This document shows positions 1 through 51,853 of a stretch of 51,853 bases of DNA, one piece after another (position 1 is the stretch's first letter; every line of letters begins with the position of its first letter). The translations under genes were made by a program, and so were the position numbers. Source of the stretch: Bacteroidota bacterium (GTDB taxonomy: Bacteria > Bacteroidota > Ignavibacteria > Ignavibacteriales > Melioribacteraceae); contig JAHISP010000073.1 of NCBI GenBank assembly GCA_018818165.1, positions 1 through 51,853 of the forward strand, given 5' to 3'. Below the pieces are notes generated by a model. It was not told the DNA's origin. It did no database searches and worked only from the letters and a program-made list of their open reading frames with translations.

Positions 1-387
1 CCATGCTTTGATATTTGCCCCTGCACTAGTTTTTGCTGTAATCTTTAACGCAGCATAAACAGCACCCGGATTAGAGGGAGAAACATCTTTAATAAATGAA
101 CTTAGATCCCAAACATCTCCTTCTTTTGCTGGGAAAGTGTTTTGGTATAGTAGATAATATCCACCTTGAGTACTGGTACATTTTACCCAGTTAACACCAC
201 TATGTGAAGTTTGTGCATTGCTTATAAATTCAATACTTGCTCCTGTTTGAGCATAGCCTAACCAACCAAGTGGGACACCGTTTGAATCGGCTCCTTCTTC
301 AAAACCTGGATTGGAAATAACATTTTGTCCAATTAGTAAAAACGGGATAAACAAAAGACTAATTAACAGTAGTGTAAATTTTTTCAT
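1..387 (-). CDS. Secreted protein, N-terminal part (runs off the window)
   Basis: The frame is open from an ATG at 387 to the window edge (129 codons), so the C-terminus is missing. The start is supported by a GGAGG ribosome-binding site about 6 bases upstream. Residues 1-20 form a signal peptide (MKKF, then a hydrophobic stretch ending LLIGQ). The mature part opens with NVISNPGFEEG and a following GWLGYA, the usual opening of a carbohydrate-binding-like (CBM4/9 or galactose-binding-like) beta-sandwich. A secreted surface or matrix protein is likely, and a C-terminal sorting domain would be expected beyond the edge. Substrate unknown. Confidence 0.8.
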   Translation of the reverse strand, partial: MKKFTLLLISLLFIPFLLIGQNVISNPGFEEGADSNGVPLGWLGYAQTGASIEFISNAQTSHSGVNWVKCTSTQGGYYLLYQNTFPAKEGDVWDLSSFIKDVSPSNPGAVYAALKITAKTSAGANIKAW

Positions 388-640
388 TAAAATCCTCCAA
401 TTGCCTTAAAAGAGTAATAAAGATTTATACTTTTAATTTTTAAAAAAAGCATTTAATATTATCTCTATTCCACTTTTCATGATTTAATTATTTAATTAAT
501 GAACTAGAATTATGTATCTATTTATCTTAATATTATTCTAACAAAAAGAGTATCTAATCAAATATTTCGTTAGGGCATTATTTTTTATATTATTTAGAAT
601 AAGTTTTAAAAAACTAATTATTTTCATTGCTTCAATTAAC

Positions 641-676
641 TTGAGAAATGAATCTTTTTAATGATTCATTTCTCAA
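641..676. repeat. 14-bp perfect inverted repeat (hairpin)
   Basis: TTGAGAAATGAATC at 641-654 pairs perfectly with 663-676 across an 8-base loop. It lies 21 bases past the stop of the minus-strand gene ending at 697. An A-run (677-683) follows it on the plus strand, so on the minus strand the T-run precedes the stem. That is not the usual intrinsic-terminator order. It may still be a 3'-end stabilising hairpin or factor-assisted terminator. Nothing else is evident in 388-696. Confidence 0.45.
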
Positions 677-696
677 AAAAAAACATTTAATAATTT

Positions 697-2886
697 TTAT
701 TTCATCAACAACATTTTTTTAGCACTAACAAATGAACCCGCACGTAGTTGATAAAAATAAACACCGCTAGCTAGATTTGAAGCATTAAAATCAACTTGAT
801 ATTTGCCAGCATTTTTATATTCATTTACTATCGTTGTAATTTCCTGCCCAAGCATGTTGAATACTTTAAGAGAAACAAATTCTGGATTGCTTAAACTATA
901 TCTAATTTTTGTTGAAGGATTAAATGGATTAGGATAATTCTGCATTAAACTATAGTAAATAGGTAAATAATGACTATTTTCGTTTTCAATATCTGTTATT
1001 ACAGTATTTTGAGAAAATTCATCAACACCTTCGAGTTTATCAATTAGTACTGTATATTCTGCATTTGTAGTTTCAGGATCTCTAATGTAGAATCTTAATT
1101 GATCTATATTAGCTAAATCCCCATATAGTTGTTCATTTGTTCCTATATTTGTTGACCAAATTGGTTCATCTGGATTATTCCCTAAATATCTAAATCCTTC
1201 ACTCGAATCAGCTACAAACTTTACACCTGTATGCAACCAATCTGTTTTTTTTAATGAAATAGGAGGACTTTCCCACATTTCATTGCCGCTCATTAATCGT
1301 AAGGTAATCATATTATTAGTCCCATCACCTTTTAACCAATATTGCATTCCGGCTTTAAGGTCAGAGAAATCTAAACCTGGAATAATATTTCTTTTCCTTA
1401 CGGCTGTATAACCAAGTGACCCATTGTATGTTATGGCCATTGATTTTACACCACTCTTATAATCAATTTCAGATAGATTAAGAGCAACGCTTCCGGTACC
1501 AAATTGATTCCATGCAGTTTTAAGATTATCAGTGTCGGAATAATTTTCAAAATCGTCTGCATTCTTTGGATCAAGTGCAGGAAATTTATCAACTGCATAC
1601 ATTCCATCTATTGAAATAGTTCGTGTTTCGGTATCGTAATATACTGGATGAGCTTCAGGTATATATGGTGGAATTGCATTATTGAAAAATCTCTTATCAA
1701 CTCGAACTTCCATAAGCTTATCCAAACTTGCTCTAAGGTCTTCTGTTGTTCCAATAGGACAGTCCCAACATGTACTATTAGGATCGTTGCCCAACCAACG
1801 GAAACCATTAGTTCCACTAGTAGCCAACGGAATTGTTACAAGATGCCAAGTTGTATCCTCTAATGATATCCAATTTGAACCCCAATAATTTACTTCAGCA
1901 TCCATCAATCTAAATAGAAAAAGATCTTTAGTACCATCACCTTTTAACAAAAATTGAATTCCTCCGCCATCGGCAACAGTTGATAAATCTGGAATTTTAT
2001 AAAGTACTTGACGACTTCTAAATGCAACACCCCAAGTTGTTCTTTCTTCGGTTTGAAAAAACCAAACTGAATTTTTATAACCTTCTGGAGCTTGCTCATC
2101 TCTAGCTAACCCATAATCCAAAGTTCCATAACCAAAGCCTTGCCATTTTGTTATGTAATCTTCTGATGCAATGTACTCTTCAAAATCAGCAATTTTAATA
2201 GCATTTACTCCAACTGGAGGCATAAAATCAACAGCACGGAAATCATCAAAATAGATTCTGTGAGATTCTTGATCATTCTTATCGGGATTATCAACTAAGA
2301 TTTGGAAACGTACAATAGAGCCTTGACTTAATTTTAAATCATCTTCATTTTCTTCATATAAGCCATTTCCATCCCATAAACGTAAGCCATATGTTTCACT
2401 TGCATCCAGTTTAAACGGTATATATACAACATGCCATGTAGAATCTGAAAGTGAAATTGGGTGCGATCTCCAAACAGCATAAAAAGTATCAACTTGGTTG
2501 TAGTATCTAAATCTTATCACATTATTTGTGCCATCACCTTTTAAGTAAAACTGAATACCTGCTTTTGTGCTGCTTAAATCAAGTGGGAAAAATGTTACAT
2601 CTTCTGTTTTCCTTTCAGCAACTCCACCCCAAGTACTTTCTGCTGAACTATAAACGTACTTAAAATAATTATCACCGCCAGGCGCAGCTTTAGCCGATGT
2701 GTCAGTAATCATTTCAAAATCTTTTGAAGCATATCCAAAAACACGCCATTTTTGCCCTAATTCTGCATTTGTTTTGTAACTTTCAAAATCTTCAAGGACT
2801 TTTGTTTGTGCTTTACTGCTAATACCAATAAACATCACTAAAACAAGAGTTGAGGCTAAAAATAGAAATAATTTGTTTTTGTTCAT
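697..2886 (-). CDS. Secreted three-repeat beta-sandwich protein with type IX sorting domain
   Basis: 729 aa with an N-terminal signal peptide (hydrophobic residues 6-25) and a C-terminal sorting domain over about the last 85 residues (core NYPNPFNPSTKIRY, ending in KKMLLMK). Between them are three homologous units of about 190-200 residues, starting near residues 30, 231 and 440. Each opens with an acidic FE/FEN-Y motif and W..FG, and carries a conserved KGDGT followed by alternating hydrophobics (LKGDGTNNVIRFR in unit 1). This resembles galactose-binding-like or carbohydrate-binding beta-sandwich modules, so glycan binding at the cell surface is a reasonable inference. No catalytic motif is seen. 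An AAGGAGCT-like ribosome-binding site lies just upstream of the ATG. Confidence 0.85.
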   Translation of the reverse strand: MNKNKLFLFLASTLVLVMFIGISSKAQTKVLEDFESYKTNAELGQKWRVFGYASKDFEMITDTSAKAAPGGDNYFKYVYSSAESTWGGVAERKTEDVTFFPLDLSSTKAGIQFYLKGDGTNNVIRFRYYNQVDTFYAVWRSHPISLSDSTWHVVYIPFKLDASETYGLRLWDGNGLYEENEDDLKLSQGSIVRFQILVDNPDKNDQESHRIYFDDFRAVDFMPPVGVNAIKIADFEEYIASEDYITKWQGFGYGTLDYGLARDEQAPEGYKNSVWFFQTEERTTWGVAFRSRQVLYKIPDLSTVADGGGIQFLLKGDGTKDLFLFRLMDAEVNYWGSNWISLEDTTWHLVTIPLATSGTNGFRWLGNDPNSTCWDCPIGTTEDLRASLDKLMEVRVDKRFFNNAIPPYIPEAHPVYYDTETRTISIDGMYAVDKFPALDPKNADDFENYSDTDNLKTAWNQFGTGSVALNLSEIDYKSGVKSMAITYNGSLGYTAVRKRNIIPGLDFSDLKAGMQYWLKGDGTNNMITLRLMSGNEMWESPPISLKKTDWLHTGVKFVADSSEGFRYLGNNPDEPIWSTNIGTNEQLYGDLANIDQLRFYIRDPETTNAEYTVLIDKLEGVDEFSQNTVITDIENENSHYLPIYYSLMQNYPNPFNPSTKIRYSLSNPEFVSLKVFNMLGQEITTIVNEYKNAGKYQVDFNASNLASGVYFYQLRAGSFVSAKKMLLMK

Positions 2887-2969
2887 TTTGAGCTCCTTAT
2901 TATTACTTTTACAATAACTAGAGAATATAATTAAAGTACATACGTTACTTTTTATTTTTCTTAGAGAAA

Positions 2970-3135
2970 GATATCAATATTACATTCATTTGTCAAGATG
3001 TTTTTGTATTTGTTGTTATAACTAATTAATTTTGGAAAATAATATTAGTTCTTTCTTAATTAGCCAGGCTAAGTTCTTTTCTTGCTCATTGGGACTTTAA
3101 ACTACTGAATTCTCTTTTTACGTCACCCTAAACAA
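2970..3135. repeat. 166-bp direct repeat, copy A
   Basis: It begins GATATCAAT and ends CACCCTAAACAA. It matches 3525-3690 over its full length with no obvious net gap, by eye roughly 80-85% identical. Shared blocks include TTGTTGTTATAACTAATT and CTCATTGGGA. The divergence suggests an old duplication. Confidence 0.75.
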
Positions 3136-3430
3136 TTTTTTATGTTTTCGCACAATTTTAAAAAGGCTGAAATTAGTTTATTTTACAAGATATATTTCAT
3201 AAAATGGTATTCCGAGTTAATTTGTAAGTGTATTTATGATAAAAGAAAAATATATATTAAAAGTATTTCGGTACAGATTATCTCAAAATAATATGGCAAA
3301 TAAAGAATCCTAGACAATTGGTTTTTTGATAAAAAAGACAAGATAGATTCGTTATATTAATTTTTGTTGTGTGGATATACAACTTGTAAATGGCAAGGCT
3401 CTCGAATCAGAGATTTTAGCTACAATGCAG

Positions 3431-3449
3431 TGCGATTCGCCGAATCGCA
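3431..3449. repeat. Compact palindrome (9-bp stem, 1-base centre)
   Basis: TGCGATTCG at 3431-3439 is followed by C and its exact reverse complement at 3441-3449. It sits inside a larger imperfect inverted repeat: TTGTAAATGGCAAGGCT near 3387-3403 against AGCCTATACTTACAA near 3451-3465. Together this is an 80-base potential cruciform or folded RNA between the two 166-bp repeats. Confidence 0.55.
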
Positions 3450-3524
3450 AAGCCTATACTTACAAACTTATAAAACTTTATGAGAAATAGGCTAAGTTGA
3501 GGTATTCCAATACTGAAAACAGGT

Positions 3525-3690
3525 GATATCAACAATACATTTGTTTGTCAAGATATTTTTGCATTTGTTGTTATAACTAATTGATTTTTGAAAAAAATAA
3601 TTGGTTTTTCTTAATTAGTCAGACTAATTTCTGTTCTTACTCATTGGGATCTTAAACTACCGAATTCTTTTTTACGCCACCCTAAACAAT
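3525..3690. repeat. 166-bp direct repeat, copy B
   Basis: This is the partner of 2970-3135. It forms the immediate 3' flank of the 1082-aa gene, whose stop codon is at 3696-3698. The similarity does not extend into that coding region. Confidence 0.75.
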
Positions 3691-3695
3691 CTTTA

Positions 3696-6600
3696 CTAAT
3701 AATGCACTTGCTTTTGTGCTTGAATAATTGAAAATTTTAATATTTTTTGTCCCAAATCTGGAACGTTTATAATTGCAATATATAAACCAGATGCAATTTT
3801 ATTTCCGTATTCATTTTTCAAATCCCAACGAAGTGAGGCGGTTAAATCGTTCTTTTCTAACGATTTAACAAGCGATCCGCTTAAGGAATAAATTTTAATA
3901 CCTACTTTTTCTGGTAGATTTGAAAATGTTACAAATGGTTCATCGTTCGGAAATCCAAAACTATTGCTCAGTGGATTATATGCAAATAGTGGATTTGGAT
4001 AAACATTTATTTTATCAAATTGTGCTTTCTTTTCATCTTTGGATTTTTCTGTTTTAACTCTAAAATAATATTTATCATTTTCCGTTAAAACATGCGAAGG
4101 CGTAATTATAAGCTTTCCAGTTGGATTAAAATCTATTTGATGAAATGGGGTTGTAAATCCCGCAATATACATTGCATTAAACCACGGACTGCGGGCAATT
4201 GCTTTAATCGAATCTGTAATATTAGGGTCAGAAATATTTAACAAATATCCGTTTGCAATATCAGCGACTCTGCTTGAAGTACCGGTTTGAGCAACCAATT
4301 GCGAAATATCTTCGGTATAAGGAGTGTTAAAAACAATCAAATACTCTTTTGTATCGGTAATACTTGTACTTGGATTCCATTTTCCATCTGGAAATTTAAG
4401 CGTATCGAGATTAAATCCATTTTCCAAAAAGCCAAGTTGCAATTTGGTTTCATTTCCAAATTTATCAATTGCATAAGCCGATACTGGAATTTTTACAAAT
4501 CCAGAATCTAGATTATCTGTTCCTTTCCAAGGATATCTCACTAAAGTTCTAACGTATCGCAAAGCTTTGCTCGAATCGGCAAAACGCAATTCCACTGTTG
4601 ATAAATCTTCAACTGAAATTGCCATTGATTGCTTTAATGATATTGCAAAAACTTTTTGCGATTCTTTTATATCTGAGCCAACATAAAAAACTCCAGTATT
4701 TAAATCATCAAATTCGTTGAACCATTTTTCAGTTCCAGAAAACTCAGCTTTAACTCTTCCAGGTTCAATCCAATCAATATCAAGCATAAATCCATCACGC
4801 ATATCGTTAACGTTGCCCCAATAATCCTTTTGAAGAAAAATACGATTTAACTCACTTCCGCTTGAAACATTGGTTAAAATAGCTGCCAAAGAATAAATTT
4901 CTTCCCAAGCCAGACGCTGAAAGCTGACTTCGTATAAATCATCTTTTATAGATTCTTGTTCATAAATTGAATAGGATATTTTTGCCTCTGAACTGCCTTC
5001 TTTATGCTCAGCTAAAATTCCCTTAAAATAGGAATCATTTTGGTTTTCGCCAATCACAATTCCGATATTTCCTTTATCGTCATTCAAAATAATTGGTTCA
5101 TTTTCCAAATATCCAAAAATTACATTTCCTGGAATTAAATATGACCTATCAATTCCAAATTTCACCATTTTTGAATTATCAAAACCAAATGGAGTGATTG
5201 AGAAATAATATGGTTTTCCCTTTCGTAAAGATTCATTATTAAATGGATCCCAAGTAATTTTGTGTAAATTTTTATTTTCTGACAATCTCGCAACTGGAGT
5301 TTCGTCACCAATAATTGTACTAATTGTTAAATCATTTTCATCTTCTATTAAAAGATTGTTAATAGAACTGTATTTGTAGGTAGCTAATAATTTTTTGTTT
5401 GGCTGGTTGTTAATTGTTTCACTTGTTGAGGACGAGTTGAACATATAAATATTATAACCTTGAAGATCAATATTATAACCATAACCAATATTTGAAAATC
5501 CGTGTTGTTGATAAGTATCAAAAAGGATTTCTATTGAATTATCGTCCGTTATTGTTGTTGGATTTACTTCTGGATAAGATTGCGGTTTATCAAATAATTG
5601 ATATTTAATCTCTCTTCCATTGGTAATTGCTTCTTTCATTGCTTCAGTTGGCTCTTCGTTAACTCCAAGTACATACGCAAAAATAATGTCTATTGGTTTT
5701 TTCTCTTCAAGATTAAATGTTCCAGAAGTAATTAAAAAGGCTTTATCACTTCCAAAAGTATTTATCCAACCATTTTGCATAATTGTATTTCCAGAATATA
5801 TAAATGCTTTGTTAATATTGTTACAATCAATATTATTTACAATTCCAGCAAATGAATTACAAGGTTCTGGATTATTTTCACCTAACATTACTTTTCTTAT
5901 CCAATCTGGCGAAAATGGTTGATAAGCTTGTGTTGGGAAATATGTGCTATTTGTATTTACAGTTGCAACAATGCCTGCATTTTCTTTGCCAAAAATTTCT
6001 TGTTGATTAAGATTTTCGCCTTCCAAAAGGTATGCAACTTGACCATAATCACTATTACTAATTGGACCTTGAATCATTGTTGCAGTTAGAGCAATTTGAT
6101 TTTCTTTATTTGCATAATCTCTATATGGAGAGTATGCCAAAACCATATTATTTGTTGTATCAGAAGCTAAATAATCATTTCGATAATATCCTAAATCCGG
6201 ATCAGTTGCCAAAGAAAAATTTACATCATACAATATTGGCGAAACTTTTCCAGTATTTTCAATTGAATATTTAATAAAAATCACCTTTTCCAAATCGGGA
6301 TTATTTGAATAACCCCAAACGGTTTGTCTAATATTTATTCCAAGTGGTTCAGTATCTGCAATTCTTCTTTCATTGGTAGGAACTCCATCATTAAAAGCCG
6401 ACCAAGCCATAATATCGCCATATTGAGCTGGTCTATCCTCGTTTTCATCCCAAATTCCATTTCCGTTTTTATCAATTGGTGAATAAACTCCATCTTTGTC
6501 CCCATCATAAAATTCTGCACCTAGATTTACTGCATTTTTCCAATTTTGCCATTCAGAACCAAAAGGAATTGAATTAACCGAATTTGTGTAAACTCCAAGT

Positions 6601-6944
6601 GAATCATCAGGATTTTCGACAGTACCTTTTACATAATCAAGAATTTTTCGATTAATTTCAACTCCATTTGCCCATTGTTTGGAATTTTGATCATATCCAC
6701 TAAGAAAAAATCCAGAAGAATACAGAAACGACATAGTGTCAATTATTCCAGCTTTTCTGGTTGGATTTTTTATTTGATTTCCAATCTGCCCAGCTTCAAA
6801 GATTGGCAAAGTGATTCGGTTAAATTTTATTCCATCAGTTTCTGCGGTAGTTTTATTCTTCTCTTTATCATTTGGTTGAGATGCAACAATATTTGCAGAA
6901 AGCAAAACAATGAAAAGGAATATAATATGTAATTTATTCAGCAT
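3696..6944 (-). CDS. Large secreted surface protein with C-terminal sorting-like domain
   Basis: 1082 aa, with a signal peptide at residues 1-22 (ending NIVASQ). Around residue 140-170 is an acidic, glycine-rich calcium-binding-like stretch (DGDKDGVYSPIDKNGNG, then WDENED), reminiscent of thrombospondin-type or EF-hand-like loops. The middle is rich in beta-strand-like sequence, and fibronectin-like folds are possible. The last 90 residues (from KINVYPNPLFAYNP to the end) resemble a type IX sorting or FlgD-Ig-like domain, with the motif LRWDLKNEYGNKIASGLY. It is the last gene of the TonB-receptor operon, four bases after the rhodanese-like gene. Exact function not recognised; a surface partner of the receptor system is inferred. 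Confidence 0.8.
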   Translation of the reverse strand: MLNKLHIIFLFIVLLSANIVASQPNDKEKNKTTAETDGIKFNRITLPIFEAGQIGNQIKNPTRKAGIIDTMSFLYSSGFFLSGYDQNSKQWANGVEINRKILDYVKGTVENPDDSLGVYTNSVNSIPFGSEWQNWKNAVNLGAEFYDGDKDGVYSPIDKNGNGIWDENEDRPAQYGDIMAWSAFNDGVPTNERRIADTEPLGINIRQTVWGYSNNPDLEKVIFIKYSIENTGKVSPILYDVNFSLATDPDLGYYRNDYLASDTTNNMVLAYSPYRDYANKENQIALTATMIQGPISNSDYGQVAYLLEGENLNQQEIFGKENAGIVATVNTNSTYFPTQAYQPFSPDWIRKVMLGENNPEPCNSFAGIVNNIDCNNINKAFIYSGNTIMQNGWINTFGSDKAFLITSGTFNLEEKKPIDIIFAYVLGVNEEPTEAMKEAITNGREIKYQLFDKPQSYPEVNPTTITDDNSIEILFDTYQQHGFSNIGYGYNIDLQGYNIYMFNSSSTSETINNQPNKKLLATYKYSSINNLLIEDENDLTISTIIGDETPVARLSENKNLHKITWDPFNNESLRKGKPYYFSITPFGFDNSKMVKFGIDRSYLIPGNVIFGYLENEPIILNDDKGNIGIVIGENQNDSYFKGILAEHKEGSSEAKISYSIYEQESIKDDLYEVSFQRLAWEEIYSLAAILTNVSSGSELNRIFLQKDYWGNVNDMRDGFMLDIDWIEPGRVKAEFSGTEKWFNEFDDLNTGVFYVGSDIKESQKVFAISLKQSMAISVEDLSTVELRFADSSKALRYVRTLVRYPWKGTDNLDSGFVKIPVSAYAIDKFGNETKLQLGFLENGFNLDTLKFPDGKWNPSTSITDTKEYLIVFNTPYTEDISQLVAQTGTSSRVADIANGYLLNISDPNITDSIKAIARSPWFNAMYIAGFTTPFHQIDFNPTGKLIITPSHVLTENDKYYFRVKTEKSKDEKKAQFDKINVYPNPLFAYNPLSNSFGFPNDEPFVTFSNLPEKVGIKIYSLSGSLVKSLEKNDLTASLRWDLKNEYGNKIASGLYIAIINVPDLGQKILKFSIIQAQKQVHY

Positions 6945-6948
6945 AATT

Positions 6949-8013
6949 TTAATTGATAATTGGATAATTTCTTATATCTGATTCACGAAAACTTTCTTCA
7001 AATTTGATGAGCAACAATTTGTTATAAATCATACTCACTGCTCCAAAATGAATTGATTTAGCATTATATCCCAATAAACGAAGATACGCAGTAATAAATA
7101 AACTTTTTTGTCCATTAAACGAATAGCTAAAAATAGTTTTTTCAATCGGAAGTGTCAGCAAATTTGTAGATGCCTTAAAATCAGTTTGAGCTAAATATAA
7201 AACAGAACTTATCGGATGCCCACCCCAAGTAACTGGAGGAGAAATATCTTTGAAATATCTTTTTACGTCATATAAATCTCTATCATCGTAACACATAACA
7301 AAAGAATCGACAAAAATTGAATATCGAAGTGAGTAAGTTGCATCAACTTGTTGAATTGTAGCAATTGCATTTAAATATTCATCTTCGGTAAGCATTTTCT
7401 TTATTCTATTTTTAGCAAACTGTTCGGTTGTTTTTGAATTATCAATTTCAATACTTGGAATTTTATTTTCTTTTTTAGGTTTAGGATAGTATCCTGTTTC
7501 ATACATAAACCACCATTCCGAATCGCCACGAGCACTAAACCACACATCCGCAAATTGAATATTCCATTGTGCCATTCCAAAATTAAGCGAAAATACATTT
7601 GTAAATCCATATAACCTCAGCAAAGAAGTTGCATAAGCTGCTTTTTGTCCGCTTTCGCTAATTATAATTATTTTTGCTTCCGTATTTACATTGTTAAATT
7701 CCAATGAATCAATCAATTGTTCAATTCCAAAATTACGCGCACCAGAAATATGTCCGCTTTCGAATTGGCTTTTAGTTCTAATATCCATCAAAAGATAATC
7801 TGATAAGTTATTATAAGCGTCATCAACCGAAATAATTGCAGGATTTTTATTCGAATTTATATAATCGCCATGAGTTTCAAAATATGAGATTAAATCGGCT
7901 GAATTATAATATTTAATTTCAACTGGCTCATTAATATCTTCCATACAACTTGTAAAAATTAGCGATGCAATTATTAAAGCAATTAGGGCAATATTTAATT
8001 TAATCATTTTCAA
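6949..8013 (-). CDS. Lipoprotein with two degenerate rhodanese-like domains
   Basis: 354 aa. Residues 1-22 are a lipoprotein signal with lipobox LIFTSC, so Cys23 is probably lipidated. Residues about 57-155 are a rhodanese fold: LLMDIRTKSQFESGHISGA, then the active-site region IIIISESGQKA, where Ser119 stands in place of the catalytic Cys. Residues about 245-340 look like a second copy (IFSYSFNGQKSLFITAYLR followed by LLGYNAKSIHFG), again with no Cys in the loop. Sulfur transfer is therefore unlikely, and binding or a structural role is inferred. The gene overlaps the DUF4249-like gene upstream by 4 bases, so the two are probably translationally coupled. Confidence 0.8.
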   Translation of the reverse strand: MKMIKLNIALIALIIASLIFTSCMEDINEPVEIKYYNSADLISYFETHGDYINSNKNPAIISVDDAYNNLSDYLLMDIRTKSQFESGHISGARNFGIEQLIDSLEFNNVNTEAKIIIISESGQKAAYATSLLRLYGFTNVFSLNFGMAQWNIQFADVWFSARGDSEWWFMYETGYYPKPKKENKIPSIEIDNSKTTEQFAKNRIKKMLTEDEYLNAIATIQQVDATYSLRYSIFVDSFVMCYDDRDLYDVKRYFKDISPPVTWGGHPISSVLYLAQTDFKASTNLLTLPIEKTIFSYSFNGQKSLFITAYLRLLGYNAKSIHFGAVSMIYNKLLLIKFEESFRESDIRNYPIIN

Positions 8014-8819
8014 TTTATTTGTATCGGAATTACAGTTTTAGTATAACCCATAAACAACCCAATAGTATTTTTGCCCGAAACATTCCAAAAAACTGAACCG
8101 CCGCCTTCGCTAAAAATATTTTCAATTGGTTTGTTGTTTTCTCTTGTGGAAAAATAATCTTTATAAGGCTCATCTAACGAATATAAAATTAGCTCAACTT
8201 TATATTTTTCTGGATTTTCAAAATACACAATTGGAATATTTGAGGTTCTGACTTCGATAGTATTTAATGTATCTGCCAGTTTGCTTGTAACCTCGTAAAA
8301 TATTGAATCAACATAACTTTCATAATTACTATCAAGTGATTTAATTGAATATTTTGCCGCATAAACTGATTTGGGATTTGGAACCACAACACATTTCAAA
8401 TATTCACCTTCCAATTTTACATCTGCAATTATTGGCTCTTTTGGAACTGTTGTAACCGAATAAATTCTTTCGCCTTTGTATTCTGCAAACAATTCGTATT
8501 TAATACCTTGAATTATATAAAGCTTATTAACAGGCGAATAAATTCCATCTTTTTCGTGTTTTAAAGTGAAAATTCCTTGTGTTTCTGACCAAATATATGC
8601 TGTAACTTCTTTTAATGCAACATCTTCGCGAGTTAAGTTTAATTCAATAGGAAAACTTTTTGTAAACGATATTTTTACTGAAGATGAATCCCCTATTAAC
8701 CTTCCACTAACAACATTAAATTCTTGAAAAGGAATGTTGCTTTCAATTACATCAATTTGTTCACAACCTAAAAGCATGAAAAAAGGCAAAAATAACAATA
8801 TGTATTTTAGAATTTTCAT
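8010..8819 (-). CDS. DUF4249-like outer-membrane lipoprotein
   Basis: 269 aa. The signal ends in lipobox MLLGC, with Cys19 as the likely lipidation site. Organisation and motifs match the DUF4249 family of Bacteroidetes-type lipoproteins: an early VVSGRL strand, ITAYI-like and GIYSP segments, and YELFAEYKG. These are usually encoded beside TonB-dependent receptors. It lies one base downstream of the receptor gene and overlaps the rhodanese-like gene by 4 bases. A surface accessory to the receptor is inferred. The fold is predicted all beta; no enzymatic motif is visible. Confidence 0.75.
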   Translation of the reverse strand: MKILKYILLFLPFFMLLGCEQIDVIESNIPFQEFNVVSGRLIGDSSSVKISFTKSFPIELNLTREDVALKEVTAYIWSETQGIFTLKHEKDGIYSPVNKLYIIQGIKYELFAEYKGERIYSVTTVPKEPIIADVKLEGEYLKCVVVPNPKSVYAAKYSIKSLDSNYESYVDSIFYEVTSKLADTLNTIEVRTSNIPIVYFENPEKYKVELILYSLDEPYKDYFSTRENNKPIENIFSEGGGSVFWNVSGKNTIGLFMGYTKTVIPIQIN

Positions 8820-8820
8820 A

Positions 8821-11154
8821 TTAAAATTTTACCGCAAATCCAAAAGTTGGGAAAAAAGGCATTAGTGTTATTTGGTTTAATTTTGGCGTACTTGTGTAAT
8901 CAAACTCATTTTTTTTAGCATCAAAATCGTATGCAATATATTGAGCAAAGGCATTACTTTGATTATACAAATTGTAAATATTTATGAAGAAATCAGTTGA
9001 AAGTGAAAACATTGTTGTAGAATATTTAATATTCAAATCCATTTTGTGATAATCTGGCAAATTATATTCGTTTCTTGAAGAATAATTCACATTTTGGTTT
9101 TCAATTCCATCAATTTCACTATTTGTAAAATAATATTTTCCAGTCGGCATTGTCATTCCAGAACCAGTTGAGTAGCTCCAAGTTATTCCAAGACTAAGAT
9201 TTTTAATAATTTCGTATGTCATAACAAACGAAATATCGTGCAATCTGTCATATTGAGGAGGAAATATTTTTCCAACATTTAGCTCATTGAATAACCTTTT
9301 CGTCCACGAAATTGTATAACCCAACCAACCAGAAATCTTTCCAGCACGCTTATTTAGGAAAAATTCAATTCCATAAGCTTCACCAATTCCTTTTGTAAAA
9401 TTATTTTCAATTGGATTTTTAACTGAATAATATGGCATATCTCTAAATTCATAAATATTTTCAAAATCCTTATAATAGGCTTCAACCGAAAATAAATAGA
9501 TTTTTTTATCAAAATAAATATCAAAACCCGCTACACTTTGTCGCGAAAAAGATGGTTTAATATTGCCAGTTGAAGGATACCACAAATCGGTTGGCATGCG
9601 AATATCATTTCGCAAAATTAAATGCAAAAATTGATGTGCTTCCGCATAGGCCCCTTTTAGCAGAAAATTATCGGAAAAAGCGATTGACATTGAAAGTCGT
9701 GGTTCAAATTTAACATCGCTCAAATTGGAAAATTTGTAAATTCTAACACCAAAGTTAGTATTTAAAAATCCAAAAGGTTGCCATTGACTTTGCAAAAAAT
9801 AAGCTAATTCAAATGAATTGTGGTTTTCAAAATGGTCTGGCGATGTTTCTAAAACTGAGTGATAAACAATCCAATTTACTAAATGATATTGATGAAAAAT
9901 AAATTCGTACCCACTTTTAATTGTAAATTCATCCGAAATGGTTAAATCGACATCTTGCTTTACCGAAATATCTTGTAAATCGGATGAAGAGAAATAATCA
10001 GATTCGATGCTATTTGTAAGATCATTTAATGACGAAGTAAACTTATATTTAATGAACGAAAGATTAGAACGAAGAATATAGGAATTCTCATTCATTGTTA
10101 ACCAATTTGCACTCAAATTCATATTTGACCAATTTGTTTTGTAATCAAAGCCCAAATTTACTGGTGGACTGTAAATATTATCTTTGTTATACATAAAATT
10201 TATGGCAATATTCTGCTCTTTCGAAAACTTATAATTTAATTTTGTGCTCATATCAAAAAAATTGTTTCTCGGTGTTACACTTTCCTTTTGAAAAATTTCT
10301 TGAAGTTGGTCGTAATACATAATTCTTGATGAAATAATGTAAGTAAGTTTATCCGTAATTGGACCTTCCAAAGTTGCATGCGACATAATTGTTCCAATTC
10401 CAATAACGCCTTTTTCACGCTCATTTGTGCCTTCGCGGAGTTTCACATCCAAAACGCTTGAAAGTCTTCCGCCATATTCTGCTGGAAATGCACCTTTTAT
10501 TAATTTAACATCATTTAAAGCATAGGTGTTAAAAGTGCTTGCAATATTTCCAAGATGGGAAGGATTGTAGAGCATTGTTCCATCAACTAAAGTTAAATTT
10601 TGATCGGGCGAACCACCACGCACGTAAATTCCGCTTGACATTTCAGAAGCCACTTTTACTCCAGGCAATAATTGAAGCGACTTAAAAACATCAATTTCGC
10701 CACTTAAAGATGGCAACATATTTAGCATTTTAGGAGAAATATCTACAGCACTTATAATTTCTTCTGTCTCTTTTATTTCACGGACAATTACTTCTTCAAT
10801 TTGAACAGCAGCTGAAGTTAAATAAACATTTAATTCAAGTGCTCCACTAGTTTTGGATATTTCAACATACTCAATTTTTTCTTTATAGCCCATATTTCTA
10901 AAAGTGACTTTGTATTTCCCTATAGGCAATCTTGAAGTAACAAATTGCCCATCTAAACCAGAAGCTGCACCTGTTTGGAATGAATCATTAAATTGGACAT
11001 CTTTAGTAATTATTATATTTGCGCCTATAATTCCATTTTTAGTTTCGGAATCAAATACATACCCAGTTATTTTCATCCCACCATTTTGCGAATAGATTAT
11101 TGTGGCAAAAAATATAGATACAAAAAAAGAAATTATTTTTATGTTGTTGGACAA
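8821..11154 (-). CDS. TonB-dependent receptor with carboxypeptidase-regulatory-like N-domain
   Basis: 777 aa outer-membrane receptor. A signal peptide (to about residue 23, IIYSQ) is followed by a CarboxypepD_reg-like domain (residues 27-112, MKITGYVFDSETKNGIIGAN). Next come a plug domain (about 120-240, with VYVRGGSPDQNLTLVDG-type and FPAEYGGRLSSVLDV motifs) and a 22-strand-type beta-barrel. It imports an unknown ligand using TonB energy, and no TonB gene is in the window. The reading frame offers TTG at 11154 as start; no in-frame ATG precedes the signal peptide and no strong ribosome-binding site is visible. It is the first gene of the four-gene operon. Confidence 0.9.
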   Translation of the reverse strand: MSNNIKIISFFVSIFFATIIYSQNGGMKITGYVFDSETKNGIIGANIIITKDVQFNDSFQTGAASGLDGQFVTSRLPIGKYKVTFRNMGYKEKIEYVEISKTSGALELNVYLTSAAVQIEEVIVREIKETEEIISAVDISPKMLNMLPSLSGEIDVFKSLQLLPGVKVASEMSSGIYVRGGSPDQNLTLVDGTMLYNPSHLGNIASTFNTYALNDVKLIKGAFPAEYGGRLSSVLDVKLREGTNEREKGVIGIGTIMSHATLEGPITDKLTYIISSRIMYYDQLQEIFQKESVTPRNNFFDMSTKLNYKFSKEQNIAINFMYNKDNIYSPPVNLGFDYKTNWSNMNLSANWLTMNENSYILRSNLSFIKYKFTSSLNDLTNSIESDYFSSSDLQDISVKQDVDLTISDEFTIKSGYEFIFHQYHLVNWIVYHSVLETSPDHFENHNSFELAYFLQSQWQPFGFLNTNFGVRIYKFSNLSDVKFEPRLSMSIAFSDNFLLKGAYAEAHQFLHLILRNDIRMPTDLWYPSTGNIKPSFSRQSVAGFDIYFDKKIYLFSVEAYYKDFENIYEFRDMPYYSVKNPIENNFTKGIGEAYGIEFFLNKRAGKISGWLGYTISWTKRLFNELNVGKIFPPQYDRLHDISFVMTYEIIKNLSLGITWSYSTGSGMTMPTGKYYFTNSEIDGIENQNVNYSSRNEYNLPDYHKMDLNIKYSTTMFSLSTDFFINIYNLYNQSNAFAQYIAYDFDAKKNEFDYTSTPKLNQITLMPFFPTFGFAVKF

Positions 11155-11422
11155 TTTATCAGCTAATTTTAAAATAAGTAAAAAGCAAAGATATAGAAAT
11201 GACTGCTAAATTATAGGAAATTATTTATCCAAATAATTGGATTAATATATATCTAACAATCATAAAATTGATCGATTGATTCTTCTACTGCATCCCCAAA
11301 CTTATTTGCTTTTGGTCTTACATTTGGTTATCTCTCTTTGCAATCTCATTTTAAAATTATTTGTGGTAAAGTGTTACAGTAATTGATTTTAACTAAGCAG
11401 ATTGCATTTATAAACTCAATTA

Positions 11423-11700
11423 TTATTCAGCAATAAAATTAAAATTGACAAACGTAAATTCCTTTCCTCGTTTTATTGTTTCATCGGATTTTGTAGATAG
11501 GGTCGATTTACGAATTTGGTCAATTATTTCATTATCTGTTAAATCAGCAATATCTTCACTTAAAAAATTAGACTCTCGCCAGTAACTCCATCCCAAATCC
11601 ATTTTTCATAACGAACATCAATATCACCAAATTTTGTATCTAAATGGACAAGTATTTTTGTATCCTCATCAACAGCTACATTCTCAAATATACTACTCAT
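11423..11700 (-). pseudogene. Small gene (about 93 codons) broken by a frameshift
   Basis: An ATG at 11700, with AGGG seven bases upstream, opens a frame beginning MSSIFENVAVDEDTK. It stops after about 46 codons (ending GESLIF). The adjacent frame continues directly as YWRESNFLSEDIADLTDNE and runs to a stop at 11423 (ending VNFNFIAE). The total length is 278 bases, not a multiple of three, which fits a single-base loss (or gain of two) near 11582-11590. The protein is acidic and not recognised. A decayed gene, a sequencing error or programmed frameshifting are all possible; no slippery heptamer is evident. Confidence 0.55.
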
Positions 11701-11826
11701 ATTTTTCCCTTTTGTTTCTCCTAAAATAATGAGCAATTATGCCAAATTATGACGTTATAGGAAAGTGGTTTTAATCTTTTTTACAACCATTCTTTAATCG
11801 ACAATGACTATATTTGTTTGTTTTTA

Positions 11827-12054
11827 TTAAAACGCTTTTATTTTATAGCTTGTATTTCTTCCACCGCCAGTTTCTTGTTCTAATATCTCTTTTTTAAGCA
11901 AATCTTGTATATCGCGTAATGCAGTATCTGATGAGCATTTTGCCATTTTTGCCCATTTGGATGTGTTTAGTTTTCCTTCAAATCCATCCATAAGTTTATT
12001 CAACAAGTATTTCTGTCTATCTTTTTTTACCAAAGTTGAATATTTTGTCCAAAA
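11827..12054 (-). pseudogene. Fic-family protein, C-terminal winged-helix remnant
   Basis: About 75 codons starting after an in-frame stop at 12055-12057. The sequence FWTKYS, then RQKYLLNKLMDGFEGKLN, TSKWAKMAKCSSDTALRDI and GGGRNTSYKI matches the C-terminal winged-helix tail common in Fic-domain proteins (AMPylation family). The catalytic Fic core with its HPFxxGNGR motif is absent upstream, where 12058-12200 shows no matching frame. An apparent TTG start at 12033 falls inside the conserved tail, so it is not a natural start. It is a decayed remnant next to an intact toxin-antitoxin pair. Confidence 0.7.
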
Positions 12055-12210
12055 TTATTCTCCGCAATTTATGCGGTTAAAAGAATATGTTTTCACCGCC
12101 AATGCTGTCAACGGGATTCTCCAAGGGAGTCTCACAGACCTATGGCAAAAAAGGATTCTTCGAAGAAATGACATTACAAATGTGACGCAACACTAGGTGT
12201 TTTGTATCAA

Positions 12211-12630
12211 TTAAGTAATTTGATGATACGTTTTAATAAATTCACTTGGTGTTATTGCTTTAATAAGACTTTTCTTATAATGCTTAATATTTCTTGTAAT
12301 TATTAAATCTGCACTACACGAAATTGCTGATGAAATTTGCAAAGCATCTTCAAAATCTGATGTTTCAATTGAAATAGCTTTTTTAGCACTTTCGGTATTT
12401 ACGGGTGCAACTTTAACAAACTCCAATAAATCAGCAATAAATTGTTTTGCTTTTGTTCTATTAGTTGAGGATGAAGTTAAATAGTAAAAATTTGATAAGG
12501 AATGCCAGGCTATAAAACTAATTATTTGGTGATTTTCAGTTAGCTCAATAATTTTAGAGGAATCAACAAAAAAATTCTCCCTTTTTAATGCAATGTCTAA
12601 CAGTATATCGGTATCAATTAGAACTGTCAT
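12211..12630 (-). CDS. PIN-domain toxin (VapC-like ribonuclease)
   Basis: 139 aa, typical PIN length. The N-terminal strand VLIDTDILLDIAL carries Asp6 and Asp8. A second acidic cluster lies at 92-95 (DFEDAL), and Asp108 plus ITRN at 111-114 complete the usual PIN metal site. Such proteins cleave RNA when released from their antitoxin. The start codon overlaps the end of the upstream antitoxin gene by 4 bases, the classical toxin-antitoxin arrangement. The RNA target cannot be told from sequence. Confidence 0.85.
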   Translation of the reverse strand: MTVLIDTDILLDIALKRENFFVDSSKIIELTENHQIISFIAWHSLSNFYYLTSSSTNRTKAKQFIADLLEFVKVAPVNTESAKKAISIETSDFEDALQISSAISCSADLIITRNIKHYKKSLIKAITPSEFIKTYHQIT

Positions 12631-12866
12631 AATTGATAACGCTCTTTAAGATTTTTTGCGCGCAAATTATCTTCATCATTTAATGATAATTTGCCAAGCC
12701 ACTTTTCCGTAAAATTTGTATTTTCTTTACTTAATGCTTGTGTTAATAATTCTTCAACTAACTGCGATACAGACTTACCATGCTTCTCAGCAAATAGTTT
12801 TGACTTTGGTATTAATTTAGAATTTATAGTCAAGTTAATTTTTGACTTATATTTTGTTTTCATCAT
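12627..12866 (-). CDS. DUF6364-like / ribbon-helix-helix antitoxin
   Basis: 79 aa. A basic N-terminal strand (KINLTINSKLIPKSKLFAE) is followed by helix-turn-helix-like GKSVSQLVEELLTQAL, which fits a ribbon-helix-helix DNA-binding fold of DUF6364 type. The acidic and polar C-terminal tail would wrap and inhibit the PIN toxin encoded directly downstream (4-base overlap). Antitoxins of this kind repress their own promoter, and a tandem palindrome-like site lies just upstream at 12877-12913. The start is ATG at 12866; an internal ATG two codons later (12863) is also possible. Confidence 0.8.
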   Translation of the reverse strand: MMKTKYKSKINLTINSKLIPKSKLFAEKHGKSVSQLVEELLTQALSKENTNFTEKWLGKLSLNDEDNLRAKNLKERYQL

Positions 12867-12876
12867 TTAACTCATA

Positions 12877-12913
12877 AAATACGTATTGTTTATCCAAAGA
12901 TACGCTTTGTAAA
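12877..12913 (-). promoter_or_regulatory. Putative antitoxin operator (tandem half-conserved sites)
   Basis: Two 16-base elements share the core ATACG..TTGT, at 12877-12892 and 12898-12913 (11 of 16 identical), 21 bases apart, or about two helical turns. The first contains the 10-bp palindrome AATACGTATT at 12878-12887. The position directly upstream of the antitoxin start and the two-turn spacing suit cooperative ribbon-helix-helix binding. Inference only. Confidence 0.35.
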
Positions 12914-13033
12914 TTATTTTTTCAATAAAATTGATTAAAGCTAAAATATTTTATTGAAAATATTTCCCATAAGACTTTTTTCTGATTTAGATAATTAATC
13001 ATTCTCTTTTAAGGGCTCTCTTTTTTATACTAA

Positions 13034-13270
13034 AATAATTATAAGAAAAGCATTAATTCATATTCGGCTACGCTAAGTAACCTTTTGGGTACAAATGATA
13101 AGATTGTAAGTCGGGGTAAGTTCGCTTCTAAATTGATTACCATATTATTAAAATTGTTAATTCTAATAATATGGTATAGTCCAGATTTAGTAATCAAAAA
13201 TAATTTATTGATTATAATATTATTTATTTTATTTTTAATATACATTTGGAATAAAAAATGGAAAAGTTAA
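13034..13270 (+). CDS. Possible small two-helix membrane peptide or remnant
   Basis: A 79-codon open frame between a stop at 13031 and a TAA at 13268. There is no ATG; the likeliest start is TTG at 13085 (61 aa), without a clear ribosome-binding site. The first part (SATLSNLLGTNDKIVSRGKF) looks protein-like. The rest holds two long hydrophobic stretches (LITILLKLLILIIW and LLIIILFILFLIYI) and a basic end, KKWKS. AT-rich DNA easily makes such hydrophobic frames, so this could be chance or a decayed gene. It stops immediately before the DUF2779 remnant. Confidence 0.22.
   Translation, partial: NNYKKSINSYSATLSNLLGTNDKIVSRGKFASKLITILLKLLILIIWYSPDLVIKNNLLIIILFILFLIYIWNKKWKS
13138..13176. repeat. 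13-bp perfect inverted repeat
   Basis: TACCATATTATTA at 13138-13150 pairs perfectly with 13164-13176 across a 13-base loop. No T-run follows on either strand, so an intrinsic terminator is unlikely. It could be an operator, an insertion-sequence end or a structured transcript element within the decayed island. Confidence 0.5.
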
Positions 13271-13426
13271 ATGAACTTCTTCATGACACTTTCAAACGTT
13301 TACGGAAGAATCTATGGGACAGATTTTGTTTCTAAAGGATTACTACGTTATTGCGAACTTGATACCTTTGCAATGGTTGTTATTTATGAATTTTGGAAAA
13401 ACGAAATTGATAATTATAGTAATTAA
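13271..13426 (+). pseudogene. DUF2779 (RecB-like nuclease) C-terminal remnant
   Basis: A 51-codon frame from an ATG at 13271 to TAA at 13426. The stretch GLLRYCELDTFAMVVIYEFW closely resembles the extreme C-terminus of DUF2779 proteins, which end in a YC.LDT.AMV..YE.W motif. The catalytic body is absent; the DNA upstream belongs to other frames. It ends 17 bases before the DUF2130 gene on the same strand. This is a leftover of a deleted nuclease-like gene, most likely not functional. Confidence 0.6.
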
Positions 13427-13443
13427 ATTTTATAGGGGTAAAA

Positions 13444-14691
13444 ATGAATAATAAAATCCAATGTCCAAATTGTGGACACAACTTTGATGTAGAAGAAGCT
13501 CTCTCTGGCAAACTTGAAGAGCAGTTTAGAAAAGAGTTTGAAGAAAAAATTTCCAAACAAGCCGAGCATTTTAATGCTGAAAAACAAAAGCTTGAGCAAG
13601 AAAGAAAATCCTTTATGCAACTGAAAGAGAAGGAAGAAGAATCTATTTTAGAAAAGGTGAAAGAGAAAGTTGCTGAAGAAAAACTTAAAATAGCAAGATC
13701 AACAGAAGAATCTTTTAATGAAAAACTGAAATCTTTGGAAGAGGAAAACGAAAAGCGTAAAGAAGAAAACAAATCTCTAAGAATTAAAGAAGTTGAGCTC
13801 CTTAAAAAAGAATCTTTACTTAAAGAAGAAGCAGAAGGAATTAAACTCCAAGCAGAAAAAGAAATGCTTTTAAGACAAGGCGAAATTGAAGAAAAAGCAA
13901 GAATGAAAGAGCGGGAAAGCTTTGAACTTGAAAAGGTAAAATTGCTAAAGCAGATTGATGATAACAAAAAACTTGCCGAAGAAATGAAGCGCAAAGCCGA
14001 GCAAAGCTCAATGCAAATGCAGGGTGAAGTTCAAGAACTTGCTCTTGAAGAACTTCTAGCAAAAACTTATCCATTTGATGCAATTAGTGAAGTACCAAAA
14101 GGAGTTCGTGGTGCCGATGCAATTCAAACAGTAATAAATGCTAATCAAATAGCGTGTGGTAAAATTGTATATGAAAGCAAAAGGACTAAAGCATTTTCAC
14201 AAGGATGGATTGAAAAGCTAAAACAAGACCAAGCCATTTGCAAAGCAGATTTAGCCGTTATTGTTACTGAAACAATGCCTCAAGATATGGAAAGATTTGG
14301 CGAAAGTAATGGTGTATGGATTTGTACATTTCAAGAAGTTAAAAGTCTTTCGTTTGTGTTAAGAGAAATGCTTATTAAAACTCACTCTGCTAAATCGGCT
14401 CAAGATAATAAAGGCGATAAAATGGAATTGCTCTATAATTATCTTACTGGCACTGAGTTTGTACAAACCGTTGAAAGAATTGTTGAGAACTATGATGGTA
14501 TGCTAAATCAGTTAAACTCCGAAAAGAAAGCAATGACTAAAATATGGGCTCAAAGAGAAAAACAAATTTGGGTGGTTCAAGAAAATATAGCAACTCTCTT
14601 TGGCTCAATTAAAGGAATTGCTGGTAGTGCACTTGGTAATACAAAATATTTGGAATTACCCGATGGAGAAATTGAGGAAATGGGTGAATAA
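13444..14691 (+). CDS. DUF2130 coiled-coil protein with nuclease-like C-domain
   Basis: 415 aa, start supported by AGGGG just upstream. Residues 1-15 carry one zinc-ribbon-like knuckle (IQCPNCGHNFD). Residues about 20-200 are an uninterrupted, highly charged coiled coil rich in E and K. The C-terminal DUF2130 domain (about 200-370) includes GADAIQTVIN, IVYESKRTKAFSQGW and KLKQDQAICKADLAVIVTE. The D, E-x-K and downstream D pattern fits a PD-(D/E)xK-type nuclease fold, as proposed for the family. Function in the cell is not established; a role in DNA processing or defence is an inference. Intact, unlike its neighbours. Confidence 0.85.
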   Translation: MNNKIQCPNCGHNFDVEEALSGKLEEQFRKEFEEKISKQAEHFNAEKQKLEQERKSFMQLKEKEEESILEKVKEKVAEEKLKIARSTEESFNEKLKSLEEENEKRKEENKSLRIKEVELLKKESLLKEEAEGIKLQAEKEMLLRQGEIEEKARMKERESFELEKVKLLKQIDDNKKLAEEMKRKAEQSSMQMQGEVQELALEELLAKTYPFDAISEVPKGVRGADAIQTVINANQIACGKIVYESKRTKAFSQGWIEKLKQDQAICKADLAVIVTETMPQDMERFGESNGVWICTFQEVKSLSFVLREMLIKTHSAKSAQDNKGDKMELLYNYLTGTEFVQTVERIVENYDGMLNQLNSEKKAMTKIWAQREKQIWVVQENIATLFGSIKGIAGSALGNTKYLELPDGEIEEMGE

Positions 14692-15045
14692 ACTTTTTAA
14701 TAGGCAAATGCCGCTGGATTTAAGTTAGCAAAGTTTGGTTTTTAATGGAAGTAGGAGAATAAGTTCTATGCAGTTAACATAATTTATATGAGCTAATTCA
14801 GATTCTTTGCTCTTCAATCTCATAATAGATCGACGTTAAAAGCATTAAAATTCTTTTGCTTTGCATTAGTTGATTATTCGAACAAATAGGAATTAAAGAT
14901 TGCATTAAATGTTAAACGAATACCGTGGATGGATGGTATTTTCTCCAAAATTCAAAATTTTAGATACTCTTTTGCATTATTCTAATGTATAAAGCGGGTT
15001 TAAGTTTAATATTATCTATCACTACAAACCGACAAAAAAAATAAA
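14692..15045. other. Non-coding stretch before the IS4 stub
   Basis: No gene is apparent. The only structure seen is a short inverted repeat, AATACC..GGTATT, near 14917-14938. The right part probably includes the non-coding left end of the IS4-type element whose transposase stub begins at 15114, but its exact terminus cannot be placed by eye. Confidence 0.4.
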
Positions 15046-15069
15046 GGGAGCAGCAAAGAAACAGCTCCC
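15046..15069 (+). repeat. Hairpin upstream of the IS4-type transposase start
   Basis: GGGAGC at 15046-15051 pairs with GCTCCC at 15064-15069 (loop of 12), 45 bases before the transposase ATG. Hairpins in this position in insertion sequences often reduce translation from read-through transcripts; that role is inferred. Confidence 0.4.
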
Positions 15070-15113
15070 GGGGTCGTAAATTTGTTGTAAGCAAAAACAA
15101 ACAAGAGAACGAC

Positions 15114-15425
15114 ATGCGCAAAGATACGGAAATAAAATTTGTCGGTCTGCCGATATATGGACAGCTATTAAAGTTGATAGATAAAAGAACATTTGCAGAG
15201 TTAGTAAGAGAAATGAAAAGCGATTACTATTACAAGGCGTTCGGAAGCTGGGATCAATTAGTTACCCTGCTCTTTGGAATATTAAGTCGGTGCGATTCAA
15301 TGGCAGAAACGTGCGAAGGACTGCGGGCAATGAGCGGGAAGTTGAATCATCTTATGATAAAAAAGGCGCCTGCAAAGAGTACCGCCGGAGATGGACTAAG
15401 AAATCGGGACAGTTCATTTTTTGAA
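15114..15425 (+). pseudogene. IS4-family transposase (DUF4372), N-terminal stub
   Basis: About 104 codons matching the DUF4372 N-terminal domain of IS4-type transposases: MRKDTEIKFVGLPIYGQLLK, FGSWDQLVTLLFGILSRCDS and GLRAMSGKLNHL, then AKSTAGDGLRNRDSSFFE. The DDE catalytic domain is missing. Past about 15425 the frame continues only by reading through an opposite-strand IS5 transposase stub to a chance stop at 15617. The element is dead. Codon use is less AT-biased than the neighbours, as expected for a recently mobile gene. Confidence 0.8.
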
Positions 15426-15445
15426 GGGATGACTTTGTTATTGAA

Positions 15446-15862
15446 CGTTGTATCAATAACTACTTCTTTTTCTAATGAGTTCTTTCCATACAAGTCAATA
15501 CTCATCTTAAGTATTTTCTCTAGTCGTTTTCTAAAATATACTAAATCTGTTGGCTCGATGGGAAATTTCCACTTAAAGGTTGTGAAGCCAGAAAAATACT
15601 GCCAATATGGATTATGAACCCAAGAAGAAACTACCGTTTCATCTCCGAGATTAAAAAGCTGTTTTAATAGTAATAATGAAACCATCAATCTTACTGGTTT
15701 TGAAGGGCGTCCAAGAGTTGAATCAAGTGACGCAAATTCTTCTTCTAATTCTTTCCATGGTAATTTGTTTGATAATTTATAAAGTGAATCCTCTGGATTG
15801 AGTAATTCTTCTAAGCTTTGAAATAGTGTGGTTTGTGAGTTTGATGGACTTTGGTCTATCAT
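15446..15862 (-). pseudogene. IS5-family transposase, N-terminal stub
   Basis: About 139 codons from an ATG at 15862. MIDQSPSNSQTTLFQSLEEL, LGRPSKPVRLMVSLLLLKQL and WVHNPYWQYFSG match the N-terminal domain of IS5-group transposases. It reaches the first catalytic Asp region (EVVIDTT) and then runs into the IS4-type stub. Further in-frame residues past 15446 come from antisense of the other element. The remaining two catalytic acids are lost. Confidence 0.8.
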
Positions 15863-15875
15863 AAAATATCTTTTT

Positions 15876-15913
15876 TTGCAAGATTATTACCCTAGTTTAT
15901 TTAAATCTTGCAA
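15876..15913. repeat. 10-bp inverted repeat upstream of the IS5 stub
   Basis: TTGCAAGATT at 15876-15885 pairs with AATCTTGCAA at 15904-15913 (loop of 18). It lies in the 5' leader of the IS5-type transposase stub and may be part of the element's end or a leader hairpin. Confidence 0.4.
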
Positions 15914-16308
15914 TTATGTCAATATTCCTATTAGTGTATTTCTTCGTTTTTCGTCCCTTTTCTAATGGTATATGGCTTTTTCAGGATGGACTATTTATTA
16001 TCACATTTTTAGAAGCTAAACCAAGATACACTTAAGTGCATTGTTTTAACTCCAACTGAGACTAATAAATTAGCAAATGCTATTGAGGAAATATTACTTC
16101 TTTAAAAAGGGAAAGCTGGATAGGTAGAGGGCACAACCTATCCAGCTTGATGTGTGTTGTATTTCTACAACAATCGTTTCAAAGTTACACAAAAATGAAA
16201 ATCTTGTCAATAGAAATAATGCTAATGATCAATAAATTTGTTTAAATTCTTGTTTAGAAGATAACAATTATACTACTGAAACAGTTTTGCAACATTTAAT
16301 AATTTTAA
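15914..16308. other. Non-coding stretch with a terminator
   Basis: No supported gene. A 30-codon open frame at 16013-16105 (CIVLTPTETNKLANAIEEI) could be a helicase or ATPase scrap, but is too short to call. A strong hairpin at 16113-16148 is listed separately. Confidence 0.4.
16113..16148 (-). terminator. Intrinsic terminator, probably of the SSS symporter gene
   Basis: AAGCTGGATAGG at 16113-16124 pairs perfectly with 16137-16148 (12-bp stem, 12-base loop). Read on the minus strand, the stem is followed by TTCCCTTTTTA, a U-rich tail. It lies about 160 bases past the stop of the minus-strand symporter gene. Confidence 0.65.
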
Positions 16309-18189
16309 TTACAAACCTTGCTTTCCTAAATTTCGATAAATAATAGCTCCAGAAAATATTGCTAATAGAATAAATGTTGCAGCTAATAGATAATCTCCAA
16401 AAAGTAATTTCCCTATTCCAAACAGAGAAGTATAAATTAAAATTACTCCTAGAAACCAATTCAAAAACATAAGACCAAATCCAGAATCACTTTTAACATC
16501 GGGCAATTTATCTGATATCATTTTCCAACCAATTCCTCCAGGATGTACTTTTCGATAGAAAGCAAATAGAGTTTTCTCATCCGTTGGCTTAGTTAAAAAT
16601 GTAACCGCTAGCCAGACAATAGATGTACCGGCAACAATTGGATAAAGAGTAAACGGGAACGTCATGTCATATCCATAAGTTACAATTGGTAGAATAACAA
16701 ACGGAGTAACCATTGCTGCTATTTCTGACCACGCATTTATTCTCCACCAGAACCATCTTAAAATTAAGACTGTTCCAGTACCAGCACTTGCTGCAAGAAT
16801 AAATTCCCAAGCTCCAGAAATAGTTGTTAGAAAGTATTTGGTAACAACTAAAGCAAAAATTACCACAATGAACATTGAAATTCTTGAAGCTAAAACATAG
16901 TGTTTATCAGTTCCAGTTTTTACAAGAAACCGACGATAGAAATCGTTAATTATATATGATGTTCCCCAATTTAATTGAGAAGCAATTGTGGACATATATG
17001 CAGCTAGGAAAACGGCTATCAACATTCCTAATAAACCAGCAGGCAAATATTTTAACATAAGTTTTGGATACATTATTCCAGGATCTACTGTGTTCTCGTA
17101 TCTATCATAAAAATCCAAAAATTCTTGTGAGCGTACAGTTTCTGTAATTGATTGAGTTTGGTGAACTTGAACAACTTGTTGATAAAGTGCTGGATTTTCT
17201 TTCATCAATATTTCTGGATTCTGTTCACGTGGAAGTATGACTAACGCAGCTAGTGCAACTAAAATCCAAGGCCAAGGTCTTAAAGCAAAATGAGCAACAG
17301 TAAACCAAAGAGTTGCAAACAAACTATGTTTTTCATTTTTTGCTGACATCATGCGTTGAGCAATATAACCGCCACCACCAGGATCTGCGCCAGGATACCA
17401 ACTTGCCCACCATTGGATTCCCATGTGCGCAATAAATGCTCCAATTGAGAGTGCGAGCACCCCACTTGTTACACTTCCAACTTCAACCTCACCAATTCGA
17501 GGAAGAAAATCAATTACGTAAGGTGATAGTTTTGCTTGCATTCCAACCATACCACCAACTTCAGGAAGCTGAACTACAATTATTGCAAGAACTATGCAGC
17601 CAACCATTGCAAATACAAATTGGAAGCTATCTGTTCTGGAAGTACCAACCAATCCAGAAGCGGAGGCATAAATAGTAATTATAATCACTAAAATTACAAC
17701 GAGTAAGAAAGCATCAAAACCTGGAAAAACTGTGCGGAAAATTTTCTCCATTGCTTTGTTAACCCAACCCATTACAATTGCGTTCATTAGCAAACCGAGA
17801 TACAAAGCTCTAAAACCGCGGAGAGCAGCAGCAGCCTTTCCAGAATATCTAAACTCTGCAAACTCAACATCAGTTACAATTTCTGCTCTTCGCCATAAAC
17901 GAGCAAAAAAGAAAACTGTTAAAACTCCACCAATTATTAAATTCCACCACATCCAGTTGCCGGCAATGCCATTTTTTGCAACTAGTTCTGTAACTGCAAG
18001 AGGTGTATCGGCTGCAAAAGTGGTTGCTACCATTGCTGTTCCAGCAATGTACCACGGTAGGTTTCGTCCTGAAAGGAAAAATTCGTCAGTGTTTTTACTT
18101 CCCTTTTTAGAATAATATGCAGCTATTCCAAAAATTACAAGAAAAAATCCAACAATGACAGCAATGTCAAGAAATTGAAGTTGTCCCAT
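16309..18189 (-). CDS. Sodium:solute symporter (SSS family)
   Basis: 626 aa, about 13-14 hydrophobic segments. The N-terminal signature DEFFLSGRNLPWYIAGTAM, then TFAADTPLAVTELVAKNGI, is typical of SSS-family transporters. A long loop around residues 300-370 and an aromatic-rich GIQWWASWYPGADPGGGGY region resemble the large SSS subgroup common in Bacteroidetes-type genomes. It should couple Na+ entry to uptake of an organic solute across the inner membrane. Substrate unknown; the creatininase-family gene 128 bases upstream on the same strand hints at an amide or other N-containing compound, but weakly. Confidence 0.88.
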   Translation of the reverse strand: MGQLQFLDIAVIVGFFLVIFGIAAYYSKKGSKNTDEFFLSGRNLPWYIAGTAMVATTFAADTPLAVTELVAKNGIAGNWMWWNLIIGGVLTVFFFARLWRRAEIVTDVEFAEFRYSGKAAAALRGFRALYLGLLMNAIVMGWVNKAMEKIFRTVFPGFDAFLLVVILVIIITIYASASGLVGTSRTDSFQFVFAMVGCIVLAIIVVQLPEVGGMVGMQAKLSPYVIDFLPRIGEVEVGSVTSGVLALSIGAFIAHMGIQWWASWYPGADPGGGGYIAQRMMSAKNEKHSLFATLWFTVAHFALRPWPWILVALAALVILPREQNPEILMKENPALYQQVVQVHQTQSITETVRSQEFLDFYDRYENTVDPGIMYPKLMLKYLPAGLLGMLIAVFLAAYMSTIASQLNWGTSYIINDFYRRFLVKTGTDKHYVLASRISMFIVVIFALVVTKYFLTTISGAWEFILAASAGTGTVLILRWFWWRINAWSEIAAMVTPFVILPIVTYGYDMTFPFTLYPIVAGTSIVWLAVTFLTKPTDEKTLFAFYRKVHPGGIGWKMISDKLPDVKSDSGFGLMFLNWFLGVILIYTSLFGIGKLLFGDYLLAATFILLAIFSGAIIYRNLGKQGL

Positions 18190-18317
18190 AAAATTCCATA
18201 ATGTTAGTTGTTTAATTACTTAGTTAATTATTTATATTTAATAGATAGTCCCAATCACAGAGCCATGTAGCCCAAAAAATGAACTCATCGAAATGATTGT
18301 ACTTTTTATTATTTGAT

Positions 18318-19085
18318 TTATTCATAAATATCCGAAACATTTACTTCATATAATTCAACAAGAAATTGTGCAATTTTTTCAATTACAACATTTATATATT
18401 TCTCACCTTTTTCGGCAGTAGCAGCTTTTGGGTTTCCAATTCCAGTATCCTTAGTGACAGCAGTCCATTGTCTTGGAGTCCAAGCCCATTTTTCTTTGAA
18501 TGCATTTAGTTTTAGAACCTTTGCTTCACCATCACCAGATTCAGAAAGTGGAAGTACAAACTGTGGAAAAGCGTGCAGCATAAAACTTGTTTCCATTTCA
18601 TCTGCATGATCACCATCACTTTCATCGAAATATGCTTTTTTATCCTCAACCAAATACCAGTTAACATTAGTAATAAATATTTTGGAATTCTTTTGAAGCT
18701 CTCTAATCATCTGCTTAAAATCATTTCCACCATGCCCATTAAGAATTACAAGCTTTTCTATTCCATGGTTTTCTAGGCTTTCAATTACATCAGCTAATAT
18801 TTTTGCTTGGGTTGAAGGGTTCATATTTATGGTTAGCTTAATATCCATTTGGGAAGTGTTTACACCAAAAGGAATTGCGGGAAGAACAATAATTTTTGCT
18901 CCTTTTTCCCAAGCTATTTTGGCGGATTGTTCAGCACAATAATCACTTTCAAAAATATCTGTTCCGTATGGAAGATGATAATTATGCGCCTCTGTTGCAC
19001 CCCAAGGTAAAACTGCAACTTTATAATCAATATCTTTAACTGTTTTCCAATTTGTTTCTTTTAACAAATATGGTTTCGACTCCAT
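18318..19085 (-). CDS. Creatininase-family amidohydrolase
   Basis: 255 aa, the normal family length. Metal-site motifs are intact: GATEAHNYHLPYGTD (Glu32, His34, His37, Asp43), LNGHGGND around 118-125 and DGDHADEMETS around 157-167. The family comprises cytoplasmic zinc or manganese amidohydrolases (creatininase, formamide hydrolases in riboflavin/F420 or mycofactocin pathways). No partner gene here fixes the substrate. AAGGA lies eight bases before the ATG. Same strand as the SSS symporter, 128 bases apart, so joint use is possible. Confidence 0.85.
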   Translation of the reverse strand: MESKPYLLKETNWKTVKDIDYKVAVLPWGATEAHNYHLPYGTDIFESDYCAEQSAKIAWEKGAKIIVLPAIPFGVNTSQMDIKLTINMNPSTQAKILADVIESLENHGIEKLVILNGHGGNDFKQMIRELQKNSKIFITNVNWYLVEDKKAYFDESDGDHADEMETSFMLHAFPQFVLPLSESGDGEAKVLKLNAFKEKWAWTPRQWTAVTKDTGIGNPKAATAEKGEKYINVVIEKIAQFLVELYEVNVSDIYE

Positions 19086-19302
19086 ATATATCCTTTATTT
19101 TCATTTAATAATGAATAATTGCTTTACTAATCATTCAATATCATTAAAAATACTAAAAAAATATTTTTCAAATTTTATTTATTAAAGTAGTAAATCCAAC
19201 AGATAAATTCTGTTATAACCCATCATTTTTTGTACTTAACAAGATAAAATTTATTCTATTTGTAAAATTTATTTAACTTTAAAAGGCTTTTTATTCTATT
19301 CA

Positions 19303-20115
19303 TCATTCCAATATTAGCTCTTCCCTTCCCCACTTTTTTAAGTGAGAAGTAATAAACTCAATAACTTCTGCTTGTTGCTCTGAGCCATTTCCAGTTATTT
19401 TAATTGGTTTGCCAAATGCGATATACACTTTTTTGCTTGTATCTATTTTACCAAAATCTTTAACCAATTTTCCATTTTTCCAAGCTTCAGTAAGAAGCGC
19501 AATTGGCACAACTGGCACGTTACTCCTTTTTGCCAATTTAACGCCAAGCGAATTAAAGTTTTTTACATCAAAAACAGAAGCTCTCGTTTTTTGAGGAAAT
19601 AAAACAATTGAACGCCCTTCTTTCAATCTAGCCGCACCTTGTTCCATAACTTGAGTTAAATCCTCACGAGCATTTTCACGCCCGACAATAATTGGGTGTC
19701 GAGCGCTATTAATTGGTCCAAATAACAGAGTTTTATTTAATTCTTGTTTTGTTACAAAACAAACTAATTTTTTAGGACAAATAATTCGTGGAAGCACAAC
19801 AGTTTCAAGTGAACTCATGTGATTACCAATAAATACCGCTGGTCCTTCAAATGAACTTATATTTTCCATTCCACTAATTTCAAATTTGATACCAACTTTT
19901 TCTAATTCATCCATAATCATCTTAGATGAATTTACCCAATTGTATCTATCATATAAATTTTTCTTTGAAAGCTTATTTGCAAAAACAAAAATTCGAATCA
20001 TCCTTGAAAAGAATCTAAACGCTGGTGAAAAAATGGATTTTTTTTCAAGATTAGGAGATGTGATGTAAACATCTTCATTTGCAAGTACATTTTTGTATTC
20101 TTTTACTATTTCCAT
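19303..20115 (-). CDS. PlsC-like lysophospholipid acyltransferase, divergent motifs
   Basis: 270 aa. A PlsC-like region covers about 90-230. The catalytic block reads GNHMSSLETVV, giving His99-x4-Glu104 instead of the usual HX4D. The block that is normally FPEGTR reads FPQKTRASVF. Block IV-like VPVVPIALL is present. The family transfers acyl chains to lysophosphatidic acid or related acceptors at the inner membrane; a hydrophobic stretch lies near residues 35-48. With both key motifs altered, substrate or even activity is uncertain. No neighbour gives further context. Confidence 0.75.
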   Translation of the reverse strand: MEIVKEYKNVLANEDVYITSPNLEKKSIFSPAFRFFSRMIRIFVFANKLSKKNLYDRYNWVNSSKMIMDELEKVGIKFEISGMENISSFEGPAVFIGNHMSSLETVVLPRIICPKKLVCFVTKQELNKTLLFGPINSARHPIIVGRENAREDLTQVMEQGAARLKEGRSIVLFPQKTRASVFDVKNFNSLGVKLAKRSNVPVVPIALLTEAWKNGKLVKDFGKIDTSKKVYIAFGKPIKITGNGSEQQAEVIEFITSHLKKWGREELILE

Positions 20116-20190
20116 TCGATTTCAACTATTATTTAATAATTTAGTTTTGCAAACATTGCTTAAAAGATTGCTTCAAATTAGTTTCATAAA

Positions 20191-20267
20191 GTCATTGCGA
20201 GGAGTTTTATCCCCAAGAAATCTGGTAAAATTGCTTCGACCAAAAATATCTTTTGATTCGCAATGAC
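20191..20267. repeat. Small repeat element with GTCATTGCGA ends
   Basis: A 77-base element bounded by GTCATTGCGA (20191-20200) and its exact inverse TCGCAATGAC (20258-20267). Elements with these ends, often with AGGAG just inside the left end as here, are a common dispersed intergenic repeat or MITE-like family in many bacterial genomes. It lies between the acyltransferase and PepD genes. No coding capacity. Confidence 0.6.
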
Positions 20268-20301
20268 GTTTATAAATTTTAAGAACTATAACAGAATAAA
20301 T

Positions 20302-21768
20302 CTACTTAGTGTATCTTAATAAAATTGCTTTAACCAAATTGTAAAATTTAACAGTTGCTGGAATATTTAATCTTTCATCTGGAGAATGAGCGCCTTCAAT
20401 TGTTGGTCCAAAAGAAATCATATCAATTCCAGGATATTTTGCGCCGAGTAAACCAGTTTCTAATCCAGCATGAATTGCTTTAATTTTTGGCTCAGAATTA
20501 TTTAACTCGCCATAAACTTCTTTTGATATTTTAAGAAGTTGCGAATCCATATTTGGCTGCCATCCTGGATAACCATCACCAGTATCAACTTTAGCAGCAT
20601 TTCCAAGCTCAAAAACTGATTTTACGACATTAGAAATATTCCATTTGGCACTATCTATTGCACTTCGTTGACTTGTGCCAATTACCAACATCTCATCAAT
20701 TATTCCAAGAGTTGCAAGGTTTGTAGAAGTTTCAACTAAGCCTGGAATATCTGGACTCATGGCTACAATTCCGTGTGGTGTAGCTAAAAGTACTTTTATT
20801 AAATTAACGGTAAATTCCTTTGTAAATATTTTTTCAATTTTTGAATCATTTTTTGAAAACATAACTTTTAGACCAGGGTCGTTAACATTGAATTCCAACA
20901 AAGTATCAGCAACAAATTTATCGCAAATAGCGATAACTTTTGCTTCATCACTTGGATTGATAAGAATTGTAACTTCAGCTTCACGAGGAATTGCATTACG
21001 AAGCGAACCGCCAGAAATTGATGCCAATTCAAATTCAACTTTTGATTCAATTCTATTTAGCAATTGTGCCATTAATCGAATTGCATTTGCTCTTCCGTTT
21101 GCAACATCTAAACCAGAGTGACCACCTTTAAGTCCAGTAACCATTATATCAAATGCTGATAATTTTGTGTTATTATCTGTGTAATCTAATTCAAAATAAC
21201 CACGAGTGTCTTGCCCACCAGAGCATCCAACGTAAAAAGCACCATCTTCTTCCGAATCAAGATTAAGAAGAGTTCTGCCTGTAATAAATCCAGCTTGAAG
21301 TGCGTTTACGCCAGTCATACCAGTCTCTTCATCAATTGTGCAGAGTAATTCAAGCGGACCATGAATAACAGATGGGTCAGTAGCAACAGCCATTCCAGCC
21401 GCAACACCAATTCCATTATCTGCTCCAAGAGTTGTACCTTCTGCTGTAATCCAATCGCCATCGCGATAAATTTTAAGTGGGTCATTATCAAAGTCGTGAT
21501 TAGTAGCTTTATTTTTTTCGCAGACCATATCAAGATGTCCTTGAATTACAATTGTTGGCGCGTTTTCATAACCTTTTGTTGCTGGAACTTTTATAACAAT
21601 ATTGCCAACTTTATCTTCAACAAATTCGAAATTATTTTTATTTGCAAATTCTCTAACATGCGCTCTAATTTTTTCTTCTTTTTTTGAAGGACGTGGAACT
21701 TGAGTCATTCCATAAAAATATTCCCAAACTAATTTTGGTTCTAATCCTTCAATTGCAGTTTTTGACAT
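20302..21768 (-). CDS. pepD: Aminoacyl-histidine dipeptidase (PepD, M20 family)
   Basis: 488 aa, full length for PepD. Metal ligands and catalytic residues are recognisable: QGHLDMVCEKN (His and Asp of site 1), TLGADNGIGVA, TIDEETGMTGVNAL with the catalytic Glu pair, LNLDSEEDGAFYVGC, and AIHAGLETGLLGAKYPG near the C-terminus. It hydrolyses dipeptides, including those with histidine, in the cytoplasm. A monocistronic layout is likely, as the gap to the neighbouring gene upstream is 47 bases and a repeat element lies downstream. Confidence 0.92.
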   Translation of the reverse strand: MSKTAIEGLEPKLVWEYFYGMTQVPRPSKKEEKIRAHVREFANKNNFEFVEDKVGNIVIKVPATKGYENAPTIVIQGHLDMVCEKNKATNHDFDNDPLKIYRDGDWITAEGTTLGADNGIGVAAGMAVATDPSVIHGPLELLCTIDEETGMTGVNALQAGFITGRTLLNLDSEEDGAFYVGCSGGQDTRGYFELDYTDNNTKLSAFDIMVTGLKGGHSGLDVANGRANAIRLMAQLLNRIESKVEFELASISGGSLRNAIPREAEVTILINPSDEAKVIAICDKFVADTLLEFNVNDPGLKVMFSKNDSKIEKIFTKEFTVNLIKVLLATPHGIVAMSPDIPGLVETSTNLATLGIIDEMLVIGTSQRSAIDSAKWNISNVVKSVFELGNAAKVDTGDGYPGWQPNMDSQLLKISKEVYGELNNSEPKIKAIHAGLETGLLGAKYPGIDMISFGPTIEGAHSPDERLNIPATVKFYNLVKAILLRYTK

Positions 21769-21815
21769 GTGTACTCCTTTATAATTTTAAATCTATTTAT
21801 TTATATTTTTAATTT

Positions 21816-22898
21816 TTAGCTGTGACGAATGTTTAGAATATCACCATCTACAACAATATATTGCTTACCTTCCAAACGCCAAACTCCAGCTTCTTTGCAT
21901 TTACTAAACGAGCCATGTGTAATATAATCATCATAATGAACAACTTCTGCACGGATAAATTTGTTGTAGAAATCTGTGTGGATAACACCAGCAGCATCTT
22001 GTGCAGTATAATTTTTCTTAATTGTCCAAGCACGGCATTCATCTTCACCAACCGTTAAGAATGATTGAAGACCTAATTTTTCGTATGCAGAACTTAGAAT
22101 TTTTGTAAGTGCCGATTCTTTAATTCCATAATCTTCCATGAAAGTTTTTCTGTCTTCTTCATCCATTGATGAAAGTTCGTATTCAATTTTTCCGTAAAAA
22201 GGAATAATAGTTTCTTCCTTATTTGGCAAGCTCTCTCTAATTTTATTTATCGTATTATCAACATCTTCTATTGAGTTTTCGTCAAAATTGATTCCAATCA
22301 ATAATGGCTTTAGTGTAAGCAATTGGTAACCAGAAAGCATTTTTAATTCATCATCTGTTAAATTAAGGCTGCGTAAAGGCTGTTCATTTTCAACGTGTGC
22401 TAAACATTTTTCAATTAAAGGTAATTCCCTTTTTAGTTTTTCATCCTTAAGTTTCAAAATTTCCTTATGTAATTTTGTAATCCTTGCTTCAAGAAAAGCC
22501 AAATCGTTAAAAAGGAATTCTGTTTCCAAAAATTCAATATCTCTAACCGGGTCAACAGTATTCATTGGATGTGCAACAGCGCTATTAGCAAACTGCCTAA
22601 CAACATAAAAGAGGGCATCATTATTTTTTACGTTGTTCATAAATTGAGAAGTTATTTTAACTTTTCCATCATCAGACATTTTTAGTCCTGGAGTATCAAA
22701 AACTTCAATTGTTGCATGAACTGTTTTTTTTGGGTTAAACAATTCTGTCATTTTGTCAAGACGAGTATCTGGTATTTTAACAACTTCAATTGTAGCTTCT
22801 TCTTTGCCAGCTTGCATATCTGTATTTTCAATGCCTGCAATTGTGTTAAATAATGTTGTTTTTCCAGAGAACTGCAATCCTACTAAACCTATTTGCAT
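21816..22898 (-). CDS. YchF-like (Obg-family) nucleotide-binding protein with DUF933/TGS
   Basis: 360 aa, near the YchF length. The P-loop reads GLQFSGKTTLFN instead of the family's usual GLPNVGKST. Switch region FDTPGLKMSDDG is present. A helical insert lies at about 130-200. The C-terminal TGS/DUF933 part is well conserved (FLTVGEDECRAWTI, then AAGVIHTDFYNKFIRAEVVH and LEGKQYIVVDGDI). YchF is a ribosome-associated ATPase linked to stress and redox control. The altered P-loop marks this as a divergent subgroup, so equivalence to E. coli YchF is not assured. Confidence 0.82.
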   Translation of the reverse strand: MQIGLVGLQFSGKTTLFNTIAGIENTDMQAGKEEATIEVVKIPDTRLDKMTELFNPKKTVHATIEVFDTPGLKMSDDGKVKITSQFMNNVKNNDALFYVVRQFANSAVAHPMNTVDPVRDIEFLETEFLFNDLAFLEARITKLHKEILKLKDEKLKRELPLIEKCLAHVENEQPLRSLNLTDDELKMLSGYQLLTLKPLLIGINFDENSIEDVDNTINKIRESLPNKEETIIPFYGKIEYELSSMDEEDRKTFMEDYGIKESALTKILSSAYEKLGLQSFLTVGEDECRAWTIKKNYTAQDAAGVIHTDFYNKFIRAEVVHYDDYITHGSFSKCKEAGVWRLEGKQYIVVDGDILNIRHS

Positions 22899-22951
22899 AA
22901 TTATATCCTAATTTTAATTGCTACACATAAAATATTTTCGTTAACTTAAAT

Positions 22952-23242
22952 TTACTCAGAAAGAATTTGAGTATGTAATGCAATTTCTTCTAAAATGGAA
23001 GTTATTTTTAAACATGAGGGTAAATCACCAGCAAAAACAATTGCTTTTCCTTTAACGTGAATTTCAAATGCGTAACTACGTGCTTCGTTAAATGTACATT
23101 TAATAGCTTTAATAAGTTGAACTATCACCTCATCAAAAGTATGCTCATCATCATTATAGACTATTACTTTGAATGGAAATCCAATAGATACTTTCTCTTC
23201 TTTTTCGGTTTCAACAATTCCTTCTACTTGATTTTCGTTCAT
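22952..23242 (-). CDS. clpS: ClpS adaptor of the ClpAP/ClpCP protease
   Basis: 96 aa from the ATG at 23242; four further in-frame codons upstream would need a TTG start. Core motifs are FKVIVYNDDEHTFDEVI (N-end-rule binding loop with the conserved ND and T-F region), the Glu/Ala-rich helix, IHVKGKAIVFAGD and a C-terminal helix. It delivers N-degron substrates to ClpA or ClpC, neither of which is in the window. Divergent from etfB across a 104-base gap that must hold both promoters. Confidence 0.85.
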   Translation of the reverse strand: MNENQVEGIVETEKEEKVSIGFPFKVIVYNDDEHTFDEVIVQLIKAIKCTFNEARSYAFEIHVKGKAIVFAGDLPSCLKITSILEEIALHTQILSE

Positions 23243-23346
23243 GTTTTTTTCCAAATTTTTACAGTCAAAGGTATTAAATTACTTTAATAAAGGAAAATTT
23301 AGTTATATTTTATTATTAAACTTTTTGCAAATTTTTAGGAGTACAA

Positions 23347-24093
23347 ATGAAAATAGTTGTTTGTGTTAACCATGTTCCAGATACTGCAACACGGATTAAC
23401 ATATCTTCAGATCAAAAAACACTTGATTCAAATGGAGTAACCTACATATTAAATCCATATGATGAATATGCAATTGAAGAAGCATTAAAAACTAAGGAAT
23501 CTATTGGTGGGGAAATTGTAGCAATTAGTCTTGGAAAAGAAGCAAATAAAGAAACTTTACGCAAAGTGCTTGCTTTGGGGGTGGATAATGCTGTTCTATT
23601 AAAAACTGATGAAATATTGGATTCCCTTTCTGTGGCAAAAAGCCTTGCTAACGAAATTAAAGCTCAAGAAGCAGATTTAGTTTTTATGGGAAAACAATCA
23701 GTTGATTTTGATAATTCGATAATGGGACAATTAGTTGCGGCGCTTTTAAAATTTAATATAGTTTCAACGGCAATTTCATTTAATTTGGATGGAAATAAAA
23801 TAACTGCGGAACGCGAAATTGAAGGTGGTAAAGAAACAATTGAAACCACAATTCCAGCAGTTATCACAGCGCAAAAAGGTTTAAACGAACCACGTTATGC
23901 ATCTCTAAAAGGAATAATGGCAGCGAAGAAAAAAAATATTGAAGAAAAAGAAATTACGTCAACAAATAATTTTGTTAACGTTCTAGAAATGAAAAAACCT
24001 ATAGCCAAACCAGCTGGTAAAATAGTTGGCGTGGATTCAAGTGCTGTTCCAGAATTAGTGCGTTTATTAAAAGAAGAAGCTAAAGTTATTTAG
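23347..24093 (+). CDS. etfB: Electron transfer flavoprotein beta subunit
   Basis: 248 aa, typical length, beginning MKIVVCVNHVPDTATRINIS, the EtfB N-terminus. AMP-binding-region motifs include LNPYDEYAIEEALKTKE and VFMGKQSVDFDNSIMGQLVA. With EtfA it carries electrons from acyl-CoA and related dehydrogenases to the quinone pool. TTAGGAG lies 7 bases before the ATG. First gene of etfB-etfA-nuclease, nine bases from etfA. Confidence 0.95.
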   Translation: MKIVVCVNHVPDTATRINISSDQKTLDSNGVTYILNPYDEYAIEEALKTKESIGGEIVAISLGKEANKETLRKVLALGVDNAVLLKTDEILDSLSVAKSLANEIKAQEADLVFMGKQSVDFDNSIMGQLVAALLKFNIVSTAISFNLDGNKITAEREIEGGKETIETTIPAVITAQKGLNEPRYASLKGIMAAKKKNIEEKEITSTNNFVNVLEMKKPIAKPAGKIVGVDSSAVPELVRLLKEEAKVI

Positions 24094-24102
24094 GAGTGAA
24101 TA

Positions 24103-25071
24103 ATGGCAAATAAAGTTTTAATATATGTTGAACAAAGAGATGGCAATATTAAAAAATCATCTTTTGAAGTTTTGAAAAAAGGTAGTGAATTAGCGTTATC
24201 ACTAAATGCTGAAGTTGAAGCTATAGTAATAGGTAACGAAATTAATAATTTAGAAAATGTTGGTGTATATGGTGTTAATAAAATTACTAATCTAAAGAAT
24301 TCTGAACTAGCAAGTTATTCTGTTTCTGCTTATTCTGAATTATTGAATAATTTTGTTGAAGAAGCTGATGCTGATATAATTTTACTTGCAAATACATCCA
24401 TGGGAAAAGACCTTGCACCAGCACTATCTGTAAAGTTAAATTGTGGATTAGTGATTGATTGCACAGAGTTGGATGTAATAAACAATAATATTATTGCAAC
24501 AAAACCAATATATGCTGGTAAAGCATTAACTATTTTAGAAACAAATTCTCCAAAGTCTATTTATACACTTCGACCAAATGTTTTTACAGTTGGGCAAATT
24601 TCTAATTCTATTGCAGAAGTAATAACTAAAAATATCGATTCGGTAAATTTATCGAACAAAGCTACTCTTGTTACAAAAACTGAAGGTAAATTGGATGTGA
24701 CCGAAGCAGATATTATTGTTTCTGGTGGAAGAGGTTTAAAAGCTGCAGAAAATTTTGGGATGATTGAAGAATTAGCATCGTTACTTGGTGCTGCTACAGG
24801 AGCTTCACGTGCAGTTGTGGATGCTGGTTGGAGACCACATAGTGAACAAGTTGGACAAACTGGAAAAACTGTTTCTCCAAATTTGTATATTGCAGTTGGA
24901 ATTTCTGGCGCAATTCAACATCTTGCAGGAATGCAGTCTTCAAAATTTATTGTAGCTATAAATAAAGATAAAGATGCACCTATTTTTAGTGTTGCAGATT
25001 ATGGAATTGCCGGTGATGCTTTTGAAGTTATACCAGCACTAATTAAAGAGATAAAGAAAAACAATGCATAA
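24103..25071 (+). CDS. etfA: Electron transfer flavoprotein alpha subunit
   Basis: 322 aa, typical. The C-terminal FAD-binding domain is clear: IIVSGGRGLKAAENFGMIEE, LGAATGASRAVVDAGW, SEQVGQTGKTVSPNLYIAVG, ISGAIQHLAGMQ and INKDKDAPIFSVADYGI. It forms the FAD-bearing half of the ETF heterodimer with the preceding EtfB. A TTAGGAG ribosome-binding site is present. Its end overlaps the start of the bifunctional nuclease gene by 8 bases, indicating one transcript. Confidence 0.95.
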   Translation: MANKVLIYVEQRDGNIKKSSFEVLKKGSELALSLNAEVEAIVIGNEINNLENVGVYGVNKITNLKNSELASYSVSAYSELLNNFVEEADADIILLANTSMGKDLAPALSVKLNCGLVIDCTELDVINNNIIATKPIYAGKALTILETNSPKSIYTLRPNVFTVGQISNSIAEVITKNIDSVNLSNKATLVTKTEGKLDVTEADIIVSGGRGLKAAENFGMIEELASLLGAATGASRAVVDAGWRPHSEQVGQTGKTVSPNLYIAVGISGAIQHLAGMQSSKFIVAINKDKDAPIFSVADYGIAGDAFEVIPALIKEIKKNNA

Positions 25072-25663
25072 AGTTCAAGTAGAAATATTAGGATTATCAT
25101 CAAGCCCTTCTGCTGGAGGGGCTTATGCTCTATTGCTTAGAGAAGTATATGGACAAAGACGTTTACCAATTATTATTGGACAATTTGAAGCGCAAGCAAT
25201 TGCTTTAGAACTTGAGGGAATTAAGCCTCCTCGTCCACTTACTCACGATTTATTAAAAACACTTGTTGATAATTTGGGCGTAACTGTTTTAGAAGTTATA
25301 ATTGATGAATTGCGCGATAATACTTTTTATTCAAAAATTGTAATGGATATTTCTTCACTACAAAATAGTATTGATGCTAGACCAAGTGACGCAATTGCAT
25401 TAGCTGTTAGAACATTGTCCCCAATTTATGTTGCAGAAACAGTTATGCAGCTTGCTTCATTTATTCCTTCTGAAAATGATAAACGAGATATCTTTACTAA
25501 AGATGAAGATGATAGAAATGATAGAAATGACAGAATAACAGACAAAGACACAAAAAGCGCTTCTTTACAAGACCAATTAAGAGAATCAATTGAAAAAGAG
25601 GACTATGAAAGAGCTGCTAAATTGAGGGATGAAATTGATAGAATTAGTGGTAAAAACAACTAA
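25064..25663 (+). CDS. Bifunctional nuclease (DUF151/BFN) with UVR motif
   Basis: 199 aa. Residues 1-135 are the BFN/DUF151 domain: EILGLSSSPSAGGAYALLL, LPIIIGQFEAQAIALELEG, RPLTHDLLKTLVDNLG and the DARPSDAIALAVR signature. A charged DRNDRNDR linker leads to a UvrB/UvrC-type UVR coiled coil at the end (QLRESIEKEDYERAAKLRDE). BFN proteins show DNase/RNase activity in studied members. The 8-base overlap with etfA suggests translational coupling. It converges with the DUF2851 gene, and their 3' ends overlap by 4 bases. Confidence 0.88.
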   Translation: MHKVQVEILGLSSSPSAGGAYALLLREVYGQRRLPIIIGQFEAQAIALELEGIKPPRPLTHDLLKTLVDNLGVTVLEVIIDELRDNTFYSKIVMDISSLQNSIDARPSDAIALAVRTLSPIYVAETVMQLASFIPSENDKRDIFTKDEDDRNDRNDRITDKDTKSASLQDQLRESIEKEDYERAAKLRDEIDRISGKNN

Positions 25664-27138
25664 TTGAAAACTATTTTGCCAATTTCACACTCTAAACAAT
25701 TATTTTTGGAACAATAATTTCTGTAAAGTTCAATCATGCCTTGAGCATAAATAGTATTATTAATAAGAGGTTCAATTCCAAGACTATTTGATACTTCCCT
25801 AGTTATTTTATTATCATCTTTTTGTTTAAATAAATTGTAAATATGTAGAATTTTCTTTGATTGTTCCTTCTTGCCAAAAGCATCAAAATAAACCATAAAA
25901 AATGGTAAGATAATATTCACCATAATCTCATCGGCACGTGAAAACCCTATAAAATATTTAATTTCATTTTTAGCTGGTTGATCAAATATGTAATGAGTTT
26001 TCCAATATCCCTTAGATCTAATAATTAACAAAGAACGTATTGAATTTATAAGAATGGAAATGTTTTTTATCTCATCAATTTTTTGGATTATAACTCCAAT
26101 TAAGTTGCTATGTAAAATCATATCTAAATATTGAATACCGCCCATTATACGAATAGTTGGAAAATTTTGAGGACGAATTCTGAAAAAATGCCAATCTGTT
26201 TCACTAAACTTTTGACCATCATAATTCTTACCAATTATTTCCCATATATTTGCAAGTTGAAGTGTATACTCGGAGACTTCTTCTTTTGGTAAGTTTTTAA
26301 CTTCTGGAATTAGTCCAGAAACATTAAAAAATAAAGATTCAAGTTCAATGAAATTATTTTTATTAATATGCGCATTAATAAAATCAATATTTACACTACG
26401 CGCCAGCTTAAGCATTATTTCTTTATTTTGAGTATATCCAAGAGATTCAAAAAGTAATTCATAAAGAAGTTGCTGCCAAATATTTTTATCCTTAAAATCT
26501 TTGCTTGTAAATTCCCTTTTTGCAAATTCTGGATGTAGACTGTATCTAATTGTTGGTTCCTTCAGGTTTAAATCACTAATATATACTAACTCTTTTAATC
26601 TTTGATATATTCTATCGCATTTTTTACTGAAGCGTTCAATTCCCAACTTTGCAATAAATTCTTTTTTAGTATTCAATTCCACCGAATCTGAAATAGAATT
26701 GCAACGAATAAAACCATTATTATTGTCATTCCTTTCCTGAATTATTGAATTAACTTTCGTAAAAAGTTCCTTTTTAACAAATTTTCCAAGAGTTAATGTC
26801 GGTACTTTTCTTCCATCTTTTGTATAAATATAGTGTTGATTATTTTTATTTATGAGTGAAATATGAAGAATTACTTTATTGTATTTAGAATCTATATTAT
26901 GCCCATGTGTTTTCCAATTATTGTAATCGCTATCTATTTCAATATCACCAACATAAACAAGGTTTCCAATTCGTAAGCGAGCACTTTTAAAATCGGGACC
27001 AGAAGCAGAATTGTTGTGTTCTCCAATGCTTAGAACGGATACAATATCACCTGATTGTGTTTGAAGTGTGGAAGTAAAAGATTGCTTTTTCCAAATGTTT
27101 TGCAGTTCATTTTCACTTATGTCTTGAGACTTTATCAT
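25660..27138 (-). CDS. DUF2851 family protein
   Basis: 492 aa. The N-terminal half shows DUF2851 features: ELQNIWKKQSF, the GDIVSVLSIGEHNNSASGPD block, YVGDIEIDSDYNNWKTHGH and KYNKVILHISL, then KVPTLTL. The C-terminus carries a CSKNNCLECEIG cysteine cluster that could bind a metal or cluster. The conserved acidic IEID...W...H region resembles a nuclease-like active site, but no function is established. Common in Bacteroidetes-type genomes. It stands alone between the convergent nuclease gene and pyrF. Confidence 0.85.
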   Translation of the reverse strand: MIKSQDISENELQNIWKKQSFTSTLQTQSGDIVSVLSIGEHNNSASGPDFKSARLRIGNLVYVGDIEIDSDYNNWKTHGHNIDSKYNKVILHISLINKNNQHYIYTKDGRKVPTLTLGKFVKKELFTKVNSIIQERNDNNNGFIRCNSISDSVELNTKKEFIAKLGIERFSKKCDRIYQRLKELVYISDLNLKEPTIRYSLHPEFAKREFTSKDFKDKNIWQQLLYELLFESLGYTQNKEIMLKLARSVNIDFINAHINKNNFIELESLFFNVSGLIPEVKNLPKEEVSEYTLQLANIWEIIGKNYDGQKFSETDWHFFRIRPQNFPTIRIMGGIQYLDMILHSNLIGVIIQKIDEIKNISILINSIRSLLIIRSKGYWKTHYIFDQPAKNEIKYFIGFSRADEIMVNIILPFFMVYFDAFGKKEQSKKILHIYNLFKQKDDNKITREVSNSLGIEPLINNTIYAQGMIELYRNYCSKNNCLECEIGKIVFN

Positions 27139-27261
27139 ATGAAGCTCAATTAGCTAACTCTTTGTTTTGGATGTTCAAAACATAACCATAATTTTAAATC
27201 AATACAATTTAATTGTTGCTTCCTAAATAGATTATTAAGGATTGCAGTTTTAACTTTTTAT

Positions 27262-28065
27262 TTAAATTTCATTAATAATCTTATTGTAATTTTCTAAAAT
27301 GTTTCTACCTACTTCTGCAAATTTTTCAGTGCTGTCTGCATAAATAAGTGCTCTACTTACATTTATTAAATAATTATTATTCTTGTTTTCTTTAAAAGCA
27401 CTAACTATTCCTTCTAAATCACCACCTTGAGCTCCAACTCCAGGTAATAAAACAAATAAATCTCCAAAATCACTAATATTATCCTTTAACTCATCCAGAT
27501 TAGTGGCTCCAAACACAATTCCAAGATTATTGTTTTTATTCCATTCATTAACTTTAGCAATAACTTCTTGGTAAACTTTTCTTCCTGTAGTTAATTCAAG
27601 TTTTTCAAAGTCAAATGATCCTGGATTGGATGTAAGAGCAAGAATAAAATGGATATTTTCTCTGTAATCTATAAATGGTGATAAGGAATCATAACCCATA
27701 TAAGGGTTTAATGTTGAAGAATCTAGTTTAAAATGTTCAAACATAGACTGCGCATACATTGAAGAAGTATTTCCAATATCACCACGTTTAGCATCACCGA
27801 TAACCAGAATATTATCTGGAATTAATCTAAGAGTTTTTGAAAGTAAACTAAAACCCTTCTGACCTTCTTTTTCATAGAAAGCAAAATTAATTTTATATGC
27901 AGCTGCAATATCATGTGTATTATCAATAATTGCTTTGTTAAAATCCAGAATTGCATTTTCATTATTTCTTAAATGAGGGGGAATTTTGTTGATATCAGTA
28001 TCAAGCCCCACACAAATATGAAATCCCTTTTGCAATTTCGAATTAAGTTTTTCTTTTGGTGACAT
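27262..28065 (-). CDS. pyrF: Orotidine 5'-phosphate decarboxylase (type 2)
   Basis: 267 aa from the ATG at 28065, which has AAGGAAG at good spacing; a TTG two codons upstream is less likely. Key motifs are CVGLDTDINKIP, YKINFAFYE and the catalytic VIGDAKRGDIGNTSSMYAQ (Asp/Lys/Asp tetrad region). NPYMGYDSLSPF and LLPGVGAQGGD (phosphate gripper) follow. The length and motifs belong to the longer type 2 PyrF subfamily. It makes UMP, the last de novo pyrimidine step. Last gene downstream of rodA (14 bases), so probably read from the mre/rod transcript. Confidence 0.93.
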   Translation of the reverse strand: MSPKEKLNSKLQKGFHICVGLDTDINKIPPHLRNNENAILDFNKAIIDNTHDIAAAYKINFAFYEKEGQKGFSLLSKTLRLIPDNILVIGDAKRGDIGNTSSMYAQSMFEHFKLDSSTLNPYMGYDSLSPFIDYRENIHFILALTSNPGSFDFEKLELTTGRKVYQEVIAKVNEWNKNNNLGIVFGATNLDELKDNISDFGDLFVLLPGVGAQGGDLEGIVSAFKENKNNNYLINVSRALIYADSTEKFAEVGRNILENYNKIINEI

Positions 28066-28079
28066 AAACAACTTCCTTA

Positions 28080-29309
28080 TTAAATGTTATGTTTTCTGTT
28101 TCGATAAATATTTAATACAACTCCAATTAAAAACATATTAGCAATTAATGAACTACCACCATAGCTTATAAAAGGAAGTGGTAATCCAATTACTGGAGTA
28201 ATACCCAAGTTCATACCAATATTGATAGAAAAATGAATAAATAATAAAGTTAAAATTCCAACAACTGTAAGCTTACTAAACTTATCTCTTGCTAAGGAGG
28301 TAAGATTTAATAAGCGTAGGAAAAGAACTAGAAAAATTGCTAAAATTAGTATACTTCCAATAAAACCAAATTCCTCACCAACTACACAATAAATAAAATC
28401 TGTCCATTGTTCTGGAATAAACCGTAATTGAGTTTGGTTGCCTTGCAAAAATCCTTTACCAAATAATCCACCAGAACCCATTGCAACTTTAGCTTGCATT
28501 GCATTATAGCCAGATCCAAGAGGGTCAGAAGCAGGATCTACAAAAGAAAGTAAGCGACTAACTTGATGTGGTTTTAATATTTTGAGTAAAAAATCAAATA
28601 TAAATCCAGTAGCTAAATTAATAACGAATACGGCTCCACTAATAAATAGGTTTTGCTTAAAATAAAAGAGCGCAATAATTACCATTAATAGGGCTATCAG
28701 AAATGGAATTGTACCAAAAAGTGAAGCAAATAATATTATTCCAGGAGAGAGAACAACAAATAATCCAAATAAATCTAAACCACTCCAGAATATCATAACC
28801 AGAGAAATGCCTGCAAAAACAATAGCAGTTCCCATATCAGGTTCCAGAAGAATTAGAAATATTGGAACAAGACCTATTAGAACAGTAAAGAATAAATCTT
28901 TAAGATTATTAATATCTATTTTTGTATTGGTAAGCCAATATGACAAAAAGAAAATTAACCCAATCTTACCAAATTCAGAGGGTTGAAACCCAAACGAACC
29001 TATACTCATCCAGCTTTTAGCACCATAGATTGTGTTGCCAAAAAACAAAACCATTATTAATAATAGTAATGAAAATAAATAAGACGGCAATGCCATTATT
29101 CTAAAAGTTCTTGCTGGCAATAAAAAAACCACAAATAATTCTAAAAATGATATCATTATAAAAAATATTTGCTTATTTAAATTACCTTTTGCAGTTGGAT
29201 GATTATATGTAGCACTATATATTGATACCAAACCAATAATTAACAATACAGTAACTGAAAAAAACACGACAAAATCAAATTTGTCTTTTAGCTTATAACT
29301 TATTTTCAA
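28080..29309 (-). CDS. rodA: RodA, SEDS-family peptidoglycan glycosyltransferase
   Basis: 409 aa with about ten membrane segments. SEDS signatures are visible: [66 protein letters not shown] and [13 protein letters not shown]. RodA polymerises lipid II into glycan strands within the elongasome, together with PBP2 encoded directly upstream (4-base ATGA overlap). Confidence 0.95.
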
Positions 29310-31111
29310 TTTGATGCCTCATTATTAATTTTTAATAAATCATCATCCTTTTTTTTATCTTTTTCAAGATACGCTTTGATAATTTTTTGTGCCATAGGAG
29401 CAGCATATGTGCTTCCATATCCAACATTTTCAACAATTACAGCTACAGCTATTTTAGGATTATTCGACGGTGCAAAAGCAATAAAAATTGAGTGATCCTT
29501 TCCATGAGGGTTCTGAGCAGTACCAGTTTTTCCACTAATTGAAATATTTGGTAGTTTAATATTACGGCCTGTTCCTTTGGCTGAACTAACAACTCCTTCC
29601 ATTGCTTCTCTAATAAATTTAAATGTTTTTTCACTAACATTAGTTTTAATTGAATCATAGTGAAACGACACAAACTCATTAGTTTTACTATCAATATAAC
29701 CTTTGCCAAAATGTGGCACTTTTGTTACTCCATTATTTGCCAGCAAAGCAGTATATTGCACTAATTGAATAGGTGTTGTAATAATTTCACCTTGTCCAAT
29801 ACCAATACTAAGTAAGTTACCATCCGACCATTTACCCTTACCATAAACTTTATCGTAATATTCTCTGCTTGCAATAAGACCACTAGATTCTGGAGAAATA
29901 TCGATATTTGTTTTCATTCCAAGGTGAAACATTTTAGCATATTTGCTTAGTTTATCTATGCCAAGTTTAAGAACTACTTTATAAAAATATGTATTACAAG
30001 ATTCTTCAATTGCTTCTTTCATGTCAACTTTTCCATGGAAATGTGTACATTTAAAAAATCTATTTCCAAATTGCAAGCCACCATTACAATTAACGGAATA
30101 TGTGGTGTCTAAAATTCCCTCTTCTAAAGCAGCAATAGCAACAAGCATTTTAAAAGTGGAACCAGGAGAATACATAGAAAGAGTTCCTCTATTAAACAGA
30201 GGTTTACTAGGATCATTTCGTAAACTATCCCAAAGTGTGTTTGAAGTAATATCAGCAAAATCTGATAAATCAAATTGAGGTGTGCTTATATAAGCTAATA
30301 TTTCACCATTAGCAGGGTCTACGGCAATAGCTACTCCCTTATACTCTTTCATTAACTCTTCGGCTGTTTTTTGAGTTTGGTAATCTAGAGTTAGCACAAC
30401 ATCACTTCCTTTTATTGCTGGAATGTCACTTTTGCCTTCATTATGCCTATAAACTATTTTTTGGCTAGAGTTTACAACAAGAAACTCATTACCCTTGTTT
30501 CCTCGCAAATATTTTTCGTATTCTTTTTCAATTCCACTAAAACCAACATTATCACCTATTGAATAAAAATCATCGCTCTTTTTTAACGCTTCTCTTCCAA
30601 TTTCTTTTGTATATCCAAAAACATGTGATGCATTTACACCAAAAGAATAATCTCTTTGGGTTTCAACAATATAATCTAATCCAGGAAGTTTAGAATGGTT
30701 CTCTTCAAACCATGATATTACATTATAATTTACTCCTCGCATAAGATTTGTAGGTTTGTATTTTGAAAAATTACGATACTGATCTAGTAACTTCTTAATA
30801 TAGCCTGATTTAACATTTATAATTGATTCAATTATTTTAGAGTTACTTGTATCGTATAAATCTGGAGTTATCTGCAATGTAAATGAAGGTTTATTTCCAA
30901 CTAAAATCTCAAGATTTCTATCAAATAAAATTCCTCTTGGTGCATTAATTTGAACTGTTTTAATGCTATTATCTTTCGATTTTTCTTCATATTTATTTGA
31001 CTCTAATAATTGCATTTTAACTAATTGAAAAGTTTGAATTGATATCATTCCAACAATTACTATAAATACAATTCTTCGGCGAAGACTGGAGCCAAAGTAG
31101 TTCTCTTTCAC
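29306..31111 (-). CDS. mrdA: Penicillin-binding protein 2 (elongation transpeptidase)
   Basis: 601 aa with one N-terminal membrane anchor (about 13-33) and a pedestal/dimerisation domain (about 50-230, including [10 protein letters not shown]). The transpeptidase domain has the three active-site motifs: STFK with Ser318 and Lys321, SCN in EESCNTYFY, and KTG in [12 protein letters not shown]. It cross-links peptidoglycan during side-wall growth with RodA. It overlaps mreD upstream and rodA downstream by 4 bases each. Class B, monofunctional. Confidence 0.95.
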
Positions 31112-31590
31112 AATTTATTCCTTGGAATGAGATAAAGAGATAATGCAAAAATAATGTTGTATACTGAGGAAAATAAAGCAAATGTAATAAAACTAAAATT
31201 ACTTTCAACTATAATACCTTCAGTTCCTAAAACTGAATAAAACAAAAAGAATATAAATGAGGAAAGCAGAAGCGCAAAAATAAATATGTGAATATTCAAC
31301 AAAATATCCTTAAAATCTTCCTTATAAAAGTACCCAGCAATGAATGCTGCAAGGGTAAATGAAAACATTCCACTTCCAAGCAAACTGGAACTTGCGGTAT
31401 CATATAGTATTCCAATAAAAAAAGCAAAAATTGTTCCCGCAATCTGTCCGTATCTAAATGAATATAAAAGTACATAAATTAACACAATATTTGGAATAAT
31501 ATTACTTATTGAAATAAGTGGAATTACTACTAACTGAATTGGCAATAAAACAAGTGCTATTAATATTGGAAAAACAATTTTATTTATCAT
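31108..31590 (-). CDS. mreD: Rod shape-determining protein MreD
   Basis: 160 aa, almost entirely hydrophobic with about five membrane segments and short polar loops, the expected MreD size and profile. The sequence is poorly conserved, as usual for this protein. Position between mreC and mrdA is the main support, plus FFIGILYDTASSSLLGSGMF, which matches the conserved MreD loop. It abuts mreC with no gap and overlaps mrdA by 4 bases. Confidence 0.88.
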   Translation of the reverse strand: MINKIVFPILIALVLLPIQLVVIPLISISNIIPNIVLIYVLLYSFRYGQIAGTIFAFFIGILYDTASSSLLGSGMFSFTLAAFIAGYFYKEDFKDILLNIHIFIFALLLSSFIFFLFYSVLGTEGIIVESNFSFITFALFSSVYNIIFALSLYLIPRNKL

Positions 31591-32415
31591 CTATTTACTC
31601 AACAAGTTAAGATCCAGACTATCTATCTGACTGCTTTTTACAACAGAGAGTACAAAAACATTTTTTACTGAATTAACATCTACAAATGGTTGAACAACAA
31701 TTTCACTCAACAAACCAGAAATATTAGATCGTCTTTCAACAACTAATCCAATGGGAATAGATGGAGGAACTATAGTACTTAAAATTGAAGTTACCACTCT
31801 ATCACCTTTATTTACATCAGCTGTTGTTGGAATATTACGAATTACTAATACATCACCACTCCAGGAAATTACGCCTTGAATATTACTTTTAGGAACAGTT
31901 GCTGATATTTTAAGCGAAGAACTTGTTAATGTTTGAACAAGCGAATAATCATTTGAAACTTCTGTTACAATTCCAATTAATCCTTGTTCATTCATAACAG
32001 GCATACTTTTGCGAATACTATCTTTAATACCAACATTAATAATAAAAAGACCTTGAGTGCTTGAAATATTCTTAGCTACAATGGCGGCTGGAATAAGATT
32101 ATAATCAGAAGTTATTTCAAATTTCAATAAAGATTTAAGTTCTTCATTTTCAAGAGCAAATTCACGCATCATATTTACTTCAAGCATTAATTTTGCATTT
32201 TCAATTTGCAACTCGTTTAATTCGGAATTTTCTGTTGAAACAATAGAGTACAGAACTTCTGCCCAAACGGCAAACGACGCAAAAGCATAACGTCTAATTT
32301 TTTTTATTTCTGGATTACTGCTTTGTGTTAAAATAATTAAAGAAATAATAAGTAAAATGAATAATAAAATATATTCCTTAGATAAATTAAATATTTTTCT
32401 AAAAATTATTTTCAT
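31591..32415 (-). CDS. mreC: Cell shape-determining protein MreC
   Basis: 274 aa. One N-terminal membrane helix (about 12-30), a coiled-coil stretch (about 60-95, ENSELNELQIENAKLMLEV region), and the periplasmic MreC beta domains with VIGIVTEVSNDYS-like and VVTSILSTIVPPSIPIGLV segments. It links cytoplasmic MreB to periplasmic synthases. Its start overlaps the mreB stop by one base. Confidence 0.93.
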   Translation of the reverse strand: MKIIFRKIFNLSKEYILLFILLIISLIILTQSSNPEIKKIRRYAFASFAVWAEVLYSIVSTENSELNELQIENAKLMLEVNMMREFALENEELKSLLKFEITSDYNLIPAAIVAKNISSTQGLFIINVGIKDSIRKSMPVMNEQGLIGIVTEVSNDYSLVQTLTSSSLKISATVPKSNIQGVISWSGDVLVIRNIPTTADVNKGDRVVTSILSTIVPPSIPIGLVVERRSNISGLLSEIVVQPFVDVNSVKNVFVLSVVKSSQIDSLDLNLLSK

Positions 32416-33440
32416 TAGTAACTTCTTTTACGGATAAACACCTTTGAATATTTGTTAATATTTTCAATTGATTTTCCAGTACCTCTAACAACTGCTGTTA
32501 AGGGATCTTCGGCAACATGAACAGGTAATTTAGTTTCCATTTTTAAACGTTCATCCAAACCTTTTAGCAAAGCACCACCGCCTGTTAGCATAATTCCTCT
32601 ATCAAGAATATCTGCAGAAAGCTCTGGCGGAGTTCTTTCCAATGTTTGTTTAACAGCTTCAACAATTTGAATAACGTTTTCATTTAATGCATCTCTAATT
32701 TCAACAGAACTAACTTCGGTAGTTTTAGGAATACCACCAATAAGATCGCGCCCTTTTACCTGAATAGTAATTTCTTCTTTTAATGGCATTGCAGAACCAA
32801 CTTCACATTTTATCATTTCTGCCGTTCTTTCACCAACAAGAAGATTATAATTTTTTTTGAAAAACTGCATAATTGCATTGTTCATCTCATCACCAGCAAT
32901 TCTGATTGATTCTTGATTAACAATTCCAGCCAATGAAATAATTGCAATCTCGGTAGTTCCGCCACCAATATCAATAATCATATTTCCAGCAGCAGCTTCA
33001 ACATCAATACCAATACCAATAGCAGCAGCCATTGGTTCATATATTAAATGAACTTCTTTAGCGCCAGCATGTTCCGCACTATCACGCACGGCTCTTTTTT
33101 CAACTTCTGTAACTCCGCTTGGAATAGCAACAACAATTCTTCTAGTAGAAAATGCACCTTTACTTGCCCTTTTTAAGAAAGCTCTAATCATGCCTTCAGC
33201 TATTTCAAAATCGGCAATTACCCCGTCACGCATTGGACGAGAAACTCTAATTTCTTTGTGTTCTCTTCCCTGCATTGCCTTTGCTTCGTTACCAATTGCT
33301 ATTATTTTTTTTGTGTTCCTATCAAATGCAACTATTGAAGGCTCGTTAAGTACAATGCCCTTTCCTTTAATAAAAATTAAAGTATTTGCCGTTCCTAAAT
33401 CCATTGCTACATCTATTGAAAGAAAATCTAAGATTCCCAT
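32415..33440 (-). CDS. mreB: Actin-like rod shape protein MreB
   Basis: 341 aa, canonical length. Actin-fold motifs are MDLGTANTLIFIKGKGIVLN (phosphate 1), MIIDIGGGTTEIAIISL (phosphate 2), IRIAGDEMNNAI and the adenosine motif ILDRGIMLTGGGALLKGLD. The cytosolic filament guides the elongasome. It heads the mreBCD-mrdA-rodA cluster and follows purH by only 8 bases. Confidence 0.97.
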   Translation of the reverse strand: MGILDFLSIDVAMDLGTANTLIFIKGKGIVLNEPSIVAFDRNTKKIIAIGNEAKAMQGREHKEIRVSRPMRDGVIADFEIAEGMIRAFLKRASKGAFSTRRIVVAIPSGVTEVEKRAVRDSAEHAGAKEVHLIYEPMAAAIGIGIDVEAAAGNMIIDIGGGTTEIAIISLAGIVNQESIRIAGDEMNNAIMQFFKKNYNLLVGERTAEMIKCEVGSAMPLKEEITIQVKGRDLIGGIPKTTEVSSVEIRDALNENVIQIVEAVKQTLERTPPELSADILDRGIMLTGGGALLKGLDERLKMETKLPVHVAEDPLTAVVRGTGKSIENINKYSKVFIRKRSY

Positions 33441-33448
33441 TATTTTCC

Positions 33449-34966
33449 TTAATGTTTAAAATTTCTTATTCCAGTAAATATCATTGATATATTTTTCTCA
33501 TTTGCCGCGGCAATTACTTCATCGTCTCTAACTGAACCACCTGGTTGAATAACAGCTACAATTCCACTTTCGGCAATTGCAAGTAATCCATCAGCAAACG
33601 GAAAGAATGCATCGGAAGCGGCAACCGCGCCAGTTAAATCGTGTTTGTGTTCAGTTGCTTTCATAACCGCAATTTTTGAAGAGTCTAAACGAGACATTTG
33701 TCCCGCACCAGCACCCAATAATTTTTTATCCTTAACATAAATAATTGCATTTGATTTTGTATGCTTGCAAATTATCCAGGCAAATTTTAAATCTTCCAAT
33801 TGTTTACTATCAGGTTTCAATTCCGTAACTACATCAAGTTTTAATTCACCACTTTTAGAATTATCAATTGTTTGGGCAATAACACCACCCGGAATATTTT
33901 TTATTAAATATTTATTTTCACTATCGTTCTTCAATTCTTTTAATAAACGACGGTTCTTTTTCTTCTTTAATATTTCTAATGCTTCATCATCATAATCTGG
34001 TGCTACAATAATTTCGAGAAATATGTCGTTTAATTTCAATGCAGTAGCAACATCAACTTTTGTGTTAAATGCGACAATGCCTCCAAATGCTGAAACTGGA
34101 TCACCTGATAAAGCTTTATCATAAGCATCAACAACATTTTCACCAGTAGCCGCACCTGCTGCATTTGTATGCTTAATTATTGCGCAAGAAATTGGCTCCA
34201 GTTCGTTAACCAAATCAACCGCGGCTATTAAATCAACAATGTTATTATACGATAATTCCTTTCCGTGAATAACATCGAAGTAATCGTAAAAATCACCAGC
34301 TATAAAAGCTTTTTGATGTGGATTTTCACCATAACGAAGTTCATTCTTTATTGGAATATTCAATCTTATTGCTGTTTTCTCAATATTAAACTCTTTTTCG
34401 AAATAATCTGCGATTAAGGTATCATAATAAGAAGTGTGAGCAAATGCAGCAGCAGCAAGCTTTTCGCGAGTTTCTAGTTTAATTCCACCTTCTGATAATT
34501 CTGTAAGAAACTTATCATATTGATTTGGATTAGTTAGAACAGAAACATACTTATAATTTTTTGCTGAAGCTCTTATAAGAGATGGACCACCAATATCAAT
34601 ATTTTCAATTTTTTCACCAATACTAATATCATCACGTTTTACAACTTCTGGAAAAGGATAGAGATTTACGCATACTATATCAATAGGTAATACATTATTT
34701 GCTTCCGCTTCCTTTTGATCTAATTCATTGTCACGACGCATTAAAATGCCACCAAATATTTTAGGTTGCAATGTTTTAACTCGTCCAGAAAATATTTCAG
34801 GAAATGAGGCGTATTCTTCAACTCCGGTATAATTAAGACCAGCATCACTAATTGTTTTAGCAGTTCCTCCAGTTGCCAAAATTTCGTAGCCAAAATCAAT
34901 TAATTTTTTGGCAAAATTCACAATACCGTTTTTATCAGAAACACTAATTAATGCTAACTTTTTCAA
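33449..34966 (-). CDS. purH: Bifunctional AICAR transformylase / IMP cyclohydrolase
   Basis: 505 aa, full length. The N-terminal IMP cyclohydrolase domain (1-200) reads MKKLALISVSDKNGIVNFAK and GRVKTLQPKIFGGIL. The C-terminal transformylase has ELRYGENPHQKA, IIKHTNAAGAATG and DPVSAFGGIVAFN, plus DAFFPFADGL. These are the last two steps of de novo IMP synthesis. It lies 14 bases after purN and 8 bases before mreB, so purine and cell-shape genes share an apparent transcript. Confidence 0.96.
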   Translation of the reverse strand: MKKLALISVSDKNGIVNFAKKLIDFGYEILATGGTAKTISDAGLNYTGVEEYASFPEIFSGRVKTLQPKIFGGILMRRDNELDQKEAEANNVLPIDIVCVNLYPFPEVVKRDDISIGEKIENIDIGGPSLIRASAKNYKYVSVLTNPNQYDKFLTELSEGGIKLETREKLAAAAFAHTSYYDTLIADYFEKEFNIEKTAIRLNIPIKNELRYGENPHQKAFIAGDFYDYFDVIHGKELSYNNIVDLIAAVDLVNELEPISCAIIKHTNAAGAATGENVVDAYDKALSGDPVSAFGGIVAFNTKVDVATALKLNDIFLEIIVAPDYDDEALEILKKKKNRRLLKELKNDSENKYLIKNIPGGVIAQTIDNSKSGELKLDVVTELKPDSKQLEDLKFAWIICKHTKSNAIIYVKDKKLLGAGAGQMSRLDSSKIAVMKATEHKHDLTGAVAASDAFFPFADGLLAIAESGIVAVIQPGGSVRDDEVIAAANEKNISMIFTGIRNFKH

Positions 34967-34980
34967 TTTCTTTCCTAATG

Positions 34981-35595
34981 TTATAATAAATAAATTCTAT
35001 TGTTTTTTTCAATTACCTTGTTATCTGAAAACTTTATGATAACTTTTGGTAAAAGACTATGCTCAACTTTCAACACTTTTTCAGCAATTTCTTCAGGTGA
35101 ATTTGCGTCACTAATATCAACACACTCTTGAGCAATTATTTTTCCGTTGTCATAAATCTTATCCACAAAATGAACTGTTGCTCCAGAAACTTGTGCTGAT
35201 TTTTCAAAAACAGCTTTGTGAACATTCAACCCATACATTCCTTTGCCACCAAAAGATGGAAGAAGTGCGGGATGAATATTAATTATTTTCTTTTCAAAAT
35301 TTTCAATTAATATATCTGGAATTTTTTTCAGAAATCCAGCAAGTACAATCAAATCTGTTCCCATTTTTTTTAGGATGGAAACAAGTTCAGAATAAACTAC
35401 AGAATCTTTTCCTTCGTTTTGGGAAACAGAATATGTCGGGATTCTATAATTCTCTGCAATTTCAAAGGCTGGGCATTCAATTTTATCACTAACAACACAA
35501 ACAATTTCAATTTTAATTTCCGTTTGAGCTATCGAATTTATGATGGCTTTGAGGTTTGAACCTCTGCCTGAAACAAACACAGCAATTTTATACAT
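34981..35595 (-). CDS. purN: Phosphoribosylglycinamide formyltransferase
   Basis: 204 aa, standard size. Motifs are KIAVFVSGRGSNLKAIINSI, the catalytic INIHPALLPSFGGKGMYG (Asn and His) and VHFVDKIYDNGKIIAQ with the third catalytic Asp. It transfers formyl from 10-formyl-THF to GAR, the third step of purine synthesis. It precedes purH, the natural pathway partner, by 14 bases. Confidence 0.95.
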   Translation of the reverse strand: MYKIAVFVSGRGSNLKAIINSIAQTEIKIEIVCVVSDKIECPAFEIAENYRIPTYSVSQNEGKDSVVYSELVSILKKMGTDLIVLAGFLKKIPDILIENFEKKIINIHPALLPSFGGKGMYGLNVHKAVFEKSAQVSGATVHFVDKIYDNGKIIAQECVDISDANSPEEIAEKVLKVEHSLLPKVIIKFSDNKVIEKNNRIYLL

Positions 35596-35680
35596 TTAAT
35601 CCAACAATTTAACTTTTTAAACTAACCAAATGTGAAAATAAATTCAATTATACACTTAATTTTTACAAAGTTTGTGAAAG

Positions 35681-37182
35681 TTATTCTTTAATTTTAGCAA
35701 GTTTCATCGAAAGATTAACTAATAACCTCTGTAGCTTGTTATCAGAATCGTGAATGCTGTTTAATGCCAATTTGAAAGTATCATTTGAATCTGAATACTT
35801 TTTGTCATTAAACTCTTGCAAAGATTTCAAATACAAATATTTTGGAAACTCCTTATATCCCTCAAACTTAGAATTATCTTTATATTTGTTTAAAACATCC
35901 AAGGATTTATCAAACTTATTCATATTTTGAAAAGCATCAATCTTTACTAAATCAGAATTAAATTGTGCTTCTTTCGTCATTTTTTTTGTATCAAACTTTT
36001 CCAGAGTTTCATTTGCATCTAAATACTTTCCTGATTCTAAAAAATTATTTGCTTTAATTATTAATTTATCATTATCCGAAAACATTAAATCAAAATATTT
36101 TTGGCTTCGCTCATTTGCATCAAAATCTTCAGCAATATTAAGATTTCCATTTCTAGCCAGAATATAGTGCTTTTGAGCTTGCAATTTTTCATTCAACATT
36201 TCATATGACAAAGCAATTTTCAAATTAGATATACCAGTATAATCTGGCGAGGAAGTCTTTGCGATAAAATGCTCATATTCCTCAATAGCTTCTTTAAATC
36301 TATTTTGTTTAAATAATACTTCACCTTTTAAAAACATTGATAACGCATAAGTCTGAATAAAATTTGGATTTGGTATTTCATAAATTATATGATTCAATAT
36401 TTCTTCGGCTTTTTTCAGTTGCCTTTTATCAATTTGTAAAATCGCATATTGATAAAGGAATAATTCATTTTGGGGATATTCCTTAACTATCTTTGATAAT
36501 AAATCTTCAGCTTTATCATACATAGCGTTATATTCGGTATAGATTTTACCTAAATGATAAGCTGCTTCTGCTTTACAACTTTTACAATTGTAATAAGCAA
36601 GTTTAATATTTTCCAAACCACCTAATTTATCGCCCTCTAAACCAGCAATAGAAATAGCCCATCCTAAAAATCCAGGAACAAAGCCTAAAGCGTATTGAAT
36701 AGTCCCAAGTGGAAGTCGTGGAGCGTAATAATTTTTATCTAAATCAATTGCATCTTCAAAATAACCAAGTGCACTCTTTGTTGACCAGAATGCATCCATG
36801 CTATTTTTTTCAGAGGAATTAAAAATAGAATTGAGAAAATAAATATTGCCCAAATTATAATTAACTAATGCATTTTCTGAATCATTTTCAAATTCCTTTT
36901 CGGCTTTAGTTAAAGCAATTTTATAGAATTTATTGAACTTATTTTTACTTGAAGAATCTTTGTTAGCTAAATAAAACCAAAGGCTATTTCTACTAATTAA
37001 ATAATAGCCTATTGAGGATTCTGGAAATAATTCAATAATTGTTTTAAATGTTTTTTCAGCTTTAATAAAATTAAATTGAAAAGATTGCTCGTTTCCAATT
37101 GAAACGAGCGAGTCTAATTTTGATTTGGAAAACAATGTTAATGTTGAGGTGACAAATAAAATAATAAAAAGGAGATAACGCA

Positions 37183-37183
<1 letters not shown>
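35681..37183 (-). CDS. Exported TPR-repeat protein
   Basis: 500 aa with a signal peptide (about 1-19, ending LTLFSKS). The remainder is helical repeats with TPR consensus spacing: AYHLGKIYTEYNAMYDKAED, LYQYAILQIDKRQLKKAEEI and FKQNRFKEAIEEYEHFI, among others, and more to the end. It probably acts as a periplasmic scaffold for protein-protein contacts; partner unknown. The ATG overlaps the pyrG stop by one base, so the two are co-transcribed, but no functional link is evident. Confidence 0.82.
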
Positions 37184-38871
<1,688 letters not shown>

Positions 38872-38938
38872 CTAAAATTTTAAGCCTCTAAATGATTTTA
38901 TTTTTTTGATTAGAGACATCTGCTCAATTCAAACTCAT

Positions 38939-39202
38939 TTATAGTACTTTTGTTTTATTTATAAATGCAAATAATACATTATTTTCTTTTATGGAAAAGA
39001 TTAGATAGTCTGCATTAACATTATTCTCTCTTATTAATTCATTTTTGTCTTCATTTAAAAATTTATTCATAATTACATATTTTGTTGTATCATCTTTTCT
39101 TCTCAACCTCCACTTTTTTAGTGTACCTTCAAAATGAACAACCTTCATTTCTTTCGATTTTGCAACCCAGAGTGACTGTTTACAAGTAACTGAAAATCCC
39201 AT
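38939..39202 (-). CDS. Small hypothetical protein
   Basis: 87 aa, basic, starting MGFSVTCKQSLWVAKSKEMK. No signal peptide, membrane segment or known motif is recognised. The frame is well formed, with an ATG and a protein-like composition. A hairpin at 39223-39246 sits 20 bases upstream of the start, so expression may depend on read-through or on its own weak promoter. Could be a genuine small gene or a remnant. Confidence 0.45.
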   Translation of the reverse strand: MGFSVTCKQSLWVAKSKEMKVVHFEGTLKKWRLRRKDDTTKYVIMNKFLNEDKNELIRENNVNADYLIFSIKENNVLFAFINKTKVL

Positions 39203-39222
39203 TTTTGGTTTCCAACAAAAAT

Positions 39223-39246
39223 AAACATCCCGCTAACGGGTTGTTT
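39223..39246 (-). terminator. Hairpin terminator downstream of the PD40 gene
   Basis: AAACA-T-CCCG with loop CTAA pairs with CGGG-T-TGTTT, giving a 9-bp stem with one T-T mismatch. On the minus strand it is followed by a T-rich run (TTTATTTTTG overlaps the stem end). It lies about 190 bases past the stop of the gene ending at 39439. Confidence 0.5.
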
Positions 39247-39438
39247 ACTGTACTATCAAAAGATTCGACACGATTAGTTAAGGAGAAAAGTGGAAATATT
39301 TTTTCATTCACAGCACTATCCTGTTCATGATGAACAAATATATGTTATAAACAGTAATTGTATTATCGTAACAGGATTTGTTTTTATTATTTCCCTTTAT
39401 TCAGGTTATAATTTTCTAAAACTATTTTGTGGAACTTA

Positions 39439-40422
39439 TCATTTTTTATAATATGGATTCAATTCTTCAATCATTTCTGTTGAAACCCAATAATAGTTGC
39501 TATTTGAATAACCACCATTTGGAACAGGATAACCTCCACAGAAGAAAAGATATTTTCCATCATAACTCAAAGTTGGAAACCAGATATTGTCAATTTTTAA
39601 TATGTGGCTTAAACAAATTGCTTCCGTCCATTTACCATCTAATGATTTAAAGCTAACATAAAGATTCATCATTCTAGAATATCCACATGGACGATTTGAA
39701 ATAAATAAGATATAGCTATTGTCTGGAGCCATAGTTGGTTCAGTATCGGCAAATTCTGAATTTATTTCTGAACCTAAAATCACTGGTTCCAAATATTTAC
39801 CATTAGCGAATTTTGAATAATAAATATCAGAACCTCCTGATTTTCCATTAACAATATTCTTATTATCACGACAAAAATAAATTGAACTATCCTTTGCTAT
39901 CCATGGTTGCGATTCATCTTCACAAGTATTTATGGGAGGGCCTATATTGTAAGGAGAACTCCATTTATCACCAATTCTTTCTCTAAACCAAATGTCAATA
40001 TCTTTGCTACCTTCATCACCACTAAACGCAGCTCTCGATTGGTAAAATAATCTATTTCCGTCCGCAGTATATGTTGGACCATTTTCTTTTTGAGCTGTAG
40101 AAAAAAATGATTCCTCAGGTGATATCCATGTTCCATCATTTTTCTGTTTAATAAACAAATTTTTATTAAATGGTTCTCTATTGCTGTCAGTTGTATTTAT
40201 CACCCAAAATACTTCTTTGCCATCTGGGGAAAATAGTAGTTTACCGTGAAGATATTTATACATATTAAATATTTCCGGCATAAAAACTTCTGGAGTTGTG
40301 CCTGGCGGCTTTTGACCAAAGTAAGGTCCATTTAAGACTGGGAATTCTTTATGAATATTTTGGCAAAACATAATAGAAACACTCAAGAGAATAAAAGAAA
40401 ATATTAGTGATTTTCTGCTCAT
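39439..40422 (-). CDS. Exported PD40-repeat (TolB-like propeller) protein
   Basis: 327 aa from the second ATG (40422), which is spaced 6-7 bases from GGAGGG; the first ATG (40428) is too close to it. Signal peptide to about residue 20 (MFCQ). The mature start GPYFGQKPPGTTPEVFMPEI is a motif shared with the gene at 47382. It then carries PD40-type blades (FSPDGKEVFWVIN, YTADGNRLFYQSR, MAPDNSYILFISNRP, LSYDGKYLFFCGG), ending without a type IX sorting domain. A periplasmic or surface beta-propeller with unknown ligand is likely. It lies 157 bases downstream of the LytTR regulator on the same strand. Confidence 0.82.
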   Translation of the reverse strand: MSRKSLIFSFILLSVSIMFCQNIHKEFPVLNGPYFGQKPPGTTPEVFMPEIFNMYKYLHGKLLFSPDGKEVFWVINTTDSNREPFNKNLFIKQKNDGTWISPEESFFSTAQKENGPTYTADGNRLFYQSRAAFSGDEGSKDIDIWFRERIGDKWSSPYNIGPPINTCEDESQPWIAKDSSIYFCRDNKNIVNGKSGGSDIYYSKFANGKYLEPVILGSEINSEFADTEPTMAPDNSYILFISNRPCGYSRMMNLYVSFKSLDGKWTEAICLSHILKIDNIWFPTLSYDGKYLFFCGGYPVPNGGYSNSNYYWVSTEMIEELNPYYKK

Positions 40423-40578
40423 ATACATCCCTCCATTTTTATTAAAATTTGAGAGTTTAATAGTATATCAAATTTTGTGTGCATAAAATATTCTTGGTAT
40501 AACCTTTTATTTATTGCACCTAATGCAAGCTTATCTTTCTGTTTGAATTCTGATATCATTTCATTCCACCAAGAAATA

Positions 40579-41325
40579 TTAGAAATGATACTTGTCTTTT
40601 AATATCGGCAAGTATGTTCTGCCAATTTCAAGAGATGTTTTTTTGTTATCGCTCATTACAGCTGAATATTTGCCAGTGAATGATTTTTTAATCTTATTTA
40701 TATGTGCTGTGGCAGCAATTACACTTTTATGAATTCTTACAAATTTATTTGGGTCTAGGATTTCTTCGAGTTTTTTTAATGTAAAATCAAGGAAATATTC
40801 GTGGTCAAAAGTTTGCAAAAAAACATATTTATCTGAGGAATTGAACCAATAAACTGAATCCGTAGGAATTAACAAAATTTCATCTTTTACTTTTACGGAA
40901 AAATGCTCTGGATATTTCCCTCTTTCAATCATATTTTTTAAAATTGAAAGTAATTGTGGTTCAAGCTTCTCGTTCATCAAAATTACTTTATCAATAGCTT
41001 TTTTAACTCTCTCTAATGAAGTTGGTTTTAGAAGATAATCGACAGCGTTTTCCTCAAAAGCTTTTATAGCATACTTATCGTAAGCTGTAACAAAAATAAT
41101 TTTGGGAAGATGTGTAATTTTTTCAAGAACTTGAAATCCGGATAATTCTGGCAAACGTATATCCAAAAACACAAGGTCAGGTTTAAGAGACGAGATTAAC
41201 TTAACAGCACTAGTGCCATCTTCAGCTTCTCCAATTATTTCAATTTCGGGAAAACTAGAAAGAAGATTTCTCATACGCTCCATTGCTGGAATTTCATCTT
41301 CAACAAGCAGTGTTCTAATTTGCAT
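40579..41325 (-). CDS. LytTR-family response regulator
   Basis: 248 aa. The receiver domain (1-118) has Asp9/10-type acidic pocket (LVEDE), phosphoacceptor Asp55 (LVFLDIRLPELSG), and Thr/Lys in IIFVTAYDKYAIKAFEENAV and LLKPTS. The LytTR DNA-binding domain (about 140-245) shows ILLIPTDSVYWFNSSDKYV, FVRIHKSVIA and GRTYLP. It is the partner of the sensor kinase upstream, which overlaps it by 11 bases. Targets are probably nearby surface genes, which is inferred. Confidence 0.93.
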   Translation of the reverse strand: MQIRTLLVEDEIPAMERMRNLLSSFPEIEIIGEAEDGTSAVKLISSLKPDLVFLDIRLPELSGFQVLEKITHLPKIIFVTAYDKYAIKAFEENAVDYLLKPTSLERVKKAIDKVILMNEKLEPQLLSILKNMIERGKYPEHFSVKVKDEILLIPTDSVYWFNSSDKYVFLQTFDHEYFLDFTLKKLEEILDPNKFVRIHKSVIAATAHINKIKKSFTGKYSAVMSDNKKTSLEIGRTYLPILKDKYHF

Positions 41326-42394
41326 AAGGCAACTTTAATGTGATTAATGTTCCACCGGTTTCGCATGGAAGGATTTCGAAAACAGCTTTACCTGAATAAA
41401 TCAATTTTAACCTTTGCTCAATGTTGTATAAACCAAAACCCGAACCTCTATAATTTTGTTTTATTCCAACACCATTATCTTTGACATTAATTACATAGCA
41501 ATCTCCATCAGGTTGAATATTTATTTCAATTTTTCCACCTTCTTTTTGAGGTGATAATCCATGTATAATTGCATTCTCCACTAGTATTTGTAAAATCAAT
41601 GGAGGAAATTGAGTTCCTGCGAGATTTTCATCAACAATAATTTCATAACTGAGTCGCTCCCCCATTCTCGTTTTTTCTATTTCAAGATATTCTGTAATTA
41701 ATTGTAATTCATCTTCTAGTTTTATTAAAGCATTATCTGGTAATGTTAGTACTTTTCTGTATATATCGGATAAATTAAAAATAATTTTTTCTACTTTTTC
41801 AGGCTGATTATGAACCATACCCATCATAGTATTAAGAGTATTGAACAGAAAGTGGGGGTTAACTTTTGACTGTAGAATAGAAAGTTTTGATTCAATCTGC
41901 AACCTTTTAAGCTGTTCATTTTCTTGCAATTTTGTTTCGAGATTTGAGGATGCTTTAAGGTGAAGGAAATATAAAATACAGATAACAGAGAATGATGTTA
42001 TTATTATAATATTTATACTGATAATAAAAAGATGCCAAACATTTACCTCGTAAGTATCAAGTCCACAAAAATATGATCCACAGAAAACAGCAAATTTTAA
42101 TGAAATAGCAATAGTTGCAGTAACGCTAATTATTACAAGCGGAATTAAAATGTAAATGCTTGTATCACGGTTTAGGATAAATTTTCGATAAATAAGAAGT
42201 AGAATGGCTGAAAATATTGCAATACTATTTGTAAAAGTGAGACAAATATATATCTGATCTAAAAAAGTATGAAAAGATGGTTTAGGAATTGACATAATAA
42301 GTGCAACCACAATGCCAGCAATTTCCCAAGAAAGTAAAATAATCAATAACTTCTTTTTATCAAGTAACATATTATTCATATATCTTTTATCCAA
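41315..42394 (-). CDS. LytS/YehU-type sensor histidine kinase
   Basis: 359 aa. About four or five membrane helices lie in residues 12-160 with little extracellular sequence. A short coiled coil follows, then the His_kinase (PF06580-type) H-box QSKVNPHFLFNTLNTMMGM. The ATPase has VENAIIHG (N box), VKDNGVGIK and GFGLYNIEQRLKL. It senses an unknown membrane or envelope signal and phosphorylates the LytTR regulator encoded next to it. Such pairs commonly control cell-wall or surface genes. Confidence 0.93.
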   Translation of the reverse strand: MDKRYMNNMLLDKKKLLIILLSWEIAGIVVALIMSIPKPSFHTFLDQIYICLTFTNSIAIFSAILLLIYRKFILNRDTSIYILIPLVIISVTATIAISLKFAVFCGSYFCGLDTYEVNVWHLFIISINIIIITSFSVICILYFLHLKASSNLETKLQENEQLKRLQIESKLSILQSKVNPHFLFNTLNTMMGMVHNQPEKVEKIIFNLSDIYRKVLTLPDNALIKLEDELQLITEYLEIEKTRMGERLSYEIIVDENLAGTQFPPLILQILVENAIIHGLSPQKEGGKIEINIQPDGDCYVINVKDNGVGIKQNYRGSGFGLYNIEQRLKLIYSGKAVFEILPCETGGTLITLKLPYAN

Positions 42395-42457
42395 ATTAAT
42401 TATTTAAACTTTGTTTCTAAAATTCAAAACTTTAGCTTCTATATCAAAATATGCAGA

Positions 42458-43309
42458 TCAATTTTCATAAATAATTCTTTCAAGCCAACTTAAACCCTTA
42501 TTACCGAAATATTTATCTTCATATTTATAAATTTTGTCGGATAAAGCCTCTTCCAACGAAATAAAGTTCCAATTATTAAATTCATACCAGCTTAACAAGT
42601 CATCCAGAAAAAAGGAATTAATCAAATTCATATGTAACAGCAAAATATGATTTACATTTCTACTTTCTATTTTATATCCCAAATCTTCAAAATATTGGCT
42701 TTTTTCAATCATGTGTTTTAAATATTGGGTACCAATTTCTTCCATTTTTATGGAATCCCTATTAAAAAAAGCTGTAACAAACTCAATATTATATTTGAAC
42801 TCATCACTATCAATTGTCACTGGGGCAATTATGAAACAGTTTTCCGCAAGATAATTTTTAATTGAATCTCGTTTGCTTTTTGAATCCCCACGGTGAAGCA
42901 TTGGATAACGAAAATACTTTGGACTATTTTGATAATACGAGGAAATTAGATTATCATTTATTTCAATATCATTTTGAAAATTAGCACAAGATGTTCCATT
43001 AAAGTCAAAATGAGAATATGTATGATTTCCAACTAAATGTCCTTTATCTACAAATTTTCTTATCAGAAAAGAATTAAATGGTTTTACAAGTTTCCCAACT
43101 ACAAAACCAGTGGCAGTAATATTATGGTTTTCTAATACCGAAAGAATTCTTTCAAAATACTTTATCTGCTGAGTGGAATCAAGCACATCATGTGATAAAG
43201 TTGGTAAATCATCTAAAGTAATTGCAATATTTTTTTGCTTTTGAGCATTAAAATCCTGGTGTGCAATAAATGCAAAAACCCATAAAATAAAAAATAACTT
43301 TAACTTCAT
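42458..43309 (-). CDS. Exported polysaccharide deacetylase (NodB-like)
   Basis: 283 aa, with a signal peptide to about residue 21. NodB motifs are IAITLDDLPTL (Asp-Asp metal/catalytic pair), GHLVGNHTYSHFDFNG (His-x3-His metal ligands) and PKYFRYPMLHRGD (Arg motif). It probably removes acetyl groups from peptidoglycan or another glycan in the envelope. Same strand and 63 bases upstream of the sensor kinase, which suggests envelope-related co-regulation. Confidence 0.88.
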   Translation of the reverse strand: MKLKLFFILWVFAFIAHQDFNAQKQKNIAITLDDLPTLSHDVLDSTQQIKYFERILSVLENHNITATGFVVGKLVKPFNSFLIRKFVDKGHLVGNHTYSHFDFNGTSCANFQNDIEINDNLISSYYQNSPKYFRYPMLHRGDSKSKRDSIKNYLAENCFIIAPVTIDSDEFKYNIEFVTAFFNRDSIKMEEIGTQYLKHMIEKSQYFEDLGYKIESRNVNHILLLHMNLINSFFLDDLLSWYEFNNWNFISLEEALSDKIYKYEDKYFGNKGLSWLERIIYEN

Positions 43310-43381
43310 ATAATTATTCTTCTGACAAACATTCTTTTAATTTCAATAAGTAAATTATAATTATAAATTCTATAATAATCA

Positions 43382-45490
43382 TTATCGAATTAACACCATT
43401 TTTTTAGTTTCAATATAATTCCCAGCAATAATTTGATAATAGTAAATACCACTAGAAAGATTATCAGCATTAAATAAATATTTATAAGTCCCTGCATTTT
43501 GAAAGCCATCAACTAGTATTTTCACCGTTTCACCTAAAATATTTGATACAATTATTTTTACATCTGATTGAAACTTTAAATTATATTTGATAATAGTAGA
43601 AGGATTAAACGGATTTGGGTAATTCTGTTCTAAACAAAACTCTTTGGGCAAATTATCTAAATATTTTTCTTCATTTGATACTGTCAAAAGGCTAAGATCA
43701 ACACCTTCTGCAAACATTGCAGATTCCATTTTGCCATTATTTCCAATAGCTGTAAAGTCAGCAAATTCTAATCCTTTACCTTCATCCATTTGCCAATAAC
43801 CAATTAAACCATCTTCATCACCAGTCAAACTATTTTTTATGTTTTCAGCTATTTCTGAATTTGTTCTAATCAAATTCCACAATTTTAATTCATCCAAAGA
43901 ACCCTTATAATCGCCTAAAAACTTAGTATCGTTTCCCAAACTAATATTAGTTGTATCATTATTATACAATAAGCCATAAGGTTGATTTGTTCCAATAACG
44001 CTTACCGTTTGTTCAGTTCCATTAATAAATATTTTTAATTGACTCAATGTGGAATTATACGAGACTGCAACGTGCTGCCAAGTACCAAGTTCTATTGTAT
44101 TACTAGGAGCTGATAATTTTACTCGAGTGCCATCTTGAAGTTTCAGCTCAACCATTACAGAATAATCTCCTGTTGGGCCAACCATGAAACCAACTACAGA
44201 AATTTTGATACCCAATTTATCAAAAATGGTTGAGCCATAAATTCTGCTACCCCAATCCTCAGGTTTAACAACCATTTCTATCGTGAAGTTATCTGTAAGA
44301 TTATAAGAAGGGATTGCTGGAATTATTGCATAATCATTTGCTCCATTAAATCTAATGGAGCTTGTACCACCAAAAGTGTTAATAAAATTTTCTTTAATAA
44401 TACTATGAATTTTATTATCCATCGTAACTTGTAATTTAACTGTATATGACCCTATTTGTGTATATTCATGAGTCGGGTTTGGTAAGTTTGAATCGAAAAC
44501 ACCATCATTTTCAAAATCCCAATTCCATGATGTTACTGGATGTAAAGCTTCAAAGATTTCATTGAATTGCACGGTTAAAGGTGTATGCCCAGTTTGGGAA
44601 TCTGCAACAAAATCAAATATCTGCAATGGAATTCTTACCCATGAATTCGCTCCATAAATTGTAAGTAAAAGTGAGTGATCACTAGCAATATATGTGGGAT
44701 AAACAAAAGTTCTACCAGCATAAAATAAGGTAGGAGGTAAACTAAAAGCAGAATCAATTTTGTAAATGCCGTCTAAATAATATCCTCCAACATAGTATGT
44801 ACCGTCTTTATCCCTTACAATTCCATCCGGACTACTAAAAGAGGTTGTCATCAATTCTGAAACGGTTGAATCTGCGAGACTTATTGCATGAATTATCGAA
44901 TTGGGAGAATCGTCAATAACGACAATTCTATTTTTTTCCTTTTCCAATAGCATACCATTTGGTCTTGTCAGTCCATTGTCTTGTGCAAAAACCCAATAAG
45001 ATTGATCGCTGATTCTCATTTTGTAAATTATATTTACACCAGGACTTGAAATGAAGAGATGTCCGGAAGAATCGGAAGTGATACTGGATAGGTAATCATC
45101 CCCAGGCAGCATAGACGGCATTCTAATATCCATAACCAGCTGTTTTGTCTCTAAGTTATATGCCCTAATATTTCTATGGTCTCCGGACCCATAAATGGTA
45201 TCTCCAACTATTTCTAGTCCATCAACACAATCTGCACCTTTTGCAAAGTAAGTTTGATTTCCTGCGCTATCTATCTCAACTAGGTCCCCTGTAACATAAT
45301 TAGATACCAGAATACGGTTACGTTTTGCGTCAAAAACGGCTCTTTGTGGTTCGCTAAGTAATGTTTGTGCTTCACTAAACGAAACAATAAATAGCATCAT
45401 AAGTGCTATTAAAGCCCTTGAACTTCGGATTCTAACAAATTTATGAGTGAAAATTGTAAAATCAATAATTTTTTGAGAGTAATTTTTCAT
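43382..45490 (-). CDS. Secreted propeller-PKD-LamG protein with type IX sorting domain
   Basis: 702 aa from the ATG at 45490, which has TGGAGAT eight bases upstream; an earlier ATG at 45505 lies before that site. The signal anchor ends near SFSEAQ. Residues about 45-310 form an SMP-30/NHL-like propeller (repeated LVSN, GTYYVGGYYLDGIYKID). A PKD domain follows (VTSWNWDFENDGVFDSN, then HEYTQIGSYTVKLQV), next a LamG/concanavalin-like domain (FTIEMVVKPEDWGS, LGTWQHVAVSYNS, LIGYWQMDEGKG), and a C-terminal sorting domain with NYPNPFNPSTIIKY ending KKMVLIR. A surface adhesin or glycan-binding protein is inferred. Confidence 0.88.
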   Translation of the reverse strand: MKNYSQKIIDFTIFTHKFVRIRSSRALIALMMLFIVSFSEAQTLLSEPQRAVFDAKRNRILVSNYVTGDLVEIDSAGNQTYFAKGADCVDGLEIVGDTIYGSGDHRNIRAYNLETKQLVMDIRMPSMLPGDDYLSSITSDSSGHLFISSPGVNIIYKMRISDQSYWVFAQDNGLTRPNGMLLEKEKNRIVVIDDSPNSIIHAISLADSTVSELMTTSFSSPDGIVRDKDGTYYVGGYYLDGIYKIDSAFSLPPTLFYAGRTFVYPTYIASDHSLLLTIYGANSWVRIPLQIFDFVADSQTGHTPLTVQFNEIFEALHPVTSWNWDFENDGVFDSNLPNPTHEYTQIGSYTVKLQVTMDNKIHSIIKENFINTFGGTSSIRFNGANDYAIIPAIPSYNLTDNFTIEMVVKPEDWGSRIYGSTIFDKLGIKISVVGFMVGPTGDYSVMVELKLQDGTRVKLSAPSNTIELGTWQHVAVSYNSTLSQLKIFINGTEQTVSVIGTNQPYGLLYNNDTTNISLGNDTKFLGDYKGSLDELKLWNLIRTNSEIAENIKNSLTGDEDGLIGYWQMDEGKGLEFADFTAIGNNGKMESAMFAEGVDLSLLTVSNEEKYLDNLPKEFCLEQNYPNPFNPSTIIKYNLKFQSDVKIIVSNILGETVKILVDGFQNAGTYKYLFNADNLSSGIYYYQIIAGNYIETKKMVLIR

Positions 45491-45505
45491 TTTTGAAATC
45501 TCCAT

Positions 45506-46172
45506 TTAACTAATCTTATTTGACGTAGAGTATGCCTAATTGATCTAAATTTACTTTTGAAAATGGTGTTAAGTATAAAAAATTGAAAGATAGTTTAACT
45601 TTTAACGATTCTGGCTTCTAAATACAATTCATTTATGAGGACAACATGGTTTCAAAATGAGTTAATTTATTTCTAGCTGGAACTAAGTGATAATACACCA
45701 AAATTCAAATATTCAAAATATCTTAATGTAAAATTGGTGACGAACTTACTCTCAAACAATAAATATCCGATGAACTGCATATTTTTTATAATGAACTGCC
45801 AAGGAAAGAATTTAAAATAGCAAAAGATTCTTAGCCCTATTATAGTACTACCTCTAATAATAAAACCAAATATTCAACATTACAATTTTGAATATTTTTA
45901 AAACTTAATAAATCAGTTTAACTAGTCCATTTTTTATTATCTATCGCATCTTGATTTTGAGCAAATGATGTATTAAAAAAAATAATTGCAGATATCATCA
46001 ATAGTCAGTAGTATATTATTTCTTATACTTTAATTATTCTCTTTTATAAATATGTATGCTATTTTTAAAATATTATTCTTTGCTTCCAAAAGACTAATAA
46101 ATTGAGTTGCAAGATGTTGAATTACTAAATTTCCTTAAAAATATTTGTGATAATCCAATGAACAAATTATCC
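45506..46172. other. Long non-coding stretch with a degraded-gene trace
   Basis: No full gene on either strand. A signal-peptide-like mini frame lies at 45918-45998 on the minus strand. The remainder is AT-rich and without clear repeats. It is probably a decayed gene plus the promoter region of the secreted protein at 43382-45490. Confidence 0.5.
45918..45998 (-). pseudogene. Signal-peptide stub of a lost secreted gene
   Basis: A 26-codon frame, MISAIIFFNTSFAQ then NQDAIDNKKWTS, followed by TAA. The first 14 residues look like the end of a signal peptide with a typical AQ cleavage site. An in-frame TGA three codons upstream removes the usual lysine-rich start. Most simply a remnant of an exported protein's N-terminus; chance cannot be excluded. 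Confidence 0.3.
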
Positions 46173-47225
46173 CTAGTGGAATGCTGCTAGAATTTTTGTA
46201 ATTATTAAATCCATAGTTCTATACCATTGCTCATTTGCCGTGGTTGAACTAACTCCGCTCCATTTATTTGTAGCAACAACTATAAGTTCGAGATTTGGCA
46301 CAACCACAATAAATTGCCCACCATACCCGTTTGCAAATGAATAGTTGCCCTTTGAATTTTGTCCTCTCCACCAGCAATAACTATATCCATTTGCGAATGG
46401 CATACTTGTATTCGTAGATATTTTTGAAGTTCTTATTTGTTTAATCCATTCTGGAGAAACAATTTTTTTGCCATTATATTCACCTCCGTTTAAAATTAGT
46501 TGACCTATTTTTACCATATCGTAAGGCGTAATTTGTAAACCAGCACTTCCATTATTATAACCTTGTTTATCTGTTGACCAATTTCTTTTGCCAATATCCA
46601 GAGGTGCAAATAAATATTTTCTAGCAAAATCCATAGTTGACATCTCTGAAGCCTGAGAAATAATTACTGAAAGCAAGTGCAGTGCTCCAGAGTTGTAATT
46701 AAAAATTTGTCCTGGTTGAGCAGAGAGAGGTTTATCAAGAACAAATTGAACCTGATTACTTGAAGTAATCCAATCATTATAACCAATTCCACCAAGTTCG
46801 TACCATTCAATTCCACTGCTCATTGTTAAAAGATGACTAATTTTAATATTAGCTTTTTCAATAGATATATCACTATAAATAGGACGTAAATAATCCCCGA
46901 TGGGTTGCTCAGCAGATTGAATAAAACCTTTGTCAATAGCAATTCCTACCAACAAACTAATTACACTTTTCGTAACCGATCTTACATCGTGTGGTACATC
47001 TGACCCACCCTCGTTAAAAAATGCTTCTTTAATGATTTTCCCATTATGATAAATGACGAAACTTTTAAGATTTTCAATCTGCTGCGCTTCCCCAAAAGCT
47101 GCTTCCAGTTTTTCATTATTAACTGTAATCTTTGAATTTGTAATATTATCCTCAGAACATGAAATAAAGTTTAACAGTAATAGTCCTGTTAAAAGAATCA
47201 TTCTATATTTGCTGAGATTTTTCAT
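46173..47225 (-). CDS. Serine hydrolase lipoprotein (beta-lactamase / PBP4* family)
   Basis: 350 aa. Lipoprotein signal with LLNFISC, lipid on Cys23. Active-site motifs are S83-V-T-K86 (RSVTKSVISLLVGIAID), the YNSG of class C-type enzymes (IFNYNSGALHLL) and a later substrate-binding strand (YGGQFIVVVPNLELIVVAT) replacing KTG. Such proteins are DD-peptidase, esterase or amidase relatives anchored in the envelope. Not necessarily a true beta-lactamase. The ATG is preceded by GAGGAATTG. Confidence 0.87.
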   Translation of the reverse strand: MKNLSKYRMILLTGLLLLNFISCSEDNITNSKITVNNEKLEAAFGEAQQIENLKSFVIYHNGKIIKEAFFNEGGSDVPHDVRSVTKSVISLLVGIAIDKGFIQSAEQPIGDYLRPIYSDISIEKANIKISHLLTMSSGIEWYELGGIGYNDWITSSNQVQFVLDKPLSAQPGQIFNYNSGALHLLSVIISQASEMSTMDFARKYLFAPLDIGKRNWSTDKQGYNNGSAGLQITPYDMVKIGQLILNGGEYNGKKIVSPEWIKQIRTSKISTNTSMPFANGYSYCWWRGQNSKGNYSFANGYGGQFIVVVPNLELIVVATNKWSGVSSTTANEQWYRTMDLIITKILAAFH

Positions 47226-47381
47226 TTCAATTCCTCGTTGGCAAATTTATATTTCGTATCATTTAGAAATAATTTTCTGTTGCTCAGTTTTAAATTACTT
47301 AACACGTTTATTACCCCGTAAAATCTGATGCACGCAAACAACGAACTAAGACATTTGTTACACATTGAGAAATATATGAGT

Positions 47382-49175
47382 TCATCGTAACAATATCATT
47401 TTTTTTATTTCATGAAAATTCCCTGCATTCAACTGATAGAAATATATTCCACTTGAAAGATTGGCTGCATTAAAATTATATTCATAAACTCCAGCTTCTT
47501 TAATCTCATCAACGGCGTTAAAAACATTTTCCCCCAAAATATTTGTAATATTCAATTTCACGTTTGATTGTGTTTTCAATTCATATTTTATTTTTGTTGA
47601 AGGATTAAATGGGTTTGGGTAGTTTTGAAATAGATTATACCCGGTTGGATTGGATTGTTCATCTTTAACATCTATGGTCACATTATCCTTTACGCATCGG
47701 ACAGATAATGCATCATCTGGGTGAAATTCTCCAATATGCATTTCTTCATTATCATAACTTAATTGAATTCCTGCCACAGCTGGGTGATTTGGAACTGATT
47801 GATCTGTTGATGTAATAAATGCACAAAGACTATCCTTCCATTGAAATTCTTGCCAAAAGGCAAACATTCCTGCAGGAAGAGATGCAAACCCACTTTCATT
47901 TGTTGCGCCTGTATTAGGGCTTAACCAATGTAAATTACCAACTTCTTTCATTTTTCCACCAGCAATGTTAGTCCCTCCCAGATAAGTTGCAAGTTCTTGC
48001 CACTCCGCTTTACTTGGAAGATGCCAACCAACTGGAGCAATACCTTGAACATTGCTTGGATTAGTTTTGCTACTTAAATGGTTCTTCATAGCAGCAGCCC
48101 AAGAATATAGTCTCCCATATATCGGTACATTATTAGAATCATTATTATAATTGTAATATGATATAGGAGTTCCATCACTATAATGAGTACTTCTTAGGTT
48201 TTCAGCCATCCAAGTCTGGTTGCCGATTTTTACAGTTTTGTATTTGTTCCCATCGTAATCTGTGACTAACGAAGCTTCTTCGATAAGATTAAAAACAACA
48301 TTTGCATCTACCCAATATGGGTTTCCGCCCGCCGCATCTGGCATCCAGGCTTCAAAGAAAAAATATTTACCATCACGTGAAATAATTGGTGAAATTACAT
48401 AACCAGAATTAATTATTGCCCCCAAATTAATAGGTGTTTCCCAAGTTCCATCGGAGTTCTTTTTACTTATATAAATATCAGTATTTCCTAAACCTCCAAG
48501 CCGTCTTGAAGCAAAAATTATAAACCTTTCCGCTGGGTCAATAAATGGTGTGAAATCCAATTCTGGACTGCAAATTGTGCTCAATTTTTCTGCTGATCTG
48601 TACAAACCACTAACAAAACGCCAAACATATATATCTTCTTGTCCGTTCTTACTTAGCTCGGCATAAATATTCCCATTATCAGCAATGGAAAATTGCCATC
48701 CTGTAGAATATCCACTTGGAATTCGTATATTTAACGAAAGTGGTGAAGACCAGGTGCCATTAGTTCTTGTTACTTTAAAAATAGGACCAGATGGTCTAGA
48801 TGATAGGAAATATAGGGTATCTTTATTGCTCGAAAAGTATGGATTGTTATTACCATAATCGTCATTGGAGAAGGGTGCTTTTTTAGGAGTAATCCAAACG
48901 CCATTGATACATTCTGTAAACCATATTTCAATTCTACCTGGATTGAATCGGTAAATGGCATAATACATTTCATTTCCATCTGGGGAAAATGTTGGTGTTC
49001 CATGATATTGCCATTCACTGTTAGCAGCAAGGCTATCTGGAACTAATCGTACCGGAATATTGCCAGGAGGAGTTTGCCCTAGATAAGGCACACTTTGAGA
49101 TAAAACGTCTGTTGCTAGTAGAAATATAGCACAAGCAATAATAAATAAAACACGCATTAAAAATAATTTTTTCAT
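47382..49175 (-). CDS. PD40 propeller fused to FISUMP domain with type IX sorting domain
   Basis: 597 aa. A signal peptide to about residue 27 is followed by the PYLGQTPPGNIPVRLVP motif shared with the gene at 39439. PD40 blades cover about 50-290 (FSPDGNEMYYAIY, FIDPAERFIIFASRR, ISRDGKYFFFEAW). A FISUMP (Fibrobacter succinogenes major paralogous) domain lies at about 300-500 (YKTVKIGNQTWMAENLRS, YGRLYSWAAAM, APVGWHLPSKAEWQEL, LSVRCVKD), then a sorting domain from NYPNPFNPSTKIKY ending KKMILLR. Both middle modules are extracellular; ligand unknown. It is a longer relative of the genes at 39439 and 49255. Confidence 0.88.
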   Translation of the reverse strand: MKKLFLMRVLFIIACAIFLLATDVLSQSVPYLGQTPPGNIPVRLVPDSLAANSEWQYHGTPTFSPDGNEMYYAIYRFNPGRIEIWFTECINGVWITPKKAPFSNDDYGNNNPYFSSNKDTLYFLSSRPSGPIFKVTRTNGTWSSPLSLNIRIPSGYSTGWQFSIADNGNIYAELSKNGQEDIYVWRFVSGLYRSAEKLSTICSPELDFTPFIDPAERFIIFASRRLGGLGNTDIYISKKNSDGTWETPINLGAIINSGYVISPIISRDGKYFFFEAWMPDAAGGNPYWVDANVVFNLIEEASLVTDYDGNKYKTVKIGNQTWMAENLRSTHYSDGTPISYYNYNNDSNNVPIYGRLYSWAAAMKNHLSSKTNPSNVQGIAPVGWHLPSKAEWQELATYLGGTNIAGGKMKEVGNLHWLSPNTGATNESGFASLPAGMFAFWQEFQWKDSLCAFITSTDQSVPNHPAVAGIQLSYDNEEMHIGEFHPDDALSVRCVKDNVTIDVKDEQSNPTGYNLFQNYPNPFNPSTKIKYELKTQSNVKLNITNILGENVFNAVDEIKEAGVYEYNFNAANLSSGIYFYQLNAGNFHEIKKMILLR

Positions 49176-49254
49176 TTTACACCTTAGTTGTAACCAAAAA
49201 TTCTTTTATTTGAAAAATCATAATGTAGAAGTGAAAATCATTTAGATTCTAGCC

Positions 49255-49968
49255 TCATTTTAGGAAAATCATTTTCTTTGTTTCTGAATAGTAATCAGTA
49301 ATTAGTTTGTAGAAATAAATTCCTGATGATAATTCAGTTGCATCAAATTTTGTTTGATATGCTCCTGCTTCTTGTTCCTTATTGACAAGCGAAGCTATCT
49401 CTTTTCCAACCAAATCGTAAATTTTTAATGAAACGTTACTACGAGATGGTATCGAGTAACTAATTACAGTTGATGGGTTAAAAGGATTTGGATAATTCTG
49501 ATTAAGTTGAACTTCATTTGGCACTAAAGCGTTATCTTTTACATCAGTAATCATATCAGAAATAAACTTTGCGTCAACCCAATATGGATTTCTAAACCCA
49601 CCTCGGTCACTTAAAAAGAAGAAGTACTTTTTATCCTGTGAAACATAAGGAGAGCCTTCTTCAAAATTAGTATTTATGTTACTTCCCATGTTTACCGACT
49701 CACTCCAGGTTCCATCGCTATTTTTAATACTTATATACAAATCCGAGAAACCTCCAGTACCAGGTCTATTTGATTCAAAAATTATATACTGTTCATCTGG
49801 ATCAACAAAGGCACCCAAATCCATATGAGCAGAATTAATATTATCACTCATTCTTTCTGGTTGTATATATTGGCCATTAACTTTCTTAATCATATAAATG
49901 TCAAAATCGGTATTGTTATTATTATCAATAAGTTGAGTGTAGATTGTTTCATTCTTTGATATTGTCAT
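49255..49968 (-). pseudogene. 5'-truncated PD40 protein with intact type IX sorting domain
   Basis: The frame from ATG 49968 (237 codons; a TTG start would be 49989) aligns with the middle-to-end of the PD40 part of the 47382 gene: ISKNETIYTQL, then FVDPDEQYIIFESNRPGT and SDLYISIKNSDGTW. It shares NPYWVDAKF and then ends in a full sorting domain (NYPNPFNPSTVISY to KKMIFLK). The N-terminal blades, the GQTPPG motif and a proper signal peptide are absent. A stop lies a few codons upstream, and the IS110-type element begins about 130 bases beyond. Most likely truncated and not secreted. Confidence 0.65.
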
Positions 49969-50121
49969 TGTTATGTTAAAAAGCAACAAAAATATCGATA
50001 TGCAAAATTAATATTTTACTAAAGCATAAAATTACTCATTATTATAAAACTCAAAGTTCTTGTTCAAAAAATATTATTTCATACTGTTATAAACAGTCTT
50101 CCTCAATAATCAAATAAGAGG

Positions 50122-50134
50122 TGCTGCAAAATTG
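50122..50134. repeat. Subterminal inverted repeat, transposase 3' side
   Basis: TGCTGCAAAATTG, the exact inverse of 51408-51420. The bases on either side (50121, 50135) break the match, so the repeat is 13 bp. Confidence 0.75.
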
Positions 50135-50274
50135 ATATAAAAATAAAATGTGTCGCCGCAAACTCCGCAGAGCAAAGATTTATCTTGCAATGACCTAAAA
50201 AACGGTCAACACCAAAAATCAATAAAGAATGAAAAGAACAAAAGTTTCTGTTTATTATTTTGTTTGTTGTTAAT
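50135..50274 (-). ncRNA. Candidate guide (bridge/seek) RNA region of the IS110-family element
   Basis: 140 bases between the transposase stop and the subterminal repeat. On the minus strand it folds locally: TGACC/GGTCA (50191-50195 with 50204-50208, 8-base loop), GCAA..TTGC around 50172-50188, and CTC/GAG around CGCA at 50163-50172. Its central part (50150-50210) is clearly more GC-rich than the surroundings. In IS1111-type elements a guide RNA encoded in this non-coding end directs target choice. The exact RNA ends and loops cannot be set by eye. Confidence 0.4.
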
Positions 50275-51345
50275 TCACGCAACAGTTGCAATTACATACT
50301 CTTGCTGATTGACCCAAACAGCTCTTATTCTATTAAGTAATTTTTTACTTATTCTAATAATAGCTTTATTTGAAGGCATCTTTTTGCAAAGTTGACCATA
50401 AGCCATCTGCAAAGCCGGGTCTTTTCTTATAGCGATCCAAGCTGATTCTATCAAATAATTTCTTATATATTTATTTTTTTGTTTTGTTAATCCTAGATTA
50501 ATTTCTTTATCAGCAGATGAATATATAGCAGGCGAAAACCCTACATAATTTGCTAATTCATCTAATTTCTTAAATCTGTTAATATCAATAATTTCAGAGT
50601 ATAATATAACCGCAAGAATAGGGCCGATACCGGGAATAGTTTTTAGTAATCTTACAGTTTTATCAGCTTGCTGATCTTTGGCTATAAAACCTTTTATTTG
50701 TTTTAATATTTGGACTAATTGACTCCGTATAAAATTCAAATTATTGAGTAGTTCATTTAACGTTGCCTTTGATTCTTCGTGTTCAATATCTAGATTCCTC
50801 AATGCCTTAATATATCTTTGAGACCAATGCCTTGTCTCAACATCTTCGAGGACTGAATATCCTAAAAACAACAGCAAAGATTTTATTCTGTTTTTCTGTC
50901 TGGTTTGGTCATTTACAATTTGTCTTCTTAATCTTATTAAAGCTCTTAAGGCTTCAGCTTTAGTAGAAGGAATATATATGCCGTCTAAATTTCCGACACT
51001 AAGTTCTCTGGCTAATTTAGATGAATCAATTTTATCAGTCTTTTTTCTTCTTTCCTTGCTTTTAGTTGGGACATCAGCCGGATTAACAACAATGTTCTTT
51101 ATTCCAAGAGCTTGTAATTGACGATCAGCCCAAAAACCACTAAACCCAGCTTCATAAACAGAATGATAGTTTGCATTGGGGTAGTGATTTGTTAAATAGT
51201 TATATAGTTCTTTAGGATTTGGATTCATTGAAAACACTTTTACTTTCATCCCATTTAATAATATAGTTACTTGCCAGCTTTTTTTATGTACATCTATTCC
51301 GATGTAAAGTGTTTGACCAGTAAAGTCTAATTGATTATTTTTCAT
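50275..51345 (-). CDS. IS110-family transposase (DEDD recombinase)
   Basis: 356 aa, intact. The N-terminal RuvC-like DEDD domain has Asp18 (LYIGIDVHKKSWQV), Glu65 (VYEAGFSGFW), Asp104 and Asp107 (KTDKIDSSKLAREL). A central coiled coil covers about 135-225. The C-terminal Transposase_20 part has KTIPGIGPILAVIL and VGFSPAIYSSADKEIN with the candidate catalytic Ser276/277, then KYIRNYLIESAW. The enzyme uses a DEDD centre plus a serine and, in studied members, a guide RNA, to cut and rejoin DNA without target duplication. Probably active. Confidence 0.95.
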   Translation of the reverse strand: MKNNQLDFTGQTLYIGIDVHKKSWQVTILLNGMKVKVFSMNPNPKELYNYLTNHYPNANYHSVYEAGFSGFWADRQLQALGIKNIVVNPADVPTKSKERRKKTDKIDSSKLARELSVGNLDGIYIPSTKAEALRALIRLRRQIVNDQTRQKNRIKSLLLFLGYSVLEDVETRHWSQRYIKALRNLDIEHEESKATLNELLNNLNFIRSQLVQILKQIKGFIAKDQQADKTVRLLKTIPGIGPILAVILYSEIIDINRFKKLDELANYVGFSPAIYSSADKEINLGLTKQKNKYIRNYLIESAWIAIRKDPALQMAYGQLCKKMPSNKAIIRISKKLLNRIRAVWVNQQEYVIATVA

Positions 51346-51407
51346 CTCGGTATCCTTGACTGTTAGTGATATTTTATTACTTAAAAATAATTATAAATTG
51401 TTTAAGA

Positions 51408-51420
51408 CAATTTTGCAGCA
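51408..51420. repeat. Subterminal inverted repeat, transposase 5' side
   Basis: CAATTTTGCAGCA, the exact inverse of 50122-50134. It lies 62 bases upstream of the transposase start. Confidence 0.75.
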
Positions 51421-51442
51421 TGGATACCTTTTTTATTTTTAA

Positions 51443-51853
51443 ACATACAATCTCCGCACTTATACACGCCTTCAAAAAGATCATCTTTCACTTGCAACCC
51501 AGCATATTCAACACATGCAAAAAGCATTTGATTCAATGAATATTAAACTACATAATGTTATCAGCCAAATAAATGGCTCAAGCGGTATGCGTATTGTTAA
51601 GGCAATTATAGATGGTGCTCGTAATCCCAATGAACTTGCATCACTCTGTGAGGAAAGCATCCTAAAAAAGAAAAAGAATTTGGTGATTGCTTCGCTTAAA
51701 GGAAACTTCCGCGATGATTATGTTTTTGCTCTTTCCCAAGCAGTTGAGGCTTATGAGTTTTATTTGCAAAAATCTGTTGATTGCGATAAAAAAATTGAAC
51801 AACTATTAAAAGTAGTAACAAAGGATAAAGAAGAACCACTTAAAATTATAAAA
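51443..51853 (+). pseudogene. Second IS110-family transposase, N-terminally truncated, runs off the window
   Basis: 137 codons in one frame from just after a stop (51440-51442) to the window edge. LRTYTRLQKDHLSLATQHIQ, HMQKAFDSMNIKLHNVISQI, GMRIVKAIIDGARNP and YVFALSQAVEAYEFYLQ match the middle of a different IS110-family transposase. The N-terminal DEDD catalytic domain is missing, and nothing like it lies left of the other element. The break falls within about 25 bases of the first element's inverted repeat, so that element or a linked rearrangement probably caused it. Opposite orientation to the intact copy. Confidence 0.8.

What the first reader, a model, noticed from the sequence alone, without database searches (positions are those of the whole stretch)
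50122..51420. Complete IS1111-like IS110 element with a candidate guide-RNA end
An intact DEDD transposase is bounded by a perfect 13-bp subterminal inverted repeat. The long non-coding end (50135-50274) is unusually GC-rich for the region and holds several small hairpins. In published IS110/IS1111 elements this is where the bridge/seek RNA that programs target choice is encoded. A member from an Ignavibacteria-like host may have different target specificity or a smaller RNA.
Basis: partly seen in the sequence, partly recalled or inferred. Interest (0 to 1): 0.7.

Follow-up and report, generated by a model that had tools for sequence, protein, structure and literature searches.

The report
Jumping gene with its own address-RNA
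This is a small bacterial jumping gene of a known kind that appears to carry a short RNA whose two guide segments match the DNA on either side of where such elements land; [quoted passage not shown]

Summary
The element is real, but its borders are not those reported. It spans 49970-51451 (1482 bp) plus a core dinucleotide on each side. The 13-bp inverted repeat at 50122/51420 is internal: its RE copy lies in the guide RNA's donor loop, its LE copy in the transposase mRNA leader, and it does not hold up across relatives. The repeat that does is ATGTT(T)AAAAA at the true ends, with IS1111's 7-bp and 3-bp extensions.

The 305-nt non-coding end downstream of the transposase encodes a predicted seekRNA/bridge RNA. 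Its helices covary. Across relatives, flanks match their own element's RNA region better than other elements' (0 of 100,000 permutations on either side). Guide order is the one published for IS1111. Insertion points agree with 9 uninterrupted repeat copies in the same genome and with one interrupted gene.

Verdict: a new, well-supported member of the IS1111 group. The least expected feature is a covarying hairpin over or beside the transposase ribosome-binding site (29 left ends; own arms pair better than swapped arms), not found described in limited searches. No RNA data were available.

The parts
49970..51451 (-). Complete IS1111-group element (1482 bp, core dinucleotides excluded)
   Evidence: Ends shared with own-genome partial copies on C10, C19, C80 and with relatives; empty sites
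50275..51345 (-). DEDD transposase/recombinase, 356 aa; D18, E65, D104, D107 and S277; motif GFSPAIYSSA (serine followed by A, not G)
   Evidence: Pfam PF01548 and PF02371, NCBIfam NF033542; in 32 aligned proteins D18 32, E65 32, D104 31, D107 32, S277 29
49970..50274 (-). Right end (RE): 305-nt non-coding region downstream of the transposase, encoding the predicted seekRNA/bridge RNA
   Evidence: covariance-model hit at 50060-50222, the window being one of the sequences the model was built from
50150..50212 (-). Target-binding loop: stem GTGTTG.CCG / CGGCGACAC enclosing two guides and a hairpin
   Evidence: covariation, helices 1 (96.6% of cells paired) and 2 (84.6%)
50189..50194 (-). Right target guide GTCATT (antisense to AATGAC of the RE flank, core included)
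   Evidence: for the window not distinctive
50163..50169 (-). Left target guide TGCGGAG (same sense as the LE flank TGCGG + core AG)
   Evidence: run of 7; 0 of 26 other elements' RNA regions reach it
50124..50134 (-).
   Evidence: helix 3 (92.3%) supports the helix; the guide itself is weakly supported (1103 of 100,000)
50101..50121 (-). Donor-loop hairpin CCTC...GAGG
   Evidence: helix 4 (73.5% of cells paired, the weakest helix)
50084..50091 (-). Left donor guide TATAACAG (matches RE end CATAAC + core AG)
   Evidence: varies with RE end type C or A, Fisher p 4.7e-5 on 22 elements
49973..49982 (-). RE subterminal inverted repeat TTTTTAACAT, 3-bp extension (AAC) outside it
   Evidence: own 5.75 vs swapped 3.64, 0 of 100,000, n = 24
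51436..51446 (-). LE subterminal inverted repeat ATGTTTAAAAA, 7-bp extension (AGATTGT, core included) outside it
49981..49986 (-). -35-like TTGCTT in RE; with TATGTT in LE (51442-51447) and a 17-bp spacer forms a promoter-like site only when the ends are joined in a circle
   Evidence: positions; TTG at the same spacing in 20 of the 23 joined ends listed (my count); sequence inference only, no transcript
51349..51428 (-). Leader hairpin of the transposase mRNA: GGTATCC (51422-51428) pairs with GGATACC (51349-51355), overlapping the Shine-Dalgarno-like AGGA
   Evidence: own 8.24 vs swapped 4.96 bp, 0 of 100,000, n = 29
51452..51453 (.). Core dinucleotide at LE (CT on +, AG in transposase sense)
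   Evidence: empty-site comparison
49968..49969 (.). Core dinucleotide at RE (TT on +, AA in transposase sense; AG in the copy on C80)
51408..51420 (.).

Best explanation
An IS1111-group insertion sequence that moves by RNA-guided recombination. Supported by sequence here: the true ends, the covarying two-loop RNA in the RE, and target guides that track each element's own flanks. Inferred from published IS1111/IS110 work: the element is excised as a circle; joining RE to LE makes a promoter (TTGCTT-17-TATGTT); the transcript gives transposase mRNA and, downstream, a seekRNA of about 70-160 nt; the transposase uses the RNA's first loop (right guide then left guide) to choose the target and its second loop to hold the joined ends; it exchanges strands at the AG core (CT on the other strand). 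In this genome one copy sits in a REP-like repeat and one in a host gene.
For: Transposase family; DEDD and serine residues. Ends from own copies and relatives. Reconstructed repeat site TTGCTAGGAACGG[AG]TGACGAAGCAATCT corresponds to 9 uninterrupted copies in the genome (8 with no mismatch to the search pattern, 1 with one; 0 with the reversed control pattern). Joining C19 and window-left flanks gives a 402-codon open stretch aligned across the join to the paralogue at 47382-49175. Guides: core-anchored run for the left flank 5.68 own vs 3.71 swapped (n = 22), right flank 6.04 vs 3.82 (n = 24), 0 of 100,000 permutations each. Helices: 13 of 21 pairs changed on both sides, 89.2% of cells paired vs 77.3% shuffled and 32-50% when slid; 0 of 500 shuffles reach the observed value on four of five measures. 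LDG covariation p 4.7e-5. Guide order, top-strand match first, is that reported for IS1111.
Against: No transcript or activity data. Fold energy of the window RNA is ordinary. One of the five covariation measures, number of further pair types, is not above shuffles (148 of 500), and the structure tested was taken from the window's own fold, which favours it over slid versions. For the window the right guide is not distinctive (run of 4 after the core; 17 of 26 other RNA regions do as well), so the window's own case rests on the left guide. Some members match poorly: left run of 4 in L025, L053, L058, L062, L065, L068, L073; right run of 4 in the window, L025, L053, L054, L058. The test searched the whole non-coding region, and some best matches lie outside the loop (for example the left matches of L025 and L059 and the right match of L071). 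Permutations do not correct for relatedness. Right-donor-guide pairing is weak. The window's two flanks may belong to two different insertions. The transposase motif has SA where 27 of 32 aligned proteins have SG or TG.
Confidence: 0.93

Rival explanations
1. The element ends at the 13-bp repeat (50122-51420), and everything outside is host DNA.
For: A perfect 13-bp repeat is the length expected of an IS1111 subterminal repeat (11-13 bp), and IS1111 ends lie just outside such repeats.
Against: Own copies and relatives share the sequence out to 49970 and 51451 and diverge there; the empty repeat copies agree; the 13-bp repeat is not kept across relatives (8.13 own vs 7.94 swapped, 4824 of 20,000, n = 23).
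Confidence: 0.01
2. Guide-flank matches arise because insertion sites or flanks are related by descent, or because short AT-rich matches are common, not because an RNA reads the target.
For: Close relatives share targets; short runs are frequent in AT-rich DNA (unanchored left-flank matches barely exceed swaps: 6.27 vs 5.67); some best matches lie outside the loop.
Against: The swap control uses other family members as background; unlike guide sequences match unlike targets, e.g. L070 12 nt, L029 11 nt, L031 and L061 10 nt; in the aligned members the guides fall on the two sides of one covarying internal loop.
Confidence: 0.03
3. The window copy is a join of two different copies (assembly error or recombination between copies), so its flanks are not a matched pair.
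For: Window-left plus C19 flanks rebuild one gene; window-right lies in another IS110-type transposase gene; C10, C19 and C80 all end inside the element.
Against: The window LE differs by single bases from the C10 and C19 copies, which suggests a distinct copy. This affects the reading of the window's flanks, not the nature of the element.
Confidence: 0.6

Closest known systems
IS1111-family elements with a seekRNA (ISEc11, ISPa11, ISKpn4, ISPst6; Siddiquee et al. 2024, PMC11187229)
   Same: Non-coding region downstream of the transposase; guide order top-strand match 5' of bottom-strand match; subterminal repeats with 7-bp left and 3-bp right extensions; junction promoter (shown for ISEc11); retargeting by guide change (ISXne4 vs ISEc11); RNA length (ISEc11 long form 154 nt).
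   Different: Different guides and targets; repeat has a 1-2 base bulge on the left; SA in place of SG in the window transposase.
IS621 bridge RNA system (IS110 group; Durrant et al. 2024, PMC11208160; structure PMC11208158)
   Same: Two-loop RNA with target and donor guides on either strand; dinucleotide core; DEDD transposase with serine; insertion in REP sequences.
   Different: RNA is in the right, not left, end; guide order reversed; core is AG in transposase sense (CT on the opposite strand); transposase similarity is weak (phmmer E 1.9e-8).
Ignavibacteriales bacterium CG18 copy (PCUD01000046.1, L023)
   Same: 96% identical transposase, same ends.
   Different: Left guide TCGAAG matched to a TCGAAG flank instead of TGCGGAG.

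Membership tests
IS1111 group | DEDD (RuvC) plus Transposase_20 domains of the IS110 family | tested here: met
   D18, E65, D104, D107
IS1111 group | GL-P----S(t)G C-terminal motif | tested here: inconclusive
   Window has GFSPAIYSSA: serine kept, next residue A. Of 32 aligned proteins 27 have SG/TG, 3 SD, 2 SA (window and L023) (my count of its list)
IS1111 group | Subterminal inverted repeats of 11-13 bp, near-perfect | tested here: inconclusive
   ATGTTTAAAAA / ATGTTAAAAAG: 9 of 11 ungapped, better with one bulged T; covaries within elements
IS1111 group | Extensions of 7 bp (left) and 3 bp (right) | tested here: met
   AGATTGT and AAC, if the core is counted with the left end (criterion)
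IS1111 group | Long non-coding region downstream of the transposase | tested here: met
   305 nt downstream, 106 nt upstream
IS1111 group | Specific target, no duplication of target bases beyond the core | tested here: met
   One copy in a repeat with 9 uninterrupted copies
seekRNA / bridge RNA | Two RNA segments complementary to opposite strands of the target | tested here: met
   (met for the set; for the window the left guide only is distinctive)
seekRNA / bridge RNA | IS1111 order: top-strand match 5' of bottom-strand match | tested here: met
   right guide 50194-50189 precedes left guide 50169-50163 in transposase sense; order reported
seekRNA / bridge RNA | Donor loop with left and right donor guides | tested here: inconclusive
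   Left donor guide supported (p 4.7e-5), right donor guide weak (1103 of 100,000)
seekRNA / bridge RNA | RNA is transcribed and bound by the transposase | not testable with these tools
   No expression data
Rfam families (4227 in release 15) | Match to a curated RNA family | tested here: not met
   No match up to E = 1 in 49900-51853

The most novel reading that the evidence does not exclude
Besides the guide RNA, these elements keep a second regulatory RNA structure: a hairpin in the transposase mRNA leader that covers or abuts the ribosome-binding site and is maintained by compensatory change. It would act as a translational lock on the recombinase, perhaps opened or closed by the recombinase or by the seekRNA.
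Probability: 0.4. Interest if true: 0.5.

Novelty: new member of a known kind. Interest (0 to 1): 0.4.

Why it matters
It adds a clade of RNA-guided recombinases, from relatives of an Ignavibacteriales MAG, in which the guides have changed repeatedly and the matching targets are visible in the genomes. That gives ready-made guide-target pairs for testing pairing rules and for finding orthogonal recombinases. It also corrects how such elements should be bounded: a perfect internal repeat can mislead, and the outer covarying repeat and empty sites should be used. The leader hairpin gives a testable idea about how recombinase dose is held down.

Tried and rejected
GC-richness of 50135-50274: rejected. 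Fold energy as evidence: not significant. Unanchored left-flank matching: barely above swaps (6.27 vs 5.67), so core-anchored runs carry the argument. Rfam: no match. Viral contigs: 11 stretches matched a pattern, none a relative. Genome contigs: one relative, L023; that search reaches close relatives only. Solo RNAs: the covariance model hit 16 of 76 genomes; L109 and L111, which have no transposase of their own beside the RNA, look by eye like decayed right ends; the weak hits L106, L107, L108 and L110 were not pursued further. Guide runs after the core in six of these extra loci were L099 6, L101 6, L094 5, L102 4, L109 3, L111 3; they were not added to the permutation test. A promoter scan of the uncut stretch found 7 sites against 8.5 expected. 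Leader hairpin in more distant elements: of 7 plasmid elements fetched, a stem over the ribosome site is suggested in ISEc11 (7 bp; 10 of 300 shuffles reach it), less so in Gloeocapsa (25 of 300) and Acaryochloris (42 of 300), and not in the Neorhizobium (107), Raoultella (286) or Alicyclobacillus (287) elements; the Mesorhizobium one was not scored because no ribosome-site motif was found. So the hairpin may be wider than this clade but is not shown to be universal. Structure prediction was not run.

Full report
What is there. The window is all of contig C24 (51853 bases) of a 4.88-Mb, 105-contig assembly. The minus-strand gene 50275-51345 encodes a 356-aa transposase with both IS110-family domains, a distant relative of the solved ISCro4 and IS621 transposases. 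The closest named relative is a 96% identical copy in an Ignavibacteriales MAG (PCUD01000046.1). In the same taxonomic family 33 of 79 genomes have a match at E <= 0.001, and in the class sample 32 of 391 at E <= 1e-60.

Where the ends are. Three other contigs of the genome end inside further copies. C10 and C19 share the window's right side out to about 51457, and C80 shares the left side down to about 49964. Relatives keep the same outer ends: in transposase sense, AG-ATTGTATGTTTAAAA at the left and TTTTTAACATAAC-AA/AG at the right, with variants. Joining the C10 and C80 flanks rebuilds TTGCTAGGAACGG[AG]TGACGAAGCAATCT, and the genome holds 9 uninterrupted copies of this repeat (8 with no mismatch to the search pattern, 1 with one) against 0 for the reversed control pattern. 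Joining the C19 flank to the window's left flank gives a 402-codon open stretch that aligns across the join with the paralogue at 47382-49175. So the element is 49970-51451 with an AG core in transposase sense (CT on the other strand). The window's RE core reads AA.

Which inverted repeat matters. But own left and right ends share hardly longer complementary runs than swapped ones across 23 elements (8.13 vs 7.94; 4824 of 20,000 permutations). Among those 23 the exact 13 bp occurs only in the window and L023. The outer repeat ATGTT(T)AAAAA does covary within elements (5.75 vs 3.64 nt, 0 of 100,000, n = 24), and with the core counted in the left end it has the 7-bp and 3-bp extensions given for IS1111 (passage seen).

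The RNA. I examined 33 elements: the window, L023, L025-L032 and L053-L075. L024 was dropped as the same contig as L023; loci L033-L052 (partial or more distant matches) and copies listed without a locus were not analysed. A right end was found in 28 of 33; it was missing in L026, L028, L066, L072 and L075. L064 was dropped for a run of N, leaving 27; of these, elements with no or too short a flank were left out, giving n = 22 (left) and 24 (right). With runs anchored at the core and the whole non-coding region searched, the left flank matches its own RNA region over 5.68 nt against 3.71 for swapped, and the right flank 6.04 against 3.82 antisense; 0 of 100,000 permutations reach either. Allowing the match to start on either core base or just after the core, the right-flank match is 6 nt or more in 25 of 28 elements; the exceptions are L027 (flank cut at 5 nt by the contig end), L053 and L054, and the L071 match lies outside the loop. 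Striking cases are L029 (TTTCCCCTTCT), L031 (GTCTCAGCCC) and L070 (TTTGCGTTCACT), unlike the window's GTCATT. For the window the left guide TGCGGAG matches its flank over 7 nt (0 of 26 other RNA regions do), while the right guide is not distinctive (17 of 26 do as well). Members that match poorly are named under evidence against.

Structure. I hand-picked 13 of the 33 elements that share the GACC...GG loop type and aligned the RNA region. The 21 pairs I named, taken from the window's fold, form in 89.2% of cells (77.3% shuffled; 32-50% when slid), and 13 pairs change on both sides. On four of five measures no shuffle of 500 reaches the observed value; on the fifth, number of further pair types, 148 of 500 do. 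The target-loop stem is the best supported (96.6% of cells), the donor-loop hairpin the weakest (73.5%). RNAalifold predicts a similar structure on that alignment. The window RNA's fold energy is ordinary (z = -0.72). The left donor guide tracks the RE end: of the 22 elements whose RNA region holds only one of two motifs, 14 of 14 with RE ATAAC carry an ATAACAG-type motif, and 7 of 8 with RE ATAAA carry ATAAAAG (Fisher 4.7e-5; 5 of 27 set aside: 4 with both motifs, 1 with neither; the motifs were chosen after looking at the sequences). The right donor guide is only weakly supported (1103 of 100,000, n = 23).

How it compares. Siddiquee et al. 2024 (PMC11187229; abstract and outline, parts 1-2 of 4 of Results, the ISEc21 and target sections, and passages) show that IS1111 members usually have the non-coding region downstream, a seekRNA with the top-strand match 5' of the bottom-strand match in those tested, a junction promoter in ISEc11, and natural retargeting. 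Durrant et al. 2024 (PMC11208160; passages) define the target and donor loops, with the left guide pairing to the bottom strand and the right guide to the top; they predict a bridge RNA in 93.0% of IS1111s and place it in the right end. Passages of the structural companion (PMC11208158) were also seen. The present element agrees with these features in transposase sense. It is a new member, not a new kind.

A second structure. Left ends were found in 29 of the 33 elements. For each I took an in-frame start preceded by a ribosome-site-like motif (so the presence of the motif is by construction) and asked whether a segment nearer the end can pair across it: 8.24 bp for own arms against 4.96 for swapped, 0 of 100,000. 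The arms differ widely (GGTATCC, GACATCC, GTTGTCC, GGCATCCTTT, GTAAGCCTC, AAAAGTCTC), so the pairing looks kept by compensatory change. The stems are short (5-6 bp) in L027, L030, L055, L057 and L061, and in some (for example L055, L057, L061, L075) the paired arm lies beside rather than over the motif. ISEc11 shows a similar stem, other distant elements less or none. I found no report: searches 'IS1111 + transposase + hairpin + ribosome binding site' (0 papers) and 'IS110 family + Shine-Dalgarno + insertion sequence' (4 papers, listing only, none on this by title); term searches of the two main papers for ribosome, translation, untranslated and Shine gave nothing on it in the passages shown. 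This is a limited search.

Limits. All of this is sequence inference. The direction of RNA transcription follows from guide polarity and published order, not from reads. Permutations do not correct for relatedness. The window's two flanks may come from different insertions. The window-right flank is inside another IS110-type transposase gene; its closest uninterrupted relative, L077, reads CGGCAA|CTCCG at the point of insertion, which is near the left guide but does not clearly fit the right one.

Noticed in passing
49255-49989 and 51452-51853 of the window; L021, L022, L019: The two flanks of the window copy look like halves of different insertion sites: the left flank continues a gene whose other half is on contig C19, the right flank lies in another IS110-type transposase gene. 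Either the assembly joined two copies or copies recombined.
   Followed up: partly
51452-51853: Interrupted gene of a different IS110-type transposase (LRTYTRLQKDHLSL...), continuing on contig C100 with a 141-bp overlap; matches in 8 of 76 family genomes, own included, six of them read here and uninterrupted at this point.
   Followed up: partly
own genome, L084-L092: A repeat, TTGCGAGGAACGGAGTGACGAAGCAATCT, occurs at 9 places within the mismatch limit and is one target of the element; REP sequences are targets of ISPa11 and IS621 (reference title seen).
   Followed up: partly
L109 (about 1500-1660) and L111: RNA-model hits without a transposase of their own beside them: by eye they look like decayed right ends.
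   Followed up: partly
50512-50517 (S277-A278 of the transposase): The window and L023 have SA where 27 of 32 aligned relatives have SG or TG at the serine motif.
   Followed up: no
47382-49175 and 49255-49989: Neighbouring genes for similar proteins ending in a NYPNPFNPST-containing C-terminal domain (a sorting-type domain by recall, not from a call); the second is cut by the element.
   Followed up: no
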